Shown: positions 1 to 46,971 of the stretch, one piece after another | Numbering within the stretch: the first letter of the stretch is position 1 | Layout: each line of letters opens with the position of its first letter | Translations under genes and position numbers: made by a program | DNA from: Candidatus Altimarinota bacterium | GTDB lineage: Bacteria; Patescibacteriota; Gracilibacteria; UBA4473 | Reading direction: 5' to 3' | Length of the DNA: 46,971 bases | NCBI GenBank assembly: GCA_021734785.1 | Contig: JAIPIF010000007.1 | Location: 1-46,971, forward strand | Notes under the pieces: model-generated | Told to the model about the DNA's origin: nothing | Databases searched by the model: none | What the model saw: only the letters and a program-made list of their open reading frames with translations

Positions 1-261
1 CCTGGACGAACGGAATCCGGGACACGGTTCATCCAGGAAAAACTCATTCCCAAATTTGTGAATGGATCGATCGTGCTGTTGTTTGGACTTTCCACCTTTA
101 TGATCATCATCGGTGGCATCACGTACCTCGTCAGCGGCGGCGATCAAGAAACCGTCAAAAAAGCCAAAGACATCATCATCTGGGCGCTGATCGGCACGGT
201 GATCTCGGTGCTGGCATTTGCGATCGTCAAGTTTGTCGTCGGCATTGATTTTTACGGGTGA
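1..261 (+). CDS. T4SS pilin-like (TrbC/VirB2-type) small membrane protein, 5' partial
   Basis: The frame is open from the first base of the window, so the start lies off the left edge; it ends at TGA 259-261. The visible 86 residues hold two hydrophobic segments separated by a short polar loop with the sequence SGGDQETVKKAKD. This is the layout of the pilin/TrbC-like two-helix proteins (PF18895-like) that are abundant in CPR genomes and are thought to be subunits of a type IV secretion or pilus-like structure in the cytoplasmic membrane. A GTG at 58 could be a start, but the open frame upstream argues for a longer protein with a signal peptide. The family call rests on overall pattern only. 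Confidence 0.6.
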   Translation, partial: PGRTESGTRFIQEKLIPKFVNGSIVLLFGLSTFMIIIGGITYLVSGGDQETVKKAKDIIIWALIGTVISVLAFAIVKFVVGIDFYG

Positions 262-345
262 GGACAAAAAGAGGGGCAGAAGTCGGTTGACTTTTGCTCA
301 GAATTCCGGCACAAAGCAGGGGCATTTTTACGGTGAAGAAACTCA

Positions 346-1737
346 ATGACTGAACAAAAAAAGAGCTCAAGTTCAAAAAAAATGAACGAGCTCGATTTAC
401 AAAAGAAAGTCGTCCCCTCCGCTCCAGAAGCGGAGCGGTCCGTGCTGGGATGCTTGCTCCTGGACAAAGATGCCATTATAAAAATTGCCGATCTTATCGA
501 GTCGGTGGATTTCTATCACGATCATCACCGGTTTGTCTTTGAGGCGGTGATCGATCTGTTTCATCATTCGGAACCCATTGACCTGGTGACCGTTTCGACC
601 AAGCTACAGTCGCAGGGAAAACTCGAAATTATTGGCGGCCCAGAGTTTCTGGCAGAGCTGCAAAATGAAGTCCCCCTCCCGACGCATATTTTTCAGTATG
701 CACAGATCGTCAAACATCACGCCACCCTGCGAAAGCTGATTTCCGCCGGGCAAGAAGTCATGGCGCTGGGATATGACACCGAGCGATCGGTGGAGGAACT
801 TTTGGAATCAGCCGAGCGGCGAATTTTTGCAATTTCTCAGAAATTTATCCGCAATCGATTTATCCCGATCAAAGAAGTCCTGACCGCTTCGTACGAAAAA
901 TTCTGTGAAGTGGCAGAGCATCCCGAGCTCGCTGATAAAAACAGAACGCCCACCGGATTTCGTGATCTGGACAACAAGCTCAACGGCGGCTTCAGTCCGT
1001 CTGATCTGGTGGTGATTGCCGCGCGTCCCTCGATGGGAAAAACCGCGCTCGCGCTGGAGATGGCACAGACCGTCGCCATTGAAAAGAAAAAACACGTCGG
1101 CATTATTTCTCTGGAAATGTCCAAAGAACAGATCGTCGAACGCATGCTCTGTTCGCAGCTGGAGGTGGATTCGTGGAAACTCCACAAGGGCAAACTCGAG
1201 GAGCGTGATTTTGAAAAAATGGGTTCAGTGATGGACAAGCTCTCGTCGGCTCCGATTTTTGTGGATGATTCGATGGGCGGATCGCTAGTCGAGCTCCGGG
1301 CAAAGGCACGGCGACTTCAGATGGAATACGGACTGGACCTTTTGCTCGTAGATTATTTGCAGCTGATGTCCGTGCACAATTCGATCAACCGCGTACAGGA
1401 AATTTCTGAGATTTCAAGGAACTTGAAAGAGCTCGCCCGCGAGCTCCACATCCCGGTGATAGCGATCTCTCAGCTCTCCCGCGGCGTGGAAGCCCGACCG
1501 GACAAACGACCGATCATGTCCGACCTGCGTGATTCGGGATCGATCGAGCAGGACGCGGACATCGTGATGATGCTGTACCGTGACGATTATTACAACGAAG
1601 AATCCGAGCTCGAAAATCAGCTGGAGGTCAACGTCGTCAAACACAGAAATGGAGCTATTGGGCGGGTAAATCTTCTTTTTGATCGTACCCGAATGAAATT
1701 TGATGACCTGGATCGTGAGCAGCAGGCGGGGTTTTAG
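346..1737 (+). CDS. dnaB: Replicative DNA helicase DnaB
   Basis: This 463-residue protein is a full-length DnaB, the hexameric ATP-driven helicase that unwinds DNA ahead of the replication fork. An N-terminal helical DnaB_N domain covers about residues 20-125. The RecA-like motor follows, with Walker A ARPSMGKT at 226-233 and Walker B DLLLVD at 331-336. The LSRGVE motif is at 377-382, the DLRDSGSIEQDAD motif near 393-405 and KHRNG at 432-436. All motifs needed for ATP hydrolysis are visible. A weak promoter-like pair (TTGACT 287-292, CACAAA 310-315, 17-bp spacer) lies upstream. The gene ends with TAG, which shows that TAG is a normal stop in this genome. It converges with the SLH gene downstream with a 9-bp gap. 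Confidence 0.96.
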   Translation: MTEQKKSSSSKKMNELDLQKKVVPSAPEAERSVLGCLLLDKDAIIKIADLIESVDFYHDHHRFVFEAVIDLFHHSEPIDLVTVSTKLQSQGKLEIIGGPEFLAELQNEVPLPTHIFQYAQIVKHHATLRKLISAGQEVMALGYDTERSVEELLESAERRIFAISQKFIRNRFIPIKEVLTASYEKFCEVAEHPELADKNRTPTGFRDLDNKLNGGFSPSDLVVIAARPSMGKTALALEMAQTVAIEKKKHVGIISLEMSKEQIVERMLCSQLEVDSWKLHKGKLEERDFEKMGSVMDKLSSAPIFVDDSMGGSLVELRAKARRLQMEYGLDLLLVDYLQLMSVHNSINRVQEISEISRNLKELARELHIPVIAISQLSRGVEARPDKRPIMSDLRDSGSIEQDADIVMMLYRDDYYNEESELENQLEVNVVKHRNGAIGRVNLLFDRTRMKFDDLDREQQAGF

Positions 1738-1746
1738 TGGGGAAAA

Positions 1747-3192
1747 TTACTCGTCCCTGCACGCCCCATTCTCACAGTCACAAGAGAATAAAAACATTTT
1801 TACCTCTCCATCTTCACAGTACCACTCGACGAGTTTTTTTCCACTCCCTGGCGGCATTCCTTCTTCCTCAAGGCAATAATCTGAAAAAAAGTCACTCGAA
1901 ATGCCAGAGAGAGGAATATCTCCATAAATCCCTGTTCGCATATACACAGCCTTTCCTTTATCTGGATCTGAGCAGCCATTTGCCTCCATTTCCGCAATAA
2001 ATTGTGCTCTTTCTGCCTCTATCGCCTGTCGTTCTTCTGGGGTCGGCCGTTCAATGCTAAAAAGAAGCGGAGGAGAAGAAATAGGCCGGAGTGCCGATTG
2101 TTGATTTTCTTCGAGACAGGCCCCAAACTCACAGCCAAATTTACAAAGAACTACCTCTTTGTCCATTCCCTTCGAGCTACAAAAAGCTTCCATAAGATAA
2201 CAATCGTCCTCTCGACAAACTCCTTCTGGGGTACGACCGTAAAACTGTTCTCCTTTTTGAACGAGATAAGCAAAGCTTCCCGTCTGCTCCCCGAGCAATG
2301 TTACACACACATCTTGAACAAAGAAATTTTCTTCCTGAGTAAAGGTTTTTGCTGCTCGGAAATAATCTTTGCCCGCATCAAAATCTTTGCAGGTGGAGGA
2401 ATTGGGAACGACTTCATTTTCAGGATTTTCAATAGGATCTGGTGGCTCATTTCCCAGTACCTCCTGTGCGGTTAAATATTGATAAATCGCCACGGCAACT
2501 TCATTGCGTGTCATGTCCCGTGCTGGCTCGAGTGAACGAGAATTTCTCCGGGGGAAAAGTTGGTATCGAGGTACGACCCCTGCATACGACGCAAACCACG
2601 CCCCTTCTGGCACATCCCAGAATTCATGCGGCAAATCTTCTTCGAGAGAAAACGTTTTGACAAACATTTTCAAAAATTCCGCCGTATTGACTGTTTGTGC
2701 CGGCAAAAATCGACCATCAGGATAGCCGCTGAGGATACCTCTGTCAGCGGCTTCCATAACATATTTTTCGTACCATGCTCCCTGCGGTACATCCGAAAAA
2801 GTTCCTTGATTGCGAAGATTTCTGGGAGAAATGTTCTGAGAAAGCAACAAAAATTTTGAAAGCTCTGCTCGATTGACTGGTGCCGTTCCATCAAATCGTC
2901 CATCCGGACGTCCTTGGATAATATTCCTTCGCTGCAGTTCTTCTGCTGCTTGCGCTTCTCGTGTGCCAGCTTTCAAATCAGGAAAGGCGGAAAGCGTGTG
3001 TGAATTTGTCGAAGAGGACTGCTGAGATGGACGAAAAACAGAAGGAGTGGGAATAGGGTCTTCTTGTGTCTGGCAGTGAAAACTCGGACCAAAACATCGA
3101 GCTTCCGCAGAGACGGGGAAGAGCGGAATCAGAAAAAATACACACACAAAAAGTCTCTTTCTTTTCCAAAAGCAGGACAAAATATAATCCAT
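1747..3192 (-). CDS. Secreted S-layer-homology (SLH) domain protein with Cys-rich C-terminus
   Basis: The 481-residue protein begins with a basic stretch and a hydrophobic core ending in PVSAEA, a signal peptide with likely cleavage near residue 31. Three SLH-type repeats follow at about residues 80-118, 131-178 and 190-240, each with the typical pattern G(Y/R)PDGRF, then NRAE or NTAE. SLH domains normally tether proteins to cell-wall polymers. The remaining 240 residues contain about 15 cysteines, often in pairs such as CDCENGAC near the end, suggesting disulfides in an extracellular domain I do not recognise. A -10-like TATGAT lies about 30 bases upstream of the start, with no good -35. Convergent with dnaB. 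Confidence 0.8.
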   Translation of the reverse strand: MDYILSCFWKRKRLFVCVFFLIPLFPVSAEARCFGPSFHCQTQEDPIPTPSVFRPSQQSSSTNSHTLSAFPDLKAGTREAQAAEELQRRNIIQGRPDGRFDGTAPVNRAELSKFLLLSQNISPRNLRNQGTFSDVPQGAWYEKYVMEAADRGILSGYPDGRFLPAQTVNTAEFLKMFVKTFSLEEDLPHEFWDVPEGAWFASYAGVVPRYQLFPRRNSRSLEPARDMTRNEVAVAIYQYLTAQEVLGNEPPDPIENPENEVVPNSSTCKDFDAGKDYFRAAKTFTQEENFFVQDVCVTLLGEQTGSFAYLVQKGEQFYGRTPEGVCREDDCYLMEAFCSSKGMDKEVVLCKFGCEFGACLEENQQSALRPISSPPLLFSIERPTPEERQAIEAERAQFIAEMEANGCSDPDKGKAVYMRTGIYGDIPLSGISSDFFSDYCLEEEGMPPGSGKKLVEWYCEDGEVKMFLFSCDCENGACRDE

Positions 3193-3271
3193 TCACAAAA
3201 ATATGAAGTGCTTCCATCATAAACGAAATATCCCCGCTTGAATATTTTTTTGATTTTACCAAAAACTCAAG

Positions 3272-3447
3272 CCTCCGAGCGAAGCGGATGCTTCGCGAGG
3301 CAACATCCCAAGCAAAATCGAAGATTTTGCGCGGAGTGAGGAGCGGTGACGAAGCGCAGTGCGAGTGTCGCAGGTACGGGAAAACTGGGGGGGCCCGTCC
3401 CGACGTGTCGGGATGGGGAGAGGAAGAGCGGATGAAGTATGCCGACA
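3272..3447. repeat. Mosaic repeat, copy A
   Basis: Copy A starts with CCTCCGAGCGAAGCG and continues with a GCGAAG/CTTCGC hairpin, an AAAATCGAAGATTTTGCGCG block, a CGAAGCGCAGTGCGAG block and AGCGGATGAAGTATGC. It matches copy B (3478-3648) over most of its length. The two differ where short palindromes are swapped: copy A carries GTCCCGACGTGTCGGGA where copy B carries GCAGAATCGAAGATTCTG. Confidence 0.8.
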
Positions 3448-3477
3448 GTGCAAGAAAAAAATCCCCTCGTCTAAAAA

Positions 3478-3648
3478 CCTCCGAGCGAAGCGAGTGCTTC
3501 GCTACAAAAACCCCAAGCAAAATCGAAGATTTTGCGCGGAGTGAGGAGCGGTGACGAAGCGCAGTGCGAATGCCGCAGGTACGGGAAAACTGGGGCCCCC
3601 GCAGAATCGAAGATTCTGTGGGGAGAGGAGGAGCGGATGAAGTATGCA
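3478..3648. repeat. Mosaic repeat, copy B
   Basis: This is the second copy of the repeat at 3272-3447, nearly identical in the segments around AAAATCGAAGATTTTGCGCG and GAGCGGTGACGAAGCGCAG. It carries a different internal palindrome (CAGAATCGAAGATTCTG, 3602-3618). The alternation of constant and exchanged palindromic modules resembles mosaic intergenic repeat families rather than a tandem duplication. Confidence 0.8.
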
Positions 3649-3697
3649 GAGCTGCTGGCAAAGCCAGCCGCGAGGACAACGAAGTCCGCGACGACGA

Positions 3698-3717
3698 TGG
3701 TACAGGCGGAGGGATTC
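3698..3717 (+). repeat. 20-bp copy of the tRNA-Arg 3' end
   Basis: TGGTACAGGCGGAGGGATTC at 3698-3717 is identical to 11747-11766, the complement of the CCA end, acceptor 3' strand and part of the T arm of the tRNA-Arg gene. It may be a remnant of an earlier insertion at the same tRNA, or part of a repeat that captured a tRNA end. It lies 174 bp outside the composition boundary, so I do not take it as the active left junction. Confidence 0.75.
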
Positions 3718-3723
3718 TCTCAT

Positions 3724-3869
3724 CCCGCTCCGCGGGAAATCGAGGAATTTGACATCCTCCCCTTCGGCAAGCTCAGGGTCGGTGCAAATTCTCGAACCCC
3801 GGGTTCTCATCCCTCACCGTGCAAGCACGGCGAAATACACACGCCCTCTTCGAGGGCAAGTGCATTTCG
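3724..3869. repeat. Cluster of hairpins next to the island
   Basis: Three inverted repeats are visible. CCCGC-TCC-GCGGG lies at 3724-3736. CCGTG-CAAG-CACGG lies at about 3817-3830. A longer imperfect hairpin at 3831-3869 has arms CGAAATACACACGCCCTC and GAGGGCAAGTGCATTTCG. Between them, at about 3794-3808, is a CGAACCCCGGGTTC palindrome that resembles elements at 18614-18639 and 21530-21555. Confidence 0.65.
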
Positions 3870-3871
3870 CC

Positions 3872-3878
3872 TGGTACA
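3872..3878 (+). other. Candidate attL core (TGGTACA)
   Basis: TGGTACA here matches the seven bases at 11747-11753. Sequence to its left is GC-rich and host-like; sequence to its right is AT-rich like the island. It is in the same reading frame, relative to the recombinase, as the TGG TAC codons at 11747-11752, so excision at this core keeps the recombinase frame open. Confidence 0.6.
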
Positions 3879-3997
3879 CGCTCATAAACAGGTTTCAAAC
3901 CGATTACTATCAAGAAATTTTGGCACTTTACAAACAATTCAGAATACACAAAGAACTATTCCCAATAGAAATAATTAAGCAAAAGGCTACAATGTAA
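3872..3997 (+). other. Possible displaced 3' end of the serine recombinase gene
   Basis: The frame starting at TGG 3872 reads WYTLINRFQTDYYQEILAL and continues to TAA at 3995-3997, 41 residues in all. Joined at the core to the recombinase body (which ends SSKSSE before the tRNA) it would give ...SSEWYTLINRFQT. As I recall, many large serine recombinases end with a W..hh..hRT-like motif, and this tail fits it better than the tRNA-encoded tail does. In the integrated state the segment has no start codon of its own. This is an inference from frame, composition and motif. Confidence 0.5.
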
Positions 3998-4016
3998 ACA
4001 TTCCACTAAAGATGTC

Positions 4017-5249
4017 ATGAAGAAACAAAAATTAAATTTAGAGTTTGATATCCCTAACTTGGTAATTGCTATGTTCTTGTTGATAGAACATAGAAAACAA
4101 GAAAAATCTCAGAAGAAAATTCAAAAACGATACGAGGAAGGAAAGCTCTCACGATACTCAGAAATATCAATTGAAGGCTTAAATGAAAAAGAAAAGCAAG
4201 AAATCTTAAATGGTAGAAAGCACGAAGCTAAAAAAGAGGAAGGCATCTTTCATTATTCATTTATGTATATTGGGTATAAGGAAGAAAGAATCATAAATAT
4301 TCTTACTTATTTTCTACTTGATGAGCTTTTAGAAAAAATAATAGCAACTAAATATAAGGCTCTCAACTCAATAGATAGGGAGCTTGTTGAGGTTAGAGAG
4401 GTGGAAAAATCAGATATTAAAAAGCTCACACCATTAGATATTCCAACTCCTTTTATTGAATCTAAAGAATTTGAAGAAGCCGAAGAAAATGATGAATACT
4501 GGGAGTATGAAATCAAGGTTAATAGCTCAAAGTTAGAAAAGTTCGTAAAAGAAAACCTTAAACTATGGGAAGAATCTAAATTCTATACAGACTCAAAAAA
4601 TATAAGAAAATCCGAAGTACAACTAAAAGGCTTTGTAGAAGAATTATTTAAGCAACTAAACTCTTATCCAAGAGAAGGTTTAATAATTGAATATGAATTT
4701 GATGAAAAATTTTATGAAGATAATAAGGAAGAATGGTTCTTGTCTTGTCTTTTTTTAGAGAAAATTAAGTTGATTGAAATTTCAGAAATTAGGATTTATC
4801 GAACTCGTGTAGGGACATACGAAACGATATTCCTATTTATAAAAATCAATATCTTGGATGATTTTTTTGATACATTTGAATCAATTGAAAACATTGCTAA
4901 CTTTGATTTTAAGCAACTGATATCTGGTGAAAAAAGTGTTATCAAAAAGAAAGAGTTCCAACCTATCATAAATCTCAGCACAAGTACTTTGTCTGTTAAA
5001 AAATACAAAATCCCAATACGAAAGATGAGTAATCAATATCACTTATTGAGTGTTTTAAATAAAGATGTCTATAAAAATTGGGAATTTTCAGAGGTTGCAG
5101 AAATAATAGATAGAGAAGGACAATGGAAAAAATGGTATAATGTTGCAGACGCTATAAAAAAGAAGGTTGCAATAGAAACAAATGGTGAGGTGAAAGACTT
5201 TTTAATAACTACAACAAGTGCTGTTCAGATAAATCCTGAATACATTTAA
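4017..5249 (+). CDS. Unknown 410-aa island protein
   Basis: This is the first complete gene of the island. I do not recognise a family. The protein is rich in Lys, Glu and Ile, with no signal peptide or membrane segment. The N-terminal third has a charged helical stretch (about residues 28-75), and acidic runs occur near 150-160. The last 75 residues, with WEFSEVAEIIDRE and WYNVADAIKKKVA, look like a compact helical, possibly winged-helix, domain. It precedes the 50-aa, SpoVG-like and Rep genes, so a role in replication or control of the element is possible but unproven. The ATG at 4017 has no clear Shine-Dalgarno sequence. Confidence 0.7.
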   Translation: MKKQKLNLEFDIPNLVIAMFLLIEHRKQEKSQKKIQKRYEEGKLSRYSEISIEGLNEKEKQEILNGRKHEAKKEEGIFHYSFMYIGYKEERIINILTYFLLDELLEKIIATKYKALNSIDRELVEVREVEKSDIKKLTPLDIPTPFIESKEFEEAEENDEYWEYEIKVNSSKLEKFVKENLKLWEESKFYTDSKNIRKSEVQLKGFVEELFKQLNSYPREGLIIEYEFDEKFYEDNKEEWFLSCLFLEKIKLIEISEIRIYRTRVGTYETIFLFIKINILDDFFDTFESIENIANFDFKQLISGEKSVIKKKEFQPIINLSTSTLSVKKYKIPIRKMSNQYHLLSVLNKDVYKNWEFSEVAEIIDREGQWKKWYNVADAIKKKVAIETNGEVKDFLITTTSAVQINPEYI

Positions 5250-5307
5250 GATTTTTCAGATTTATCTTACAGAATCTTAAAACACAAGATTCCCATAATT
5301 GTTCTTG

Positions 5308-5460
5308 ATGATTTCATCAGAGCAAAGTTTTCAGAAAGCTATTGAAGGATTGTATGACCATCCTCTTTCTCAAGAAGAGAAAAATGAGGCGGTCGCAAAT
5401 CTGACAGGCTTTTTAAATGTTCTGATTGAAATTGACAAATCTCTTAACCAGAAAAAGTAA
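5308..5460 (+). CDS. Small 50-aa island protein
   Basis: An ATG at 5308 opens a 50-codon frame beginning MISSEQSFQKAIEGLYDH and ending DKSLNQKK. Its TAA overlaps the ATG of the next gene by one base (TAATG), a layout typical of translational coupling and the main support for calling it real. The product is predicted to be helical and cytoplasmic. I do not recognise a family. Codon use matches the neighbouring AT-rich genes. Confidence 0.6.
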   Translation: MISSEQSFQKAIEGLYDHPLSQEEKNEAVANLTGFLNVLIEIDKSLNQKK

Positions 5461-5753
5461 TGACTAAAATTTCTGAAATTCAAATCATACCTATTAAGCC
5501 ACAAAAAGGATTGTTAGCTTTTGCTAACTTTGTGCTTGATGAAAAACTATTTGTAAGCTCGGTTGCCATACACACTAAAATTGATGGCTCAGGTTATCGC
5601 ATAACCTATCCAAAAAAGAATCAGTTTGACCTTTTTCATCCTATAAATCGTGAAACATCAAAAACTATAGAAAAAGCGGTTATTTCTAAATTTAAAAATG
5701 TAATGAAACTTAATAATGATAGATACAATAGTCCTTTCGATACCACAAGATAA
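5460..5753 (+). CDS. SpoVG-like protein
   Basis: The 97-residue product matches the SpoVG layout (PF04026; usual length about 85-100). The N-terminal strand pattern SEIQIIPIKPQKGLLAFANF corresponds to the start of SpoVG. FHPINRETSKTIEKAVISKF, around residues 59-78, corresponds to the SpoVG HPIN..TR..I..AV motif with C-terminal helix. SpoVG proteins are small nucleic-acid-binding regulators, and SpoVG-like genes occur on phages and plasmids beside replication genes. It is coupled to the 50-aa gene upstream, and its last 38 bases overlap the replication gene downstream. A role as DNA-binding accessory or regulator of the element is inferred. Confidence 0.75.
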   Translation: MTKISEIQIIPIKPQKGLLAFANFVLDEKLFVSSVAIHTKIDGSGYRITYPKKNQFDLFHPINRETSKTIEKAVISKFKNVMKLNNDRYNSPFDTTR

Positions 5754-6873
5754 ATTCAAAATTCTTAATCATAGACGGTTCAACCCATCTACTGAAGGTC
5801 TTTTCGTGCCTCCATATACCGTAATGGGTGGGAAACCTTTTATAAAATCAGTGCAGAATCCTCCAAAATCAGCATTTAAAAATGGAGTCTATTTACCAAG
5901 ACTAACCGTTATTAAGGCTATTCGTAATAGTGGCTATGTTATTGAATTAAAAATAGAGTTATCACTTCCCAAACTTTTTTTTGGTAATAATTTTGATGAA
6001 TTGGAAAATAATAATTTTCTACGAATTATACGCCTGCTTAGCCGTGCTTTATATAGTATGGAAGTAGAAGTTGCTTTTGAAGATTTAGAAAATGCTTCAG
6101 TTTCAGCTATTCACTATTCAAAAAACATTCATCTAAAGAATTATACTTCGTGTTCTATGGTCTTGAGTGAACTGCAGAAAATAGACCTTTCTCAAAGAAT
6201 AGATGTTGGTTCTGAAAAATTCCGAAACGGTGGACACGCTTTACATTTTCATACCAATACCAGAGACCTTGTGTTTTACGATAAAATAAAAGACTTGGAG
6301 CAGGCTAAAGTAAGTGAAAAGCGTGCTATAGAAAAAGATAATCTAATTCAAATGGCACTCTTTGATGAGTTTCCAAATCCGAAAGCTCTTCAAGTCCTTC
6401 GGATGGAGCTACGACTTGGAAACCCTCAAGAAATAAAACGAACTTTCTCAAAAGTAGGAATAGAAACCGATTTAAGGTTCAATTTACTCTTCAAAAAACA
6501 TATTTCACAGAAGGTGCTTAAGCACTTCTGGGAACAAATTCAGGAATCAAGCCAAATTCTTAACTTTAAGACAGAAGGCGTGTTTGAAATGGCAGAAAGC
6601 CTCAAAGCCAATAACCCAAACTTAAAAGCACAGAAAATACTTGAATACATTGGTTTTCTTGTTTTGGGTAAAGAAGAAAGCACAAAACGCCTTAGGAGCT
6701 TCTTAGGCTATGAAGGCTCATCAAATGCTAATCGTAAGTGGTATGCTGTTAAAAAAGCTATTAAATCGCTCAAATATGACCGCAGGGGCAATTATCAGGC
6801 GTTAGATGAAGTAGGAAGTAGCTTGGTAAATTATGAGCCTACAAAGTTATGCAATTTTAATATAAACGAATAA
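5716..6873 (+). CDS. Phage/plasmid replication protein, gene II/X-like
   Basis: The 385-residue protein starts with MIDTIVLSIP, the usual opening of phage gene II/X-type and RstA-like replication proteins. It has a His-rich HALHFHTN segment at about 174-181 (HFH is a candidate HUH metal motif), FYDK at 187-190 and LRMELRL at 228-234, which recall the YxK and LRxELRL motifs of these families. Such proteins nick one strand to start rolling-circle replication. This implies a circular, self-replicating state for the island after excision. The start overlaps spoVG by 38 bases. The catalytic tyrosine cannot be assigned by eye, and the family call is by motif pattern. Confidence 0.7.
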   Translation: MIDTIVLSIPQDKFKILNHRRFNPSTEGLFVPPYTVMGGKPFIKSVQNPPKSAFKNGVYLPRLTVIKAIRNSGYVIELKIELSLPKLFFGNNFDELENNNFLRIIRLLSRALYSMEVEVAFEDLENASVSAIHYSKNIHLKNYTSCSMVLSELQKIDLSQRIDVGSEKFRNGGHALHFHTNTRDLVFYDKIKDLEQAKVSEKRAIEKDNLIQMALFDEFPNPKALQVLRMELRLGNPQEIKRTFSKVGIETDLRFNLLFKKHISQKVLKHFWEQIQESSQILNFKTEGVFEMAESLKANNPNLKAQKILEYIGFLVLGKEESTKRLRSFLGYEGSSNANRKWYAVKKAIKSLKYDRRGNYQALDEVGSSLVNYEPTKLCNFNINE

Positions 6874-6884
6874 ACTGATTTAGT

Positions 6885-7157
6885 ATGGTTAAAAATGTAA
6901 AAAAGATTTGGAATAGTAAAAAGTCGCTCAGAAATATCAATATTGGTCTAATGGGGGTTTTTTTAATTGGTATGTTTAAAGATGTTATGGGAAATGATTC
7001 TTATTTTTTGGCTTTTTTACTATTGGTCTTTAATGAATGGGGAGATGTTCGTACATATAGTATCAAGGCTTTAAGAATAATTTTTATCACCCTTTTGACT
7101 TTAGTTGCTTCTTATTCTATTTTTGGTAAGAAAATAATCTTAAAATATCTTCGATGA
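6885..7157 (+). CDS. Small membrane protein, 90 aa
   Basis: A basic N-terminus (KNVKKIWNSKKSLRN) is followed by two or three hydrophobic segments, at about residues 20-33, 40-50 and 62-80, and a basic C-terminal tail. The protein is predicted to lie in the cytoplasmic membrane. Its stop overlaps the start of the next gene by 4 bases (ATGA), so the two are probably translated together and may work as a pair. I recognise no family. Confidence 0.65.
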   Translation: MVKNVKKIWNSKKSLRNINIGLMGVFLIGMFKDVMGNDSYFLAFLLLVFNEWGDVRTYSIKALRIIFITLLTLVASYSIFGKKIILKYLR

Positions 7158-7822
7158 AAAATACCTTCTCACGCTTCTTATTTGTGCTTGCTATAGGGGT
7201 ATTATACCTTTTTATATCAAAGAATTATTTTGGTGAAAATATATCTGAAGAGAATATCCAAAAAATAGCAAAAGAAGTAGTTGAAAAGACCGAAGAAATA
7301 AACCAACCCCCAAAACTGGATTTGTCAGAATTTGAAAATGAATTTCCAGATGAAACAGACCAAAATATCATTTTGATGCCTCAAGATTATTCTTTTCCCA
7401 ACTTTCCTATAACTGCTCAAGGAGTGGCTAAAGAATCAAAGCTACTGAAAGTAGATGGTAAATTAAAATCTGCAACACTAAATATTTCAGCAAGTGCCAA
7501 CAGGCATTCGGCTGTTTACTTCTATATTGACGCAGGTTCAAAGGGCGGTCTTATTGATGCAACTCGCAATGAGAACGAATCAAGAATTGTTTCTGGTGGT
7601 TTTAAATATCAGGAAGATTATGAAAAATCCTTTGACCTTAAGTCGTTAAATGTATCAAACAAACCTCAGGGAAATATTAAAATTCCTGTTCTCGACATTC
7701 TAAATGACAACAAATGGCATCATTTTATAGGATTTGTTAATTCAGAAGGAGGAATCCTGAAAGAGTTTTCTATTGATTATGAATGTGAAAGTGTTTGTGA
7801 AATTAAAATTAAAAACCCATAA
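7154..7822 (+). CDS. Membrane-anchored protein with possible LamG-like extracellular domain, 222 aa
   Basis: A single N-terminal hydrophobic segment (about residues 7-22) is followed by an acidic linker with EENIQKIAKEVVEKTEE. About 150 residues of beta-rich sequence follow. The late segment NDNKWHHFIGFVNSEGG resembles the W-H-H strand and loop of LamG/concanavalin-like sandwich domains, but the match is short. Two cysteines near the end (CESVC) could form a disulfide. The product is probably anchored in the membrane facing outward. It is coupled to the 90-aa membrane protein by a 4-base overlap. Surface attachment or contact is a guess. Confidence 0.6.
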   Translation: MKNTFSRFLFVLAIGVLYLFISKNYFGENISEENIQKIAKEVVEKTEEINQPPKLDLSEFENEFPDETDQNIILMPQDYSFPNFPITAQGVAKESKLLKVDGKLKSATLNISASANRHSAVYFYIDAGSKGGLIDATRNENESRIVSGGFKYQEDYEKSFDLKSLNVSNKPQGNIKIPVLDILNDNKWHHFIGFVNSEGGILKEFSIDYECESVCEIKIKNP

Positions 7823-7824
7823 AA

Positions 7825-8532
7825 ATGTATCTAAAATATATAACTGATGAAAAGTTAATTGAAGAAGTTAAAAAAATATTAGCTGTAATTGAGAAAGCTA
7901 AATCTAACGATATTTATAGCAACGCACTTGACCCATTTAGTTTTATTTTTGATGTAACAGCAAATGGCTTAACTGTCGAAGAATGGTTTGAGCAAGAAGA
8001 AGTTAGGCAAGCTCAAAAATCAATGCAGAATCAAATTGGAAATTTTCATCAAGGTATAGTTGGAAATTCAATTGGTTGGAGTGATTTAGGAATTGGAAAA
8101 GTTATTGATTTGAAATGTGATTCAAAAAAAATTCTGGCTGAAATTAAAAATAAGCATAATACAACTAAAGGAAATCATAAAATAAATGTTTATGATGACT
8201 TAGAGATTATTTTGAATATGCCAGAGTATAAAGATTATACTGGTTATTATGTTGAGGTAATCCCTGCAAATAAGAATGTCTACAATAAACCATTTCAACC
8301 ACCTGATAATAAAATTAAAGATAAGGAAAAAAAGAACAGACCAATGAATGAAAAAATCCGACAAATTGATGGAAAAAGCTTCTATTCTATGGTTGGTGGA
8401 TATGAGAATGCATTAAAAGATTTGTATTTAGTTATTCCTAAGATTGTTTCCGAATTAACAGGGAAGCCTTTATCAGAAAAGGATGTTTCAAAATATTTAG
8501 AAATATTAAATTCAAGTTACAATTTCAGGTAA
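7825..8532 (+). CDS. Type II restriction endonuclease, Eco47II/Sau96I-type family
   Basis: The 235-residue protein carries NFHQGIVGNSIGWSDLG followed by AEIKNKHNTTKGNHK and YDDLE, which I recognise as the core of the Eco47II restriction endonuclease family (PF09553). Members cut GGNCC-type sites. The PD-(D/E)XK-like active site is suggested by D95 or another upstream acidic residue plus E106-x-K108. The cytosine-C5 methyltransferase gene lies 57 bases downstream on the same strand, which fits a complete type II system. The specificity is inferred from the family only. The system could stabilise the island by post-segregational killing or protect its host. Confidence 0.8.
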   Translation: MYLKYITDEKLIEEVKKILAVIEKAKSNDIYSNALDPFSFIFDVTANGLTVEEWFEQEEVRQAQKSMQNQIGNFHQGIVGNSIGWSDLGIGKVIDLKCDSKKILAEIKNKHNTTKGNHKINVYDDLEIILNMPEYKDYTGYYVEVIPANKNVYNKPFQPPDNKIKDKEKKNRPMNEKIRQIDGKSFYSMVGGYENALKDLYLVIPKIVSELTGKPLSEKDVSKYLEILNSSYNFR

Positions 8533-8536
8533 ATAC

Positions 8537-8555
8537 CCCTTGCATTATGCATTGG
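8537..8555. promoter_or_regulatory. Candidate operator between restriction and methyltransferase genes
   Basis: TGCAT-T-ATGCA at 8541-8551 is a perfect 11-bp inverted repeat, extended by matching CC and GG at 8537-8538 and 8554-8555 with two unpaired bases on each side. It overlaps the -35 region of a possible promoter for the methyltransferase gene. The methyltransferase carries an N-terminal helix-turn-helix domain, so autoregulation at this site is a natural hypothesis. Confidence 0.35.
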
Positions 8556-8567
8556 TTACTATAAGAT
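8540..8567 (+). promoter_or_regulatory. Possible promoter of the HTH-methyltransferase gene
   Basis: TTGCAT (8540-8545), a 16-bp spacer and TAAGAT (8562-8567) form a weak sigma70-type promoter inside the 57-base gap. TATAAG at 8560-8565 is an alternative -10 with a shorter spacer. A separate promoter would allow the methyltransferase to be made before the nuclease. Confidence 0.3.
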
Positions 8568-8589
8568 TGAGGAAATAACTAAATGTAAT

Positions 8590-9870
8590 ATGCAAACATC
8601 TCAAACAAAGAACTCTTATCTAACAGTTCACGAAGTAGCAGAATTTTTGAGTATTAGCTCTGATACTGTCCGAAGATGGGATAAAAAAGGACTTATTAAA
8701 TCTAAGAGAAATTCTCAGAATTATAGAGTTTTTAATAGGGAAGAAGTAAGTCGATTATTTTCAAAAGTTAATGGTGGAGACACAGAAAAAAGTCGCTTTA
8801 AGATTTTGAAAAATAATAAAACAACAAAGTATAATGTTATTGATTTGTTTTCTGGTGCAGGAGGAACAGCTTTAGGTTTTCATAATGCTGGATTGAATCA
8901 CAAACTGTTAGTTGAAATAGATAAGCAGGCTTCGGCAACACTAAAGAAAAATTTTACTGGTGCAGAAATTTTAAATGAAGATATTTCTAATGTCTGTTTT
9001 AAGAAGTATAAAGATAAAATTGATATAGTTGAGGCAGGATTTCCTTGCCAAGCTTTTTCCTCTGCAGGTAAAAAACTTGGGTTTAAAGATACTCGTGGAA
9101 CATTATTTTTTGAATTTGCACGGTGTGTTAACGAGGTAAAGCCTAAGATTGCAGTTGGTGAGAATGTTAGAGGATTATTAAATCACGATGGAGGTCGAAC
9201 TTTAGAAACAATGTTAAATGTTTTGGATGAAATTGGATATAGGGCTACATTTAAGCTTTTAAGAGCACAATATTTAGATGTTCCTCAAAAGAGAGAGCGT
9301 TTAATAATTATGGCAGTAAGAAAGGATTTAGATATGCCAATGCTGTTTCCAAAAGAAAAAAATTACACAATATCAGTAAAAGAAGCCTTTGAAAATGTAC
9401 CAAAATCAGAAGGACAAAAATACAATGATAAGAAGAAAGAAGTATTAAAGCTTGTCCCAGCAGGTGGTTATTGGAGAGATTTGCCAATTGATATCCAAAA
9501 GGAATATATGGGAAAGAGCTTTTATCACGGAGGAGGAAAGACAGGGATGGCACGAAGACTTAGTTGGGATGAACCAAGTTTAACTATTGTTTGTAGTCCT
9601 GCTCAAAAACAAACAGAAAGATGTCATCCTAAAGAGACTCGTCCTCTCACTATAAGAGAATCTGCTCGTATGCAGACCTTCCCGGACAATTGGGCGTTTC
9701 AAGGTTCTGTAGGAGCTCAATATAAGCAAGTAGGAAATGCTGTTCCTGTTAATTTAGGTTTTCATATTGGAGAAGCTCTTATTTCTATGCTTGATGGAAC
9801 ATTAGATGATACTAAATTTATAGAAGAGACTCCTAAGGAACTTAATAAAGAGCAAACTTTTAATTTTTGA
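8590..9870 (+). CDS. DNA cytosine-C5 methyltransferase with N-terminal MerR/excisionase-type HTH
   Basis: Residues 10-55 form a helix-turn-helix of the MerR/HTH_17 type (LTVHEVAEFLSISSDTVRRW, then YRVFNREEV). From residue 81 the protein is a C5 methyltransferase. It has DLFSGAGG at 85-92 (S-adenosylmethionine binding), GFPCQAFS with catalytic Cys153, ENV at 191-193, QKRERL and, near 400, QVGNAVP. The variable target-recognition region lies between the last two motifs. The enzyme should protect the sites cut by the Eco47II-type nuclease encoded just upstream. HTH fusions in C5 methyltransferases can repress their own promoter, and a palindrome at 8537-8555 is a candidate site. All catalytic residues are present. 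Confidence 0.9.
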   Translation: MQTSQTKNSYLTVHEVAEFLSISSDTVRRWDKKGLIKSKRNSQNYRVFNREEVSRLFSKVNGGDTEKSRFKILKNNKTTKYNVIDLFSGAGGTALGFHNAGLNHKLLVEIDKQASATLKKNFTGAEILNEDISNVCFKKYKDKIDIVEAGFPCQAFSSAGKKLGFKDTRGTLFFEFARCVNEVKPKIAVGENVRGLLNHDGGRTLETMLNVLDEIGYRATFKLLRAQYLDVPQKRERLIIMAVRKDLDMPMLFPKEKNYTISVKEAFENVPKSEGQKYNDKKKEVLKLVPAGGYWRDLPIDIQKEYMGKSFYHGGGKTGMARRLSWDEPSLTIVCSPAQKQTERCHPKETRPLTIRESARMQTFPDNWAFQGSVGAQYKQVGNAVPVNLGFHIGEALISMLDGTLDDTKFIEETPKELNKEQTFNF

Positions 9871-9873
9871 TAA

Positions 9874-10281
9874 ATGATATTTTCGCATATTAGCTACAAA
9901 AACCTTAACTCAAGACAAAAAGAAAATTATAATTTTCATAAAGTATCAGCAGTTTTAGCTAATTATGGATTTACAAGTATTCGCCTTACTGATGATTGGC
10001 AAGGAGCAGATTTTATAGCCTCTCATATAGACGGTGAAACATTTATAAAGGTTCAGCTCAAAGGTCGTCTCACTTTTGACAAAAAGTACTTAAACAAAGA
10101 AATTTGGGTCGCCTTTCCTTATAAAGAAGACTGGTATTTATACCCTCACGATGATTTAACAAATGAACTTAAAGAATCTCTGAATTTCAAAAACACAACT
10201 TCTTGGCAAGATAAAGGAGCTTATAGTTATAATAGTATAAGTAAGCCTACACTTAAACTTCTTTCTAAATACAAACTGTAA
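9874..10281 (+). CDS. Small protein with PD-(D/E)XK-like motif
   Basis: The 135-residue protein contains DDWQGADFIASHIDGE followed by FIKVQLKGR. The spacing of D46 and Q61-L-K63 resembles the PD-(D/E)XK nuclease core with glutamine in the E position, seen in several repair and restriction nucleases. It sits 3 bases after the methyltransferase gene and 1 base before the recombinase gene, so it is almost certainly in the same transcript. It could be a second nuclease of the restriction system or a nicking accessory. The core is short, so a non-catalytic role is also possible. Confidence 0.5.
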   Translation: MIFSHISYKNLNSRQKENYNFHKVSAVLANYGFTSIRLTDDWQGADFIASHIDGETFIKVQLKGRLTFDKKYLNKEIWVAFPYKEDWYLYPHDDLTNELKESLNFKNTTSWQDKGAYSYNSISKPTLKLLSKYKL

Positions 10282-10282
10282 A

Positions 10283-11812
10283 ATGAAGGCTGTAATTCTT
10301 GTCCGTGTTTCCAGTAAAGAGCAGGAAGATAATCATTCTCTCGATGCTCAACAGGAGAAACTCACCGCTTATTGCGAACAGAAAGGCTTTGAAAAGCCAG
10401 AAGTATTTAGAATTGTTGAATCTTCTACACAAGGAGAACGAAAGAAATTTAATGAAATGATTAAATGGATAAATCAGCAAGGCGAGCTGGTTTATTTAGT
10501 GGTTGATGCTGTTGATAGACTCCAAAGAAGCTTTAAGGAAACCATCATTCTTACCGATATGATGAAAGCCAAAAAGCTTGAACTACATTTTCTTAAAGAG
10601 AACCTGATTTTGGGTGAAGACGCAAACCCGATGCAGGTGATGATGTGGAACTTTGCCGTAATGTGTGCTCAGAATTTCGTTTTAAGCTCTGGTTATAATA
10701 TTAAGCGTTCTAACCAAAGAAAGCTCAATAATGGTGAATACATTCGCCAAGCACCAGTTGGTTATCGCAATTATCGAGATGATAGTGGAAGAAACCAAAT
10801 CAGAGTTGATGAAAATAGAGCCTATTTAGTAAAAGAGGCTTTTGAACTTTATTCAACTGGTAATCACTCTGTTAGTTCGCTTTGGAAGTATTTAAAAGAA
10901 AAAAAGCTTACGGTCATCAAAAAAGCCGAACGACCACTTATTGGTCGAGCCAGCGTTGCCCGAATGCTTCAAGATAAATTCTATATCGGTACAATGACGG
11001 TTAAAGGCAAAGAATATCCACATAATTATCCAACACTTATTGATGATTTCACATTCCAGAAATGCCAAAAAGTAATGCACAGTAAAACTCAAAAGCACAA
11101 AAAAGAAGATACCAAGCATTCTTACGCCCTGAAAGGTATCCTGAAAAATAGAACCACAGGAAGGTTGATGTCAGGCTCGACCACAAAAGGAAATATCTAC
11201 TATTACAGTCCTAAGTATGGCGATAGCCCAGCCTCTAAGAATGTGAAAGAAGAAATCATATTGGCTCAGATAGAAGAAGTTTTTAAAAGCATTGTTATAC
11301 CTTATGAAATTCGCACAGAACTAAAAGAACGACTTAAAAATATCCACGAATCAAAGAATTACTTTAAAGAGCAATCAATCGCCCGAATAAAGAAAAAATA
11401 CAACGGTATTGATAAAAAACTTTCAAACCTGCTTAATTTGCGAATTGACGATAGTATTACTCAGAAAGAGTATAACAAAAAAGCGACTGAACTAAACCAA
11501 GAGAAAAAAGATTTAGAGCTTGAAATAAAGCAGTTTGATGATGCCGATGAAAAGTTTGCTATTACAGTTCAGTACTTACTTGATATATGTTCAAAAGCCC
11601 ACGAACTTTTTATAAGTTCTAAACCAGAGCAGAAACGCCAATTGATTAACTTTGTACTTTCAAACCTTTCCTTAGATGGAGAAAGACTGCACTATGACCT
11701 GAACAAACCGTTCGATGTCATAGCACAATCTTCTAAAAGTTCTGAGTGGTACAGGCGGAGGGATTCGAACCCCCGACACCCGGTTCCGAAGACCGGTGCT
11801 CTAATCCACTGA
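10283..11812 (+). CDS. Large serine recombinase (integrase) of the island
   Basis: The 509-residue protein opens with MKAVILVRVSSKEQ. The RVS motif places the catalytic serine at residue 10. A resolvase domain covers about 1-150, with DAVDRLQRS typical of the family. A recombinase domain follows (GYRNYRDDSGRNQI to about residue 275), and then a coiled-coil region near 370-430. The zinc-ribbon region, ALKGILKNRTTGRLMSG, lacks the paired cysteines usual there. The last 21 residues (WYRRRDSNPRHP and on) are antisense translation of the tRNA-Arg gene, because the frame crosses the right junction. The probable native tail is at 3872-3997. The recombinase should integrate and excise the element. 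Confidence 0.92.
   Translation: MKAVILVRVSSKEQEDNHSLDAQQEKLTAYCEQKGFEKPEVFRIVESSTQGERKKFNEMIKWINQQGELVYLVVDAVDRLQRSFKETIILTDMMKAKKLELHFLKENLILGEDANPMQVMMWNFAVMCAQNFVLSSGYNIKRSNQRKLNNGEYIRQAPVGYRNYRDDSGRNQIRVDENRAYLVKEAFELYSTGNHSVSSLWKYLKEKKLTVIKKAERPLIGRASVARMLQDKFYIGTMTVKGKEYPHNYPTLIDDFTFQKCQKVMHSKTQKHKKEDTKHSYALKGILKNRTTGRLMSGSTTKGNIYYYSPKYGDSPASKNVKEEIILAQIEEVFKSIVIPYEIRTELKERLKNIHESKNYFKEQSIARIKKKYNGIDKKLSNLLNLRIDDSITQKEYNKKATELNQEKKDLELEIKQFDDADEKFAITVQYLLDICSKAHELFISSKPEQKRQLINFVLSNLSLDGERLHYDLNKPFDVIAQSSKSSEWYRRRDSNPRHPVPKTGALIH
11747..11753 (+). other. Candidate attR core (TGGTACA) at the tRNA-Arg 3' end
   Basis: These seven bases repeat the sequence at 3872-3878. They are the complement of the tRNA 3' end TGTACCA, so integration leaves the complete tRNA gene intact on the right side. 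Confidence 0.6.
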
Positions 11813-11823
11813 GCTACGCCTGC
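11747..11823 (-). tRNA. tRNA-Arg (anticodon TCG)
   Basis: On the minus strand the 77 bases fold as a full cloverleaf with CCA encoded. The acceptor is GCAGGCG paired with CGCCTGT (a G-U first pair). The anticodon stem CCGGT/ACCGG closes the loop CTTCGGA, so the anticodon is TCG, reading CGA. The T arm is GGGGG-TTCGAAT-CCCTC. The gene is the integration target of the island, and 66 of its bases are also read by the recombinase frame on the other strand. Confidence 0.95.
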
Positions 11824-11853
11824 GGGTTGGGAAATGGCTAAAACAGCGGCGCG

Positions 11854-11881
11854 ATTGTAGCGCAGAAAATTTTGGGAGCAA
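11854..11881 (-). promoter_or_regulatory. Promoter of tRNA-Arg
   Basis: On the minus strand TTGCTC (complement at 11876-11881), 16 bases and a strong TACAAT (complement at 11854-11859) lie about 30 bases before the tRNA 5' end. The promoter is outside the island, so expression of the tRNA should survive integration. Confidence 0.6.
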
Positions 11882-11909
11882 GTTTTTTGACGGGAAAGGG
11901 GCACGGGGC

Positions 11910-11938
11910 TTGATTTTTCGAAGAAATTTTGGTACACT
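11910..11938 (+). promoter_or_regulatory. Promoter of the M23-SLH gene
   Basis: TTGATT at 11910-11915, a 17-bp spacer and TACACT at 11933-11938 form a good sigma70-type promoter. Transcription should start near 11945, giving a leader of about 28 bases before the ATG at 11973. Confidence 0.65.
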
Positions 11939-11972
11939 GTCCTGAATTTTCTTGATTTTTCAAAAAATCACC

Positions 11973-14105
11973 ATGAAAAAACGGTTTGAACTGATTGCGT
12001 TTGCAGTTGCTGCCCTGGCGGGAGCAGCTGTCGCCAAAAAACTGAATCAAAAGCCCAAAGGATCGGGGCAACTGGTGGCAAAAAATGGAGCGCCGATCAA
12101 ACCGGTTCGCTTTGTCTCACGTCCGATTCACCAGCCTCGTGAACGAGATTTCTGGATGAGTTTCTGGCAGAAGCGCAGCAAGCCTATTTTAATCGTTCTG
12201 GGGTTGGTTCTCGCCTCGTTATTGTTTCAGAGTACGCTGGAAAAATACGGACAATTTTTTCGCACCAGTATGCTCGAGCTGGAGGTGCCGGTGGAATTTA
12301 CCGGGACCACAATGCCAATCAAAAAAGTCCCCAATTGGGTCGATCTCTCCGACGCCGAGCGACGAATGACCTACGATCAGATTCCTACAGAAAAATTCAT
12401 CCCGCTCCCGCCGTACAATCTCTCATTGATGAAAGCAGGACAGGTCTGGCGTCGAGACAATAAATATGAACGCAACGTGTATCTGACCTATCCCGTCCCA
12501 AATCTGGGAAACTACGAACTTGATGCTACAGAAGAATCCGGCTCACACACTGGTGTCGATATCAAAACACCCGTCGGCACCCCCGTCCACGCCATCGCCA
12601 GTGGAGTAGTGATCAAAGCAGAAAATCAACCCACTGGATTTGGACAACACATCGTTATTGCCCACGTGGATATCCCCGACCCGGGAAATCCGGCGGAAAA
12701 AACAACCCTGTACTCAGCGTATGCACACCTCTCCCAAAGACTGGTAAGTGTCGGGAACAAGGTCACCAAAGGACAGATCATTGCCAAAACCGGCATGTCG
12801 GGGATGGCGACCGCACCACATCTTCACTTCCAGGTGGATCGAAAAGGCGCTCCCTTTCATCCATATTGGCCTTTTACGTGGAAAGACCTGCAAGCGTACA
12901 ATATTAGCTCGTACTTTGAGGCGGTCAAACAGGGCATCGGTCTCACCCGTGCCAAAGAATACACCTTTCATCCCATGCTTTTGGCCTCGACCTTCACCCG
13001 GTATGAAAATCCCAATCGCATGGTTGCCTCCGCCGGGACGCCGGATCAGCCGATCGAGGAAACGCTTGAAGAAAAAACCGAAACCGAGACACCTGCTGAA
13101 TCCGTCACTGAAGAATGGACAGACGAAGTCGAAGAAACGGTTGTCACCTCCGAAAGAAATACCGAGACCACTTTTGAACGCAAGCCACGAATTCTCCGAA
13201 AACCTGTGTACAAGAATCGCATCACCACCGTTGCCCGCACCACGCCCATCCGTCGCGGCAGCGCCCAGCGAGAAACGGCACCGGTCAAACAGTATGCCGA
13301 GCCGATTGAAATTGAAGCCGATGGTATTTTTGTTCCAGGAGTGGAAAAGAAAGTCATCATCCGCGTGAATGACCCGACCCTTGTCGCAAGCGCAGGAATG
13401 CTCCTGACCTCTACTCTCGAAAATTTTGCTTCGATTTCCCCCGCTCGACTGGATGCCGATGACTTTGTCAATGGGGAGGCAGAAATCTCCGTCATCTCGG
13501 ATTCGCAAGCCAATTTCCGTCTGATCGTGCAGGGAGATTTTGGAGAAGTAAAATCGAACACACTCCGTGCCCGGATGTATTCTGATCTTGAAGAAACTCA
13601 TCCCGCGTACGAAGCCATCGAATTTCTCAAAAACAACGGCATCATAACCGGCTACGCCGATGGGACCTTTCGCCCAAAAACCACACTCAACCGCGCCGAG
13701 GCAGTAAAATTACTGATCGAAGCCAATGAACTCCGGCTCCTGCCGGCAGAAGTGCTTTTCTCTGATGTGCCACAAAACAGCTGGTACACCCCGTATGTCA
13801 AAACCGCCCTGGCACGAGACCTGGTCCGAGGATACGCAGACAACACGTTCCGTCCCGGAAAAACAATCTCCCGCGCTGAGTTTCTCAAAATTGCCATTGA
13901 AGCGGCAAACATCCCGCTCGATCATCCGGTCGCCGCACCGTACGCCGACACGCCGCTGGGGCAGTGGTTTACCCCGTACTTTGATGTGGCCAAACGAAAA
14001 GAACTCTTTGACACTGGATCCAAAAACATCGCCGCCCCCGCGCGACCAATCACCCGCGCCGAAGCCGCAGAGATTCTGTACAACCTGCTGCTGACACAGC
14101 GGTAA
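11973..14105 (+). CDS. M23 (LytM-type) peptidase with C-terminal SLH repeats
   Basis: I start at ATG 11973 (MKKRFELIAF) rather than the in-frame TTG at 11952, giving 710 residues. There is a short N-terminal hydrophobic stretch (7-20) and a membrane segment at about 71-86. A LytM/M23 domain at about 190-300 keeps its zinc ligands: HTGVD (H192, D196) and HLHFQ (H283, H285). Glu/Thr-rich and proline-containing linkers follow. Three SLH repeats occupy roughly 530-710, each with G(Y)AD.TFRP..T..RAE-like cores; the third is degenerate. The protein probably cleaves or remodels peptidoglycan cross-links outside the membrane while bound to the wall. It converges with the next gene with a 3-base gap. 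Confidence 0.9.
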   Translation: MKKRFELIAFAVAALAGAAVAKKLNQKPKGSGQLVAKNGAPIKPVRFVSRPIHQPRERDFWMSFWQKRSKPILIVLGLVLASLLFQSTLEKYGQFFRTSMLELEVPVEFTGTTMPIKKVPNWVDLSDAERRMTYDQIPTEKFIPLPPYNLSLMKAGQVWRRDNKYERNVYLTYPVPNLGNYELDATEESGSHTGVDIKTPVGTPVHAIASGVVIKAENQPTGFGQHIVIAHVDIPDPGNPAEKTTLYSAYAHLSQRLVSVGNKVTKGQIIAKTGMSGMATAPHLHFQVDRKGAPFHPYWPFTWKDLQAYNISSYFEAVKQGIGLTRAKEYTFHPMLLASTFTRYENPNRMVASAGTPDQPIEETLEEKTETETPAESVTEEWTDEVEETVVTSERNTETTFERKPRILRKPVYKNRITTVARTTPIRRGSAQRETAPVKQYAEPIEIEADGIFVPGVEKKVIIRVNDPTLVASAGMLLTSTLENFASISPARLDADDFVNGEAEISVISDSQANFRLIVQGDFGEVKSNTLRARMYSDLEETHPAYEAIEFLKNNGIITGYADGTFRPKTTLNRAEAVKLLIEANELRLLPAEVLFSDVPQNSWYTPYVKTALARDLVRGYADNTFRPGKTISRAEFLKIAIEAANIPLDHPVAAPYADTPLGQWFTPYFDVAKRKELFDTGSKNIAAPARPITRAEAAEILYNLLLTQR

Positions 14106-14108
14106 AAA

Positions 14109-14510
14109 TTACTCTCCAGATCGCTCCCAGTATTTGTGCGTGTGTTTTGGATATCGAACATCCAAATGAGAAAACGTTTCTTCTGTTTCTTTTATTGAAA
14201 CACCCTTTTCAGCCAAAGCTGTTTTTATTCGCTCAAGAAACTCTAAAAGTAGTTCTTCTGGATCTCCTGTTATTTTTCCCTGTTCCTGTAATTTTTGCAA
14301 TTCCGCTCTGAGTCGCAATTCCAAAGAATTGTATCCCTCCACGAGAGCAATTTTCCCCTCTTTGCCTAATTCTTTTACCTTCTTTCGTATGATTGCCTTT
14401 ATTCCATTTACTTTTTCAATCCCCATTCCTCCCTCTTCCCGAGGCTTTTCGACAGAAGAGATCAGATTCTCTAAAATATTTTTTCGCGTTTTTCGATCAA
14501 GTTCCGCCAT
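14109..14510 (-). CDS. Unknown 133-aa helical protein
   Basis: The sequence is charged and helical, with likely coiled coil around LELRLRAELQKLQEQGK and DPEELLLEFLERIKTALAEKG. No signal peptide or membrane segment is present, so it should be cytoplasmic. I recognise no family. A divergent promoter pair lies upstream (14533-14561 for this gene). It converges with the M23-SLH gene. Confidence 0.65.
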   Translation of the reverse strand: MAELDRKTRKNILENLISSVEKPREEGGMGIEKVNGIKAIIRKKVKELGKEGKIALVEGYNSLELRLRAELQKLQEQGKITGDPEELLLEFLERIKTALAEKGVSIKETEETFSHLDVRYPKHTHKYWERSGE

Positions 14511-14532
14511 GTTTTAAATTGAATTCTTTTCT

Positions 14533-14561
14533 TTTCTATCTTTTTTTCAAAACTGTGTCAA
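14533..14561 (-). promoter_or_regulatory. Promoter of the 133-aa protein gene
   Basis: On the minus strand TTGACA (complement 14556-14561), a 17-bp spacer and TAGAAA (complement 14533-14538) lie about 23 bases upstream of the start codon at 14510. It is back-to-back with the promoter at 14571-14599. Confidence 0.6.
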
Positions 14562-14570
14562 GAAAATAAA

Positions 14571-14599
14571 TTGACACTTGGGACAATTTCATGTAAAAG
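14571..14599 (+). promoter_or_regulatory. Promoter of the secreted/TM protein gene, nearly leaderless
   Basis: A perfect TTGACA at 14571-14576, 17-bp spacer and TAAAAG at 14594-14599 are followed by the ATG at 14607, only 7 bases beyond the -10. Transcription would start at or within a base or two of the start codon, implying a leaderless mRNA. This also excludes the longer reading frame that begins at 14571. Confidence 0.65.
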
Positions 14600-14606
14600 C
14601 GAGCTG

Positions 14607-15539
14607 ATGAAAAAGTGGATTTTTTCTCTTCTGGCGTTATTTTTGCTCTCAGGAAGTGTGGCGTCAGCCCAGCAGTTTGAGTTTGAGACGGTGCGCACAC
14701 CGGAAGTCCCGGGGTTTTTTCTCGTGACCGTATTTGCTGATCCACACGCACGCCCCATCCCCACATACGACATTTTTGTGCAAAATTTTGACGAAGAAGA
14801 AGCACGCCGGTACGAACCGCTCCTGGCCATCCTTCCGGATGTCGGGATCCAAAATCTGTCCCGAGAAGAATTTGAAGAAATATCTCTGCCGCCAGACACA
14901 CGTGTCACCGCACTGGGCGACCCGATCGAAGGGGTCGAGCGAACATTCCAGGTGGAAGCGGAGGACGATATTTTTGCTGCATTTGAGATTTTTTCTGCGC
15001 AGGAGTTGCCGCCTATCTTTTTACAAGATTTGGAAGCAACCTTTGGGGGAAACATCTCAGACGTACTGGTAGAAAAACACTACTTCACCGGAGAAAAGCC
15101 CATCACGATTGTCGGAAAATTTGAGCGCCCGATGAAAACGCGAATGGAGCTGTCGGGTGTAACCGCCGAGGGGGAAGTGAAACTCTCTGCCCCTGTGCCG
15201 CTGCACGATGAAACCTACACCCAGTCCCCTCTGGCAAATGATCTCCCGGAAATCTGGGAGGAACTCGCCCAGGAGGATACCCCGGAAGAAAATACGACTC
15301 CTTGGTGGACGGCCAGTTTTTGGTTTCCGCTTGGCATCGCTGTCGTGGCAATCATCGTGTTTGTTTTGCTCTTTCGATCACTGCGGAAAAAGTACCAGAA
15401 TTTTCAGGAAAATCAGATCACAGAAGAAGAGCCCCTCCATTCCGAGTCCGGTGAAAAAATCGAGACGACTCCCCGCCCGGAGAAACGGGATCCAGAGGAT
15501 GCCCTTCAACCCTTTGAGTCCCCGCCACACCTGGGCTGA
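14607..15539 (+). CDS. Exported, C-terminally membrane-anchored protein, 310 aa
   Basis: The start is placed at ATG 14607 because the promoter overlaps the in-frame upstream extension. The first 22 residues are a signal peptide (MKKWIFSLLALFLLSGSVASA). A beta-rich extracellular region of about 215 residues follows, including FADPHARPIPTYDIFVQNF. A membrane helix near residues 245-263 (FPLGIAVVAIIVFVLLF) is followed by a basic cytoplasmic tail, KYQNFQENQ. I do not recognise the extracellular domain. The type I topology suggests a surface or sensing role. It converges with the nuclease gene with a 3-base gap. Confidence 0.7.
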   Translation: MKKWIFSLLALFLLSGSVASAQQFEFETVRTPEVPGFFLVTVFADPHARPIPTYDIFVQNFDEEEARRYEPLLAILPDVGIQNLSREEFEEISLPPDTRVTALGDPIEGVERTFQVEAEDDIFAAFEIFSAQELPPIFLQDLEATFGGNISDVLVEKHYFTGEKPITIVGKFERPMKTRMELSGVTAEGEVKLSAPVPLHDETYTQSPLANDLPEIWEELAQEDTPEENTTPWWTASFWFPLGIAVVAIIVFVLLFRSLRKKYQNFQENQITEEEPLHSESGEKIETTPRPEKRDPEDALQPFESPPHLG

Positions 15540-15542
15540 GAT

Positions 15543-16091
15543 TCAATCTGACCAAATTCCCACCTTCGCTTCCTTTGCCTGCGATTGAAGCATTTTGAAT
15601 TCTGCCTGACGCTCCAGAGGAAACCGAAAAAATCCCCGCGCGAGCCCTTGGCGAAGGAGCGCTGCAGACAAATCGGTTCCGTCAGAATCAAACACGTACG
15701 CCAATCGCCGACCGTACTCATCCAGCGTATCGCTGAGAGGGTCGGGCAACAAACATACCCGCTCATCGTCTTGTAAAATTTCTGTGACCGCAGCCGAAGC
15801 CTCGGGACCCCAGGGCTGAATGGGTTTGGTCGGGTGTACGGTCTCGGGCGTGTCGATCCCCAGAAACCGGACACTCACGTCGCCGGCAATCTTGATGGTG
15901 TCTCCATCCACCACCCGCTCCAGTGAAACCCATTCGCAGTCGTCGGGAAAGTGCAGAGAAAAGTCGAGAATCTCTGTGGGTTTTTCCACTGCGGACTCAG
16001 GAATAAACGCCGAAATCTCCCGCTCCTGGTCCGGCAGTGACGGCGTGCAGGCGGTGAGGAGGAGCGAGAGACAGAGGACAAAAATCTTCAC
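15543..16091 (-). CDS. Thermonuclease (SNase)-family lipoprotein
   Basis: The 182-residue protein begins with a lipoprotein signal: lipobox LLTAC with Cys15 as the lipidation site. A staphylococcal-nuclease fold follows from about residue 52. VRFLGIDTPE gives the equivalents of SNase Arg35, Asp40 and Glu43 (R75, D80, E83), and DEYGRRLAY supplies the second catalytic arginine (R128 or R129). It should degrade DNA or RNA outside the membrane with calcium, possibly to scavenge nucleotides, which suits an organism with limited biosynthesis. The gene follows the cysteine synthase-like gene with a 9-base gap and is probably co-transcribed. Confidence 0.88.
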   Translation of the reverse strand: MKIFVLCLSLLLTACTPSLPDQEREISAFIPESAVEKPTEILDFSLHFPDDCEWVSLERVVDGDTIKIAGDVSVRFLGIDTPETVHPTKPIQPWGPEASAAVTEILQDDERVCLLPDPLSDTLDEYGRRLAYVFDSDGTDLSAALLRQGLARGFFRFPLERQAEFKMLQSQAKEAKVGIWSD

Positions 16092-16100
16092 AGGGGAATT

Positions 16101-16967
16101 TTACTCCAAAAAATCTGTGCTCAAATATTTTTCTACGCGGTCGGCACTAATACCAACGATTGGTTCAAGAAATTTTCGAGAAAGAATTGCCGAAAGCATC
16201 GCTCCCGATGATGGTCCCAGAAGTAATCCCTCTTTTTGAGCTACCTGTTTCACAGCAGAAAAAGCAGCTTTTTGTGTCGTCTCAAAAATCTCCACTGACT
16301 TCGGATCCCAGATTGCCGGTCGAAAATCCCGATCCGGGTGCTGTAAACCCTGCAGTCCAAATCCTTCTGGAGGCAACACACCGACTATTTGTACCCCTGG
16401 TGCATGTTTCTGAAAGAAATAAACCAGACCTCCTACCGTCCCGGAAGTCCCCACTCCAGCGACAATTGTCTGTACCGCTGGCACTTGCTGTAAAATTTCT
16501 GGCGCAAGACTCTGCGCATGGGCTTTCACGTTGTCTGGATTGCCAAATTGATCCGCGAACCAAAACTTATCAGGATGCATTTTTTGCAATGCTCGAACTT
16601 TTTGACGCGCTCCGGTTGTTCCCTGCGCCGCAGGCGTCAAAATCAAGTCAGCACCCAACGCTCGGATCATCTGCTGACGCTCACGACTCATTCCTGCAGA
16701 CATCACGATGGTCACACCGATCCCGCGCACTGCCCCGATCATTGCCAGAGCAATTCCCATGTTTCCGCTCGTCGCCTCAAGAATACGCATCCCCGGACGC
16801 AATGTCCTTCGCTCGATTGCACGAGTCACGAGAAACTCCGCGACACGATCTTTGACTGAGCCACTCGGGTTTTGCCCCTCGAGTTTGAGAAAAACACGTC
16901 GATGAGGAAAAAGTCTTTTCAGTGAAATGATGGGAGTATTTCCGATATTGTTAAGAAGCGTGTTCAT
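16101..16967 (-). CDS. Cysteine synthase-like PLP enzyme (CysK/CysM family)
   Basis: The 288-residue protein has the fold-type II PLP signature SGSVKDR with Lys39 as the Schiff-base lysine. EATSGNMG (64-71) binds substrate carboxylate, and GVGTSGTVGG binds the cofactor phosphate. Length is slightly below the usual 300-320. The family makes cysteine from O-acetylserine or O-phosphoserine, or cystathionine from serine. The variant EATSGNMG, instead of EPTSGNTG, makes the exact substrate uncertain. A terminator-like hairpin lies 15-39 bases before the ATG. The gene is downstream of pdxS-pdxT, which make its cofactor PLP. Confidence 0.85.
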   Translation of the reverse strand: MNTLLNNIGNTPIISLKRLFPHRRVFLKLEGQNPSGSVKDRVAEFLVTRAIERRTLRPGMRILEATSGNMGIALAMIGAVRGIGVTIVMSAGMSRERQQMIRALGADLILTPAAQGTTGARQKVRALQKMHPDKFWFADQFGNPDNVKAHAQSLAPEILQQVPAVQTIVAGVGTSGTVGGLVYFFQKHAPGVQIVGVLPPEGFGLQGLQHPDRDFRPAIWDPKSVEIFETTQKAAFSAVKQVAQKEGLLLGPSSGAMLSAILSRKFLEPIVGISADRVEKYLSTDFLE

Positions 16968-16981
16968 TTTTTGAAAAAATT

Positions 16982-17006
16982 AAAAAAATCCCGGATCACT
17001 GCCGGG
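16982..17006 (-). terminator. Terminator after pdxST, just before the cysteine synthase gene
   Basis: On the minus strand CCCGG-CAGTGAT-CCGGG is followed by a run of seven T. It lies between pdxT and the next gene, so it should end the pdxST transcript. A promoter for the downstream gene is not obvious; a weak pair (TTGTCG, 17 bp, TTCAAT) lies upstream of the hairpin, so attenuation is possible. Confidence 0.6.
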
Positions 17007-17109
17007 TGGAATTTCGTGATTGAATTTCAAAAAACTACACCCGACAAGCAGGTGCGCAACACACGAATGACGAGAAGACAAACGTCATCACTTGAAGTTT
17101 GCCCGTATT

Positions 17110-17673
17110 TTAAAATTTTTGCAAGAAAAACTCGTGCACCCGCGTCTCCCCCGCTATCTCCGGATGAAAACTCGCGCCGAGAAAATTCCCATCCCGCACG
17201 AGCACCGGCTCATTTTCAAATGTGGCCAACACTTCAGTCTCTCCCCCTTTTTCAAGGGGAGAGTTGGAGGGGGGTTTTGAGGGTGGTTTCAATCGCGGTG
17301 CCCGGATAAAAACGCCCCGCAGATCGGGAAATGTTTTTGATTTCAAAACGGTGGAAAAGGAGGCCTGCTGCGCCCCAAATCCGTTCCGCTGCACCGACCA
17401 TCCGGCCCCAAACTTGGCGAGCAAAATCGCCCCGGCACACGTGCCAAATACTTTTAAATTGTCATTCTGAATCTGTCGGAGAATCTCGTCCCACATTTCA
17501 AATTTCTTGAGCAGTTTTTCCATCGTGGTCGACTCCCCACCGGGGAGGATCAGGTGCGTCAAGTCTTGGAAATCTTCCCGCGATCGAACGAGTACAAATT
17601 GTGTTCGAAGGTTGTGTAAAATCTTCGCGTGCTCTGTCACACTCCCCTGCAGTGCCAGGATTCCGACCTTCAT
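17110..17673 (-). CDS. pdxT: Pyridoxal 5'-phosphate synthase glutaminase subunit PdxT
   Basis: The 187-residue protein is the class I glutamine amidotransferase of the PdxS-PdxT complex and feeds ammonia to PdxS. It keeps [10 protein letters not shown] at the N-terminus, LPGGEST, nucleophile Cys79 in GTCAGAI, and the His170-Glu172 pair in FHPE. After VFIRAP (121-126), where PdxT normally continues with about 8 residues, there is a longer Pro-rich segment (residues about 127-145, including SPLEKGG). This is the in-frame translation of a palindromic repeat. The insertion lies in a surface loop, so activity is probably preserved. The ATG overlaps the pdxS stop by 4 bases. Confidence 0.95.
17243..17278. 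repeat. Palindromic repeat inside pdxT (PLEKGG element)
   Basis: CCCCCTTTTTCAAGGGG at the start of this segment, followed by a second G-rich half ending GGGGGGTTTT, closely matches 45652-45685 in the cysteine-rich protein gene. In both genes it is read in the same frame on the minus strand, giving PP(S/Q)..SPLEKGG. Confidence 0.8.
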
Positions 17674-18533
17674 CGTTCCGCAAATTTCTGGGAAAGTTCC
17701 GAGATTTCATCGCCGCGCATCGGGGTCCCCAGGCCGGCGGAAACTTTGGCCAAAATGTCGGGTTTGTCAAAATTCATCGTCGCCTGCACGATCGCACTGG
17801 CCCTTTTTTCCGGATGCTCGGAGGAGAAAATGCCTGAGCCGACAAAAACGCCCTCCGCCCCCAGCTGCATCATCATCGCGGCATCAGCCGGCGTAGCGAT
17901 GCCTCCGGCGACAAACGTGACGACGGGGAGTCGGCGGTCTTTTTTGATCTCTTGAACGAGGGAGTCGGGCACGCGATATTCTTTTGCTTTTTCTTTCAAA
18001 TTTTTATCAGACAGCTCCGCGATTTCCCGCTGAATTTGTTTCCAGTGGCGCACAGCCTCAACGATGTTGCCGGTACCCGCTTCGCCTTTGGTTCGGATCA
18101 TCGCGGCTCCTTCTGAAATTCTTCGCAGTGCCTCACCCAGATTGCGCGCCCCACAGACAAACGGGAGTTTGAATGCTTTTTTCTCAATGTGAAATTCTTC
18201 GTCCGCGGGAGTGAGCACTTCGGATTCGTCGATAAAATCAATGTCGAGCGCTTCCAGGATCTGCGCTTCGACGAAATGTCCCACGCGCACCTTGGCCATG
18301 ACTGGGATGGAAACTTTCTTTTTGATTGCCTGAATCATTGCCGGATCCGACGCCCGTGCCACGCCCCCGTCCTGACGAATCAGGGACGGAATCCGCTCCA
18401 AAGCCATCACAGCGACAGCTCCAGCATCTTCGGCAATCTGCGCCTGCTCGGCATTCATGACATCCATGATCACGCCGCCCTTGAGCATCTGCGCCAGACC
18501 GGATTTGAGTTCGAAAGTGTTTTTTTCTGCCAT
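17670..18533 (-). CDS. pdxS: Pyridoxal 5'-phosphate synthase subunit PdxS
   Basis: PdxS condenses ribose 5-phosphate, glyceraldehyde 3-phosphate and ammonia to PLP. The start is set at 18533 ([10 protein letters not shown]), because a promoter lies inside the longer in-frame extension to 18581. This gives 287 residues, normal for the family. Asp24, Lys81 (in MAKVRVGHF) and Lys149 (in [10 protein letters not shown]) are the catalytic residues, and GEAGTGN at 150-156 binds phosphate. The C-terminal region [16 protein letters not shown] is also conserved. The stop overlaps pdxT by 4 bases. De novo PLP synthesis is notable in a CPR-like genome. Confidence 0.97.
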
Positions 18534-18544
18534 CAGGAGAAGGG

Positions 18545-18566
18545 GCTGCCACCGGCAGACGGCAGC
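18545..18566 (-). repeat. Hairpin in the pdxS leader
   Basis: GCTGCC and GGCAGC arms enclose an inner CTGCCGGTGGCAG hairpin on the minus strand, between the -10 and the start codon. It is not followed by a T run and could affect translation; no known riboswitch is recognised. Confidence 0.4.
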
Positions 18567-18594
18567 AGTGTAGTCCGCCATGGAAAAATTTCAA
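18567..18594 (-). promoter_or_regulatory. Promoter of pdxST
   Basis: On the minus strand TTGAAA (complement 18589-18594), a 16-bp spacer and TACACT (complement 18567-18572) precede the ATG at 18533 by 33 bases. Its position rules out the longer start at 18581. Confidence 0.6.
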
Positions 18595-18613
18595 CTTCTC
18601 TCCTTTGAAATCC

Positions 18614-18701
18614 GAACCCGGGTTCTAGAATCCGGGTTCAAAAAATGAGATTCCAAATCAAGTTTGGAATGACAAGAGTACGGGACGCAGATCTGCGTCC
18701 C
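18614..18701. repeat. Three palindromes in the pdxS-ftsL gap
   Basis: An inverted repeat at 18614-18639 has arms GAACCCGGGTTC and GAATCCGGGTTC around TA. A second at 18650-18670 has ATTCCAAA/TTTGGAAT arms. A third at 18682-18701, GGGACGCAGATCTGCGTCCC, is a perfect 20-bp palindrome. None has a T run. The first resembles elements near 3794-3808 and 21530-21555. The rest of the gap to 18801 is A/T-rich with degenerate short repeats and no gene. Confidence 0.75.
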
Positions 18702-18801
18702 CTGCTTCTCTTCTTCTCACTTCAATGCTTCCCTGCTCCTCAACTTTTGAGCTTTTTCACTTTTTGACTTTTAAACTTCTCCTGTTTGTCATTTGTAATT
18801 T

Positions 18802-19167
18802 TTATTTGCTCTCCGCCATCGCGAGCTTTCCATCCCGCACCTCGACAAATACTGGGTCCTCCACCACGGTCATTTCCTGCACTTGTTCGGAACTCTCCAG
18901 CGCGTACAGACTGGTCGGGATCGTCAGCGCGATGTCCCATTTTTCGAGTTCCTTCTGGATCTGCTGTCGGTCATTTTTGAGTTCTTCCAGGACAAAACCA
19001 CGCGTCGCCAGAGAGTTGAGCAGCATCAAATACCAGAATCCCAAAATCACCACGAGCAACAGTCCCGCCCGCAAAATCCATCCAAAAGAACGTTTGAGCG
19101 CACGCGTATTTTCGCCGGATCGCGCGGCGGCTGTGGAGGCAGGAGACGCAAAAGACACACTGTTCAT
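18802..19167 (-). CDS. ftsL: FtsL-like cell-division protein
   Basis: The start at 19167 (MNSVSFASP) overlaps the rsmH stop by 4 bases (ATGA), giving 121 residues. The topology is that of FtsL: a short cytoplasmic N-terminus, one membrane helix (WILRAGLLLVVILGFWYLMLL) and a coiled coil (LEELKNDRQQIQKELEKW). Position directly after rsmH is the classic ftsL position of the dcw cluster. FtsL forms a complex with FtsB/DivIC and activates septal peptidoglycan synthesis. Sequence identity in this family is low, so the call rests on topology and neighbourhood. No other dcw genes follow here. Confidence 0.75.
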   Translation of the reverse strand: MNSVSFASPASTAAARSGENTRALKRSFGWILRAGLLLVVILGFWYLMLLNSLATRGFVLEELKNDRQQIQKELEKWDIALTIPTSLYALESSEQVQEMTVVEDPVFVEVRDGKLAMAESK

Positions 19168-20096
19168 ATTTTTTCGAGAATGCGAAACCGCGCACTGCGG
19201 CTCCGAGGATTGCGAAGAATTTCTGCCGAAGTGGGCTTGATGGGCTTGCTGGTGAGCAAACGGAAATCTGGATCTCGCACCACGGTGTGCAGGGATCGCT
19301 CCGTCGGCTCGGTCACGGGGGTACCCATCGCGGCAAAGCACCGTTTGACGATACGATCCTCCAGCGAGTGATACGCGATGACCCCAATCCGGTCTCCAGA
19401 CTTCAAAACTTCAAGCGCTTTGGTCAGTGTATTTTGAAGCACGGTCAGCTCATCATTGACCACGATCCGCAACGCCTGGAAGACACGCACCAGCGTTTTT
19501 TTGCGCTGATGGGGAGGAGTGATGTCCTCCAGGAGTTTTCGCAGATCGGACGTGGTCTGAAAGGGGGTTTCTTTTCGGGTCTGAATAATTTTGCGAGCAA
19601 TGGCATGGGCACGGCGTTCTTCGCCGTAGAGTTTGAAAATTTCCCCCAACCGTTTTTGGGAAGCTGTATTGAGCAAATGTGCAGCCGCTCCCTCCTGTGA
19701 GTCATCGAAAGAAAGCGACAGTGGGCCTTCGGATTCAAATGAAAATCCCTTGGTTGGATCATCCACCTGATTGGAGCAGAGCCCCAAATCGAGTAAAATC
19801 ACAAGCGGTCGATCAATCCGCATTTTTTCAAGGAGTTCTCGCACCTGCAAAAAACTGCTGTGGTGGAGTTCGATTTTTTTATCCCATTTTTGCAAACGTT
19901 TGCGTGCAAACGCCAAATGCTGTGAATCCAGATCGCAGGCAACGTATCGAGTAATTTGGGGAACGTGTTCGAGAATAGATTCGGCGTGGCCCCCGAGTCC
20001 CAACGTCCCATCAAAAACCGTGTGCACTTCGTCAAAAAAAAGCAATGCCAGCACTTCCTCTTTGAGCACCGGTTCGTGAAAAAGTTCGGATTTCAT
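19164..20096 (-). CDS. rsmH: 16S rRNA m4C1402 methyltransferase RsmH (MraW)
   Basis: I use the ATG at 20096 (MKSELFHEPVLKEEVL), which matches the conserved N-terminal HxPVLxxE motif, giving 310 residues. DGTLGLGGHA at about 29-38 is the S-adenosylmethionine-binding loop. DLGLCSNQVDD corresponds to the DLGVSSxQLD motif with a Cys for Ser. IAYHSLEDRIVK, near residue 255, is the other signature. The enzyme N4-methylates C1402 in the ribosomal P site. It is the first gene of an rsmH-ftsL operon; no mraZ is present upstream. Confidence 0.95.
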   Translation of the reverse strand: MKSELFHEPVLKEEVLALLFFDEVHTVFDGTLGLGGHAESILEHVPQITRYVACDLDSQHLAFARKRLQKWDKKIELHHSSFLQVRELLEKMRIDRPLVILLDLGLCSNQVDDPTKGFSFESEGPLSLSFDDSQEGAAAHLLNTASQKRLGEIFKLYGEERRAHAIARKIIQTRKETPFQTTSDLRKLLEDITPPHQRKKTLVRVFQALRIVVNDELTVLQNTLTKALEVLKSGDRIGVIAYHSLEDRIVKRCFAAMGTPVTEPTERSLHTVVRDPDFRLLTSKPIKPTSAEILRNPRSRSARFRILEKI

Positions 20097-20348
20097 GCTC
20101 GAGTAATTTTTGAGGAAATGTGCAAAAATATTGCACAGACGCAAAACAAAAAAATCGTAGAACAAAAATTTTATTCTGACAAGCAATTAACTCGTTTTTT
20201 CATTGACCTCTCAAAGTTTGTGTTTTGTTTTTTTGTTCAGGCCTTGAGTGCAAATTGTTTTCAACAGTTTTTCCAAATCTTTTTCACATTTTTCCTCAAA
20301 AGCGAGACCGTATCTATCAGATTTCATTTTGTTTTTTGGGAAAGCTGC

Positions 20349-20354
20349 TAGTAT
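20349..20354 (+). promoter_or_regulatory. Extended -10 element before the small exporter gene
   Basis: TGCTAGTAT at 20346-20354 is an extended -10 box. It ends 8 bases before the ATG at 20363, which again implies an almost leaderless mRNA. The -35 region is weak. The rest of the gap from 20097 is A/T-rich without recognisable sites. Confidence 0.45.
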
Positions 20355-20362
20355 GCCGCTCG

Positions 20363-20860
20363 ATGTGGATGGCCCTTTTGAAAACCGGTCTTTTGGCAAC
20401 ACTGCCACTGGTAGAGCAGCGTCTCGCCATTCCGATGGGGTATTTTGCGTTTGGCCTCTCCATCTGGACCGCGACCGGCGTGGCGATTTTGTTTAACACG
20501 GTCTCCGTGGCAATCGTCCTCTGGCTCTGGCCCAAAATTGCAGCGCTCTGCGCTCGACATTTGCCTTTCTTTGATCGCATTCTTCAGAAAATTTTTGCCC
20601 GCACAAGAGCAAAAAATTCTCGAAAGATGAAAATTTGGGGGGCAATTTTTTTGATCTTTTTTGTAGCCGTCCCCCTGCCGGGCAGTGGCGGCTGGAGTGG
20701 CAGTCTGGTGGCGTGGCTCTTTGGCGTCCCGTACTGGCAGGCCATGAGACTCATCGCCCTGGGACTCGTGATCGGCGGAATCGTCGTGGCAGGGCTGACC
20801 GTGGGGGTGGACGGGATTTTGAATCTCTTCAGCGAAGTCGAACAGGTGGTGACACCGTAA
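20363..20860 (+). CDS. Small multidrug-export-family membrane protein (PF06695-like)
   Basis: With start at ATG 20363 the protein has 165 residues. It shows TLPLVEQRLAIPMGYFAFG near the N-terminus and VAVPLPGSGGWSGS in the middle, the two conserved motifs of the Sm_multidrug_ex family. Four or so membrane segments surround them. The family name comes from weak drug-export claims, and the true substrate is unknown. The last 32 bases overlap the converging tsaC-like gene. A second possible ATG lies at 20369. Confidence 0.8.
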   Translation: MWMALLKTGLLATLPLVEQRLAIPMGYFAFGLSIWTATGVAILFNTVSVAIVLWLWPKIAALCARHLPFFDRILQKIFARTRAKNSRKMKIWGAIFLIFFVAVPLPGSGGWSGSLVAWLFGVPYWQAMRLIALGLVIGGIVVAGLTVGVDGILNLFSEVEQVVTP

Positions 20861-21335
20861 AATTCCAGATTTCAGAGGCGGAGGTCTTAGGCAATTCTTG
20901 AATGCCTGGGAAATATTCGACGGCGTTGCCAAAAAAATTTTGCAACTCCTCGAGAGAAAATATCGGCGGCTGCCCTGTCCGATTGGCGCTGGTGGCCGTG
21001 ATCGGAAATTCAATTGCTCGGGCGACTTCCGGCACCGTGCACACACGAAACGCCACCGCATCCTCCGGCCAAAAATCAGAACGAGGCAGTTTGGTCGTGG
21101 GGCGAAAGATCGCCGTACGCGGTTTTTTGGTAAAGAAATCTGCTGGAAAATCTGCTGGAATCTCGGCAAATAATCGCAACATCTCAAAATCCCGCACCAT
21201 CAGAGAAAATTTCTGCTCAGGCGTTCTCCGTTTGAGATCAGAAAGTACCGGAAGTGTCGCAGCATCATCGGCCCGAACGCCGAGTCCAAAACTGGTGTCC
21301 GTGGGGTACGCGGTGATTTTACCGGGAGCAAACAT
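20829..21335 (-). CDS. tsaC: TsaC/Sua5-family threonylcarbamoyl-AMP synthase
   Basis: The 168-residue protein has the YrdC fold motifs AYPTDTSFGLG (8-18), LKRRTPEQKFSLMV (34-47) and PITATSANRTGQPP (111-124). The family makes threonylcarbamoyl-AMP, the first step of t6A37 modification of ANN-decoding tRNAs. The length suits the short TsaC type without the Sua5 domain. It converges with the exporter gene with a 32-base overlap. tRNA-Gly lies just beyond its 5' side on the other strand. Confidence 0.88.
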   Translation of the reverse strand: MFAPGKITAYPTDTSFGLGVRADDAATLPVLSDLKRRTPEQKFSLMVRDFEMLRLFAEIPADFPADFFTKKPRTAIFRPTTKLPRSDFWPEDAVAFRVCTVPEVARAIEFPITATSANRTGQPPIFSLEELQNFFGNAVEYFPGIQELPKTSASEIWNFTVSPPVRLR

Positions 21336-21358
21336 CGAGATCAGCGTAGCAAAAAAAT

Positions 21359-21386
21359 TTGACCTGCCCAGTCTTTTTCCTACAAT
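21359..21386 (+). promoter_or_regulatory. Promoter of tRNA-Gly
   Basis: TTGACC at 21359-21364, a 16-bp spacer and a strong TACAAT at 21381-21386 lie 13 bases before the tRNA. Confidence 0.7.
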
Positions 21387-21399
21387 CTACCCGCTCTTC

Positions 21400-21474
21400 G
21401 CACGTGTCGTATAATGGCTATTACCCCAGCCTTCCAAGCTGGTGATACGGGTTCGATTCCCGTCACGTGCTCCA
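21400..21474 (+). tRNA. tRNA-Gly (anticodon TCC)
   Basis: The 75 bases form a cloverleaf with acceptor GCACGTG/CACGTGC, anticodon stem CCAGC/GCTGG and loop CTTCCAA. This gives anticodon TCC (reads GGA/GGG). The T arm is ACGGG-TTCGATT-CCCGT, the discriminator is T, and CCA is encoded at 21472-21474. Confidence 0.95.
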
Positions 21475-21786
21475 GAAAAAACGCGAGTGCCCTTGTGGCA
21501 GTCGTGTTTTTTCTTTGAAAATGTGAAGAGAACCCGAGAGCATGCTCCGGGTTCGATATGAGGAGCAAAGAAAAGAAAGCGATCTTTGATCATTTTCTTT
21601 TCGTGCGACGAAATCACGACTGAGCGAAGCGAAGGAGTATTCCCGTCACGGGCTTAAGTTGACAAATCCACAAAAATAATTTACAAAACCTCCGTTCCAA
21701 AAAGGAAAATTCCGGTTTTCCCTTTCTGGAGAAAGGTATTGTTGTTTTACATTTTACAAATTTAAATTAAAGAAAGAGAGGTTTTT
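21475..21786. other. Gap between tRNA-Gly and the amber-split gene, with hairpins and a promoter
   Basis: No gene is visible in these 312 bases. A GAACCCG...CGGGTTC imperfect palindrome lies at about 21530-21555. A GAAAAGAAA/TTTCTTTTC inverted repeat follows at about 21572-21602. CGAAGCGAAGGAGT at 21624-21637 resembles the GCGAAGCG elements at 3.3-3.5 kb. From 21659 there is a promoter and a leader of about 93 bases holding two small hairpins (GGAAAA/TTTTCC 21704-21721; CCTTTCT/AGAAAGG 21721-21736). Confidence 0.6.
21659..21687 (+). promoter_or_regulatory. Promoter of the amber-split membrane-protein gene
   Basis: TTGACA at 21659-21664, a 17-bp spacer and TACAAA at 21682-21687 form a strong promoter pair. 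The start codon at 21787 is preceded by GAGAGG five bases upstream, a good Shine-Dalgarno sequence. Confidence 0.65.
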
Positions 21787-22080
21787 ATGAAACGAAAATT
21801 CATGTTGTTTCTTGTGATTCCCGTAATTTTAACCGCTGCGGGAATTGGGTCCTGGCTCATACCAGAATCTTAGTTCTTAGCCGAACTGTGGTACCTGGGA
21901 AAAGCTTTGGCAATACTGCTTGGAGTGTCTCTGCTCCTCTGGGGCCTCATTCTTCTGCTTGCTACTTTGCAAAAAGAAGATCGGTTTTTCATTCTTTGGG
22001 AGATTCGATCCGGGGTTGTTCTTTGGAAAAAAATCCGAGCCCCAAGATGGTGGCCAAAGGAATTACAAGAAAATTTTTAA
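21787..22080 (+). pseudogene. Small membrane-protein gene interrupted by an in-frame TAG
   Basis: ATG 21787, with a good Shine-Dalgarno, opens a 28-codon frame (MKRKFMLFLVIPVILTAAG and on, ending IPES) that stops at TAG 21871-21873. The same frame then continues for 68 codons (FLAELWYLGKALAILLGVSL onward) to TAA 22078-22080, directly before a terminator. Read through, it would be a 97-residue protein with two membrane segments and a Trp/Arg-rich basic tail (KKIRAPRWWPKELQENF). The second part has no ATG. It may be a pseudogene with a fresh nonsense mutation, a programmed read-through gene, or a 28-aa peptide gene plus a decayed tail. Promoter, ribosome site and terminator are all intact. Confidence 0.6.
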
Positions 22081-22090
22081 GAAACAACAA

Positions 22091-23404
22091 TCATCCCAAG
22101 CTGGACTTCTGCGGAAGTTCAGCTTTTTTTTCGTGTAATTGTACTTTCAGCTTCCCCTGCAGCTCCACACTCCGCGCGTACACCTGCTCGTACGTTTTTC
22201 CAGAAATTAAAAAAACCAGCACCGGTCGATGCCCGGATTTTGCCTGGCCAACGCTCTCTCCCGGCTTTGCCTGTGCCCGGATGTACGAGATGTCTGGGTC
22301 GTGCTGAACGGTGTCCCACCCACTGACCGAGTGAAAAATGCCATCGCGATCGGGGAAAATTTCCATCAGCGAGACAAACTTTCGTCGACGTCCTCGCGCG
22401 GAAATTTTGCGATTGAGCGTGGCCTGGATAAAAAGCTTGGACACGTCAATGCCGTATGCCTCACGGTACATCGTGGGTCGGTACCCACCCACTCGACCAT
22501 TGATTTCCACAATTTTGAGATCGCCGGTCTCTGTGAGCAAAAATTCAGAATGAAACGCGGCATTTTTCATCCCCAAGACATGAATCGCCGTGGAAGTGAC
22601 ATCGTGAATTTTGCGGACCAGTGTCGCCGGATGTTTGGACGGCAAAATGCGAAACGCAAGAAAGGTATCGTCTCGCCCCAAGTCCTGCGCCGAATAAATG
22701 TCTGCCACTGACGGCGCATGCCAGATGTCGTGTGATCCCATGAGAGAAAGAACCGCCAGCTGCTGGCCAGTAACCGTTTTTTCCACGAGAAATGTTTTGT
22801 GGGGATCGGGATAATGAAACTGCAGATTGAAAAACGAAAACGCATCGTACAGTCCCGGATCGAGATCTAAGTTTTTTCGATCCAGCTGCGCAAATGCGGC
22901 ATGCAGTTCTGATTCAGAGCGCACGCGCGTGACAAACTGACTTTTGACCCCAGAGATGGCCTTGAGATACACATCACCACCCAGAGCACGAAACGCCCGC
23001 AGGGTGGCCTTTTCACTTTTGACAATCCGGTTCGGGATATTTTCACGGAGGAAGTTGAAGGCATGCCGCTGCATGACTTTGTTGCGGGCACAGCAAGCAC
23101 TGTACAACGAGGGTGCTGGAATTCCCAGTTTGGTCGCCAAAAACGAGCGCTGCACCACGAAGTCATCGTAGTTGGTCACGACCGATTTGATGAGAAATCG
23201 CTTCCTCACTTGAGTACAAAATGTATCCACTTTTTCTGTGTCGTGCAGGGGGAGATGAAAAATTTCCGCGAAAAGTCCTTCGGGCACTGTCGGAGAATTT
23301 TCCGTGACAAGCAGGGGGGCAAACCCGAGCTCTCGTGCGGCCAGGATGGCTTCCTTTTTAAACTTGAATCCGACGAAGATGATGGCTTTGGCGCGTTCGT
23401 TCAT
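22091..23404 (-). CDS. ATP-grasp family protein
   Basis: The start at 23404 (MNERAKAIIFVGFKFKKEA) is preferred over an implausible longer frame, giving 437 residues. An N-terminal Rossmann-like part (AIIFVG...AARELGFAPLLVTEN) is followed by ATP-grasp features. These are a lysine in GGDVYLKAISGVKSQFV, and VEINGRVGGYRPTMYREAYG, the metal-binding EINxRxGG motif with conserved Glu and Asn. Such enzymes join a carboxylate to an amine through an acyl-phosphate, as in carboxylate-amine ligases. The substrate is unknown. The last codons lie inside a terminator hairpin of the opposite strand. Confidence 0.82.
   Translation of the reverse strand: MNERAKAIIFVGFKFKKEAILAARELGFAPLLVTENSPTVPEGLFAEIFHLPLHDTEKVDTFCTQVRKRFLIKSVVTNYDDFVVQRSFLATKLGIPAPSLYSACCARNKVMQRHAFNFLRENIPNRIVKSEKATLRAFRALGGDVYLKAISGVKSQFVTRVRSESELHAAFAQLDRKNLDLDPGLYDAFSFFNLQFHYPDPHKTFLVEKTVTGQQLAVLSLMGSHDIWHAPSVADIYSAQDLGRDDTFLAFRILPSKHPATLVRKIHDVTSTAIHVLGMKNAAFHSEFLLTETGDLKIVEINGRVGGYRPTMYREAYGIDVSKLFIQATLNRKISARGRRRKFVSLMEIFPDRDGIFHSVSGWDTVQHDPDISYIRAQAKPGESVGQAKSGHRPVLVFLISGKTYEQVYARSVELQGKLKVQLHEKKAELPQKSSLG
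22099..22131 (+). terminator. Rho-independent terminator
   Basis: AGCTGGACTTC-TGCG-GAAGTTCAGCT followed by seven T ends the plus-strand transcript of the amber-split gene. The hairpin also encodes the last residues of the converging ATP-grasp gene, whose stop is at 22091-22093. Confidence 0.85.
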
Positions 23405-23463
23405 TCTGGGAGAAAAACAGAACCGCTCGATTGTACGATTTTTTAGGAAAAGAAAAATCTTTT

Positions 23464-24627
23464 TTAGCCGAGCCACTGCTCTTTGAACATTTGAAATTTC
23501 TCCTCCACAATCGACTCGCGCATCTGTCGCACAAATCGCTGGATAAAGTGGACATTGTGGTGTGTCGCCAGTCGGATCGCCAAATATTCTCCCGCCCGGA
23601 AGAGATAGTGGACGTACGCCCGGGTGAAATTTTGGCAGACCTCGCAATCACAATCCGGGTCGATGGGAGCCGTGTCTTCACGAAATTCGGCATTGGTGAT
23701 GCGGAGCCTGTGGTCCGGACTGTTGGAGCAAAACAAAAGACCGTGTCGTGCATTCCGCGTGGGCGTCACGCAATCGAACGTGTCGATCCCCTGCTCCACG
23801 CCGAGAATCAGATCGTCTAGATCGCCGATCCCCAGGAGATGTACAGGTTTTTCTGAGGAAAGTCGGTCCATCGCGTGGGAAATAACGTCAAACATTTCTG
23901 TTTTATTCTTGCCCAAACTGCCGCCGATGCAGATGCCCGGCGTTCCTGAGCGCTGGACGAAGTCGAGGGAAATGTCCCGCAGATCTGGATACACGCCACC
24001 CTGAATGATCCCAAAAAGCGCCTGGTCGGATTTTAATGTGCGGTGCTCGGCGATACACCGATCCAGCCACCGATGCGTGCGCTCCATCGACTGACGGGTG
24101 TAGTGTTTGTCCACATGAGACGGCGTGCACTCGTCAAATGCTGCGATCATGTCTGCTCCCAGTTTGTGTTGGATTTGAATCGAAGATTCCGGCGAGAGAA
24201 ATCGCTCGTCGCCATTGAGGTACGAGTGAAATCGAACCCCTTCTTCGGTGATGTCCAAAACACGTTTTTTGGCATGCCGTCGCTCGCGCCCTTTGATTTC
24301 ATCAGCCACCGTCCCGTGTCCCATTGAAAAAACTTGAAATCCCCCGGAATCCGTAAACATCGGTCCATCCCACTGCATGAATGCGTGCAATCCTCCGAGC
24401 TTGGCAATCAGATCCTCCCCGGGACTCAGATGCAAATGGTACGTGTTGGCGAGCACGCATCCAACCCCAATTTTTTTGAGATCAAAAGGAGTCAGGGTCT
24501 TGACCGTCGCTTTGGTCCCCACAGTCATCAGACAGGGGGTCTGCAGATCGCCGTGTGCCGTGTGGATCGTCCCCGCTCGGGCACGGGAGTGCGAATCTTT
24601 TTTTTGAATCGAGAAAAAATCAGGCAT
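23464..24627 (-). CDS. tgt: tRNA-guanine transglycosylase (Tgt)
   Basis: With start at 24627 (MPDFFSIQKKD) the protein has 387 residues, typical of bacterial Tgt. It exchanges guanine-34 of GUN-anticodon tRNAs for preQ1, or for queuine in salvage variants. FTDSGGFQVFS carries the general acid Asp93. GIDTFDCVTPTRNARHG carries the nucleophile Asp. CDCEVCQNFTRAYVHYL gives the zinc ligands (three Cys, one His). The start overlaps the transporter gene upstream by 8 bases, indicating a queuosine salvage unit. No preQ1 synthesis or queA gene is seen in the window. Confidence 0.97.
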   Translation of the reverse strand: MPDFFSIQKKDSHSRARAGTIHTAHGDLQTPCLMTVGTKATVKTLTPFDLKKIGVGCVLANTYHLHLSPGEDLIAKLGGLHAFMQWDGPMFTDSGGFQVFSMGHGTVADEIKGRERRHAKKRVLDITEEGVRFHSYLNGDERFLSPESSIQIQHKLGADMIAAFDECTPSHVDKHYTRQSMERTHRWLDRCIAEHRTLKSDQALFGIIQGGVYPDLRDISLDFVQRSGTPGICIGGSLGKNKTEMFDVISHAMDRLSSEKPVHLLGIGDLDDLILGVEQGIDTFDCVTPTRNARHGLLFCSNSPDHRLRITNAEFREDTAPIDPDCDCEVCQNFTRAYVHYLFRAGEYLAIRLATHHNVHFIQRFVRQMRESIVEEKFQMFKEQWLG

Positions 24628-25303
24628 TTTTTTTGAAAAGCTGCGACAGGTACAAAAATGGTGTATCAAATGCCGCCACTGCGAGCTTGAAAATGTACGC
24701 GAAGAGAATCACTTCGGGCACCACCTCCCAGGCGAAAATGCCAAACGCTGCCGCGATGGAGCTAAACACAATCGTATCCACCAGCTGTGAGAGCCAGGTC
24801 GAGGCGTTGTTGCGCAGCCAGAGCAGCTTTTTGCCCGTCAAGCGGTGAATCCGATCGTACACGTGCACATCCAGTGTATTTGAGAGGAGAAATGCGGACA
24901 AACTCGCCACCACGATCCCCCACGCCGGAGTAAAAATAGTCGCGAGTGCCGCCTGTATTTCTGTCGCTCCTGAAAGAGCGGTCGCCGGAGCAATCGCGAG
25001 ATAAAACTGCGAAACAATCAGGTAGAGCGCGAGCGCCAGAAACCCCACGCCCACCCCCCGGAGCGCAGCTTTTTTTCCGTAGTGCTCCGCGAGCAAATCT
25101 GTCGTGAGGAAGATGCAGCCATACAGCACATTCCCACCGTACGTCGTCAGGCCAAAAATTTCAAAGGGTTTGAGCACAAAAATATTCATCAAAATCGCCA
25201 GCGCCGCAATCAGAGCGTACTGGTACGACTTCCCCAGACGAAATGCCCCCAGGCTCAGCGACGCGAGCGTGAAAAATAAACCGACAAAAAGAAGCTCATT
25301 CAT
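24620..25303 (-). CDS. Queuosine-precursor transporter (YhhQ/QPTR family)
   Basis: The 227-residue protein (ATG 25303; a GTG at 25312 is possible) has about six membrane segments. It carries motifs of the YhhQ/Vut_1 family (PF02592): FGLTTYGGNVLYGCIFLTTDLLAE and FLLSNTLDVHVYDRIH, with the polar NTLDVHVY helix. YhhQ imports preQ0/preQ1, and relatives import queuine. The 8-base overlap with tgt supports this function directly. It lies downstream of rnc with a 59-base gap and may share the long minus-strand operon that starts at rpmE. Confidence 0.9.
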   Translation of the reverse strand: MNELLFVGLFFTLASLSLGAFRLGKSYQYALIAALAILMNIFVLKPFEIFGLTTYGGNVLYGCIFLTTDLLAEHYGKKAALRGVGVGFLALALYLIVSQFYLAIAPATALSGATEIQAALATIFTPAWGIVVASLSAFLLSNTLDVHVYDRIHRLTGKKLLWLRNNASTWLSQLVDTIVFSSIAAAFGIFAWEVVPEVILFAYIFKLAVAAFDTPFLYLSQLFKKNA

Positions 25304-25362
25304 CGCGTGCACGGTACTGATTTTTGCGGAAAAGGCAACGCCTCCTCTGTCTCAGAGAGAAT

Positions 25363-26058
25363 TCACCCAAGAAGCCACTTCTTTTTCTGCTTCAACGCGT
25401 CGGCCGCGGCGGCGGTTTGGGCTTCTTTTTTGGAGCCGCCAGTGCCCTGTCCCACCGGTTCATTGTCCAGAAACGCCCCCATCACAAAACTTTTTTCGTG
25501 ATCTTTTCCCGTTTCTGATAAAACCCGGTACTCAGGAGTAATACCGCGCTCGCCCTGTGCAAGCTCTTGAAACTCAGACTTCGCATCTCGGAAGGACCCA
25601 GAAGCAACAATTTCGTCGAGATCTTGCAGGACGTGTGCCTCAATAAATTCGGTTGCTTTTTTCAATCCATTGGTGAGAAAAATCGCGCCAATCACCGCCT
25701 CGGTCAAATTGGCAAGCAAATAGGTTTTTTCCGCCCCGCCCGAACGCGCTTCTCCGTGCGAGAGAATCAGGTGTTTTCCAAACCCCAATCGTCGGGATAC
25801 CTGTGCCAGATGATCGCCACAAACCAACGCTGAACGGTAGTCAGTAAGAACGCCCTCGGGCTCTTGATCAAATTTTTTGTACAGAAATTCAGTCGTCACC
25901 ATCTCCAAGACCGCATCGCCGAGAAACTCTAGTCGCTCATTGTGCCGCTTGAGTCCAGTGTCTTCATTGACCGCAGAACGATGGGTAAACGCTTCTTGAA
26001 AAATCGGTTCCTCTGCTGGACGCATCTGAATTCCGAGATCGGCAAACAGCTGTTTCAT
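25363..26058 (-). CDS. rnc: Ribonuclease III
   Basis: The 231-residue enzyme has the RNase III signature NERLEFLGDAVLE at 40-52, with catalytic Glu44 and Asp48. The second acidic pair is represented by NLTEAVIGAIFL, and a C-terminal double-stranded RNA-binding domain from about residue 160 ends with GSKKEAQTAAAADAL. It processes rRNA precursors and structured mRNAs. Its ATG overlaps the nusB stop by 4 bases. Length is normal. Confidence 0.96.
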   Translation of the reverse strand: MKQLFADLGIQMRPAEEPIFQEAFTHRSAVNEDTGLKRHNERLEFLGDAVLEMVTTEFLYKKFDQEPEGVLTDYRSALVCGDHLAQVSRRLGFGKHLILSHGEARSGGAEKTYLLANLTEAVIGAIFLTNGLKKATEFIEAHVLQDLDEIVASGSFRDAKSEFQELAQGERGITPEYRVLSETGKDHEKSFVMGAFLDNEPVGQGTGGSKKEAQTAAAADALKQKKKWLLG

Positions 26059-26501
26059 GCGTCTTCTTTTGAGCGAGAGGAGTCCAGTCCCACATTCTTG
26101 CGAAAAGAGTCGAGCACGGCATTGACAAATCCGGCCGACTTGTCCTCTCCAAACGTTTTGGAAAGTTCTACGTACTCATTGATGACCACGATCGGTGGCG
26201 TGTCGAGAAATTTCATTTCCGTCAGTCCGAGAATCAAAATCGCCCGATTGATCGGCGCAATTTTTTCAAACGGAAACTCGGGAGCATAGGCGCGAATAAT
26301 CAATCGTACTTTTTGAAGATTTTCCGCCGCGGTTTCCAAAAGGGTTTTGGCAAAATCATCTTTCTTTTTTTCAGCCACTTCCTGCAAAACATGTCGAAGC
26401 GAATCCTTGATCGAAACCTTCTGGTCTCGAGCCAGGTACGCAAAAAGTGCCTCAAGTGCCATCATGCGACTCTGTCGGCGAGCTTCTTTTTTATCGGTCA
26501 T
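26055..26501 (-). CDS. nusB: Transcription antitermination protein NusB
   Basis: Starting at ATG 26501 (MTDKKEARRQSRMMALEALFAY), the 148-residue protein has the NusB fold. An Arg-rich N-terminal helix for boxA RNA is followed by INRAILILGLTEMKFLDTPPIVVINEYVELSKTFG in pieces, with the conserved VINEYVELSK..G. Near the end comes SAGFVNAVLDS. NusB with NusE binds boxA RNA and promotes rRNA antitermination. It is placed between rpmF and rnc, with a 4-base overlap to rnc. Confidence 0.95.
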   Translation of the reverse strand: MTDKKEARRQSRMMALEALFAYLARDQKVSIKDSLRHVLQEVAEKKKDDFAKTLLETAAENLQKVRLIIRAYAPEFPFEKIAPINRAILILGLTEMKFLDTPPIVVINEYVELSKTFGEDKSAGFVNAVLDSFRKNVGLDSSRSKEDA

Positions 26502-26543
26502 GAACGGGGAAAGAATACGAACTTCCACGGAAAATGGCAAATT

Positions 26544-26783
26544 CTACGCCTCAATTTCCTGACGTGGCGCGGATTTTTTGGAGGGGTCCATCACTCGTTT
26601 GTCTCCGTACCACCCACATTCCTTGCAGACAAAGTGTCGGCGTTTTTTGGCGCCGCATTTTTTGCAATCGTCCAGCACCAACTGGTTTTGAATTTTCTTT
26701 CGTTTCGCACGCACAAATGCGCCGTGACGACTGCCAGTCGAGGAAGGACACTGTTTTTTGGAGGGGACGGGTTTTTTGGACAT
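26544..26783 (-). CDS. rpmF: Ribosomal protein bL32
   Basis: The 79-residue protein starts MSKKPVPSKKQCPSSTGSRH. It carries a zinc ribbon with Cys40, Cys43, Cys53 and Cys56 (CKKCG...CKECGWYGD). The N-terminal RAKRKK block contacts rRNA. It is slightly longer than the usual 55-65 residues because of a C-terminal extension. It lies 12 bases after rpmE and 42 bases before nusB. Confidence 0.95.
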   Translation of the reverse strand: MSKKPVPSKKQCPSSTGSRHGAFVRAKRKKIQNQLVLDDCKKCGAKKRRHFVCKECGWYGDKRVMDPSKKSAPRQEIEA

Positions 26784-26795
26784 GAGAGAAGGGGC

Positions 26796-27050
26796 TTATT
26801 CCTTGGAGGAAGCTTTTTCCATCTGTTTCTTGAAACGTTCCACTCGACCAGAGGTATCCACCAGTTTTTGCTTGCCCGTAAAAAAGGGATGGCTTGCACT
26901 CGAGACATCCAGACGGATGACGAAGTACTCGGTCCCATCAACGGTTTCTTTTTCTTCAGAAGTCACCGTAGACCAGGCGCGAAAATCCACACCGGCTCCG
27001 GCGTCTCGGAAAATTACAGGGTGGGTCTGCGGATGGATATCTTTTTTCAT
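26796..27050 (-). CDS. rpmE: Ribosomal protein bL31, type B (zinc-independent)
   Basis: The start is set at 27050 ([16 protein letters not shown]), which matches the family start and follows a strong promoter, giving 84 residues. [20 protein letters not shown] is the bL31 signature. No CxxC pair is present, so it is the type B form that does not need zinc. It heads the run rpmE-rpmF-nusB-rnc. The longer frame to 27098 overlaps the promoter and is rejected. Confidence 0.95.
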
Positions 27051-27070
27051 GAGGGGGAAAAGTCGGGCGA

Positions 27071-27098
27071 AGTGTAGTTTTTTTGCGAGGGTTGTCAA
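27071..27098 (-). promoter_or_regulatory. Promoter of the rpmE-rpmF-nusB-rnc run
   Basis: On the minus strand a perfect TTGACA (complement 27093-27098), a 16-bp spacer and TACACT (complement 27071-27076) lie about 20 bases before the rpmE ATG. The leader would be about 14 bases. Confidence 0.75.
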
Positions 27099-27113
27099 AT
27101 TTTTTTGGAAAGG

Positions 27114-27135
27114 AAAAAAGCGGATTTCTCCGCTT
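27114..27135 (-). terminator. Terminator after the LPRTG protein gene
   Basis: On the minus strand AAGCGGA-GAAA-TCCGCTT is followed by a run of T. It separates the surface-protein gene from the rpmE promoter. Confidence 0.8.
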
Positions 27136-27170
27136 CTCTCCCGATATTTTTTAACCCCACAACTATGGAT

Positions 27171-28418
27171 CTATCGTCTGCGCGCTGAAAGCGCCATGAT
27201 GCCAAAGCCGACCACTGCCAGCCCGACAAAAATACCGGCCGGTCCCGTCCGAGGCAGGATGGGAGCCGACGCGTGCGTGCCTTCTTCCGAAAGCGTTTCT
27301 GGTGCTTCTGCGGTTTGCCCTTCTTCCGAAGGGGTGAGCTCCCCTTCTGCATTTCCCTCTCCCGGAAAAACATTGGGGGCAGGAGCGAGTTCATTTTTTT
27401 CTTCCCAGAGCATCGCGCGAAGATCTTTCATCGCCGTGAGAAAACTGAGTCGTGTTTCTTCTTCGACCACTTCTTCCTCGCCCTGACGATAATTACTCGT
27501 CGCATTGATTCGGTCGAGTCGTTTGCGCGTCTCGCCAGAAATCCCCTCCGTGTCGAAGGTTTTCATCTGCGCTCGTGAGTCCGTAAAACGAAAGTATCCA
27601 GGACGCGCAGCATAATCTTTGTCCGCTGACTGCATCCAGAGAGACCAAATATCCTCTTCGCTGTCAATTTTGACACAGCCACTCAGATCGGCATTGGGGA
27701 CATACCCGGAGTCACATTCCAGGCGACAGTCGGGGATATTCCCGTAGTGTCCGTGCGCCACGTATCGCTCCGGGCAGCGGGAAAACGTCTCACGAATGAG
27801 CGCGACCGCATTGGCCGAACTCACCGGAAAGTCACAGTATCCCTCGACCACGACACAATAATCGTCTGCCGTCACTGTCCAGTTGCCGCTGCTGTATCGG
27901 GCGAGCCAGATTTTGGAAAAGTTGGCGTAGCTTACCGGCAATACCACGTGCGCCTCTGGGGAATAGGTAAACACTTCATTCATCCCGCCCCAACTGTAGG
28001 AGTCGAGCACGGAAAACTGACTTTTGGTAAAGTCAATCGAGGTCGGCCAAGAAATATTGTCAGTGTCGGGAACGCGTGACTTTTTGGGAGTTTCGAGCAG
28101 TCCATCCCACCAGTCTTTGGTTTCGCTTGCCTCAAAGGTTCGTTGGCTACTGATGTTTGTCCCTCCGTACATCATCAGGCGGGGAAATCCTCCCCCACGC
28201 TCATCGCCAATGGTCACCGACCCATTTCCTTCGATCGTGCCGGAAACCGTTCCCGAGGTCGCACCCAAATCTGACGGATAGGTCAAATCTGTCAACCGCA
28301 CTCCTCCCGAAGAAAAATAGAGATCTTCTTCGACCGGCTGCGGCAAATCCACGATTGCAAAAGCAATACTTGGTAAAAAGAAGCACAAAGTCACCAGGGC
28401 CGAAAGTCGGTATTTCAT
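27171..28418 (-). CDS. Surface protein with C-terminal LPRTG sorting signal
   Basis: With the start at 28418 (MKYRLSALVTLCFFLPSIAFA, a signal peptide), the protein has 415 residues. The C-terminus holds LPRTG (about 388-392), a hydrophobic stretch (GIFVGLAVVGFGIMAL) and RRR, a complete sortase-type sorting signal. The long middle part has six to eight cysteines, including CPERYVAHGHYGNIPDCRLECD, and otherwise shows no domain I recognise. An acidic Pro/Glu-rich stalk precedes LPRTG. The protein is presumably exported and covalently attached to the cell surface. No sortase gene is in the window. Confidence 0.8.
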   Translation of the reverse strand: MKYRLSALVTLCFFLPSIAFAIVDLPQPVEEDLYFSSGGVRLTDLTYPSDLGATSGTVSGTIEGNGSVTIGDERGGGFPRLMMYGGTNISSQRTFEASETKDWWDGLLETPKKSRVPDTDNISWPTSIDFTKSQFSVLDSYSWGGMNEVFTYSPEAHVVLPVSYANFSKIWLARYSSGNWTVTADDYCVVVEGYCDFPVSSANAVALIRETFSRCPERYVAHGHYGNIPDCRLECDSGYVPNADLSGCVKIDSEEDIWSLWMQSADKDYAARPGYFRFTDSRAQMKTFDTEGISGETRKRLDRINATSNYRQGEEEVVEEETRLSFLTAMKDLRAMLWEEKNELAPAPNVFPGEGNAEGELTPSEEGQTAEAPETLSEEGTHASAPILPRTGPAGIFVGLAVVGFGIMALSARRR

Positions 28419-28448
28419 GGGAACAAGAAAGATGAGGGGGTCGGGAAC

Positions 28449-28478
28449 AGTGTAGTCAATTTTTTTGCTCTTGGGCAA
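28449..28478 (-). promoter_or_regulatory. Promoter of the LPRTG protein gene
   Basis: On the minus strand TTGCCC (complement 28473-28478), an 18-bp spacer and TACACT (complement 28449-28454) lie about 30 bases before the start at 28418. The box lies inside the longer in-frame extension, which supports the shorter start. Confidence 0.5.
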
Positions 28479-28553
28479 CTTTTTTGATCAATTTTTTATG
28501 GATAAAAATTTTATTCATTTTCTTTTCATATTTCCGGAGAGTGATCGAAAAAG

Positions 28554-28583
28554 TTCGCATCTGACACGATCCTTTTGTACAAT
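28554..28583 (+). promoter_or_regulatory. Promoter of the secreted 202-aa protein gene
   Basis: TTCGCA at 28554-28559, an 18-bp spacer and a perfect-type TACAAT at 28578-28583 end only 6 bases before the GTG at 28590. This suggests a leaderless transcript and argues against the TTG at 28575 as start. Confidence 0.5.
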
Positions 28584-28589
28584 ACTGTC

Positions 28590-29198
28590 GTGAAAATTCT
28601 TGCGATCCTGATTTTATGCACTTTGATTCTGCCTCTTGGAAGGGAGGCAAAAGCCGCGCCACCGCTCCTTTCTTGTCCGGAAGAGCGACTGATTCCCCCG
28701 AAAAGGTTGCAAAACGAATCTGGAGACCTCAGCTGTGGGGTCCAAAACTTTTCAGAACTTTCTGCCGGGTGGCTCGTAGCGGAGTCTGATTTTTTTACCG
28801 AACATTCCCTGCAGCCTGCCTTTGCTGACGAGGTCAGTTCGGCCGAATTTTTGTCGATGAATCTCACTTTTGATCTCCGGCAGCACGAACGCTGTCTGGC
28901 CGAAATCTGTAAAAAAATCGAAGACGCCTGTAAAACCGTCAAGACACAACGAGAAGCCACCGAGCAGTTTCAAAAATGCCGAAGCAATGCCGACCTCCTC
29001 CTGCTGATGCAACGGCAAAAGGCACAGACGGTCCTGGCCGAAAACATTGCCCGAAAAAATCGGACCCTCGTCCAAGAAACTTTTTTGGGAATCGAGGTCC
29101 GCAGCCGAAATTATTTCCTGCCAAAATTGTTGCAATTGATCGATGAATTTGATCGCTTTTCCAAAAAAGTCACGCTGTTTCTCGCCAACCCCCTCTAA
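28590..29198 (+). CDS. Secreted protein of unknown function, 202 aa
   Basis: A GTG at 28590 begins a signal peptide (VKILAILILCTLILPLGREAKA). The mature part is helical with seven cysteines (such as CLAEICKKIEDACKTVK) that could form disulfides. A probable coiled coil covers the region around EQFQKCRSNADLLLLMQRQKAQ. No family is recognised. It is transcribed away from the LPRTG protein gene, and purA follows after 112 bases with its own possible promoter. Confidence 0.7.
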   Translation: MKILAILILCTLILPLGREAKAAPPLLSCPEERLIPPKRLQNESGDLSCGVQNFSELSAGWLVAESDFFTEHSLQPAFADEVSSAEFLSMNLTFDLRQHERCLAEICKKIEDACKTVKTQREATEQFQKCRSNADLLLLMQRQKAQTVLAENIARKNRTLVQETFLGIEVRSRNYFLPKLLQLIDEFDRFSKKVTLFLANPL

Positions 29199-29254
29199 AA
29201 GATTTTTGCAAAAGAGCCTCCCAAAAAGCGTTCTGATTTTTTCCACAATTTTCG

Positions 29255-29283
29255 TTGACTTTCCTCGGGGAAAACCGTAGGTT
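29255..29283 (+). promoter_or_regulatory. Possible promoter of purA-dnaA
   Basis: TTGACT at 29255-29260, a 17-bp spacer and a weak TAGGTT at 29278-29283 lie 27 bases before the purA ATG. No other good pair is seen in the gap. Confidence 0.4.
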
Positions 29284-29310
29284 CCCTTCCGGTTCTTTGC
29301 CCCAAAAATT

Positions 29311-30600
29311 ATGCACAAATTGCTCACAGACCTCGGCTCCAACGTCGCCATCATTGGGACTCAATGGGGAGATGAGGGCAAGGGAAAGTTGGTTGATGCC
29401 ATCAGCGGTAATTTTGATGTTGTGTGCCGTTTTTCTGGAGGAGCCAATGCCGGACATACGATCGTCGTGGACGGAACCCAGTTTATTTTTCATCTGCTTC
29501 CCTCTGGGATGTTGCATCCCCAAACAATCGGCGTTGTCGGAAATGGCACGGTCGTGGAGCTCCCAGCACTGATGAAAGAAATTGAGGATTTAAACAAATC
29601 CGGCCTCACGGATGTCGGCAATCGAATCAAGATCTCCCTCCGGGCACATATTCTGATGGGCTATCATAAAAAAATTGATGCCGAACTCGAGCGGAGAAAA
29701 GGCGATCAAAAAATTGGGACCACGGGGCGGGGCATTGGCCCGGCCTACACAGACAAAATTTCTCGGATGGGCATTCGTTGCGAGGATTTATTGGATCGGG
29801 ATCTTCTGAAAGAAAAGATCGAACGCAATTGTGCGTTTCACGGAAAAAATCTCGGCATTTCCCTGGACCCACAGGAGGAAATCGAGGCGCTGGAATCGGT
29901 CCGCGAACAGGTCAAACCGCTCCTGTGTGACAGCCGCAAATTTTTGTACGACCAGATGCAAGCCGGAAAGAAGATTCTCTTTGAAGGAGCTCAGGGACAT
30001 CAGCTGGATGTCGATCACGGAACCTATCCGTTTGTCACCAGCTCCCCTGTTTCGACCGGAGGAATCTGTACGGGGCTGGGCGTTCCGCCGCAGAAAATTA
30101 CCGGCGTGATTGGCATCGCCAAGGCCTACTGCACTCGCGTGGGGTCGGGTCCTTTTCCAAGCGAACTCGATAATGAGTTGGGAGAGCAAATTCGTAAACA
30201 GGGCGCTGAATTTGGAGCGACCACTGGTCGACCACGGAGATGCGGATGGTTTGATGCCGTCGCCACCCGAACTTCCCTGCAAACCGCCGGTGTGGATGCG
30301 ATCAATCTGACGAAGCTCGATGTATTGTCCGGTCTCAAAGAATTGAAGGTGGTGACAAAATACACGCTTGATGGGCGTGAACTTTTTGTCGTGCCGACCA
30401 CACGAAAGGCAAATGAAAAACTCGAAAAAGAAATGCAGACGTTTCCCGGTTGGGACGAACCACTCTCGGGAATCCATCGCTTCGAAGATCTCCCCGAAAA
30501 CGCCAAACAGTATGTGCTGGCGTTGGAGAAACTCGTCGGAGTGCCTATCCGAGCGATCGGAACGGGGCCCGATCGAAACGATTTGTTGTTTCGGGAGTAA
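29311..30600 (+). CDS. purA: Adenylosuccinate synthase
   Basis: The 429-residue protein makes adenylosuccinate from IMP, aspartate and GTP. The P-loop region IGTQWGDEGKGKLVD (15-29) contains the catalytic Asp and the GTP-binding GDEGKGK. GGANAGHT (43-50) holds the catalytic His. GTTGRGIGPAYTDK and VDGGTYPFVTSS-type (here VDHGTYPFVTSS) IMP-binding motifs follow, then TTGRPRRCGWFDA. All expected motifs and the normal length are present. dnaA follows after 47 bases with no terminator, so co-transcription is likely. Confidence 0.97.
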   Translation: MHKLLTDLGSNVAIIGTQWGDEGKGKLVDAISGNFDVVCRFSGGANAGHTIVVDGTQFIFHLLPSGMLHPQTIGVVGNGTVVELPALMKEIEDLNKSGLTDVGNRIKISLRAHILMGYHKKIDAELERRKGDQKIGTTGRGIGPAYTDKISRMGIRCEDLLDRDLLKEKIERNCAFHGKNLGISLDPQEEIEALESVREQVKPLLCDSRKFLYDQMQAGKKILFEGAQGHQLDVDHGTYPFVTSSPVSTGGICTGLGVPPQKITGVIGIAKAYCTRVGSGPFPSELDNELGEQIRKQGAEFGATTGRPRRCGWFDAVATRTSLQTAGVDAINLTKLDVLSGLKELKVVTKYTLDGRELFVVPTTRKANEKLEKEMQTFPGWDEPLSGIHRFEDLPENAKQYVLALEKLVGVPIRAIGTGPDRNDLLFRE

Positions 30601-30647
30601 AGCTGGCCTGAAATCGATTTTTTCTTTCTTTTTTCTTTTCCCAAAAA

Positions 30648-32063
30648 ATGGACAAAACAAAAGTGTGGGATGCCGTCCTCGAACGCATGAGCGAAAAAAT
30701 CTCGCGCATGGAATTTCACACATGGTTTAAAAAAGTCCAGATCGTCGAAATCTCCGGAGCCGCGCTTGTGCTGGGATGTCCCACCGAGATGAATAAAAAC
30801 TGGCTCGAGTCAAAGTACCATGGATTGATTTTGTCCAATCTCAAAAGCGTCCTTCCCGAAATTGAACGGCTGTACTTCAAGGTCGACCTCAGTCTCGCTG
30901 ACCGTCCAGATGAAAAAAAAGCACCCAAAGCGTTTGCCGAACAACGAGCCCCTCGCAAACTTCCAAACCAGCCGGATGCACGGATCGAACCGGGACTCGA
31001 CACGCGCATCACTCAGGCAAAATTTACCCTCAAAAACTTTATCGTGGGAGAAGAAACCAAGTTTGCCCACGCAGCCTGTGAAGCCGTGGTGGGAACCAAA
31101 CTCAATGAAAAGAAAAAATACAACCCACTTTTTTTGTACGGGGGCGTGGGCTTGGGAAAAACGCACCTTCTCCAGGGCATCGCCAATGAGATGCGCGCAA
31201 AATATCCAAACGCAAAAGTTTTGTACATCACGGCTGAGCGGTTTATGAACGAAATCGTCGACGCGATCAAAACACGAAAGGCCGATGAAATGCGCAAAAA
31301 ATATCGCCGCGTGGATGCGTTTTTGCTCGACGATGTGCAGTTTTTTGAGGGGAAAGAGAAAACGCAGGAAGAGCTGTTTAACACGTTCAATGATCTCTAC
31401 GAATTTAACCGACAGATTGTATTTTCTGCTGATCGTCCTCCGTCAGAACTGACCGGAATCTCTGATCGCCTGCGAAGTCGGATGGGGTGGGGGCTTCTGG
31501 CAGATCTGCAGATGCCAAACTTTGAAACGCGACTCGCGATCGTCCAGTCCAAAGCCCAAGAACAGCAACTCATTCTTCCTCCCGATGTGCAAGAATTTAT
31601 TGCGACGAATGTCCGAAGTAATCTGCGCGAGGTGGAGAATATTCTGAATCAGATCGGCGCCGAATGTGACATCAGCGGGGTCTCTCCCACGGTGCAGACG
31701 GTGGGAAAAATTCTCCGAAAAATCAATCCTGAGCGCGCAATCGAAATCACGAGCGACGGAAAGTCCGCGCTTGCTCGCAGCACCGATGACGTAATTACGG
31801 CGGTGGGAGAGTACTTTCAGACGCCGGCGACCGATTTGCTGGGCGCTTCGCGAAAGAAGGAAATCGTGTATCCACGACAGATCGCGTGGCTGCTGTGCAA
31901 AGATGTCCTACGAATGAGCTACGAGGCCATTGGCGAAGATTTCGGCGGCAAAAACCACACCACCATCATGCACGGGGTACGAAAAATGCGCGATCTCGCC
32001 CGCAAAGACTCCCCCACCGCTCGGCATCTCCACGCGCTCAAGATGGACCTGGGGGCAAAATAA
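30648..32063 (+). CDS. dnaA: Chromosomal replication initiator DnaA
   Basis: The 471-residue protein has the four DnaA domains. These are an N-terminal interaction domain (1-80), a short linker (80-120), an AAA+ domain with Walker A GGVGLGKT at 165-172 and Walker B DAFLLDD near 225, and a C-terminal DNA-binding domain. The last carries the signature YEAIGEDFGGKNHTTIMHG. It binds DnaA boxes and melts the origin. I see no cluster of TTATNCACA boxes in the flanking gaps, so oriC is probably elsewhere. Confidence 0.97.
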   Translation: MDKTKVWDAVLERMSEKISRMEFHTWFKKVQIVEISGAALVLGCPTEMNKNWLESKYHGLILSNLKSVLPEIERLYFKVDLSLADRPDEKKAPKAFAEQRAPRKLPNQPDARIEPGLDTRITQAKFTLKNFIVGEETKFAHAACEAVVGTKLNEKKKYNPLFLYGGVGLGKTHLLQGIANEMRAKYPNAKVLYITAERFMNEIVDAIKTRKADEMRKKYRRVDAFLLDDVQFFEGKEKTQEELFNTFNDLYEFNRQIVFSADRPPSELTGISDRLRSRMGWGLLADLQMPNFETRLAIVQSKAQEQQLILPPDVQEFIATNVRSNLREVENILNQIGAECDISGVSPTVQTVGKILRKINPERAIEITSDGKSALARSTDDVITAVGEYFQTPATDLLGASRKKEIVYPRQIAWLLCKDVLRMSYEAIGEDFGGKNHTTIMHGVRKMRDLARKDSPTARHLHALKMDLGAK

Positions 32064-32079
32064 GCCCACAGCAAATCCC

Positions 32080-32107
32080 TTGACTTTTTTCTAAACCTTT
32101 TTAGAGT
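32080..32107 (+). promoter_or_regulatory. Promoter of the 47-aa acidic protein gene
   Basis: TTGACT at 32080-32085, a 16-bp spacer and TAGAGT at 32102-32107 lie 33 bases before the ATG at 32141. Confidence 0.5.
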
Positions 32108-32140
32108 GGAACAGATTTATATTTCTTAATTTTTTAAAAT

Positions 32141-32284
32141 ATGTCTTTTACCCAAGAAGAACTTGATGCCATGTCTGAGCAAGAGTTTGAAAATATCGGA
32201 GAAGCTGCTTCCGATGATGATTTTGAAGATGAAGAAGCAACGACCCCAACCAAAGATGCCACCGAAAAAGTGATCGAAAAGTAA
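32141..32284 (+). CDS. Small acidic protein, 47 aa
   Basis: An ATG at 32141 opens a frame reading MSFTQEELDAMSEQEFENIG and on, with an Asp/Glu run (SDDDFEDEE), ending in KVIEK at TAA 32282-32284. It has its own promoter and is followed 30 bases later by a terminator, so it is probably a real single-gene unit. The product is soluble and strongly acidic. I recognise no family; a nucleic-acid mimic or a ribosome- or polymerase-binding role are only guesses. Confidence 0.65.
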   Translation: MSFTQEELDAMSEQEFENIGEAASDDDFEDEEATTPTKDATEKVIEK

Positions 32285-32314
32285 TTTCTTCAAATCTTTT
32301 TTTGCTTTTCAAGG

Positions 32315-32339
32315 GCCATCCTCACTGGGTGGCTTTTTT
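32315..32339 (+). terminator. Rho-independent terminator after the 47-aa gene
   Basis: GCCATCC-TCACT-GGGTGGC with one G-T pair is followed by six T. The mfd stop codon (32322-32324) lies in the loop on the opposite strand. Confidence 0.8.
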
Positions 32340-35300
32340 ATTGCTTCTTTTTCTTGGGTTTTGAACGTTTCTTCTCCTTTTTGGGCGGAACTTTTTTTCA
32401 GCGCGAAGCAATTTCACTTCATCGAGTAAATGCTCATACCAATTGACCGATAGTTTTTCGAGTTTCAATTTCAAGGCATTGGCTGTCACCACCCACTGGC
32501 GACGGGACGTTTTGACAAGAGAAAAAACCTGCGTCGGGGAGAAGTGTTTGCCCATTCTCAAAACAACTTCGTAGGATTTGTGAGACGTGCGATGAATTTT
32601 GACCCCCTCCAGATTGGCATCCCGCAGGTGCATCTTGAGCGCGATTATTTTGCACAAATTCTCGACAGGATGGGGCAAATGCCCGTAGTCTTGGCGGAGT
32701 TCATATTTGAGATCTTCTAAGTGCTCAAAGCTGTCAGCTGCCGCCAGCTCCTGGTACACCTGAATTTTCTCATTTTCATGGGGGATAAATTCCACCGGGA
32801 TGTACGCCGACAGGGGAATCTCCACGGTAATATTTTCTTCTTCTTCGAGAGCGGAAGAGGTTTCGCCAGATTTCATTTCCTCGACCGTCTTGGCGAGCAT
32901 TCGCATGAAGTGGGAGACGCCAACATTTTTGATTGTGCCGGATTGCGAAACACCAAGGACTTCCCCTGCACCGCGAATTTCGAGATCCCGCATCGCAATC
33001 TGAAATCCCGCACCCAGCTCACTGGCCTCGACGATCGCCCGCAGCCGTTTTTTGGCTTCGAGATCCAATTTCTGACCCTGGTAGAGAAAAAAAGCGTATG
33101 CCTGTGTCCGCGATCGGCCCACGCGTCCACGAAGCTGATACAATTGTGAGAGCCCAAATTTTTCGGCACGGTTGACGATCAGCGTGTTGGCATTGGGCAG
33201 GTCGATTCCATTTTCGATGATGGTGGAGGCAATCAATACATCTCCTTTTCCCTGTTTAAACGCGCGCACTTTTTGTTCCAGGTCTTCGGGCTTGAGCTGT
33301 CCGTGCGCCACGATAAATTCGGCCTCTGGGATCAGAGAACGAAGCTGCTGTGCTTGGCCTTCGATTGTGCGGACTTCATTGTGGAGAAAATACACTTGTC
33401 CTCCGCGTTTTTTTTCCAGCAAAATCCGTTCACGGATAAGATTTAAATTATATTTTCGCACCTCGGTCACCACAGGGAGCCGTCCCGGCGGTGGTGTCGT
33501 GATGGTGGAAATATCTTTGAGTTTATTAAGCGCAAAATTGAGCGTGCGCGGGATCGGGGTCGCCGTCATCGTCAGCACATCGACTCCTGTGCGAATTTTT
33601 TTGAGTTTTTCTTTTTGCTTTACTCCAAATCGCTGCTCCTCATCGATGACCAACAAACCGATATTTTTGAACGCAATGTCCTCGGAGAGAATGCGATGGG
33701 TTCCAATGACAATGTCCACCGTCCCGGTCTCGAGTCCTCGAAGGATTTTTTTCTGTTCAGATGCGGATTGAAAGCGGGAGAGCAGCTCCACTCGCACGCC
33801 GTATTCTTTATCAGCGATGCGTTTTTTGAAGGACTGAAAATGCTGTTCTGCGAGAATGGTAATCGGCGCCAAAATTGCCGCCTGCATCCCGGAGCGAAAT
33901 GCCTTAAAAGCAGCTCGCATCGCGATTTCGGTTTTTCCAAATCCCACATCCCCACAGATCAGGCGATCCATTGGGCGATGGTCCTCCATGTCGCGCGAAA
34001 CATCTTGCCATGCCGAATCCTGCCCCGGCGTGAGTTCGTAGGGAAATCCCGCACAAAAGTCCTCGAGCATTTCATCATTTTCGACAAATTTTTTGCCTTC
34101 GGAGAGCTCTCGCGCGGCGTACAGTTTGAGCAAATCCTTGGCAATTTTTTCGGCTTCTTTTTTGAGTTTTTCCTGGCTGCGCTTCCATTCACTCGCCCCC
34201 AGACGGGTGAGTTTTGGCAAATCATCTCCGATGAATTTGGTAATCTTTTCCGCCGATTCCACGGGAACGAAGAGTTTGTCATTTTCCGCGTAGCCAAGCT
34301 TGAGATATTCACGGGTCCCAAAGTCTTCCCCCAAATCGCGGCGTACGATGCCCTCGAAGATGGCCAGTCCGTGATCGGCATGCACGACCCCATCTCCCGG
34401 CTTGAGCGCGTTCATCAATTCGAAATTCATCCCGGAGACCGCTTTTTTTTGGCGAGACGTTCGGTAAAATTGAAAGATCTCTCGATCCGTGAGAAAGGCA
34501 ATTTTGCGTTCGTTGTTTTGAAATGAATGGGGCGTAAAATCGGATTGTTCGAGCGAAACAATTTTGACAGTGGAGGGAGTTTTTTCGTGCAAATCCTCTG
34601 TAAACATGATTTCGTTTTCGCGGAAAATTTTCTCCAGTTCGGCAAATTTTTTGGTCGCGATCACAATTTCAAATTCGCGACGAAAACGTTCTTTGATGTC
34701 TACAACAAAATCCGGGATGGTATAAAATGGCAGAACCGAGAAAAAATTGAGGTGAAAAAAATTCTCCTGTTCTTGGGGGAAACTGGTAAATTTGACTCGC
34801 GGCATCTGGACATTTGGTTCGATGTCCGCATCCAGATCATCCGAGAGGAAAAAGGTGTCGCCATTAAAATCGGAAAACGTTTCAAAAAAACCTGCCTTTC
34901 CCGCCGGAAACCGCGAAGGAAGGACCGAAACGGTTTTGGTAGAAGCAACGACCGATCCGTCTGTCTGATCGATAAAATGGAGTTGCTCAATCTCATCTCC
35001 AAAAAACTCCACTCGGAGACAGTGCTCGTGATTGGCCGGAAAAAGAAAGAGATTCTCTCCCCGCCGAACAAATTCCCCGGGAGATAAGTGTTGCTCCTCT
35101 GCGGGAGAATATCCCTCGGATTCCAGTACAGAAAACAGATCAAAAATCTGAATGCTTTTGCCTTTTTGCAGCGAAATCGCGTGCTCAGACAAGATCGACT
35201 GAGAGGGAAATGCCTGCCCCTGGGTGGCCGCAAAGTCTTCAAACAACAGGAGGCTGGGAGAGTCTTTGCGAAAAGAGTGATGAATCTGATACAACTGCCG

Positions 35301-35564
35301 CGGAGAAATTTCTGCCGGAATAACAAAAATCTCACCGTCAAAAAACTGCCCAGCCGCCGCCGCGATGGAATCTGCTCGCTCATCGGTACTCGCCCAGGCA
35401 ACATTCCGAAAAGGGGTCTGCTGCAAAATCTCAGTAATCAAAAAACTTTTGGCTGCGGCATTGGCCACATTGACCAACGTCAAAGATCCCGTTTTTTCGA
35501 GAACGGACAAGGGCTCAGCGAGCGAGAGAGAAAACGGAAGGTTGCAGAGTTTCATCTGTGTCAC
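32322..35564 (-). CDS. mfd: Transcription-repair coupling factor Mfd
   Basis: The 1080-residue protein displaces stalled RNA polymerase and recruits UvrA. The N-terminal UvrB-homology part spans about 1-330. The RNA-polymerase-interacting CarD-like domain begins at LKPGDGVVHADHGLAIFEGI. The translocase domain has Walker A CGDVGFGKTEIA, the DEEQRFGVKQKE box, TATPIPRTL and QLRGRVGRS. A C-terminal TRCF domain contains PVEFIPHENEKIQVYQELA. The basic tail KKFRPKRRRN is unusual but short. An alternative ATG lies three codons downstream of the chosen start. Length and motifs are normal. Confidence 0.97.
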   Translation of the reverse strand: MTQMKLCNLPFSLSLAEPLSVLEKTGSLTLVNVANAAAKSFLITEILQQTPFRNVAWASTDERADSIAAAAGQFFDGEIFVIPAEISPRQLYQIHHSFRKDSPSLLLFEDFAATQGQAFPSQSILSEHAISLQKGKSIQIFDLFSVLESEGYSPAEEQHLSPGEFVRRGENLFLFPANHEHCLRVEFFGDEIEQLHFIDQTDGSVVASTKTVSVLPSRFPAGKAGFFETFSDFNGDTFFLSDDLDADIEPNVQMPRVKFTSFPQEQENFFHLNFFSVLPFYTIPDFVVDIKERFRREFEIVIATKKFAELEKIFRENEIMFTEDLHEKTPSTVKIVSLEQSDFTPHSFQNNERKIAFLTDREIFQFYRTSRQKKAVSGMNFELMNALKPGDGVVHADHGLAIFEGIVRRDLGEDFGTREYLKLGYAENDKLFVPVESAEKITKFIGDDLPKLTRLGASEWKRSQEKLKKEAEKIAKDLLKLYAARELSEGKKFVENDEMLEDFCAGFPYELTPGQDSAWQDVSRDMEDHRPMDRLICGDVGFGKTEIAMRAAFKAFRSGMQAAILAPITILAEQHFQSFKKRIADKEYGVRVELLSRFQSASEQKKILRGLETGTVDIVIGTHRILSEDIAFKNIGLLVIDEEQRFGVKQKEKLKKIRTGVDVLTMTATPIPRTLNFALNKLKDISTITTPPPGRLPVVTEVRKYNLNLIRERILLEKKRGGQVYFLHNEVRTIEGQAQQLRSLIPEAEFIVAHGQLKPEDLEQKVRAFKQGKGDVLIASTIIENGIDLPNANTLIVNRAEKFGLSQLYQLRGRVGRSRTQAYAFFLYQGQKLDLEAKKRLRAIVEASELGAGFQIAMRDLEIRGAGEVLGVSQSGTIKNVGVSHFMRMLAKTVEEMKSGETSSALEEEENITVEIPLSAYIPVEFIPHENEKIQVYQELAAADSFEHLEDLKYELRQDYGHLPHPVENLCKIIALKMHLRDANLEGVKIHRTSHKSYEVVLRMGKHFSPTQVFSLVKTSRRQWVVTANALKLKLEKLSVNWYEHLLDEVKLLRAEKKFRPKRRRNVQNPRKRSNKKATQ

Positions 35565-35686
35565 ATTCCAAAATCGTGAGCTGCCTCACGAAAAAGGTTC
35601 GGCACCAGTATCGGTATGCCCAAAATCTCAATCAAATTTGCGTGGAAAGAATACACGCGAAGAAGAAAAAAGCAAATTTTTTTACC

Positions 35687-35720
35687 AAAAAACTCGGCTC
35701 GTGGGGGGGCACGAACCGAG
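35687..35720 (-). terminator. Terminator after dnaN
   Basis: On the minus strand CTCGGTTCGTG-CCCCCC-CACGAGCCGAG is followed by six T. It separates dnaN from mfd. The gap 35565-35761 holds little else. Confidence 0.8.
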
Positions 35721-35761
35721 ATTTCCAGTCTCCTTCGGAAAGAAGAAGCTCGAAACTCCTG

Positions 35762-36865
35762 CTACATTTTGAGCGGCATGATCAGATGGACAAAATCTTC
35801 GCCCTTGAGCGGCTTGATCACCGCAGGAGACATTTTTCCATCCAATTCGACGCGAATGGTTTCTTCGTTGGCCAGCGCTCCCAAAACATCGAGAACGTAG
35901 TCGGCGTTCAGCGCGATAATGTTTGAGCCTCCGTCGACCTTTGCCGCAATCGTACTCTGTTCTTCTCCAATTTCGGTTTTGTCTGTGGACACGGTCAGGG
36001 TCCCATCGCCCAAAAATTCCAGTTTCATGTGCTGATTATTCTGTTTGGCAAAAATAGAAACACGGCGAACACCGAGTTCAAACGCTTCTCGCGGCACTTC
36101 TGCGGTGGTGGAAGCATTTTTGGGGATGATCTGCTGGTAATCCGGGAACTGACCATCAATCAAGCGAGATACCAACTGTGTGTCCCCCACCTGAAAGAGA
36201 ACCTGGTTTTCTCCCACCGTGATAGAAACGGTCTTCTCTCCAGAAGAAAGACGATCCGCCTCAAAAACCGAACGAACCGGAATCACGCAACTCGTTTTTT
36301 CCACAGAAGTCCCGAGTTTCAAAACTTTCTCAGACAGACGGTATGAGTCTGTCGCTGCCATTCGAAGTTCGGATTTTTCGGCGGCAAAATACACCCCCGC
36401 CAAAATCGGACGGGAAGAGTTTTCTTGAGCGGCAAAACCGACTTTGTGTACCGCAGAACGAAAATCCTTGCTGCTCAGATCCAGCGTAGTGCCTTTGTCC
36501 ACGGTGGCGATAGAAGGAAATTCATCGGCAGCAATCCCTTTGATTTTCGTTTTAGAAGATTTGGTTTTTACCTCTAGTGTCGCCCCATCAGAAACCACCA
36601 GATCCACAGACTCCTCCGCGTCAAGCAGTGAGGCGTACGCCGTGAGAATTTTGGCCGGCACCGTCAGCGCTCCTTCATTTTTGACGGTGGCTTCACAAGA
36701 AGTTGCGATCGAAAGCTCCAAATTGGTCGCAAAAAAATGAACTTTTTTGTTTTCTGCTCGAATGAGAATGTTCCCGAGTACGGGGAGGGTATTGGTCCCC
36801 GACACAGCACGGGAAACAACTTTGAGACTCTCGAGCAACGAATCCTGGGAAATAGTAACTTTCAT
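35762..36865 (-). CDS. dnaN: DNA polymerase III beta subunit (sliding clamp)
   Basis: The 367-residue protein has three similar clamp domains. The opening MKVTISQDSLLESLKVVSRA, LPVLGNILIRA, FPDYQQIIPK and the C-terminal IMPLKM are all hallmarks of DnaN. It forms the ring that holds the polymerase on DNA. It is near dnaA but on the opposite strand, with mfd between them, whereas the two genes are adjacent and co-directional in most bacteria. Confidence 0.97.
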   Translation of the reverse strand: MKVTISQDSLLESLKVVSRAVSGTNTLPVLGNILIRAENKKVHFFATNLELSIATSCEATVKNEGALTVPAKILTAYASLLDAEESVDLVVSDGATLEVKTKSSKTKIKGIAADEFPSIATVDKGTTLDLSSKDFRSAVHKVGFAAQENSSRPILAGVYFAAEKSELRMAATDSYRLSEKVLKLGTSVEKTSCVIPVRSVFEADRLSSGEKTVSITVGENQVLFQVGDTQLVSRLIDGQFPDYQQIIPKNASTTAEVPREAFELGVRRVSIFAKQNNQHMKLEFLGDGTLTVSTDKTEIGEEQSTIAAKVDGGSNIIALNADYVLDVLGALANEETIRVELDGKMSPAVIKPLKGEDFVHLIMPLKM

Positions 36866-36885
36866 GGGAAAAATATATCGTTTAA

Positions 36886-36914
36886 ATTTTCAGGCTTTTG
36901 GCCAGAGAAGTCAA
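36886..36914 (-). promoter_or_regulatory. Possible promoter of dnaN
   Basis: On the minus strand TTGACT (complement 36909-36914), a 17-bp spacer and GAAAAT (complement 36886-36891) lie 20 bases before the dnaN ATG. Confidence 0.4.
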
Positions 36915-36951
36915 AATTTTTCGTCTTCTCGGGGGGAAACATTGTCGAGAT

Positions 36952-36979
36952 TTGACGAATCAAGTCAAGAAAATACAAT
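36952..36979 (+). promoter_or_regulatory. Promoter of the CorC-type gene
   Basis: TTGACG at 36952-36957, a 16-bp spacer and TACAAT at 36974-36979 end 17 bases before the ATG at 36997, giving a leader of about 10 bases without Shine-Dalgarno sequence. Confidence 0.65.
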
Positions 36980-36996
36980 GACGCTACCCTTTCTCC

Positions 36997-38310
36997 ATGG
37001 AAAAACTTTTCCTTCTCTTTCTTTTCCTGCTCCTGTACGGATTCTTTTCTGGCGCAGAGACCGCCCTTTTTTCGCTGGGACCGGAAAAAATACAAGCCCT
37101 GCGAAACCGGGCCCGTACCAAAAAAGAAAAACTGCGTGTGGCCCGGCTGGAGCATTTGAAATCGGATGCCAATCGCCTGCTGATCATCATCCTGGTGGGA
37201 AACACCATCGTCAATGTCGCGGCTTCTTCGATGGCAACCATTATTGCTCTTCAGTTGGGAGAACAGTTTGGACTCAGTGCCAGCAGTAATTCCATTATCG
37301 GAATCGTCACCGGAGTGATGACCTTTCTCATTTTGATTTTTGGGGAATTTACCCCAAAAGCTATCGCGTACCAGTCTGCTCTTCGATTTTCATTGATTGC
37401 GGCCCCGGTGCTGAAATTCTTGGGGATTGTGCTCTGGCCCATCGTCACCCCAATCGCTCTTGTGTCGCGAAAGTTTTCGGGTAAAACGCGGCGCGCACAT
37501 GGACTGAATGAGGATGAACTCAAAGCTGCCATCGAGCTGTCTGAACGAGAAGGACGCATCAAGCGACGAGAAAAAGAACTGTTTGAACGCGTACTGGAAT
37601 TTGACGATCACACGGTGGAAACCATCATGACCCCTCGCAGTAAAATGTTTGCGCTCCCGGACAACCTGAGCACCCCCGAAGCACTCCAAAAAATTGCCAA
37701 CGCCTCCTATTCGCGTATTCCGGTGTTTCACGGATCTGCAGACAACATTATCGGAGTGCTCAAAGTACAGTCGCTGGTGGAAGAATTTTTGAAACCAGAT
37801 TTCCGAGAAAAAAATCTGGCAAATCTCTCGCTGCTCCCGCCCATGAAGGTCCCGCTCACGATGAAGATTGATACGCTGCTTCGAAAATTTCAGCAGGAAA
37901 AAATCCATCTCGCACTGGTCTTGGATGAACACGGAGCGCTGATTGGATTGATCACGCTGGAGGATGTGCTGGAAGAAATTTTTGGGGAATTTGAAGATGA
38001 AGCCGACCAGGAGGTCCCCTCCATACGACGCAACGGCCGAAGGAGTTTTGTGTGTGCTGCCGATACCGAGCTCGAGCAAATCGAAACGACTGTCAGACAG
38101 GAACTGGGCGAAAAACAGTGTCCCACCCGCTGGCCCTGGGCCGTACAGGAAGAAAACAATACCCTGTCCTATTTTTTGTTAGAACAATTTGAGCGATTTC
38201 CTCGCGAAGGAGAAATCCTCAGACAAGAGGAAGACGAACATCGGTTTTCTTTTCGGATACAAAAAACAGACGGGGAAAAGATCCGACAGGTAGAGCTCAC
38301 GATTGATTAA
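36997..38310 (+). CDS. CNNM/CorC-HlyC family membrane protein
   Basis: The 437-residue protein has an N-terminal DUF21 (CNNM) membrane domain with about four helices (residues 1-150, including GFFSGAETALFSL). Two CBS domains at about 195-325 carry ETIMTPRSKM and LALVLDEHGALIGLITLED. A C-terminal CorC_HlyC domain runs from about 340 on. Such proteins are linked to magnesium or cobalt efflux and resistance; haemolysin is a historical name. The stop overlaps the converging gene by 4 bases. Confidence 0.93.
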   Translation: MEKLFLLFLFLLLYGFFSGAETALFSLGPEKIQALRNRARTKKEKLRVARLEHLKSDANRLLIIILVGNTIVNVAASSMATIIALQLGEQFGLSASSNSIIGIVTGVMTFLILIFGEFTPKAIAYQSALRFSLIAAPVLKFLGIVLWPIVTPIALVSRKFSGKTRRAHGLNEDELKAAIELSEREGRIKRREKELFERVLEFDDHTVETIMTPRSKMFALPDNLSTPEALQKIANASYSRIPVFHGSADNIIGVLKVQSLVEEFLKPDFREKNLANLSLLPPMKVPLTMKIDTLLRKFQQEKIHLALVLDEHGALIGLITLEDVLEEIFGEFEDEADQEVPSIRRNGRRSFVCAADTELEQIETTVRQELGEKQCPTRWPWAVQEENNTLSYFLLEQFERFPREGEILRQEEDEHRFSFRIQKTDGEKIRQVELTID

Positions 38311-38912
38311 TTCTTGGTGGAGACGGAAGAGCGAAAAATCTTTTTCTCGTACTCCTGCAACATTTTCTTGAGAGTCACGGAATCAAAATCTTGAACATTA
38401 TTTTTGTTCAAAAAGCGATGCAACATCTCAGCAAATGCCTTACTCGTGCGGGAAGCGAATGTTTTATCTTCGTGTAAATCCGAGAGTTTTGTCGTGGTGG
38501 AGACTGCGTCTGCCGCCACGATCATCCGCCACCAGAGGGAGATTTTTTCCGACACTTTTGCCGGAAGTTTTTCATCTTTTTTGGACGCGGGAAGTGTTTT
38601 TTCGAGAGCAGGAAATGCTGCTTTTCCGGCGGCATCCGACCCCAACGAAAACATGGATAGAATGGTCAAACTTGGCACATCTCGATCGAGCAGAAACGCG
38701 ACAAATTCTACTTCTGCTGGTGAAAAGTGTTTGATCACCTGCGCCAGATGTCGATCAAATCCGCGGGCTTTTTTTTCATCGCGCTGCACCGCCGAAAGCC
38801 GCGCCTGTGCTGCTGCCAGCCGCTCCGAAATCTTCTCGTCGGAGATTTCGCTCCCCTCTGAGACATTGCCCATCAGGAGATCTTCGAGATTGCCCGCTTG
38901 TTCTTTGCTCAT
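38307..38912 (-). CDS. Unknown 201-aa helical protein
   Basis: The protein is helical and soluble, with an acidic N-terminus, a coiled-coil-like segment (ISERLAAAQARLSAVQRDEKK) near 28-50 and a central region with FSPAEVEFVAFLLDRDVPSL. I recognise no family. It follows rpmA on the same strand after 61 bases and may be co-transcribed. Confidence 0.65.
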   Translation of the reverse strand: MSKEQAGNLEDLLMGNVSEGSEISDEKISERLAAAQARLSAVQRDEKKARGFDRHLAQVIKHFSPAEVEFVAFLLDRDVPSLTILSMFSLGSDAAGKAAFPALEKTLPASKKDEKLPAKVSEKISLWWRMIVAADAVSTTTKLSDLHEDKTFASRTSKAFAEMLHRFLNKNNVQDFDSVTLKKMLQEYEKKIFRSSVSTKN

Positions 38913-38973
38913 GAAAAAATACCGCCGCCAGTTTGACGGAGATCGGGAAACTTTTCAACTTTTACGGGAAAAC

Positions 38974-39246
38974 TTATTTCACGTTCACAAAAATCTTTGG
39001 GTAGCGACGCCCATCGAACCGACGAATGGCTTTTTCGGAGAAATCAACTTTCCCTTCTTTGGTCGCAAACAGCGTAAAATCTTTTCCCTGTCCCACGTTT
39101 TCCCCTGCACGAAATTTGGTGCCTTTTTGCCGGATCAGTACTTCGCCGGACAAAACCACCTGACCGCCAAAACGCTTAACGCCGCGGCGCTTTGCATTTG
39201 AATCGCGTCCGTTTCGTGAACTGCCGCCGGCTTTCTTGTGTGCCAT
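38974..39246 (-). CDS. rpmA: Ribosomal protein bL27
   Basis: The start at 39246 gives [20 protein letters not shown], the universal bL27 start, and 90 residues; the longer in-frame extension overlaps the promoter. [21 protein letters not shown] and [11 protein letters not shown] are the core signatures. The N-terminal arm reaches the peptidyl-transferase centre. No N-terminal prepeptide of the Firmicutes type is present. rplU is not next to it. Confidence 0.97.
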
Positions 39247-39268
39247 GGGGGAAAATGAGTGCGCGAGG

Positions 39269-39296
39269 ATTGTAAGAAGACCGGCTGGTTTGTCAA
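39269..39296 (-). promoter_or_regulatory. Promoter of rpmA
   Basis: On the minus strand a perfect TTGACA (complement 39291-39296), a 16-bp spacer and TACAAT (complement 39269-39274) lie 22 bases before the ATG at 39246. Confidence 0.75.
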
Positions 39297-39302
39297 ATTT
39301 TT

Positions 39303-39947
39303 TTAGAAGGGCCAAAGGGTTCCTTTTTTTTCGTTTAACTGTTTTTTCTGCTCAGGAGAAAGCCGCTCTTGTTCTTTCTGTGGGGGTTCTTGAGAAACAA
39401 AGGACGTTCTTTGTTCTGTCCTTTCTTGGGCCTCTGTCTCGCTGAAGTATTTTTGAGCAAGTCTCTCTGTCGCTTCAGAAATTGCCTCTTTCACACGATT
39501 CTTTTGTCCCCGAATCACCCGCTCTCCTCTTTGAATGCGTTCTTCATTTTTTTCCGCAGCTTCGCGCTCAGAGGCGACCAAGTAGTCAAAGGCAATGTCA
39601 GCTCGCCAATCAAATTTTTCTGCCAAAAATTGTCGCACTTTTTTTCGAAGGGTCGATGGGTCTTCTCGATAATCATTGAGCCCAGAAGCTAGTGAGAAAA
39701 GATTTCCATTTTCAAAAACTTCCTTCCAACTCCAGTAGCGAGGCTGTTTAAATAACGCCTGCAGAAAAGTGGCCCACTCTTTTTTTTGGATCCGAAGAGG
39801 AACCGTCTCGGCATTTGAATCTGCCCACTCGGAAATGTCTAACTCGTCTTCCTGTTCAAACTCTTCGCCATCCTCTGAAACTTCCACAAAAAACATATAT
39901 TTTTTCTCACGCGGTCCTCCTAATTCGGGTTGGGACTCGTTATTCAT
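39303..39947 (-). CDS. Unknown 214-aa charged protein
   Basis: The protein is soluble and highly charged. It has an acidic N-terminal region ([19 protein letters not shown]), a central part with [20 protein letters not shown] and [20 protein letters not shown], and a long Glu/Gln/Arg-rich helical tail that is probably coiled coil. No family is recognised. It has a clear own promoter (39973-40000). Confidence 0.65.
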
Positions 39948-39972
39948 AAAAAATACTTTTTAACTTTCGCCC

Positions 39973-40000
39973 CTTTTAATGTTTTTTGGGGAAAAGTCAA
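39973..40000 (-). promoter_or_regulatory. Promoter of the 214-aa protein gene
   Basis: On the minus strand TTGACT (complement 39995-40000), a 16-bp spacer and TAAAAG (complement 39973-39978) lie 25 bases before the ATG at 39947. Confidence 0.6.
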
Positions 40001-40012
40001 CTCTTTTGTCGA

Positions 40013-41287
40013 CTATTTTTCCACTCGCCGGATGTCTGCACCCAGGGCCCGTAAATTTTCTTCAAATCGCTCATAGCCCCGCTCGATGTAATTGATGTGA
40101 GAGACACGCGTAGTCCCTTCGCCGACCAATCCCGCGATCACCATCGCCGCCCCCGCTCGCAGGTCCCAACTCTGGACTTCTGCTCCATGAAGCGGCGTCG
40201 GGCCGTAGATTTTGGCTTGGTGGGGATTGAGAATTTTGACTTTTGCCCCCATTCGCTCGAGCTCAACCAGGTAGGTAAACCGGTTTTCAAAGAGGGTCTC
40301 AAAAATCATCGATTTCCCTGCACATTGCGTGAGGAGGACACCGACCAACGATTGCAAATCCGTCGGAAATCCGGGGTAAATTGCCGTTTGAATTTTTGGG
40401 ATAGCCTGAAATTTTTGTTCGCCAGAGACACGAAGTGCGTTCTGCTGGATTTGGAAATTCACTCCAATGCGTTTGAGCGCGCCGTAAAAGCTGAGAAGCT
40501 CCGTGTGATCCACATTTTTGAGAAGCAAGTCGCCCCGCGTCAGCGCCGCTGCCACCGCGTAGGTGCCGACCAAAATGCCGTCGGGAGGCAGGGTAAACTC
40601 ACCGCCAGTTAAATTCTTTGTCCCGCGGATCGATAAATGGTGTGTCCCGATGCCAGAGACCTGCGCCCCCATCTGCTGGAGCATCCGGCAGGTGGCTTGG
40701 ACATGCGGCTCTGCTGCGGTAAAAAAGAGGTCAACTTCGTCTTCGATCCCCGCTGCAAAGAGCGCCAGATTTTCAGTGGCCGTCACCGAAGCCTCCGAAA
40801 AAAGTACCCAGTTGTGGGCAAATTTTTCTCGGTCAAATGAAACGGAAATTGAGTCATCGACTTCGGAGATGGTCGCGCCTAAATTTTGAAAGGCATCAAG
40901 ATGCGTGGCATTGGACCGCGCGCCAATCACACAGCCTCCCGGCTGACGGATCTGCACAGAACCAAATCGGGCGAGAAGCGGGCCAAGAGTGAGAATGGAA
41001 GCCCGCATTTTTTTGGCGAGCTCGGAGGAAACGAGTTTGCTGAGATCTAAATCTTTGGCGGTAATTTCTACCGTTTTGGAAGCAAAATCATGCGCCACCT
41101 CTGCCCCCATTTCATCGAAAAGATCGAGCAGTGTCACGACATCGGAAATCTCGGGGACATTGTGAAAAATACATTTTTCCCGTGTCAAAAGCGAGGCGCA
41201 CAGCATCGGCAGCGCCGCATTTTTGGCCCCGGGAATCTCCACTTCTCCGCGAAGCGGATTGCCTCCTTCGATTTGAAAATATGCCAT
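40013..41287 (-). CDS. murA: UDP-N-acetylglucosamine 1-carboxyvinyltransferase (MurA)
   Basis: The start is put at 41287 (MAYFQIEGGNPLRGEVEIPG), because GGAGAGAG just upstream makes a good ribosome site; an ATG at 41302 is the alternative. The 424-residue enzyme adds enolpyruvate to UDP-GlcNAc, the first committed step of peptidoglycan synthesis. Lys22-Asn23 (GAKNAALP) binds substrate. Cys119 in PGGCVIGAR is the catalytic loop cysteine, so the fosfomycin target residue is retained. It follows the dGTPase-like gene closely on the same strand. Confidence 0.96.
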   Translation of the reverse strand: MAYFQIEGGNPLRGEVEIPGAKNAALPMLCASLLTREKCIFHNVPEISDVVTLLDLFDEMGAEVAHDFASKTVEITAKDLDLSKLVSSELAKKMRASILTLGPLLARFGSVQIRQPGGCVIGARSNATHLDAFQNLGATISEVDDSISVSFDREKFAHNWVLFSEASVTATENLALFAAGIEDEVDLFFTAAEPHVQATCRMLQQMGAQVSGIGTHHLSIRGTKNLTGGEFTLPPDGILVGTYAVAAALTRGDLLLKNVDHTELLSFYGALKRIGVNFQIQQNALRVSGEQKFQAIPKIQTAIYPGFPTDLQSLVGVLLTQCAGKSMIFETLFENRFTYLVELERMGAKVKILNPHQAKIYGPTPLHGAEVQSWDLRAGAAMVIAGLVGEGTTRVSHINYIERGYERFEENLRALGADIRRVEK

Positions 41288-41326
41288 TTTTTCTCTCTCC
41301 ATAAAAAGCGATTTTTATCCGTTTTG

Positions 41327-42448
41327 TCAATTTTTTTTGAGAAATTGCTCCGCAAATCGATCGGTCATCCCCGCGATATAATCACACACACGTACCTCCA
41401 GTGGTTCTGTCGACACCTGTAAATATTCCGGTAATTTTTGAGGCTGTGCGTGCAGGAGATCAAAAAGATCCGATACAATCTTTTGTCCCTGATCGTTTGC
41501 TGATTGTACCGTGGGGGAAAAATAAAATTCACGGGTAAGAAATTCTTTGAGTTCTCGAAATGCTCCAAAATCCTCCGAATGAAAGGCGACTATTTTTTGC
41601 TCGCACTGCTGGACATCTTCTTGCGTAGAAATTTCAAATTGTTTCAAATAATCCCGCGTCGCCGTGACCAGTGTGCCAAAAAGATGCCGGATCACCCCTC
41701 GGATGAGGGCGGAACGAGAAGAGTCTTGGAGCGTGGCAAAGACTTTTTGTGACAAAGACACCTGCCGCAGATCCTCTCGGGAAAAGAATCCCCCCCGGAG
41801 ACCATCCTCCAGATCCGCAGAAAGATACGCGATTTCGTCAGCCACATCCACCAGCTGTGCTTCGAGGTGGGGAAAAAACAGGGACTCCCCCGTCTGAGGG
41901 TGATCAAAAAAGGTATGGTGTTTTTTGAGCCCCTCCAGGACTTCGTGGGTTAGGTTTAAGCCGGGAAACTCCTGGTATCGGTTTTCAAAGAGCGTCACCA
42001 CTCGTAGAGACTGCGCATTGTGTTCAAATCGGCGACCAAAAGTCTTCATTTTTTCATTCAACCTTTGCTCGCCCGCATGTCCAAACGGCGGATGTCCCAG
42101 GTCATGGGCCAGCGCGATGGCCTCGGCCAGATCTTCGTTTAAATAGAGTTCGCGTGCCAGATCTCGGGCGAGTTGGGCAACTTCGAGGGTGTGCGTCAGG
42201 CGGGTACGAAAATGATCACCGTGTGAGGGCGAAACAACCTGCATTTTTCCCGCCAATCGGCGAAATGCCGTCGCATGCAGGATGCGATCTCGATCCCGCT
42301 GAAACGGTCCCCGGCGCGGATCGACCGTTTCGACAAACGCTCGACCCTGCGAGGTCGCATTTTTCTGCGCGTACGAAGCAAGACCCTGATCAAGCTGGGA
42401 TTGGATTTCGGTGCCGTCAAGCGGCTGGTCGGACGAAGGTTGTGGCAT
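41327..42448 (-). CDS. dGTPase-like HD-domain triphosphohydrolase
   Basis: The start at 42448 (MPQPSSDQPLDGTEIQSQL) gives 373 residues; a longer open frame upstream is antisense to two plus-strand genes. RDRDRILHATAFRRLAGKMQV and the metal-binding His86 (RLTHTLEVAQ) with H115-D116 (ALAHDLGHPPFGHAGE) define the dNTP triphosphohydrolase family. A third ligand lies in DVADEIAYLSADLEDGL. The family converts dNTPs to nucleosides and triphosphate and helps balance the pools. The exact nucleotide preference is unknown. Confidence 0.93.
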   Translation of the reverse strand: MPQPSSDQPLDGTEIQSQLDQGLASYAQKNATSQGRAFVETVDPRRGPFQRDRDRILHATAFRRLAGKMQVVSPSHGDHFRTRLTHTLEVAQLARDLARELYLNEDLAEAIALAHDLGHPPFGHAGEQRLNEKMKTFGRRFEHNAQSLRVVTLFENRYQEFPGLNLTHEVLEGLKKHHTFFDHPQTGESLFFPHLEAQLVDVADEIAYLSADLEDGLRGGFFSREDLRQVSLSQKVFATLQDSSRSALIRGVIRHLFGTLVTATRDYLKQFEISTQEDVQQCEQKIVAFHSEDFGAFRELKEFLTREFYFSPTVQSANDQGQKIVSDLFDLLHAQPQKLPEYLQVSTEPLEVRVCDYIAGMTDRFAEQFLKKN

Positions 42449-42490
42449 GGGCAGAAAGATGGTAGGATTTTTCTGAAATTTTTCCAGGCA

Positions 42491-42652
42491 ATGTCTGCAA
42501 AAAAAAAGACACCATCGGCCAATTTTGGCGTAGAAATTCCGCGGAGCCAAAAATCCCGCACCCCGTTGCAACGGATCCGTCATGATTCTGAACAGCTGTG
42601 GGGCAAGGCCAGCGTCGAGCTGTCGCTCAACTTTACCGAATCCCTCCGTTGA
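42491..42652 (+). CDS. Small basic protein, 53 aa
   Basis: ATG 42491 starts MSAKKKTPSANFGVEIPRSQ and ends in SLNFTESLR at TGA 42650-42652, which overlaps the next ATG by one base (TGATG). The overlap and the conserved direction with lgt and rsmA support a real gene. It is basic at the N-terminus and soluble. No family is recognised. Confidence 0.55.
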   Translation: MSAKKKTPSANFGVEIPRSQKSRTPLQRIRHDSEQLWGKASVELSLNFTESLR

Positions 42653-43272
42653 TGTGGCCCAACCCCACCAATCCTCGTCCCGCAAATCTTCCCGAACCCA
42701 CGTGGTGGGAGGTGCTTTTGCCTGACTGGATGGTGAGTGGGATTCAGACAATTCTTGCCTGGGGAGAAGCCCATCTCCTCTGGATCATGGCCATTCTGCT
42801 CATTGTTTTGGTGCTGAAGTTTTGGCTGGATCGCAAGAGACGACGCCAAAAAGAAATCGAACGGTTGTGGCTTTTTGTGCTCTTTTTTCTGTCCAAACGA
42901 TTGATGATGATCCCTCTGGTAGTGACTCTGGGAGACCGACAGGGCGAGTTCAAAAAATCTGAGCGACGGACCCTGCTTACCCTCCGGCAGAAATGCCGAA
43001 CACTTCCCCTGCGCCAGAGTCCGGAAAAACGAATGGTGGAAGAACTCAAAATTTCCCAGCTGCTTTTTGCCTATTTTTCTACCCTCGAAAAGACCGGAAA
43101 AATCACAAAAGGCTCCAAATTTGAGCGGGTGATCCAGGATCTGGAATTTATCGATCAAAAACTCGTCTCACTCCAAAAAATGTACAACATCCACGTCCAA
43201 GACTGGAATCACAATCTAAATGGCGTGTTGAAACTGTTTGGCTTTCGTCCCTTTGAACCCTTCCGAGCATGA
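42652..43272 (+). CDS. LemA-like membrane protein
   Basis: With the start at 42652, set by the TGATG overlap, the protein has 206 residues. A membrane helix covers about residues 44-57 (LLWIMAILLIVLVLKFWL). A long helical region follows, and the C-terminus reads LQKMYNIHVQDWNHNLNGVL then FGFRPFEPF. This last part matches the LemA pattern YN..V..YN...........FGF...F. LemA proteins form helical bundles beside the membrane; their function is poorly known. The match is to the C-terminal motif only. The stop overlaps the lgt start by 4 bases. Confidence 0.6.
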   Translation: MWPNPTNPRPANLPEPTWWEVLLPDWMVSGIQTILAWGEAHLLWIMAILLIVLVLKFWLDRKRRRQKEIERLWLFVLFFLSKRLMMIPLVVTLGDRQGEFKKSERRTLLTLRQKCRTLPLRQSPEKRMVEELKISQLLFAYFSTLEKTGKITKGSKFERVIQDLEFIDQKLVSLQKMYNIHVQDWNHNLNGVLKLFGFRPFEPFRA

Positions 43273-44048
43273 TCTGGCACGATTATTCGGTCGCATTCTC
43301 AATCCTCGGGCAAGAAGTCCACTGGTACGGGCTCGTGTACATCGGCGGATTTTTACTCTCGCTGTGGCTGGGATGGAAAATTGGCAAAAAACTCAATCTC
43401 CGCATGAACAGTAAAGAATGGGAAAATATTGTGTTTGCGCTCTTTTTTGCGGGAATCCTCGGCGGGCGGCTCGGGGAATTTATATTTTATGCCCCACACG
43501 TGTTTTGGACGGATCCGTTGGAAATTTTTAAAGTCTGGAAAGGCGGCATGAGCATTCACGGAGGACTCATTGGAGCGTTTGGCTACGGCTGGTGGTGGAC
43601 GCAGAAACATCGGGTTGATCTGCTCAAACTCTCTGACGCCCTGATGCTCCCGCTCGCGATCACGCTCGTGTTTGGACGGGTGGCCAATTTTTTGAACGGC
43701 GAGCTGTACGGACTCCCCGTCGAGGGGCAAAACTGGGGCGTGATCTTTCCCCACGTGGACGGCTGGCTGCGACATCCGACACAGTTGTACGAAGCCGGAT
43801 ACGGCGCAATTTTGGTGGGAATTCTCGTGCTCCTCTGGCAAAAAAACTTCTTTCGATTTCGAGGACTCCCCACCGTTGCATTTCTCGCCGGGTACGGTGT
43901 GTTTCGTTTCATTGTGGAAATTTTCAAAGTCCCCGATGGCATGATCGGCCCGCTCACCACCGGGCAGGCCCTCTGTATTTTGATGGTGATCGCCGCTGCG
44001 TGGCTGGCTGGGAAACAAAATTTTTGGGAATCGCATGGGAGACGTTGA
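43269..44048 (+). CDS. lgt: Prolipoprotein diacylglyceryl transferase
   Basis: The 259-residue membrane enzyme attaches diacylglycerol to the lipobox cysteine of prolipoproteins. It has about seven helices and the Lgt signature GRVANFLNGELYG at 136-148, with essential Arg137. The GGMSIHGG motif contains His97, and HPTQLYEA occurs near residue 172. It would process the nuclease lipoprotein encoded at 15543-16091. It overlaps the genes on both sides (4 and 14 bases), so it belongs to one tightly coupled operon. It ends in TGA. Confidence 0.97.
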   Translation: MIWHDYSVAFSILGQEVHWYGLVYIGGFLLSLWLGWKIGKKLNLRMNSKEWENIVFALFFAGILGGRLGEFIFYAPHVFWTDPLEIFKVWKGGMSIHGGLIGAFGYGWWWTQKHRVDLLKLSDALMLPLAITLVFGRVANFLNGELYGLPVEGQNWGVIFPHVDGWLRHPTQLYEAGYGAILVGILVLLWQKNFFRFRGLPTVAFLAGYGVFRFIVEIFKVPDGMIGPLTTGQALCILMVIAAAWLAGKQNFWESHGRR

Positions 44049-44316
44049 GACGTTTGTCGAGGACGTGAAACAAACACTGTCGATCGAAAAGACGGTGCAT
44101 CTACGGGTGAAGGTGACCCCTGGCGCTCCAGAGATGAAGCTGTCCGAAGTCTTGAAGGGAGAAGAACCCATTTTGAAAATGAAAGTCACGGCCCCCGCAG
44201 AAAAAGGACGGGCCAATCAAGCGGTGGAAAACTTTCTGGGAGACATTTTTCACTGCCGGGCAAAAATCGTCTCGGGACACACGACGGGATTGAAACTGAT
44301 CCAGCTCCAAACATGA
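44035..44316 (+). CDS. DUF167 (YggU) family protein
   Basis: The 93-residue protein matches DUF167/UPF0235. VHLRVKVTPGAPEMKL opens the first strand, KVTAPAEKGRANQAVENFLG is the conserved core and IVSGHTTGLKLIQL closes it. The function is unknown. It overlaps lgt by 14 bases and rsmA by 4 bases. Confidence 0.88.
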   Translation: MGDVETFVEDVKQTLSIEKTVHLRVKVTPGAPEMKLSEVLKGEEPILKMKVTAPAEKGRANQAVENFLGDIFHCRAKIVSGHTTGLKLIQLQT

Positions 44317-45140
44317 GCAAACCCCGTTTCGCCAAAAAATCACTGGGCCAAAACTTTCTCACCTCCACAGAGGTGCGGGAGCAAATCCTGAATGCCGCGG
44401 GAGAGCTGCAGGGAAAAAATATTCTCGAAATCGGACCGGGGCTGGGATTTCTCACGACGAAACTCTTGAAATCAGGAGCGACTCTGACCGCCGTGGAAGT
44501 GGACGAGCGCGCGGTGGAAATTTTAGCGAAAGATTTTGGGCAGAAAAAAAACTTCACGCTCCTGCACCAGTCAATTTTGCACACGGATCTGGATGAAATC
44601 TTTGAGCACAAAAAATATTCAGTGATCGCAAACATCCCCTACCACCTCACGGCCCCGATTGTGAAAAAACTCTTTGCCGAAACAAAAAATCGGCCGGAGA
44701 AATGCATCCTGATGGTGCAAAAAGAAGTCGCGGAAAAAGTGTGCCGAACCAGACCCGGTGGCGGAAAAGTGACCAAACCCCGGACGATCCTCCAAATCGC
44801 GGTGGAAGTGTTTGCCACCGCCGAAAATCTTTTTGCAGTGCCCAGAACCTGCTTCGAGCCCGCCCCGAAGGTGGATTCGGCGGTGATCCGGCTGACGACG
44901 AGGAAGGCGCCGCTGGTGAAACCGGAGCTGGAAAGAGATTTTTTTACCGTCGTGCAGGCGGGATTTGCCGAACGACGAAAAATGCTCAAAAACTCTCTCG
45001 AACGCTTTTTTGGGCTTCCGGCGGAAAAACTCCTGGGAAATATCGATGGAAATCGGAGAGCCGAAACGCTGGAAATCGAAGAGTGGATCGAGATCGCGAA
45101 GAAGTTTCAAAAAATTAGTTCTGACCAAAAAGCTCGTTGA
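44313..45140 (+). CDS. rsmA: 16S rRNA dimethyladenosine transferase RsmA (KsgA)
   Basis: The 275-residue enzyme dimethylates A1518 and A1519 of 16S rRNA. The start KKSLGQNFLTS is typical. LEIGPGLGFLT (38-48) binds S-adenosylmethionine, VEVDERAVEIL is motif II, and NIPYHLT (107-113) is the catalytic N-I-P-Y motif. FEPAPKVDSAVIRL lies in the C-terminal half. All motifs are present. It ends the lemA-like/lgt operon and is followed by a terminator at 45286-45308. Confidence 0.96.
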   Translation: MSKPRFAKKSLGQNFLTSTEVREQILNAAGELQGKNILEIGPGLGFLTTKLLKSGATLTAVEVDERAVEILAKDFGQKKNFTLLHQSILHTDLDEIFEHKKYSVIANIPYHLTAPIVKKLFAETKNRPEKCILMVQKEVAEKVCRTRPGGGKVTKPRTILQIAVEVFATAENLFAVPRTCFEPAPKVDSAVIRLTTRKAPLVKPELERDFFTVVQAGFAERRKMLKNSLERFFGLPAEKLLGNIDGNRRAETLEIEEWIEIAKKFQKISSDQKAR

Positions 45141-45222
45141 TTTTGTCAAAGAATTTTTCCCTGCCCCTGCGCAGGAACCGTTTCACCGTGAAAAAAAACG
45201 CGTCGCGAAACCACGTGTCTGA

Positions 45223-45240
45223 GTCCCGCCCCCTCGGGAC
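45223..45240. repeat. Hairpin after rsmA
   Basis: GTCCCG-CCCCCT-CGGGAC forms a six-pair stem, with CCAC and GTGG further out giving a longer imperfect stem. A T run follows 20 bases later, so it is not a standard terminator by itself. Confidence 0.45.
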
Positions 45241-45285
45241 GAGTTGTGGTGGAGCCGTGTTTTTTTCTCTGTCGGTGTTCGGTGA

Positions 45286-45308
45286 CGAGCATCAGGGCTC
45301 GATTTTTT
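45286..45308 (+). terminator. Terminator of the lemA-like/lgt/rsmA operon
   Basis: CGAGC-ATCAGG-GCTCG is followed by A and six T. The stem is short, but the position is right for the end of this operon. Confidence 0.6.
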
Positions 45309-45309
45309 G

Positions 45310-45336
45310 GTTCTTTTTTGTCGACCAAAAAAGAAC
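45310..45336. repeat. Perfect 11-bp inverted repeat
   Basis: GTTCTTTTTTG and CAAAAAAGAAC flank TCGAC. The T-rich and A-rich arms allow the element to act as a terminator from either side, and it sits between two converging genes. Confidence 0.5.
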
Positions 45337-45347
45337 ACTCCCCTCCC

Positions 45348-46532
45348 TCAATTCACCGCGTCGAGATAACATTTCTCGCAGAAAACCTGCTCCGGACGAT
45401 CCGGAGCGAAGGTCGTCTGAAAAGGCGTCGAACAGTTGTCACAGGTGCGGTCAAAAAGCTGGCGTGGATTTCGCAGCGCCATGCGCTGAAAATGACGGCA
45501 ATCGGAACAGCGCTGCGGCGGCGGAAGGTTTGCCGTACGGAGAAACCCCAGTTCCTGTTTTTGGATTTTAAAATTCTTACCACAGTCCTCGCACGCCAGC
45601 ACCTGATCGAGGATCGAGTCGTCCACTGCAGAAATGGTGTCTGGGGGGCTTCCCCCTTTTTCAAGGGGGGACTGAGGGGGGTTTTCCCGCCAGGTCCAGC
45701 CCCGTTCCAAAACTTCTTCCCGTGAAAGCGGAAAGTACTCCTGTGCCAGGGTCTCGTTGTACGCAAACGGAGAATCTGAAATCGGAAAAAACTCGCCCCA
45801 CTCGCCGGTTTCTTTCATGTGTTGAACAATTTTTGTGCGCAATTTTTCGTACTCCTCCACCGTGTATGATTTGTTGAAAATGCAATTTTTTTTGTGTCGC
45901 AGTCCGCAGCAACCAAAAAGATTTGTACAATTCTGGGTACAGAGTTTGCTGTAAAAAATATCCGAACAGCTCATCCACACCTGATCGCTAAAACACACAT
46001 TTTCGCATCCCTGCCCGATCTCGTGACACTCGTGACACCAATTACATCCGGCTCCTGTACCAAACACTGTGATGTCCCGACACTCGCGCAAATTGGAACA
46101 GTGGAAAACGTACGCACAGTCCTGGGAGTTGCGCGTCGCGAAGCACTCCCGACACCGCTGCACGTGGGAGAGATAATCGCCGGTGGAATCCTCGCTCTGC
46201 ACGCTGTGCTGAAATTTGTGGGGGAACTGTTTGCAAAATTCCGCGAAGTGTCCGCGCAGTGTCTTGAGTGTGGAAAATTTTTCCAGCTGCCAATCCGGCA
46301 CTTTTTGGGTGTATTCCTCTTTCGTGCACTTTTGATTGAGAAAATAATACCGTTTATTGCGCAGATTAACGCAGCCAAAGCAGTGAGAGCAGCCGATGCA
46401 GTTTTTGAGAAACCAGCTGTCAGAACAGTTTTTGCAGTCCTGGAGAAATCGCGATTCGTAACAGTTGGTGCATTCTGTACATTCGAAACAGAGCTCGCAT
46501 TTTTCGATGCGCAGACAGGGCCTATAAATCTC
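45348..46532 (-). pseudogene. Cysteine-rich zinc-ribbon protein of CPR type, N-terminus lost
   Basis: The minus-strand frame reads as one protein from about 46532 to the stop at 45348, roughly 394 residues. It is very rich in CxxC-type pairs, with blocks such as CELCFECTECTNCYESRF, CIGCSHCFGCVNLRNK and CNWCHECHEIGQGCENVC. The C-terminal domain (CEDCGKNF...CSDCRHFQRMALRNPRQLF...CDNC) is a zinc-ribbon pair. In relatives that I recall from CPR genomes, a similar ribbon also opens the protein; here that N-terminal part is missing. There is no ATG near the visible start, and homology-like sequence ends near 46.53 kb. A Pro-rich in-frame repeat (SPLEKGG) interrupts it at 45652-45685. The function is unknown. 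The gene is truncated or joined to foreign sequence. Confidence 0.65.
45652..45685. repeat. Palindromic repeat inside the Cys-rich gene (PLEKGG element)
   Basis: CCCCCTTTTTCAAGGGG starts the element and GGGGGGTTTT ends it. It matches the repeat inside pdxT at 17243-17278 with small differences and is translated in the same frame, here as NPPQSPLEKGGSPP. Confidence 0.8.
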
Positions 46533-46971
46533 TAGTTGATCCGAACATTGAAAAGCGTGCCCCGGTTCCAGATGATGCGCTAGTGAAGCGACACATCGGT
46601 GCGAGAGAAAACATCATAAAATACTTGGAGGATTTTGAGAACTTCAACGTTTTTGCGGCAGACGAGGCAGGGAGGATTTATAGAAATTCTTTCGCGAGAA
46701 ACTTTGATTATGATAGAACAGGACTGAAGTCGGGAAGGATTACAGCAGCGTCGAGAAAAGACCTGATTGACAAATTAAAAGAAATCCGATACACTCGGGC
46801 TGATGCTGAACGACAAGCTGCGATCGCGAGACGTCGATACTGGGAAGAATACCCGGACCGATACAAAAAAGTCTTCGGCGACAAAGCACCCCCCGCTGTC
46901 AGAGAAGAACCTAGCGAAGGACTGGACATTTACGCCGATGGACAACAGCAAGTGGCAAAAGGTTCTGAGGT
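46532..46971 (+). CDS. Unknown protein fragment, open at both ends
   Basis: A plus-strand frame stays open for 146 codons to the window edge. It starts LVDPNIEKRAPVPDDALVKR, and the middle reads VFAADEAGRIYRNSFARNFD. A helical Arg/Ala-rich part (EIRYTRADAERQAAIARRRY) comes later. There is no ATG; a GTG at 46583 is the only early alternative start. Frequent AGA arginine codons differ from the CGN preference of the host genes. The frame appears exactly where the Cys-rich gene on the other strand breaks off. I recognise no family. Confidence 0.45.

Follow-up and report, generated by a model that had tools for sequence, protein, structure and literature searches.

A 7,875-bp, AT-rich element occupies positions 3872–11746 of the window, the 46,971-nucleotide stretch of Candidatus Altimarinota DNA that was analyzed, at the 3' end of a tRNA-Arg gene. 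The att cores and reading frames place its attP inside the gene for its own large serine integrase; on integration the enzyme loses its C-terminal tail and acquires a new end translated from the antisense strand of the tRNA gene. We consider it highly probable that this is an integrative plasmid-like element with attP in the integrase gene and a tail swap on integration, a reading in which we infer the circle, its replication, its transfer and the function of the swap.

The boundaries were located by base composition, by comparison with related loci and by the target gene. The GC fraction falls from ~0.5 to ~0.3 across the segment, and the drop begins at 3872. The attL core (TGGTACACGC; 3872–3881, + strand) forms the left end and has TGGTACA in common with the attR core (TGGTACAGGC; 11747–11756, + strand). 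Homology to the related element L009 also begins at the attL core. At the right end the integrase ORF overlaps the intact target gene, a tRNA-Arg (TCG) identified by ARAGORN (11747–11823, − strand). The initial annotation had started the element at 4017 and overlooked both this tRNA gene and the ORF tail at 3872–3997, which belongs to the integrase. A terminator-like scan found a host hairpin at 3829–3871 that normally lies directly downstream of tRNA-Arg and was displaced by the insertion; comparison with L152, L156 and L157 shows a hairpin at the equivalent position in element-free relatives. Element-free tRNA-Arg sites are present in four relatives (G001, G002, G005, and G018), and together with the cores at 3872 and 11747 they identify the att site used by the integrase. 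A 20-bp direct repeat (3698–3717 and 11747, a copy of the tRNA end) was considered as attL/attR and rejected. The same repeat is found in the element-free sister G001, and the tRNA-adjacent hairpin sits between the copy at 3698 and the true left end.

The integrated form of the integrase is a 509-residue protein (10283–11812, + strand). It has the resolvase catalytic and Recombinase domains (PF00239, E 1e-17; PF07508, E 7e-12) and a length within the 450–600 residues of large serine integrases, and it matches the phrog_95 integrase (E 1e-58). Frame analysis shows that its residues from Trp489 onward are read from the antisense strand of tRNA-Arg. The detached tail at the left end (3872–3997, + strand) consists of 41 codons plus a stop, begins at the core Trp codon and keeps to the integrase frame; its conserved peptide is WYTL..(F/L).T..YQEIL. 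Tails of 33–45 residues with the conserved pattern W..LvD.FRT..W/Y..I are found at the left ends of family members. Element by element, the attL cores match the 3' end of the element's own tRNA, and their TGG is the in-frame Trp codon. The tail was not recognized at the left end of some members, for example L031, L038, L040, and L043. Unbroken ORFs that run from the integrase end into the tail occur naturally at the tandem junctions in L035, L039, and L080. Legionella adelaidensis has two copies of one such integrase end (95% identity over 105 bp), one followed by the tail and the other by tRNA-Asn. A contiguous integrase-plus-tail protein searched against IMG/VR, phage and plasmid records gave no match that crossed the core into the tail.

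The codon statistics indicate that the tail is under protein-level selection. The integrase frame at the left end is open for 33–45 codons in 21 of the 23 elements, with a mean distance to the first stop of 35 compared to 14–15 in the other frames. Leave-one-out tail profiles ranked the true site first in 21/23 elements. Serine integrases need ~25 bp of specific DNA on either side of the core. The left-end peptide might thus not be a protein at all, its conservation reflecting an attP DNA arm bound by the integrase and its open frame a by-product, and some third positions, such as the A of AGA/CGA, are indeed conserved. We regard this explanation as highly improbable, because variability is highest at third codon positions and lowest at second positions (entropies of 1.29, 0.94, and 1.60 for positions 1 to 3; position 3 > position 2, Wilcoxon p 0.003) and all four Thr codons are in use. 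Furthermore, conservation extends far past 25 bp, spanning codons 10–16 and, in the comparison of the window with L009, 41 codons, and the stop that closes the frame comes at a consistent distance. An integrase-binding attP arm probably lies in part of the tail DNA as well, so a constraint at the DNA level contributes to the conservation of the tail alongside protein-level selection.

The effect of the swap on the integrase bears on whether the element can leave the chromosome. Since integration alters the C-terminus, free excision is not to be assumed. One possibility, which we rate as doubtful, is that integration inactivates the enzyme in a strictly suicidal manner and traps the element for as long as no intact copy comes in; the loss of the conserved 33–45-residue tail is comparable to the loss of a gene part by SSV1-type archaeal integrases (PMC8371274). 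Against inactivation, the change is confined to the extreme C-terminus, the catalytic and recombinase domains remain, and the replacement peptide opens with the same Trp and includes conserved antisense T-arm residues (D-S-N). The integrated integrase, having kept these domains, may still be able to excise.

The genes named in the initial annotation are all present by ORF calling and Pfam; they lie on the + strand and either overlap slightly or are separated by short gaps. The 410-residue protein (4017–5249) has homologs in the same position in L031, L039, L040, and L042, found by iterated HMM search and alignment; it has no Pfam match and no relative in the PDB, and its single-sequence structure model (pLDDT 36.5) was useless. 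An assignment as Csx19 was discarded, the match being weak and without a significant stretch. The conserved 53-residue orf53 (5299–5460, + strand) lies upstream of SpoVG in most family members. The SpoVG-family protein (5460–5753, + strand) matches PF04026 (E 7e-8; 32.9 bits, cut-off 29.6), and the family profile matches the SpoVG structures 2ia9, 2i9z, and 2i9x. Rep (5716–6873, + strand) is followed by two genes that we assign to cargo by sequence inspection alone, a 90-residue protein that is probably membrane bound (6885–7157, + strand) and a 222-residue protein with a hydrophobic N terminus (7154–7822, + strand). The restriction-modification system is complete, as first proposed. Its paired genes encode an Eco47II-family type II endonuclease (7825–8532, + strand; PF09553, E 1.6e-47; PADLOC REase_II) and a cytosine-C5 DNA methyltransferase with an N-terminal MerR-type HTH (8590–9870, + strand; PF00145, E 2e-82; PF00376, E 9e-10). 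A 135-residue protein (9874–10281, + strand) without a family match in Pfam, PHROG, and PADLOC searches precedes the integrase.

Rep is a putative rolling-circle replication initiator of the Phage_CRI family. It scores 28.1 bits against PF05144, above the cut-off of 21.7 (E 2e-6). As a survey tool PF05144 was too insensitive and missed the Rep of the window element itself, and only 4 of the 15 Rep family members match Phage_CRI at E 0.01. Tyr188-Asp-Lys190 is invariant in the 15 sequences. Foldseek with the Rep model (mean pLDDT 58) returned nothing at E ≤ 0.001. In a second structural comparison RepDE and RepSTK1 took ranks 1–3, with a Z of 7.0, a value in the range that can mean no more than a common arrangement, compared to 4.6 for the next fold; the rmsd was 4.8–6.6 over 169–185 residues. 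The model is nearest to the pT181-type rolling-circle initiators, and neither the structural comparison nor the profile search placed Rep outside replication initiators. A 2,912-bp circular contig (L113) encodes a divergent Rep of the family.

We did not detect a Zot-type morphogenesis ATPase, the marker of an inovirus, among the element ORFs or their Pfam and PHROG matches, in agreement with the initial annotation. Filamentous phage satellites without Zot exist, Rep belongs to the gene II protein family, and two small proteins come after it. On these grounds the element could have a filamentous-phage origin, as a satellite or as a remnant: Rep would replicate the genome, and a helper inovirus would package it with the aid of the small proteins. 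This origin is quite unlikely. Extra small proteins are missing between Rep and the integrase in most members, the cargo slot holds restriction-modification and not morphogenesis genes, and Rep had no match by tblastn in known plasmids and phages (50,697 phage records). Inoviruses, moreover, as a rule rely on transposases or on recombinases of the Xer or tyrosine type.

The order (orf53)-SpoVG-Rep-cargo-integrase-tRNA was found again in ~45 loci, where the 3' ends of the integrase genes overlap tRNA genes of ten specificities. A phylum-wide sample of 380 genomes gave Rep matches in 39, and restriction-modification genes fill the cargo slot in 14 of the 17 elements scanned. The gene order thus identifies a conserved element family and not a one-off mosaic. 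Module order, tRNA 3' boundaries, element-free sites and the Rep model uphold the initial description of a plasmid-like island with Rep, restriction-modification and a serine integrase; the term "hybrid" does not hold.

A Rep with 91% amino acid identity is present in another genus, with the same integrase (95% nucleotide identity) and tRNA-Arg and a different cargo. The occurrence of near-identical copies in more than one genus indicates that the element has been transferred. In some rolling-circle plasmids the Rep protein can act in conjugation. The transfer between genera could accordingly be that of an integrative mobilizable element, with Rep or an unrecognized protein nicking an origin of transfer and a co-resident conjugative element moving it. 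Neither a relaxase nor a coupling protein, whose absence had been noted initially, is found among the element ORFs, and no element protein matches a relaxase; we think mobilization of this kind unlikely, though less so than a phage satellite.

For the integrative plasmid-like element, sequence comparison shows the boundaries, the target, the module order, the conserved in-frame tail and the tail exchange at att, and the following cycle is proposed. The circular form would be an unbroken ring of co-oriented genes: integrase, 410-residue protein, orf53, SpoVG, Rep, cargo, and integrase again. With attP in the terminal portion of the integrase gene, the product of the circle would be a 529-residue integrase ending in W..L...(F/L)(R/Q)T..YQEIL. 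Exact terminal overlaps, a sign of circular copies, were absent from L092, L034, L102, L043, L008, and L040, and no circular contig with both integrase and tail was found. The integrase would recombine attP with attB, the CCA end and acceptor stem of the tRNA gene. The tRNA would be preserved, and the core Trp codon would be the point at which the integrase gene is cut, with its tail staying at the left end of the element and its right copy closing with antisense-tRNA residues. Rep would copy the circle by rolling-circle replication, and the restriction-modification cargo would shield its carriers and penalize cells that lose the element. Through the tail swap the integrase would contain its own integration switch, one that biases or locks the direction with no need for a separate directionality factor. 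The broader proposal is tentative, and we place it somewhat short of an even chance: that these are phylum-wide rolling-circle elements whose attP-spanning serine integrases sense circle versus chromosome through the rewritten C terminus, which sets direction without a directionality factor.

Phage biology and genome-engineering tools share a central question, how a serine integrase chooses between integration and excision, and an integrase altered by its own reaction would, if true, be a simple built-in answer to it. Few mobile elements have been detailed so far in tiny-genome bacteria. This family, with one conserved frame and a swappable defense slot, illustrates how they could exchange restriction-modification and other defense genes.

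The element shares features with several known systems. Like integrative and mobilizable elements and tRNA genomic islands, it has a site-specific tRNA insertion and accessory defense cargo, but it has no relaxase, its integrase is a serine and not the usual tyrosine enzyme, and attP is inside the integrase gene. Cryptic inoviruses also have a gene II-family Rep and a small genome, whereas the window element has no Zot and no coat gene set, and its Rep has no tblastn similarity to known phage Reps. The predicted Rep fold and the small single-strand gene arrangement resemble pT181-type rolling-circle plasmids (Rep_trans/Phage_CRI), a likeness extended by L113 as a circular plasmid with a divergent family Rep; in contrast, the window element is integrated and carries a serine integrase, SpoVG, orf53, and the 410-residue protein. 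In the integration-dependent immunity of mycobacteriophage BPs and its relatives, attP also lies in a coding gene and integration alters the C terminus and hence the behavior of the protein (PMC4557955), but the gene is the repressor in BPs and the serine integrase itself here. The archaeal suicidal integrases of the SSV1/pTN3/pT26-2 type likewise have attP within the integrase gene, use tRNA targets and have their gene parts separated on integration. They are tyrosine recombinases whose catalytic domain is separated, whereas the bacterial serine integrase only exchanges a short tail for one encoded by the tRNA gene. Self-disrupting integrases have been reviewed as exclusively archaeal and of the tyrosine type (PMC8371274). 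The window integrase has attP within its coding region and a gene split on integration, together with serine recombinase domains and bacterial hosts, and looks like a bacterial serine counterpart of the archaeal enzymes.

Across positions 3872–11746, the window has a GC content of about 0.3, down from about 0.5, and the element is 7,875 bp long in a genome of 1.06 Mb and nine contigs. The element ends were first placed at two copies of a 20-bp repeat (3698 and 11747), an assignment dropped after comparison with relatives. G001, an element-free genome of the same genus, has the same 20-bp repeat near 4967 and an intact tRNA-Arg at 5094 with a hairpin immediately before it. The window hairpin (3829–3871) stops right before TGGTACACGC at 3872, and the second core copy, TGGTACAGGC, is at 11747. 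The presence of the repeat in G001, together with the hairpin abutting 3872, shows that the copy at 3698 belongs to the host. tRNA-Arg genes without an element are also found in three other genomes (G002, G005, and G018). Downstream of the real gene, parts of the tRNA-Arg 3' end are repeated in the window (3698–3717) and at L152, L156, and L157, element-free genomes included; these copies are perhaps scars of older insertions. An 89-bp repeat present as 96% identical copies 205 bp apart (3302–3650) has relatives in sister genome G001, both at this tRNA-Arg locus and at other places, and belongs to a family of host repeats found near tRNA genes.

All element genes are on the + strand. They encode a 410-aa protein, a 53-aa protein (orf53), SpoVG, a Rep of the Phage_CRI family, two small proteins, an Eco47II-type endonuclease, a C5 methyltransferase with a MerR-type HTH, a 135-aa protein, and a large serine integrase whose ORF extends into the tRNA-Arg gene of the opposite strand. 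The integrase ends in ...SSKSSE-W-YRRRDSNPRHPVPKTGALIH, and from the Trp onward this sequence is encoded by antisense tRNA-Arg. In the same frame from the core Trp codon, the left end of the element encodes a different end, or tail, WYTLINRFQTDYYQEILALYKQFRIHKELFPIEIIKQKATM, followed by a stop; the tail of the related L009 element is WYTLVDILRTDCYQEILSLYNHIRAYKQLLKMEENCFSAII, then a stop. These sequences indicate that the integrase gene spans attP.

An iterated two-sequence profile run against regions upstream of Rep detected a tail in each of 19 elements (E 2e-11 or better), with a best opposite-strand match at E 0.45; because these values are inflated for training members, leave-one-out profiles were built that excluded the target, its near relatives, and the three core-encoded residues. 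In 21 of 23 elements, the true tail site outranked every other segment. Tail sites begin with sequence equal to the tRNA 3' end of their own element (Asn, TGGCTCC; Arg, TGGTAC; His, TGGGGTGA; Trp, TGGCAGGG; Gly, TGGTGC), and the TGG is an in-frame Trp codon wherever the tRNA end and an unbroken integrase are readable. The tail frame is open for 33–45 codons in 21/23 elements, both exceptions having broken integrases, and the other two frames reach a stop after 14–15 codons on average. Position entropies over codons 4–16 are 1.29, 0.94, and 1.60 for positions 1, 2, and 3, with position 3 exceeding position 2 (p 0.003) and position 1 (p 0.011). A second tail type, W..L...FRN..LEF, occurs in six further loci and is a lead only, because this type was initially chosen by eye.

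Tandem elements at one tRNA provide natural junctions, in which the integrase end of the first element is fused to the tail of the second. The integrase-end-plus-tail frame is unbroken at three such loci, L035 (160-aa ORF), L039 (143-aa ORF), and L080. The cleanest junction case is the cultured Legionella adelaidensis NCTC12735, where an orf60-SpoVG-HTH-tyrosine recombinase-serine integrase element occupies a tRNA-Asn on a 365-kb plasmid. The 105-bp integrase 3' end is present twice (95% identical), one copy joined to a tail (...PHRPKWLPLVSILRTQRREEVVNFGR...) and the other to the tRNA (...PHRPKWLPGQDLNL, stop); thus, the arrangement extends beyond one phylum. This related element of a gammaproteobacterium (L190, NZ_LR134433.1, 1495–13931) has the duplicated integrase end at its left and also encodes an Eco57I-type methylase with a helicase and an AbiE toxin-antitoxin pair.

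In the circle, the 410-aa gene (4017) would start 19 bp past the tail stop (3997), so the genes would form a single co-directional ring. The circle would produce the tailed integrase, which would insert the circle into the tRNA 3' end and keep the target tRNA whole, and the integrated copy would then produce an altered integrase. The tail most likely controls the direction or stability of the integrase reaction, because no directionality factor is apparent in minimal family members; orf53 and SpoVG are still candidates for such a role. Alternatively, the integrated-form integrase may be dead and the element trapped, or the enzyme may be unaffected by the tail swap.

Rep matches were found in 16/353 genomes of the class with a three-row Rep profile and in 39/380 genomes sampled across the phylum with a 15-row profile; known phage and plasmid collections gave none. 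About 45 loci around these Reps share the order orf53-SpoVG-Rep-(0 to 6 kb)-serine integrase-tRNA, some without every module. tRNA-Asn is the commonest target; the others are the tRNAs for Arg, His, Trp, Glu, Gln, Ser, Gly, Leu, and Asp. In several cargo-free members the integrase comes directly after Rep, and the 410-aa protein occurs at six loci. Restriction-modification genes (type II, IIG, or III) fill the cargo slot in 14 of 17 scanned elements, two scored from the methyltransferase alone. In the remaining elements the slot contains an AbiL pair or a DUF3800 protein, or the one protein scanned had no defence match. Several left-end tails or integrase fragments per tRNA record repeated insertion at the same site at L035, L095, and L098, and a decayed element with fragmented Rep and integrase is still in its tRNA-Asn (L041). 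In two GenBank 'Bacteriophage sp.' gut records (MT837677.1 and MT836653.1), a related serine integrase extends into a tRNA gene (tRNA-Leu or tRNA-Glu) and has what look like bacterial host genes next to it; the phage label of these records looks doubtful.

The window Rep scores above the Phage_CRI cut-off, and only 4/15 relatives match the family at E 0.01. A Rep model from four sequences had a mean pLDDT of 58 and gave no significant Foldseek match. A structural second look placed three rolling-circle initiators on top (4CWE, 4CIJ, and 4CWC; Z 7.0) and TBP as the next fold (4.6); since a Z under 8 can mean a common arrangement, the modeled resemblance to rolling-circle initiators is supportive, short of proof. 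A 3,039-bp contig (L113, G387:C23) has a 127-bp exact terminal overlap, which makes it a probable circular plasmid of 2,912 bp from a small-genome bacterium; besides a divergent Rep of the family, it encodes an HTH protein and a 171-aa protein.

A second copy is present in G010 (JAACPJ010000006.1, isolate CG_2015-02_41_16), from the same family as the window genome and a different genus. This element is also in tRNA-Arg, and its Rep is 91% identical to the window Rep. DNA identity is 95% over the integrase versus 87% over orf53-SpoVG-Rep, and an AbiLi/AbiLii pair (AAA ATPase and RloB-like) replaces the restriction-modification system. G009, from a third genus, has a related integrase at this tRNA too, represented by its 3' end on the edge of a contig. 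The comparison of G010 and G009 with the window points to between-genus transfer with cargo exchange.

No serine integrase with attP within its own gene was found in the literature searched, which covered few subscription papers or preprints, and the novelty of this arrangement holds within that scope. According to a published review, self-disrupting (suicidal) integrases are confined to archaea, and all are tyrosine recombinases (PMC8371274), whereas the window integrase is a bacterial serine recombinase. In phage BPs, attP lies in the repressor gene, so that the repressor C terminus is altered (PMC4557955); in the window element, attP lies in the integrase gene.

Follow-up and report, generated by a model that had tools for sequence, protein, structure and literature searches.

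An in-frame amber codon in a small membrane-protein frame of a Gracilibacteria genome, probably a young nonsense allele of an orphan gene

The window analyzed here, i.e., the whole 46,971-nucleotide stretch of a Candidatus Altimarinota bacterium contig, harbors, between a tRNA-Gly gene and a convergently oriented ATP-grasp ligase ORF (22091-23647, minus strand), a small reading frame at 21787-22080 that is split by a single TAG and is accompanied by the following features:

21400-21474, plus strand: tRNA-Gly (TCC), the upstream neighbor (ARAGORN)
21474-21514, plus strand: terminator-like hairpin following tRNA-Gly (inverted repeat; -24.1 kcal/mol, z -6.9)
21659-21687, plus strand: candidate promoter TTGACA-17-TACAAA with a weak second hexamer (found by eye, missed by the consensus scan)
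21775-21781, plus strand: ribosome binding site AGAGAGG, 5 nt 5' of the ATG (seen in the sequence)
21787-21870, plus strand: first part of the split gene, 28 codons, with the first hydrophobic segment (translation; hydropathy peak 2.27; codon score)
21871-21873, plus strand: in-frame TAG, the next base being T (sequence and translation)
21874-22080, plus strand: second part, 68 codons and TAA, with the second hydrophobic segment and a basic tail (translation; hydropathy; codon score)
22098-22132, plus strand: intrinsic terminator, a 12-pair stem and a T run (scan; fold -18.3 kcal/mol, z -4.1)

The frame opens at ATG 21787 and closes with the TAA at 22078-22080, and no in-frame stop other than the TAG is present within its 97 codons, so that the layout originally described by the first-pass annotation (an amber codon after 28 codons, followed by 68 open ones) is recovered at the coordinates given above. 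The 28-mer encoded before the TAG is basic at first and then hydrophobic. The second part indeed lacks an ATG, as had been noted, though it does contain TTG and GTG codons, e.g., TTG 21907, which lies 33 nt 3' of the TAG and is preceded by GGGAAAAGC.

Two of the three expression signals that had been attributed to this gene hold, namely the ribosome site and the terminator, the stem of which (22098-22125) begins 17 nt past the TAA and overlaps the convergent ATP-grasp ORF at its 3' end. The third, an "intact promoter", is retained only in part: the consensus scan yielded none for the split gene, and what is left is the partial match noticed by eye approximately 100 nt upstream of it. A plus-strand match of the same scan (21359-21386) directly precedes tRNA-Gly; as the latter is followed by a terminator-like hairpin of its own, transcription of the split gene probably requires a separate promoter.

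How far the frame stays open beyond the TAG was dropped as evidence, because such stretches are common in this genome, 14 of the 62 long (mechanically picked) ORFs being followed by an open run of 68 codons. Shuffles stay open in 4.8% of the cases, and not a single one out of 20,000 was both open and equally hydrophobic (the peak of the second part being 2.75 over 19 residues). Outside the hand-listed genes, this peak is reached by just one of the 570 open 68-codon windows, which is the second part itself, and inside those genes by one window of 325. The per-codon log-likelihood codon scores of the first and second parts (0.087 and 0.120, respectively) can be set against 0.159 for gene windows (sd 0.106, n = 170) and -0.047 for off-frame windows (sd 0.102, n = 850), 6.6-7.6% of the latter scoring above the split-gene parts, with these scores, as well as the stop counts, being rough, given that mechanical picking left some spurious, overlapping ORFs (e.g., 20348-21187) in the reference set. 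A score of 0.128 is attained by one antisense frame of the second part, which, however, contains three stops. A single-sequence AlphaFold2 model of the read-through protein (mean pLDDT 71.9, pTM 0.38) comprises helices at residues 2-24 and 29-83, broken near the stop, of which the second, at 55 residues, exceeds one membrane span; a helical model of this kind is uninformative for a fold search.

Taken with the unusually hydrophobic second half, the codon scores suggest that both parts were once one two-helix membrane-protein gene, the frame being open and of gene-like composition on either side of the TAG, as expected of a young pseudogene; we infer both its former expression and its loss of function. 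The true product might instead be a 28-residue one-helix protein, the second stretch being left untranslated or else re-initiated at TTG 21907 to give a 57-residue one-helix protein, and this possible, albeit rather unlikely, arrangement would agree with the AGAGAGG before the ATG, with the basic-then-hydrophobic nature of the 28-mer, with the TTG that has GGGAAAAGC ahead of it shortly beyond the TAG, and with TAG being an ordinary stop here. Gene-like codons and extreme hydropathy that persist up to a TAA beside a terminator, however, better suit one former gene, and homologues of either piece were not found (for the second part alone, in Pfam).

Relatives of the read-through protein were sought at increasing taxonomic depth. 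Among 19 other genomes of the family, there were only two matches (E 0.09 and 0.11), and among 353 genomes of the class, no homologue exceeded the chance level; the class search gave 15 further matches with E 0.0046-0.039, these being single-genome E-values for which chance matches are expected at such a level. Fourteen of these 15 were re-examined by tblastn, and no full-length relative was seen among the six whole alignments listed. At E 0.001, 379 genomes of the phylum returned only the window itself, while a search of the contigs of the named genomes gave one 15-residue match to a repeated motif of an unrelated protein, and the viral contigs, phages, and plasmids searched gave no match. 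At the DNA level, 21640-22140 matched elsewhere only twice in 60 genomes (its own included), each time over about 40 bases upstream of the gene. Profile libraries were equally silent: nothing exceeded the threshold in Pfam for the whole protein (DUF334, E 0.22) or in PHROGs (best E 0.055), NCBIfam and PDB had no match to it, and the second part alone, which was searched in Pfam only (the whole read-through protein having been used everywhere else), gave DUF308 at E 0.014, under the cut-off of that family. Within the relatives and libraries searched, the split gene looks like a lineage-specific orphan.

Comparison with the sister species (G001, with a listed completeness of 99%) places this orphan within a gap, since DNA similarity ends at 21481, just past tRNA-Gly, and restarts at 23473, within the terminal part of tgt. 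The unshared 2-kb segment in between adjoins the tRNA gene and contains both the split gene and the ATP-grasp ligase ORF; as similarity breaks off on both sides, the segment looks dispensable. The ATP-grasp ORF itself, which carries an L-amino acid ligase C-terminal domain (Pfam LAL_C2) and adjoins tgt, has a listed start that is probably too far upstream, because its residues 1-68 overlap tgt, and its sole match in the sister species covers precisely these residues. Its top-scoring relative in the family (G014, 42% identity) has a TAA inside the matched stretch.

The same sister species also serves as a measure of assembly quality. Comparison of its ORFs with the window gave 18 protein matches covering 17,095 bases, of which 17 are free of in-frame stops, and the lone match with three in-frame stops derives from an ORF running antisense through real genes; where these protein matches allow checking, then, the assembly looks clean. 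A single base decides whether the frame is split, and the assembly consists of nine contigs with an estimated completeness of 76.8%, both of which leave some room for the TAG being an error of assembly or consensus calling, or else an allele of a minority strain in a population that mostly carries the intact gene. The stop-free matches argue against an error-prone assembly, though a lone error or a mixture of strains would escape this check, and we consider an artefact or strain allele of this kind quite improbable.

Could UAG be decoded as sense instead? The genome encodes RF1 (475 bits against a cut-off of 423), the translation of which carries the PVT and GGQ motifs, and a second release factor as well, which its SPF motif marks as RF2. 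None of the 47 tRNAs of the genome (47 distinct genes, ARAGORN) has a CUA anticodon, though one might lie in the part missing from an assembly that is an estimated 76.8% complete, and in 64 sampled ORFs TAG is the terminator of 13 and TGA (UGA) of 20. A change of the genetic code was rejected on these grounds, both release factors being encoded, TAG and TGA acting as ordinary stops, and no CUA tRNA having been seen, and signs of UAG recoding or pyrrolysine decoding were likewise missing from the 47 tRNAs, the release factors, and the TAG usage. Among the tRNAs, ARAGORN types one (L049 170-244) as tRNA-Asp with anticodon ATC, beside one with GTC, and this gene is possibly mis-typed or simply odd.

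Programmed read-through of the UAG, which would yield a short and a long membrane protein, has a natural appeal, as there is a single stop within an otherwise gene-like frame, but both the decoding machinery (RF1 intact, no CUA tRNA) and the surroundings of the stop speak against it. No RNA structure was seen at the stop itself (21860-21960, z -0.22), and three stretches near it are unstructured as well (z -0.12; 0.24 for 21874-21940; -0.75 for 21880-21960); the longer stretch 21787-21920 folds better than its shuffles (z -2.06), which leans towards read-through and is to be weighed lightly. As for the base following the stop, PMC5289835 associates a U in that position (+4U) with lower read-through in E. 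coli and yeast, and cites low read-through of UAG-U in yeast, whereas that paper's own analysis finds +4U to enhance termination mainly for UAA, which makes the U after the UAG of the split gene weak evidence of tight termination. A leaky context or stimulatory structure is not what was found here (UAG-U, z near 0 at the stop), nor did the searches return a homologue that could have shown the in-frame stop to be conserved, and programmed read-through seems very unlikely. A kindred proposal, that termination at the UAG is regulated or leaky and that this lineage-specific gene thereby yields a one-helix peptide together with a low level of a two-helix form, would amount to natural amber read-through in a bacterium with a standard code and an intact RF1, but the chances of it are slim indeed.

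All things considered, 21787-22080 is probably an orphan gene for a two-helix membrane protein that is present here as a nonsense allele, i.e., a young pseudogene, a reading to which we would assign a probability of roughly 0.6. According to this scenario, a lineage-specific gene for a two-helix membrane protein would have acquired a single nonsense mutation (the TAG) after codon 28; ribosomes would still initiate at ATG 21787 and be released by RF1 at the TAG, the product left would be, at most, a one-helix peptide of 28 residues, and the remaining 68 codons would be decaying. Counted in favor of the nonsense allele are the codon scores of both parts, which fall within the range of the genes of the window, the extreme hydropathy of a second part that lacks an ATG, the two-helix model, the combination of a present RF1 with no CUA tRNA and with TAG as a usual terminator, the lack of matches in the relatives searched, the fact that the segment is not shared with the sister species, the lack of a second in-frame stop, and the clean look of the assembly in the protein comparison. 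Counted against it are the fact that no intact homologue showing both parts as one gene was found, the commonness of open stretches after stops (14 of 62), the approximately 7% of off-frame windows that match the codon scores (with training ORFs that are partly spurious), the resemblance of the first 28 codons alone to a complete one-helix small protein, the 55-residue second helix of the model, and the chance that the TAG is a consensus error. Of the two explanations offered initially, read-through or a very young pseudogene, it is the latter that is better supported, while the release factor, tRNA set, TAG usage, and RNA structure lend little to the former.

Pseudogenes make up about 5-10% of the coding genes in two Parcubacteria genomes, according to PMC11188291, which would make a young pseudogene an ordinary case here. 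Like recent nonsense pseudogenes of small-genome bacteria, the split gene has one stop in an open, gene-like frame, is lineage-specific, and lies between synteny breaks; unlike the known ones, it is without a known intact homologue, so that a former gene cannot be proved. With programmed stop-codon read-through genes it shares a short and a long frame parted by one stop, but it differs from them in having neither a stimulatory structure nor a suppressor tRNA, and in the U that follows the stop. A stop codon in frame inside a gene is also what recoded genetic codes present, UAG being recoded to glutamine in some phages. In Gracilibacteria and Absconditabacteria, as stated in PMC8629427, it is UGA that is recoded, to glycine. 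In contrast to such codes, both UAG (13 of 64) and UGA (20 of 64) end ORFs in the genome studied here, both release factors are present, and a UAG-reading tRNA is absent. Newly interrupted orphan genes are commonplace, and this one, as it stands, matters little; the practical lesson is, rather, that tRNA content, release factors, and sister genomes ought to be checked for an amber-split frame before read-through is proposed.

A feature of probably greater interest lies just upstream of the split gene, between it and tRNA-Gly, where a dispersed structured element has one of its copies (21476-21655); the element was found at these loci:

21476-21655 of the window; L109, L110, L021, L028, L029, L112, L115, L116, and L117-L132: tRNA-trailing element

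Parts of the copy in the window match two other sites in its own genome and sites in the sister species and two further genomes (G002 and G003). It holds a hairpin motif, GAACC-N-GGTTCGATAYGA, along with additional hairpins, and repeats the 3' end of tRNA-Gly at 15 of 16 bases. Copies of the element are located downstream of several tRNA genes, and many of them terminate in a repeat of the 3' end of the tRNA concerned, from the T loop on. Across the units of the window and of the six loci searched, no Rfam family scored at its cut-off, and a literature search, at the level of titles and the opening lines of abstracts, brought up no description of a tRNA-trailing element of this kind.

A strict pattern, GAACC-N(1-25)-GGTTCGATACGA, which the copy in the window misses by one base, occurs at 16 places in 11 of the 341 class genomes (the reversed control occurring at none among the matches listed), and in no further genome of a phylum sample of 239. 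Thirteen of these 16 places lie 6-120 bases downstream of a same-strand tRNA gene, eight amino-acid types being represented, and the other three have no upstream tRNA within 1,500, 1,500, and 65 bases, respectively. At seven of the 13, 18 bases of the tRNA's own 3' end recur without mismatch within the following 250 bases, and the own tRNA end beats the tRNA end of every other unit at 11 of them, failing at two (L120 and L126). In the genome of the window, the 3' end recurs for five of the 47 tRNAs, with no more than one mismatch, within 300 bases downstream (some of the stretches being shorter), compared with nine positives in 2160 control tests employing the ends of other tRNAs, the control matches listed coming from similar serine tRNAs and a true tandem tRNA-Val. 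The element may be either a structured trailer RNA or a small mobile element duplicating the tRNA that it targets. Tandem double units were recognized by eye at L021, L028, L110, and L116, and, near a tRNA-Trp of the same genome as the window, there is a SAM riboswitch-like match (L129 1854-1947, plus strand) that scores 44.1 bits against a gathering score of 44.4.
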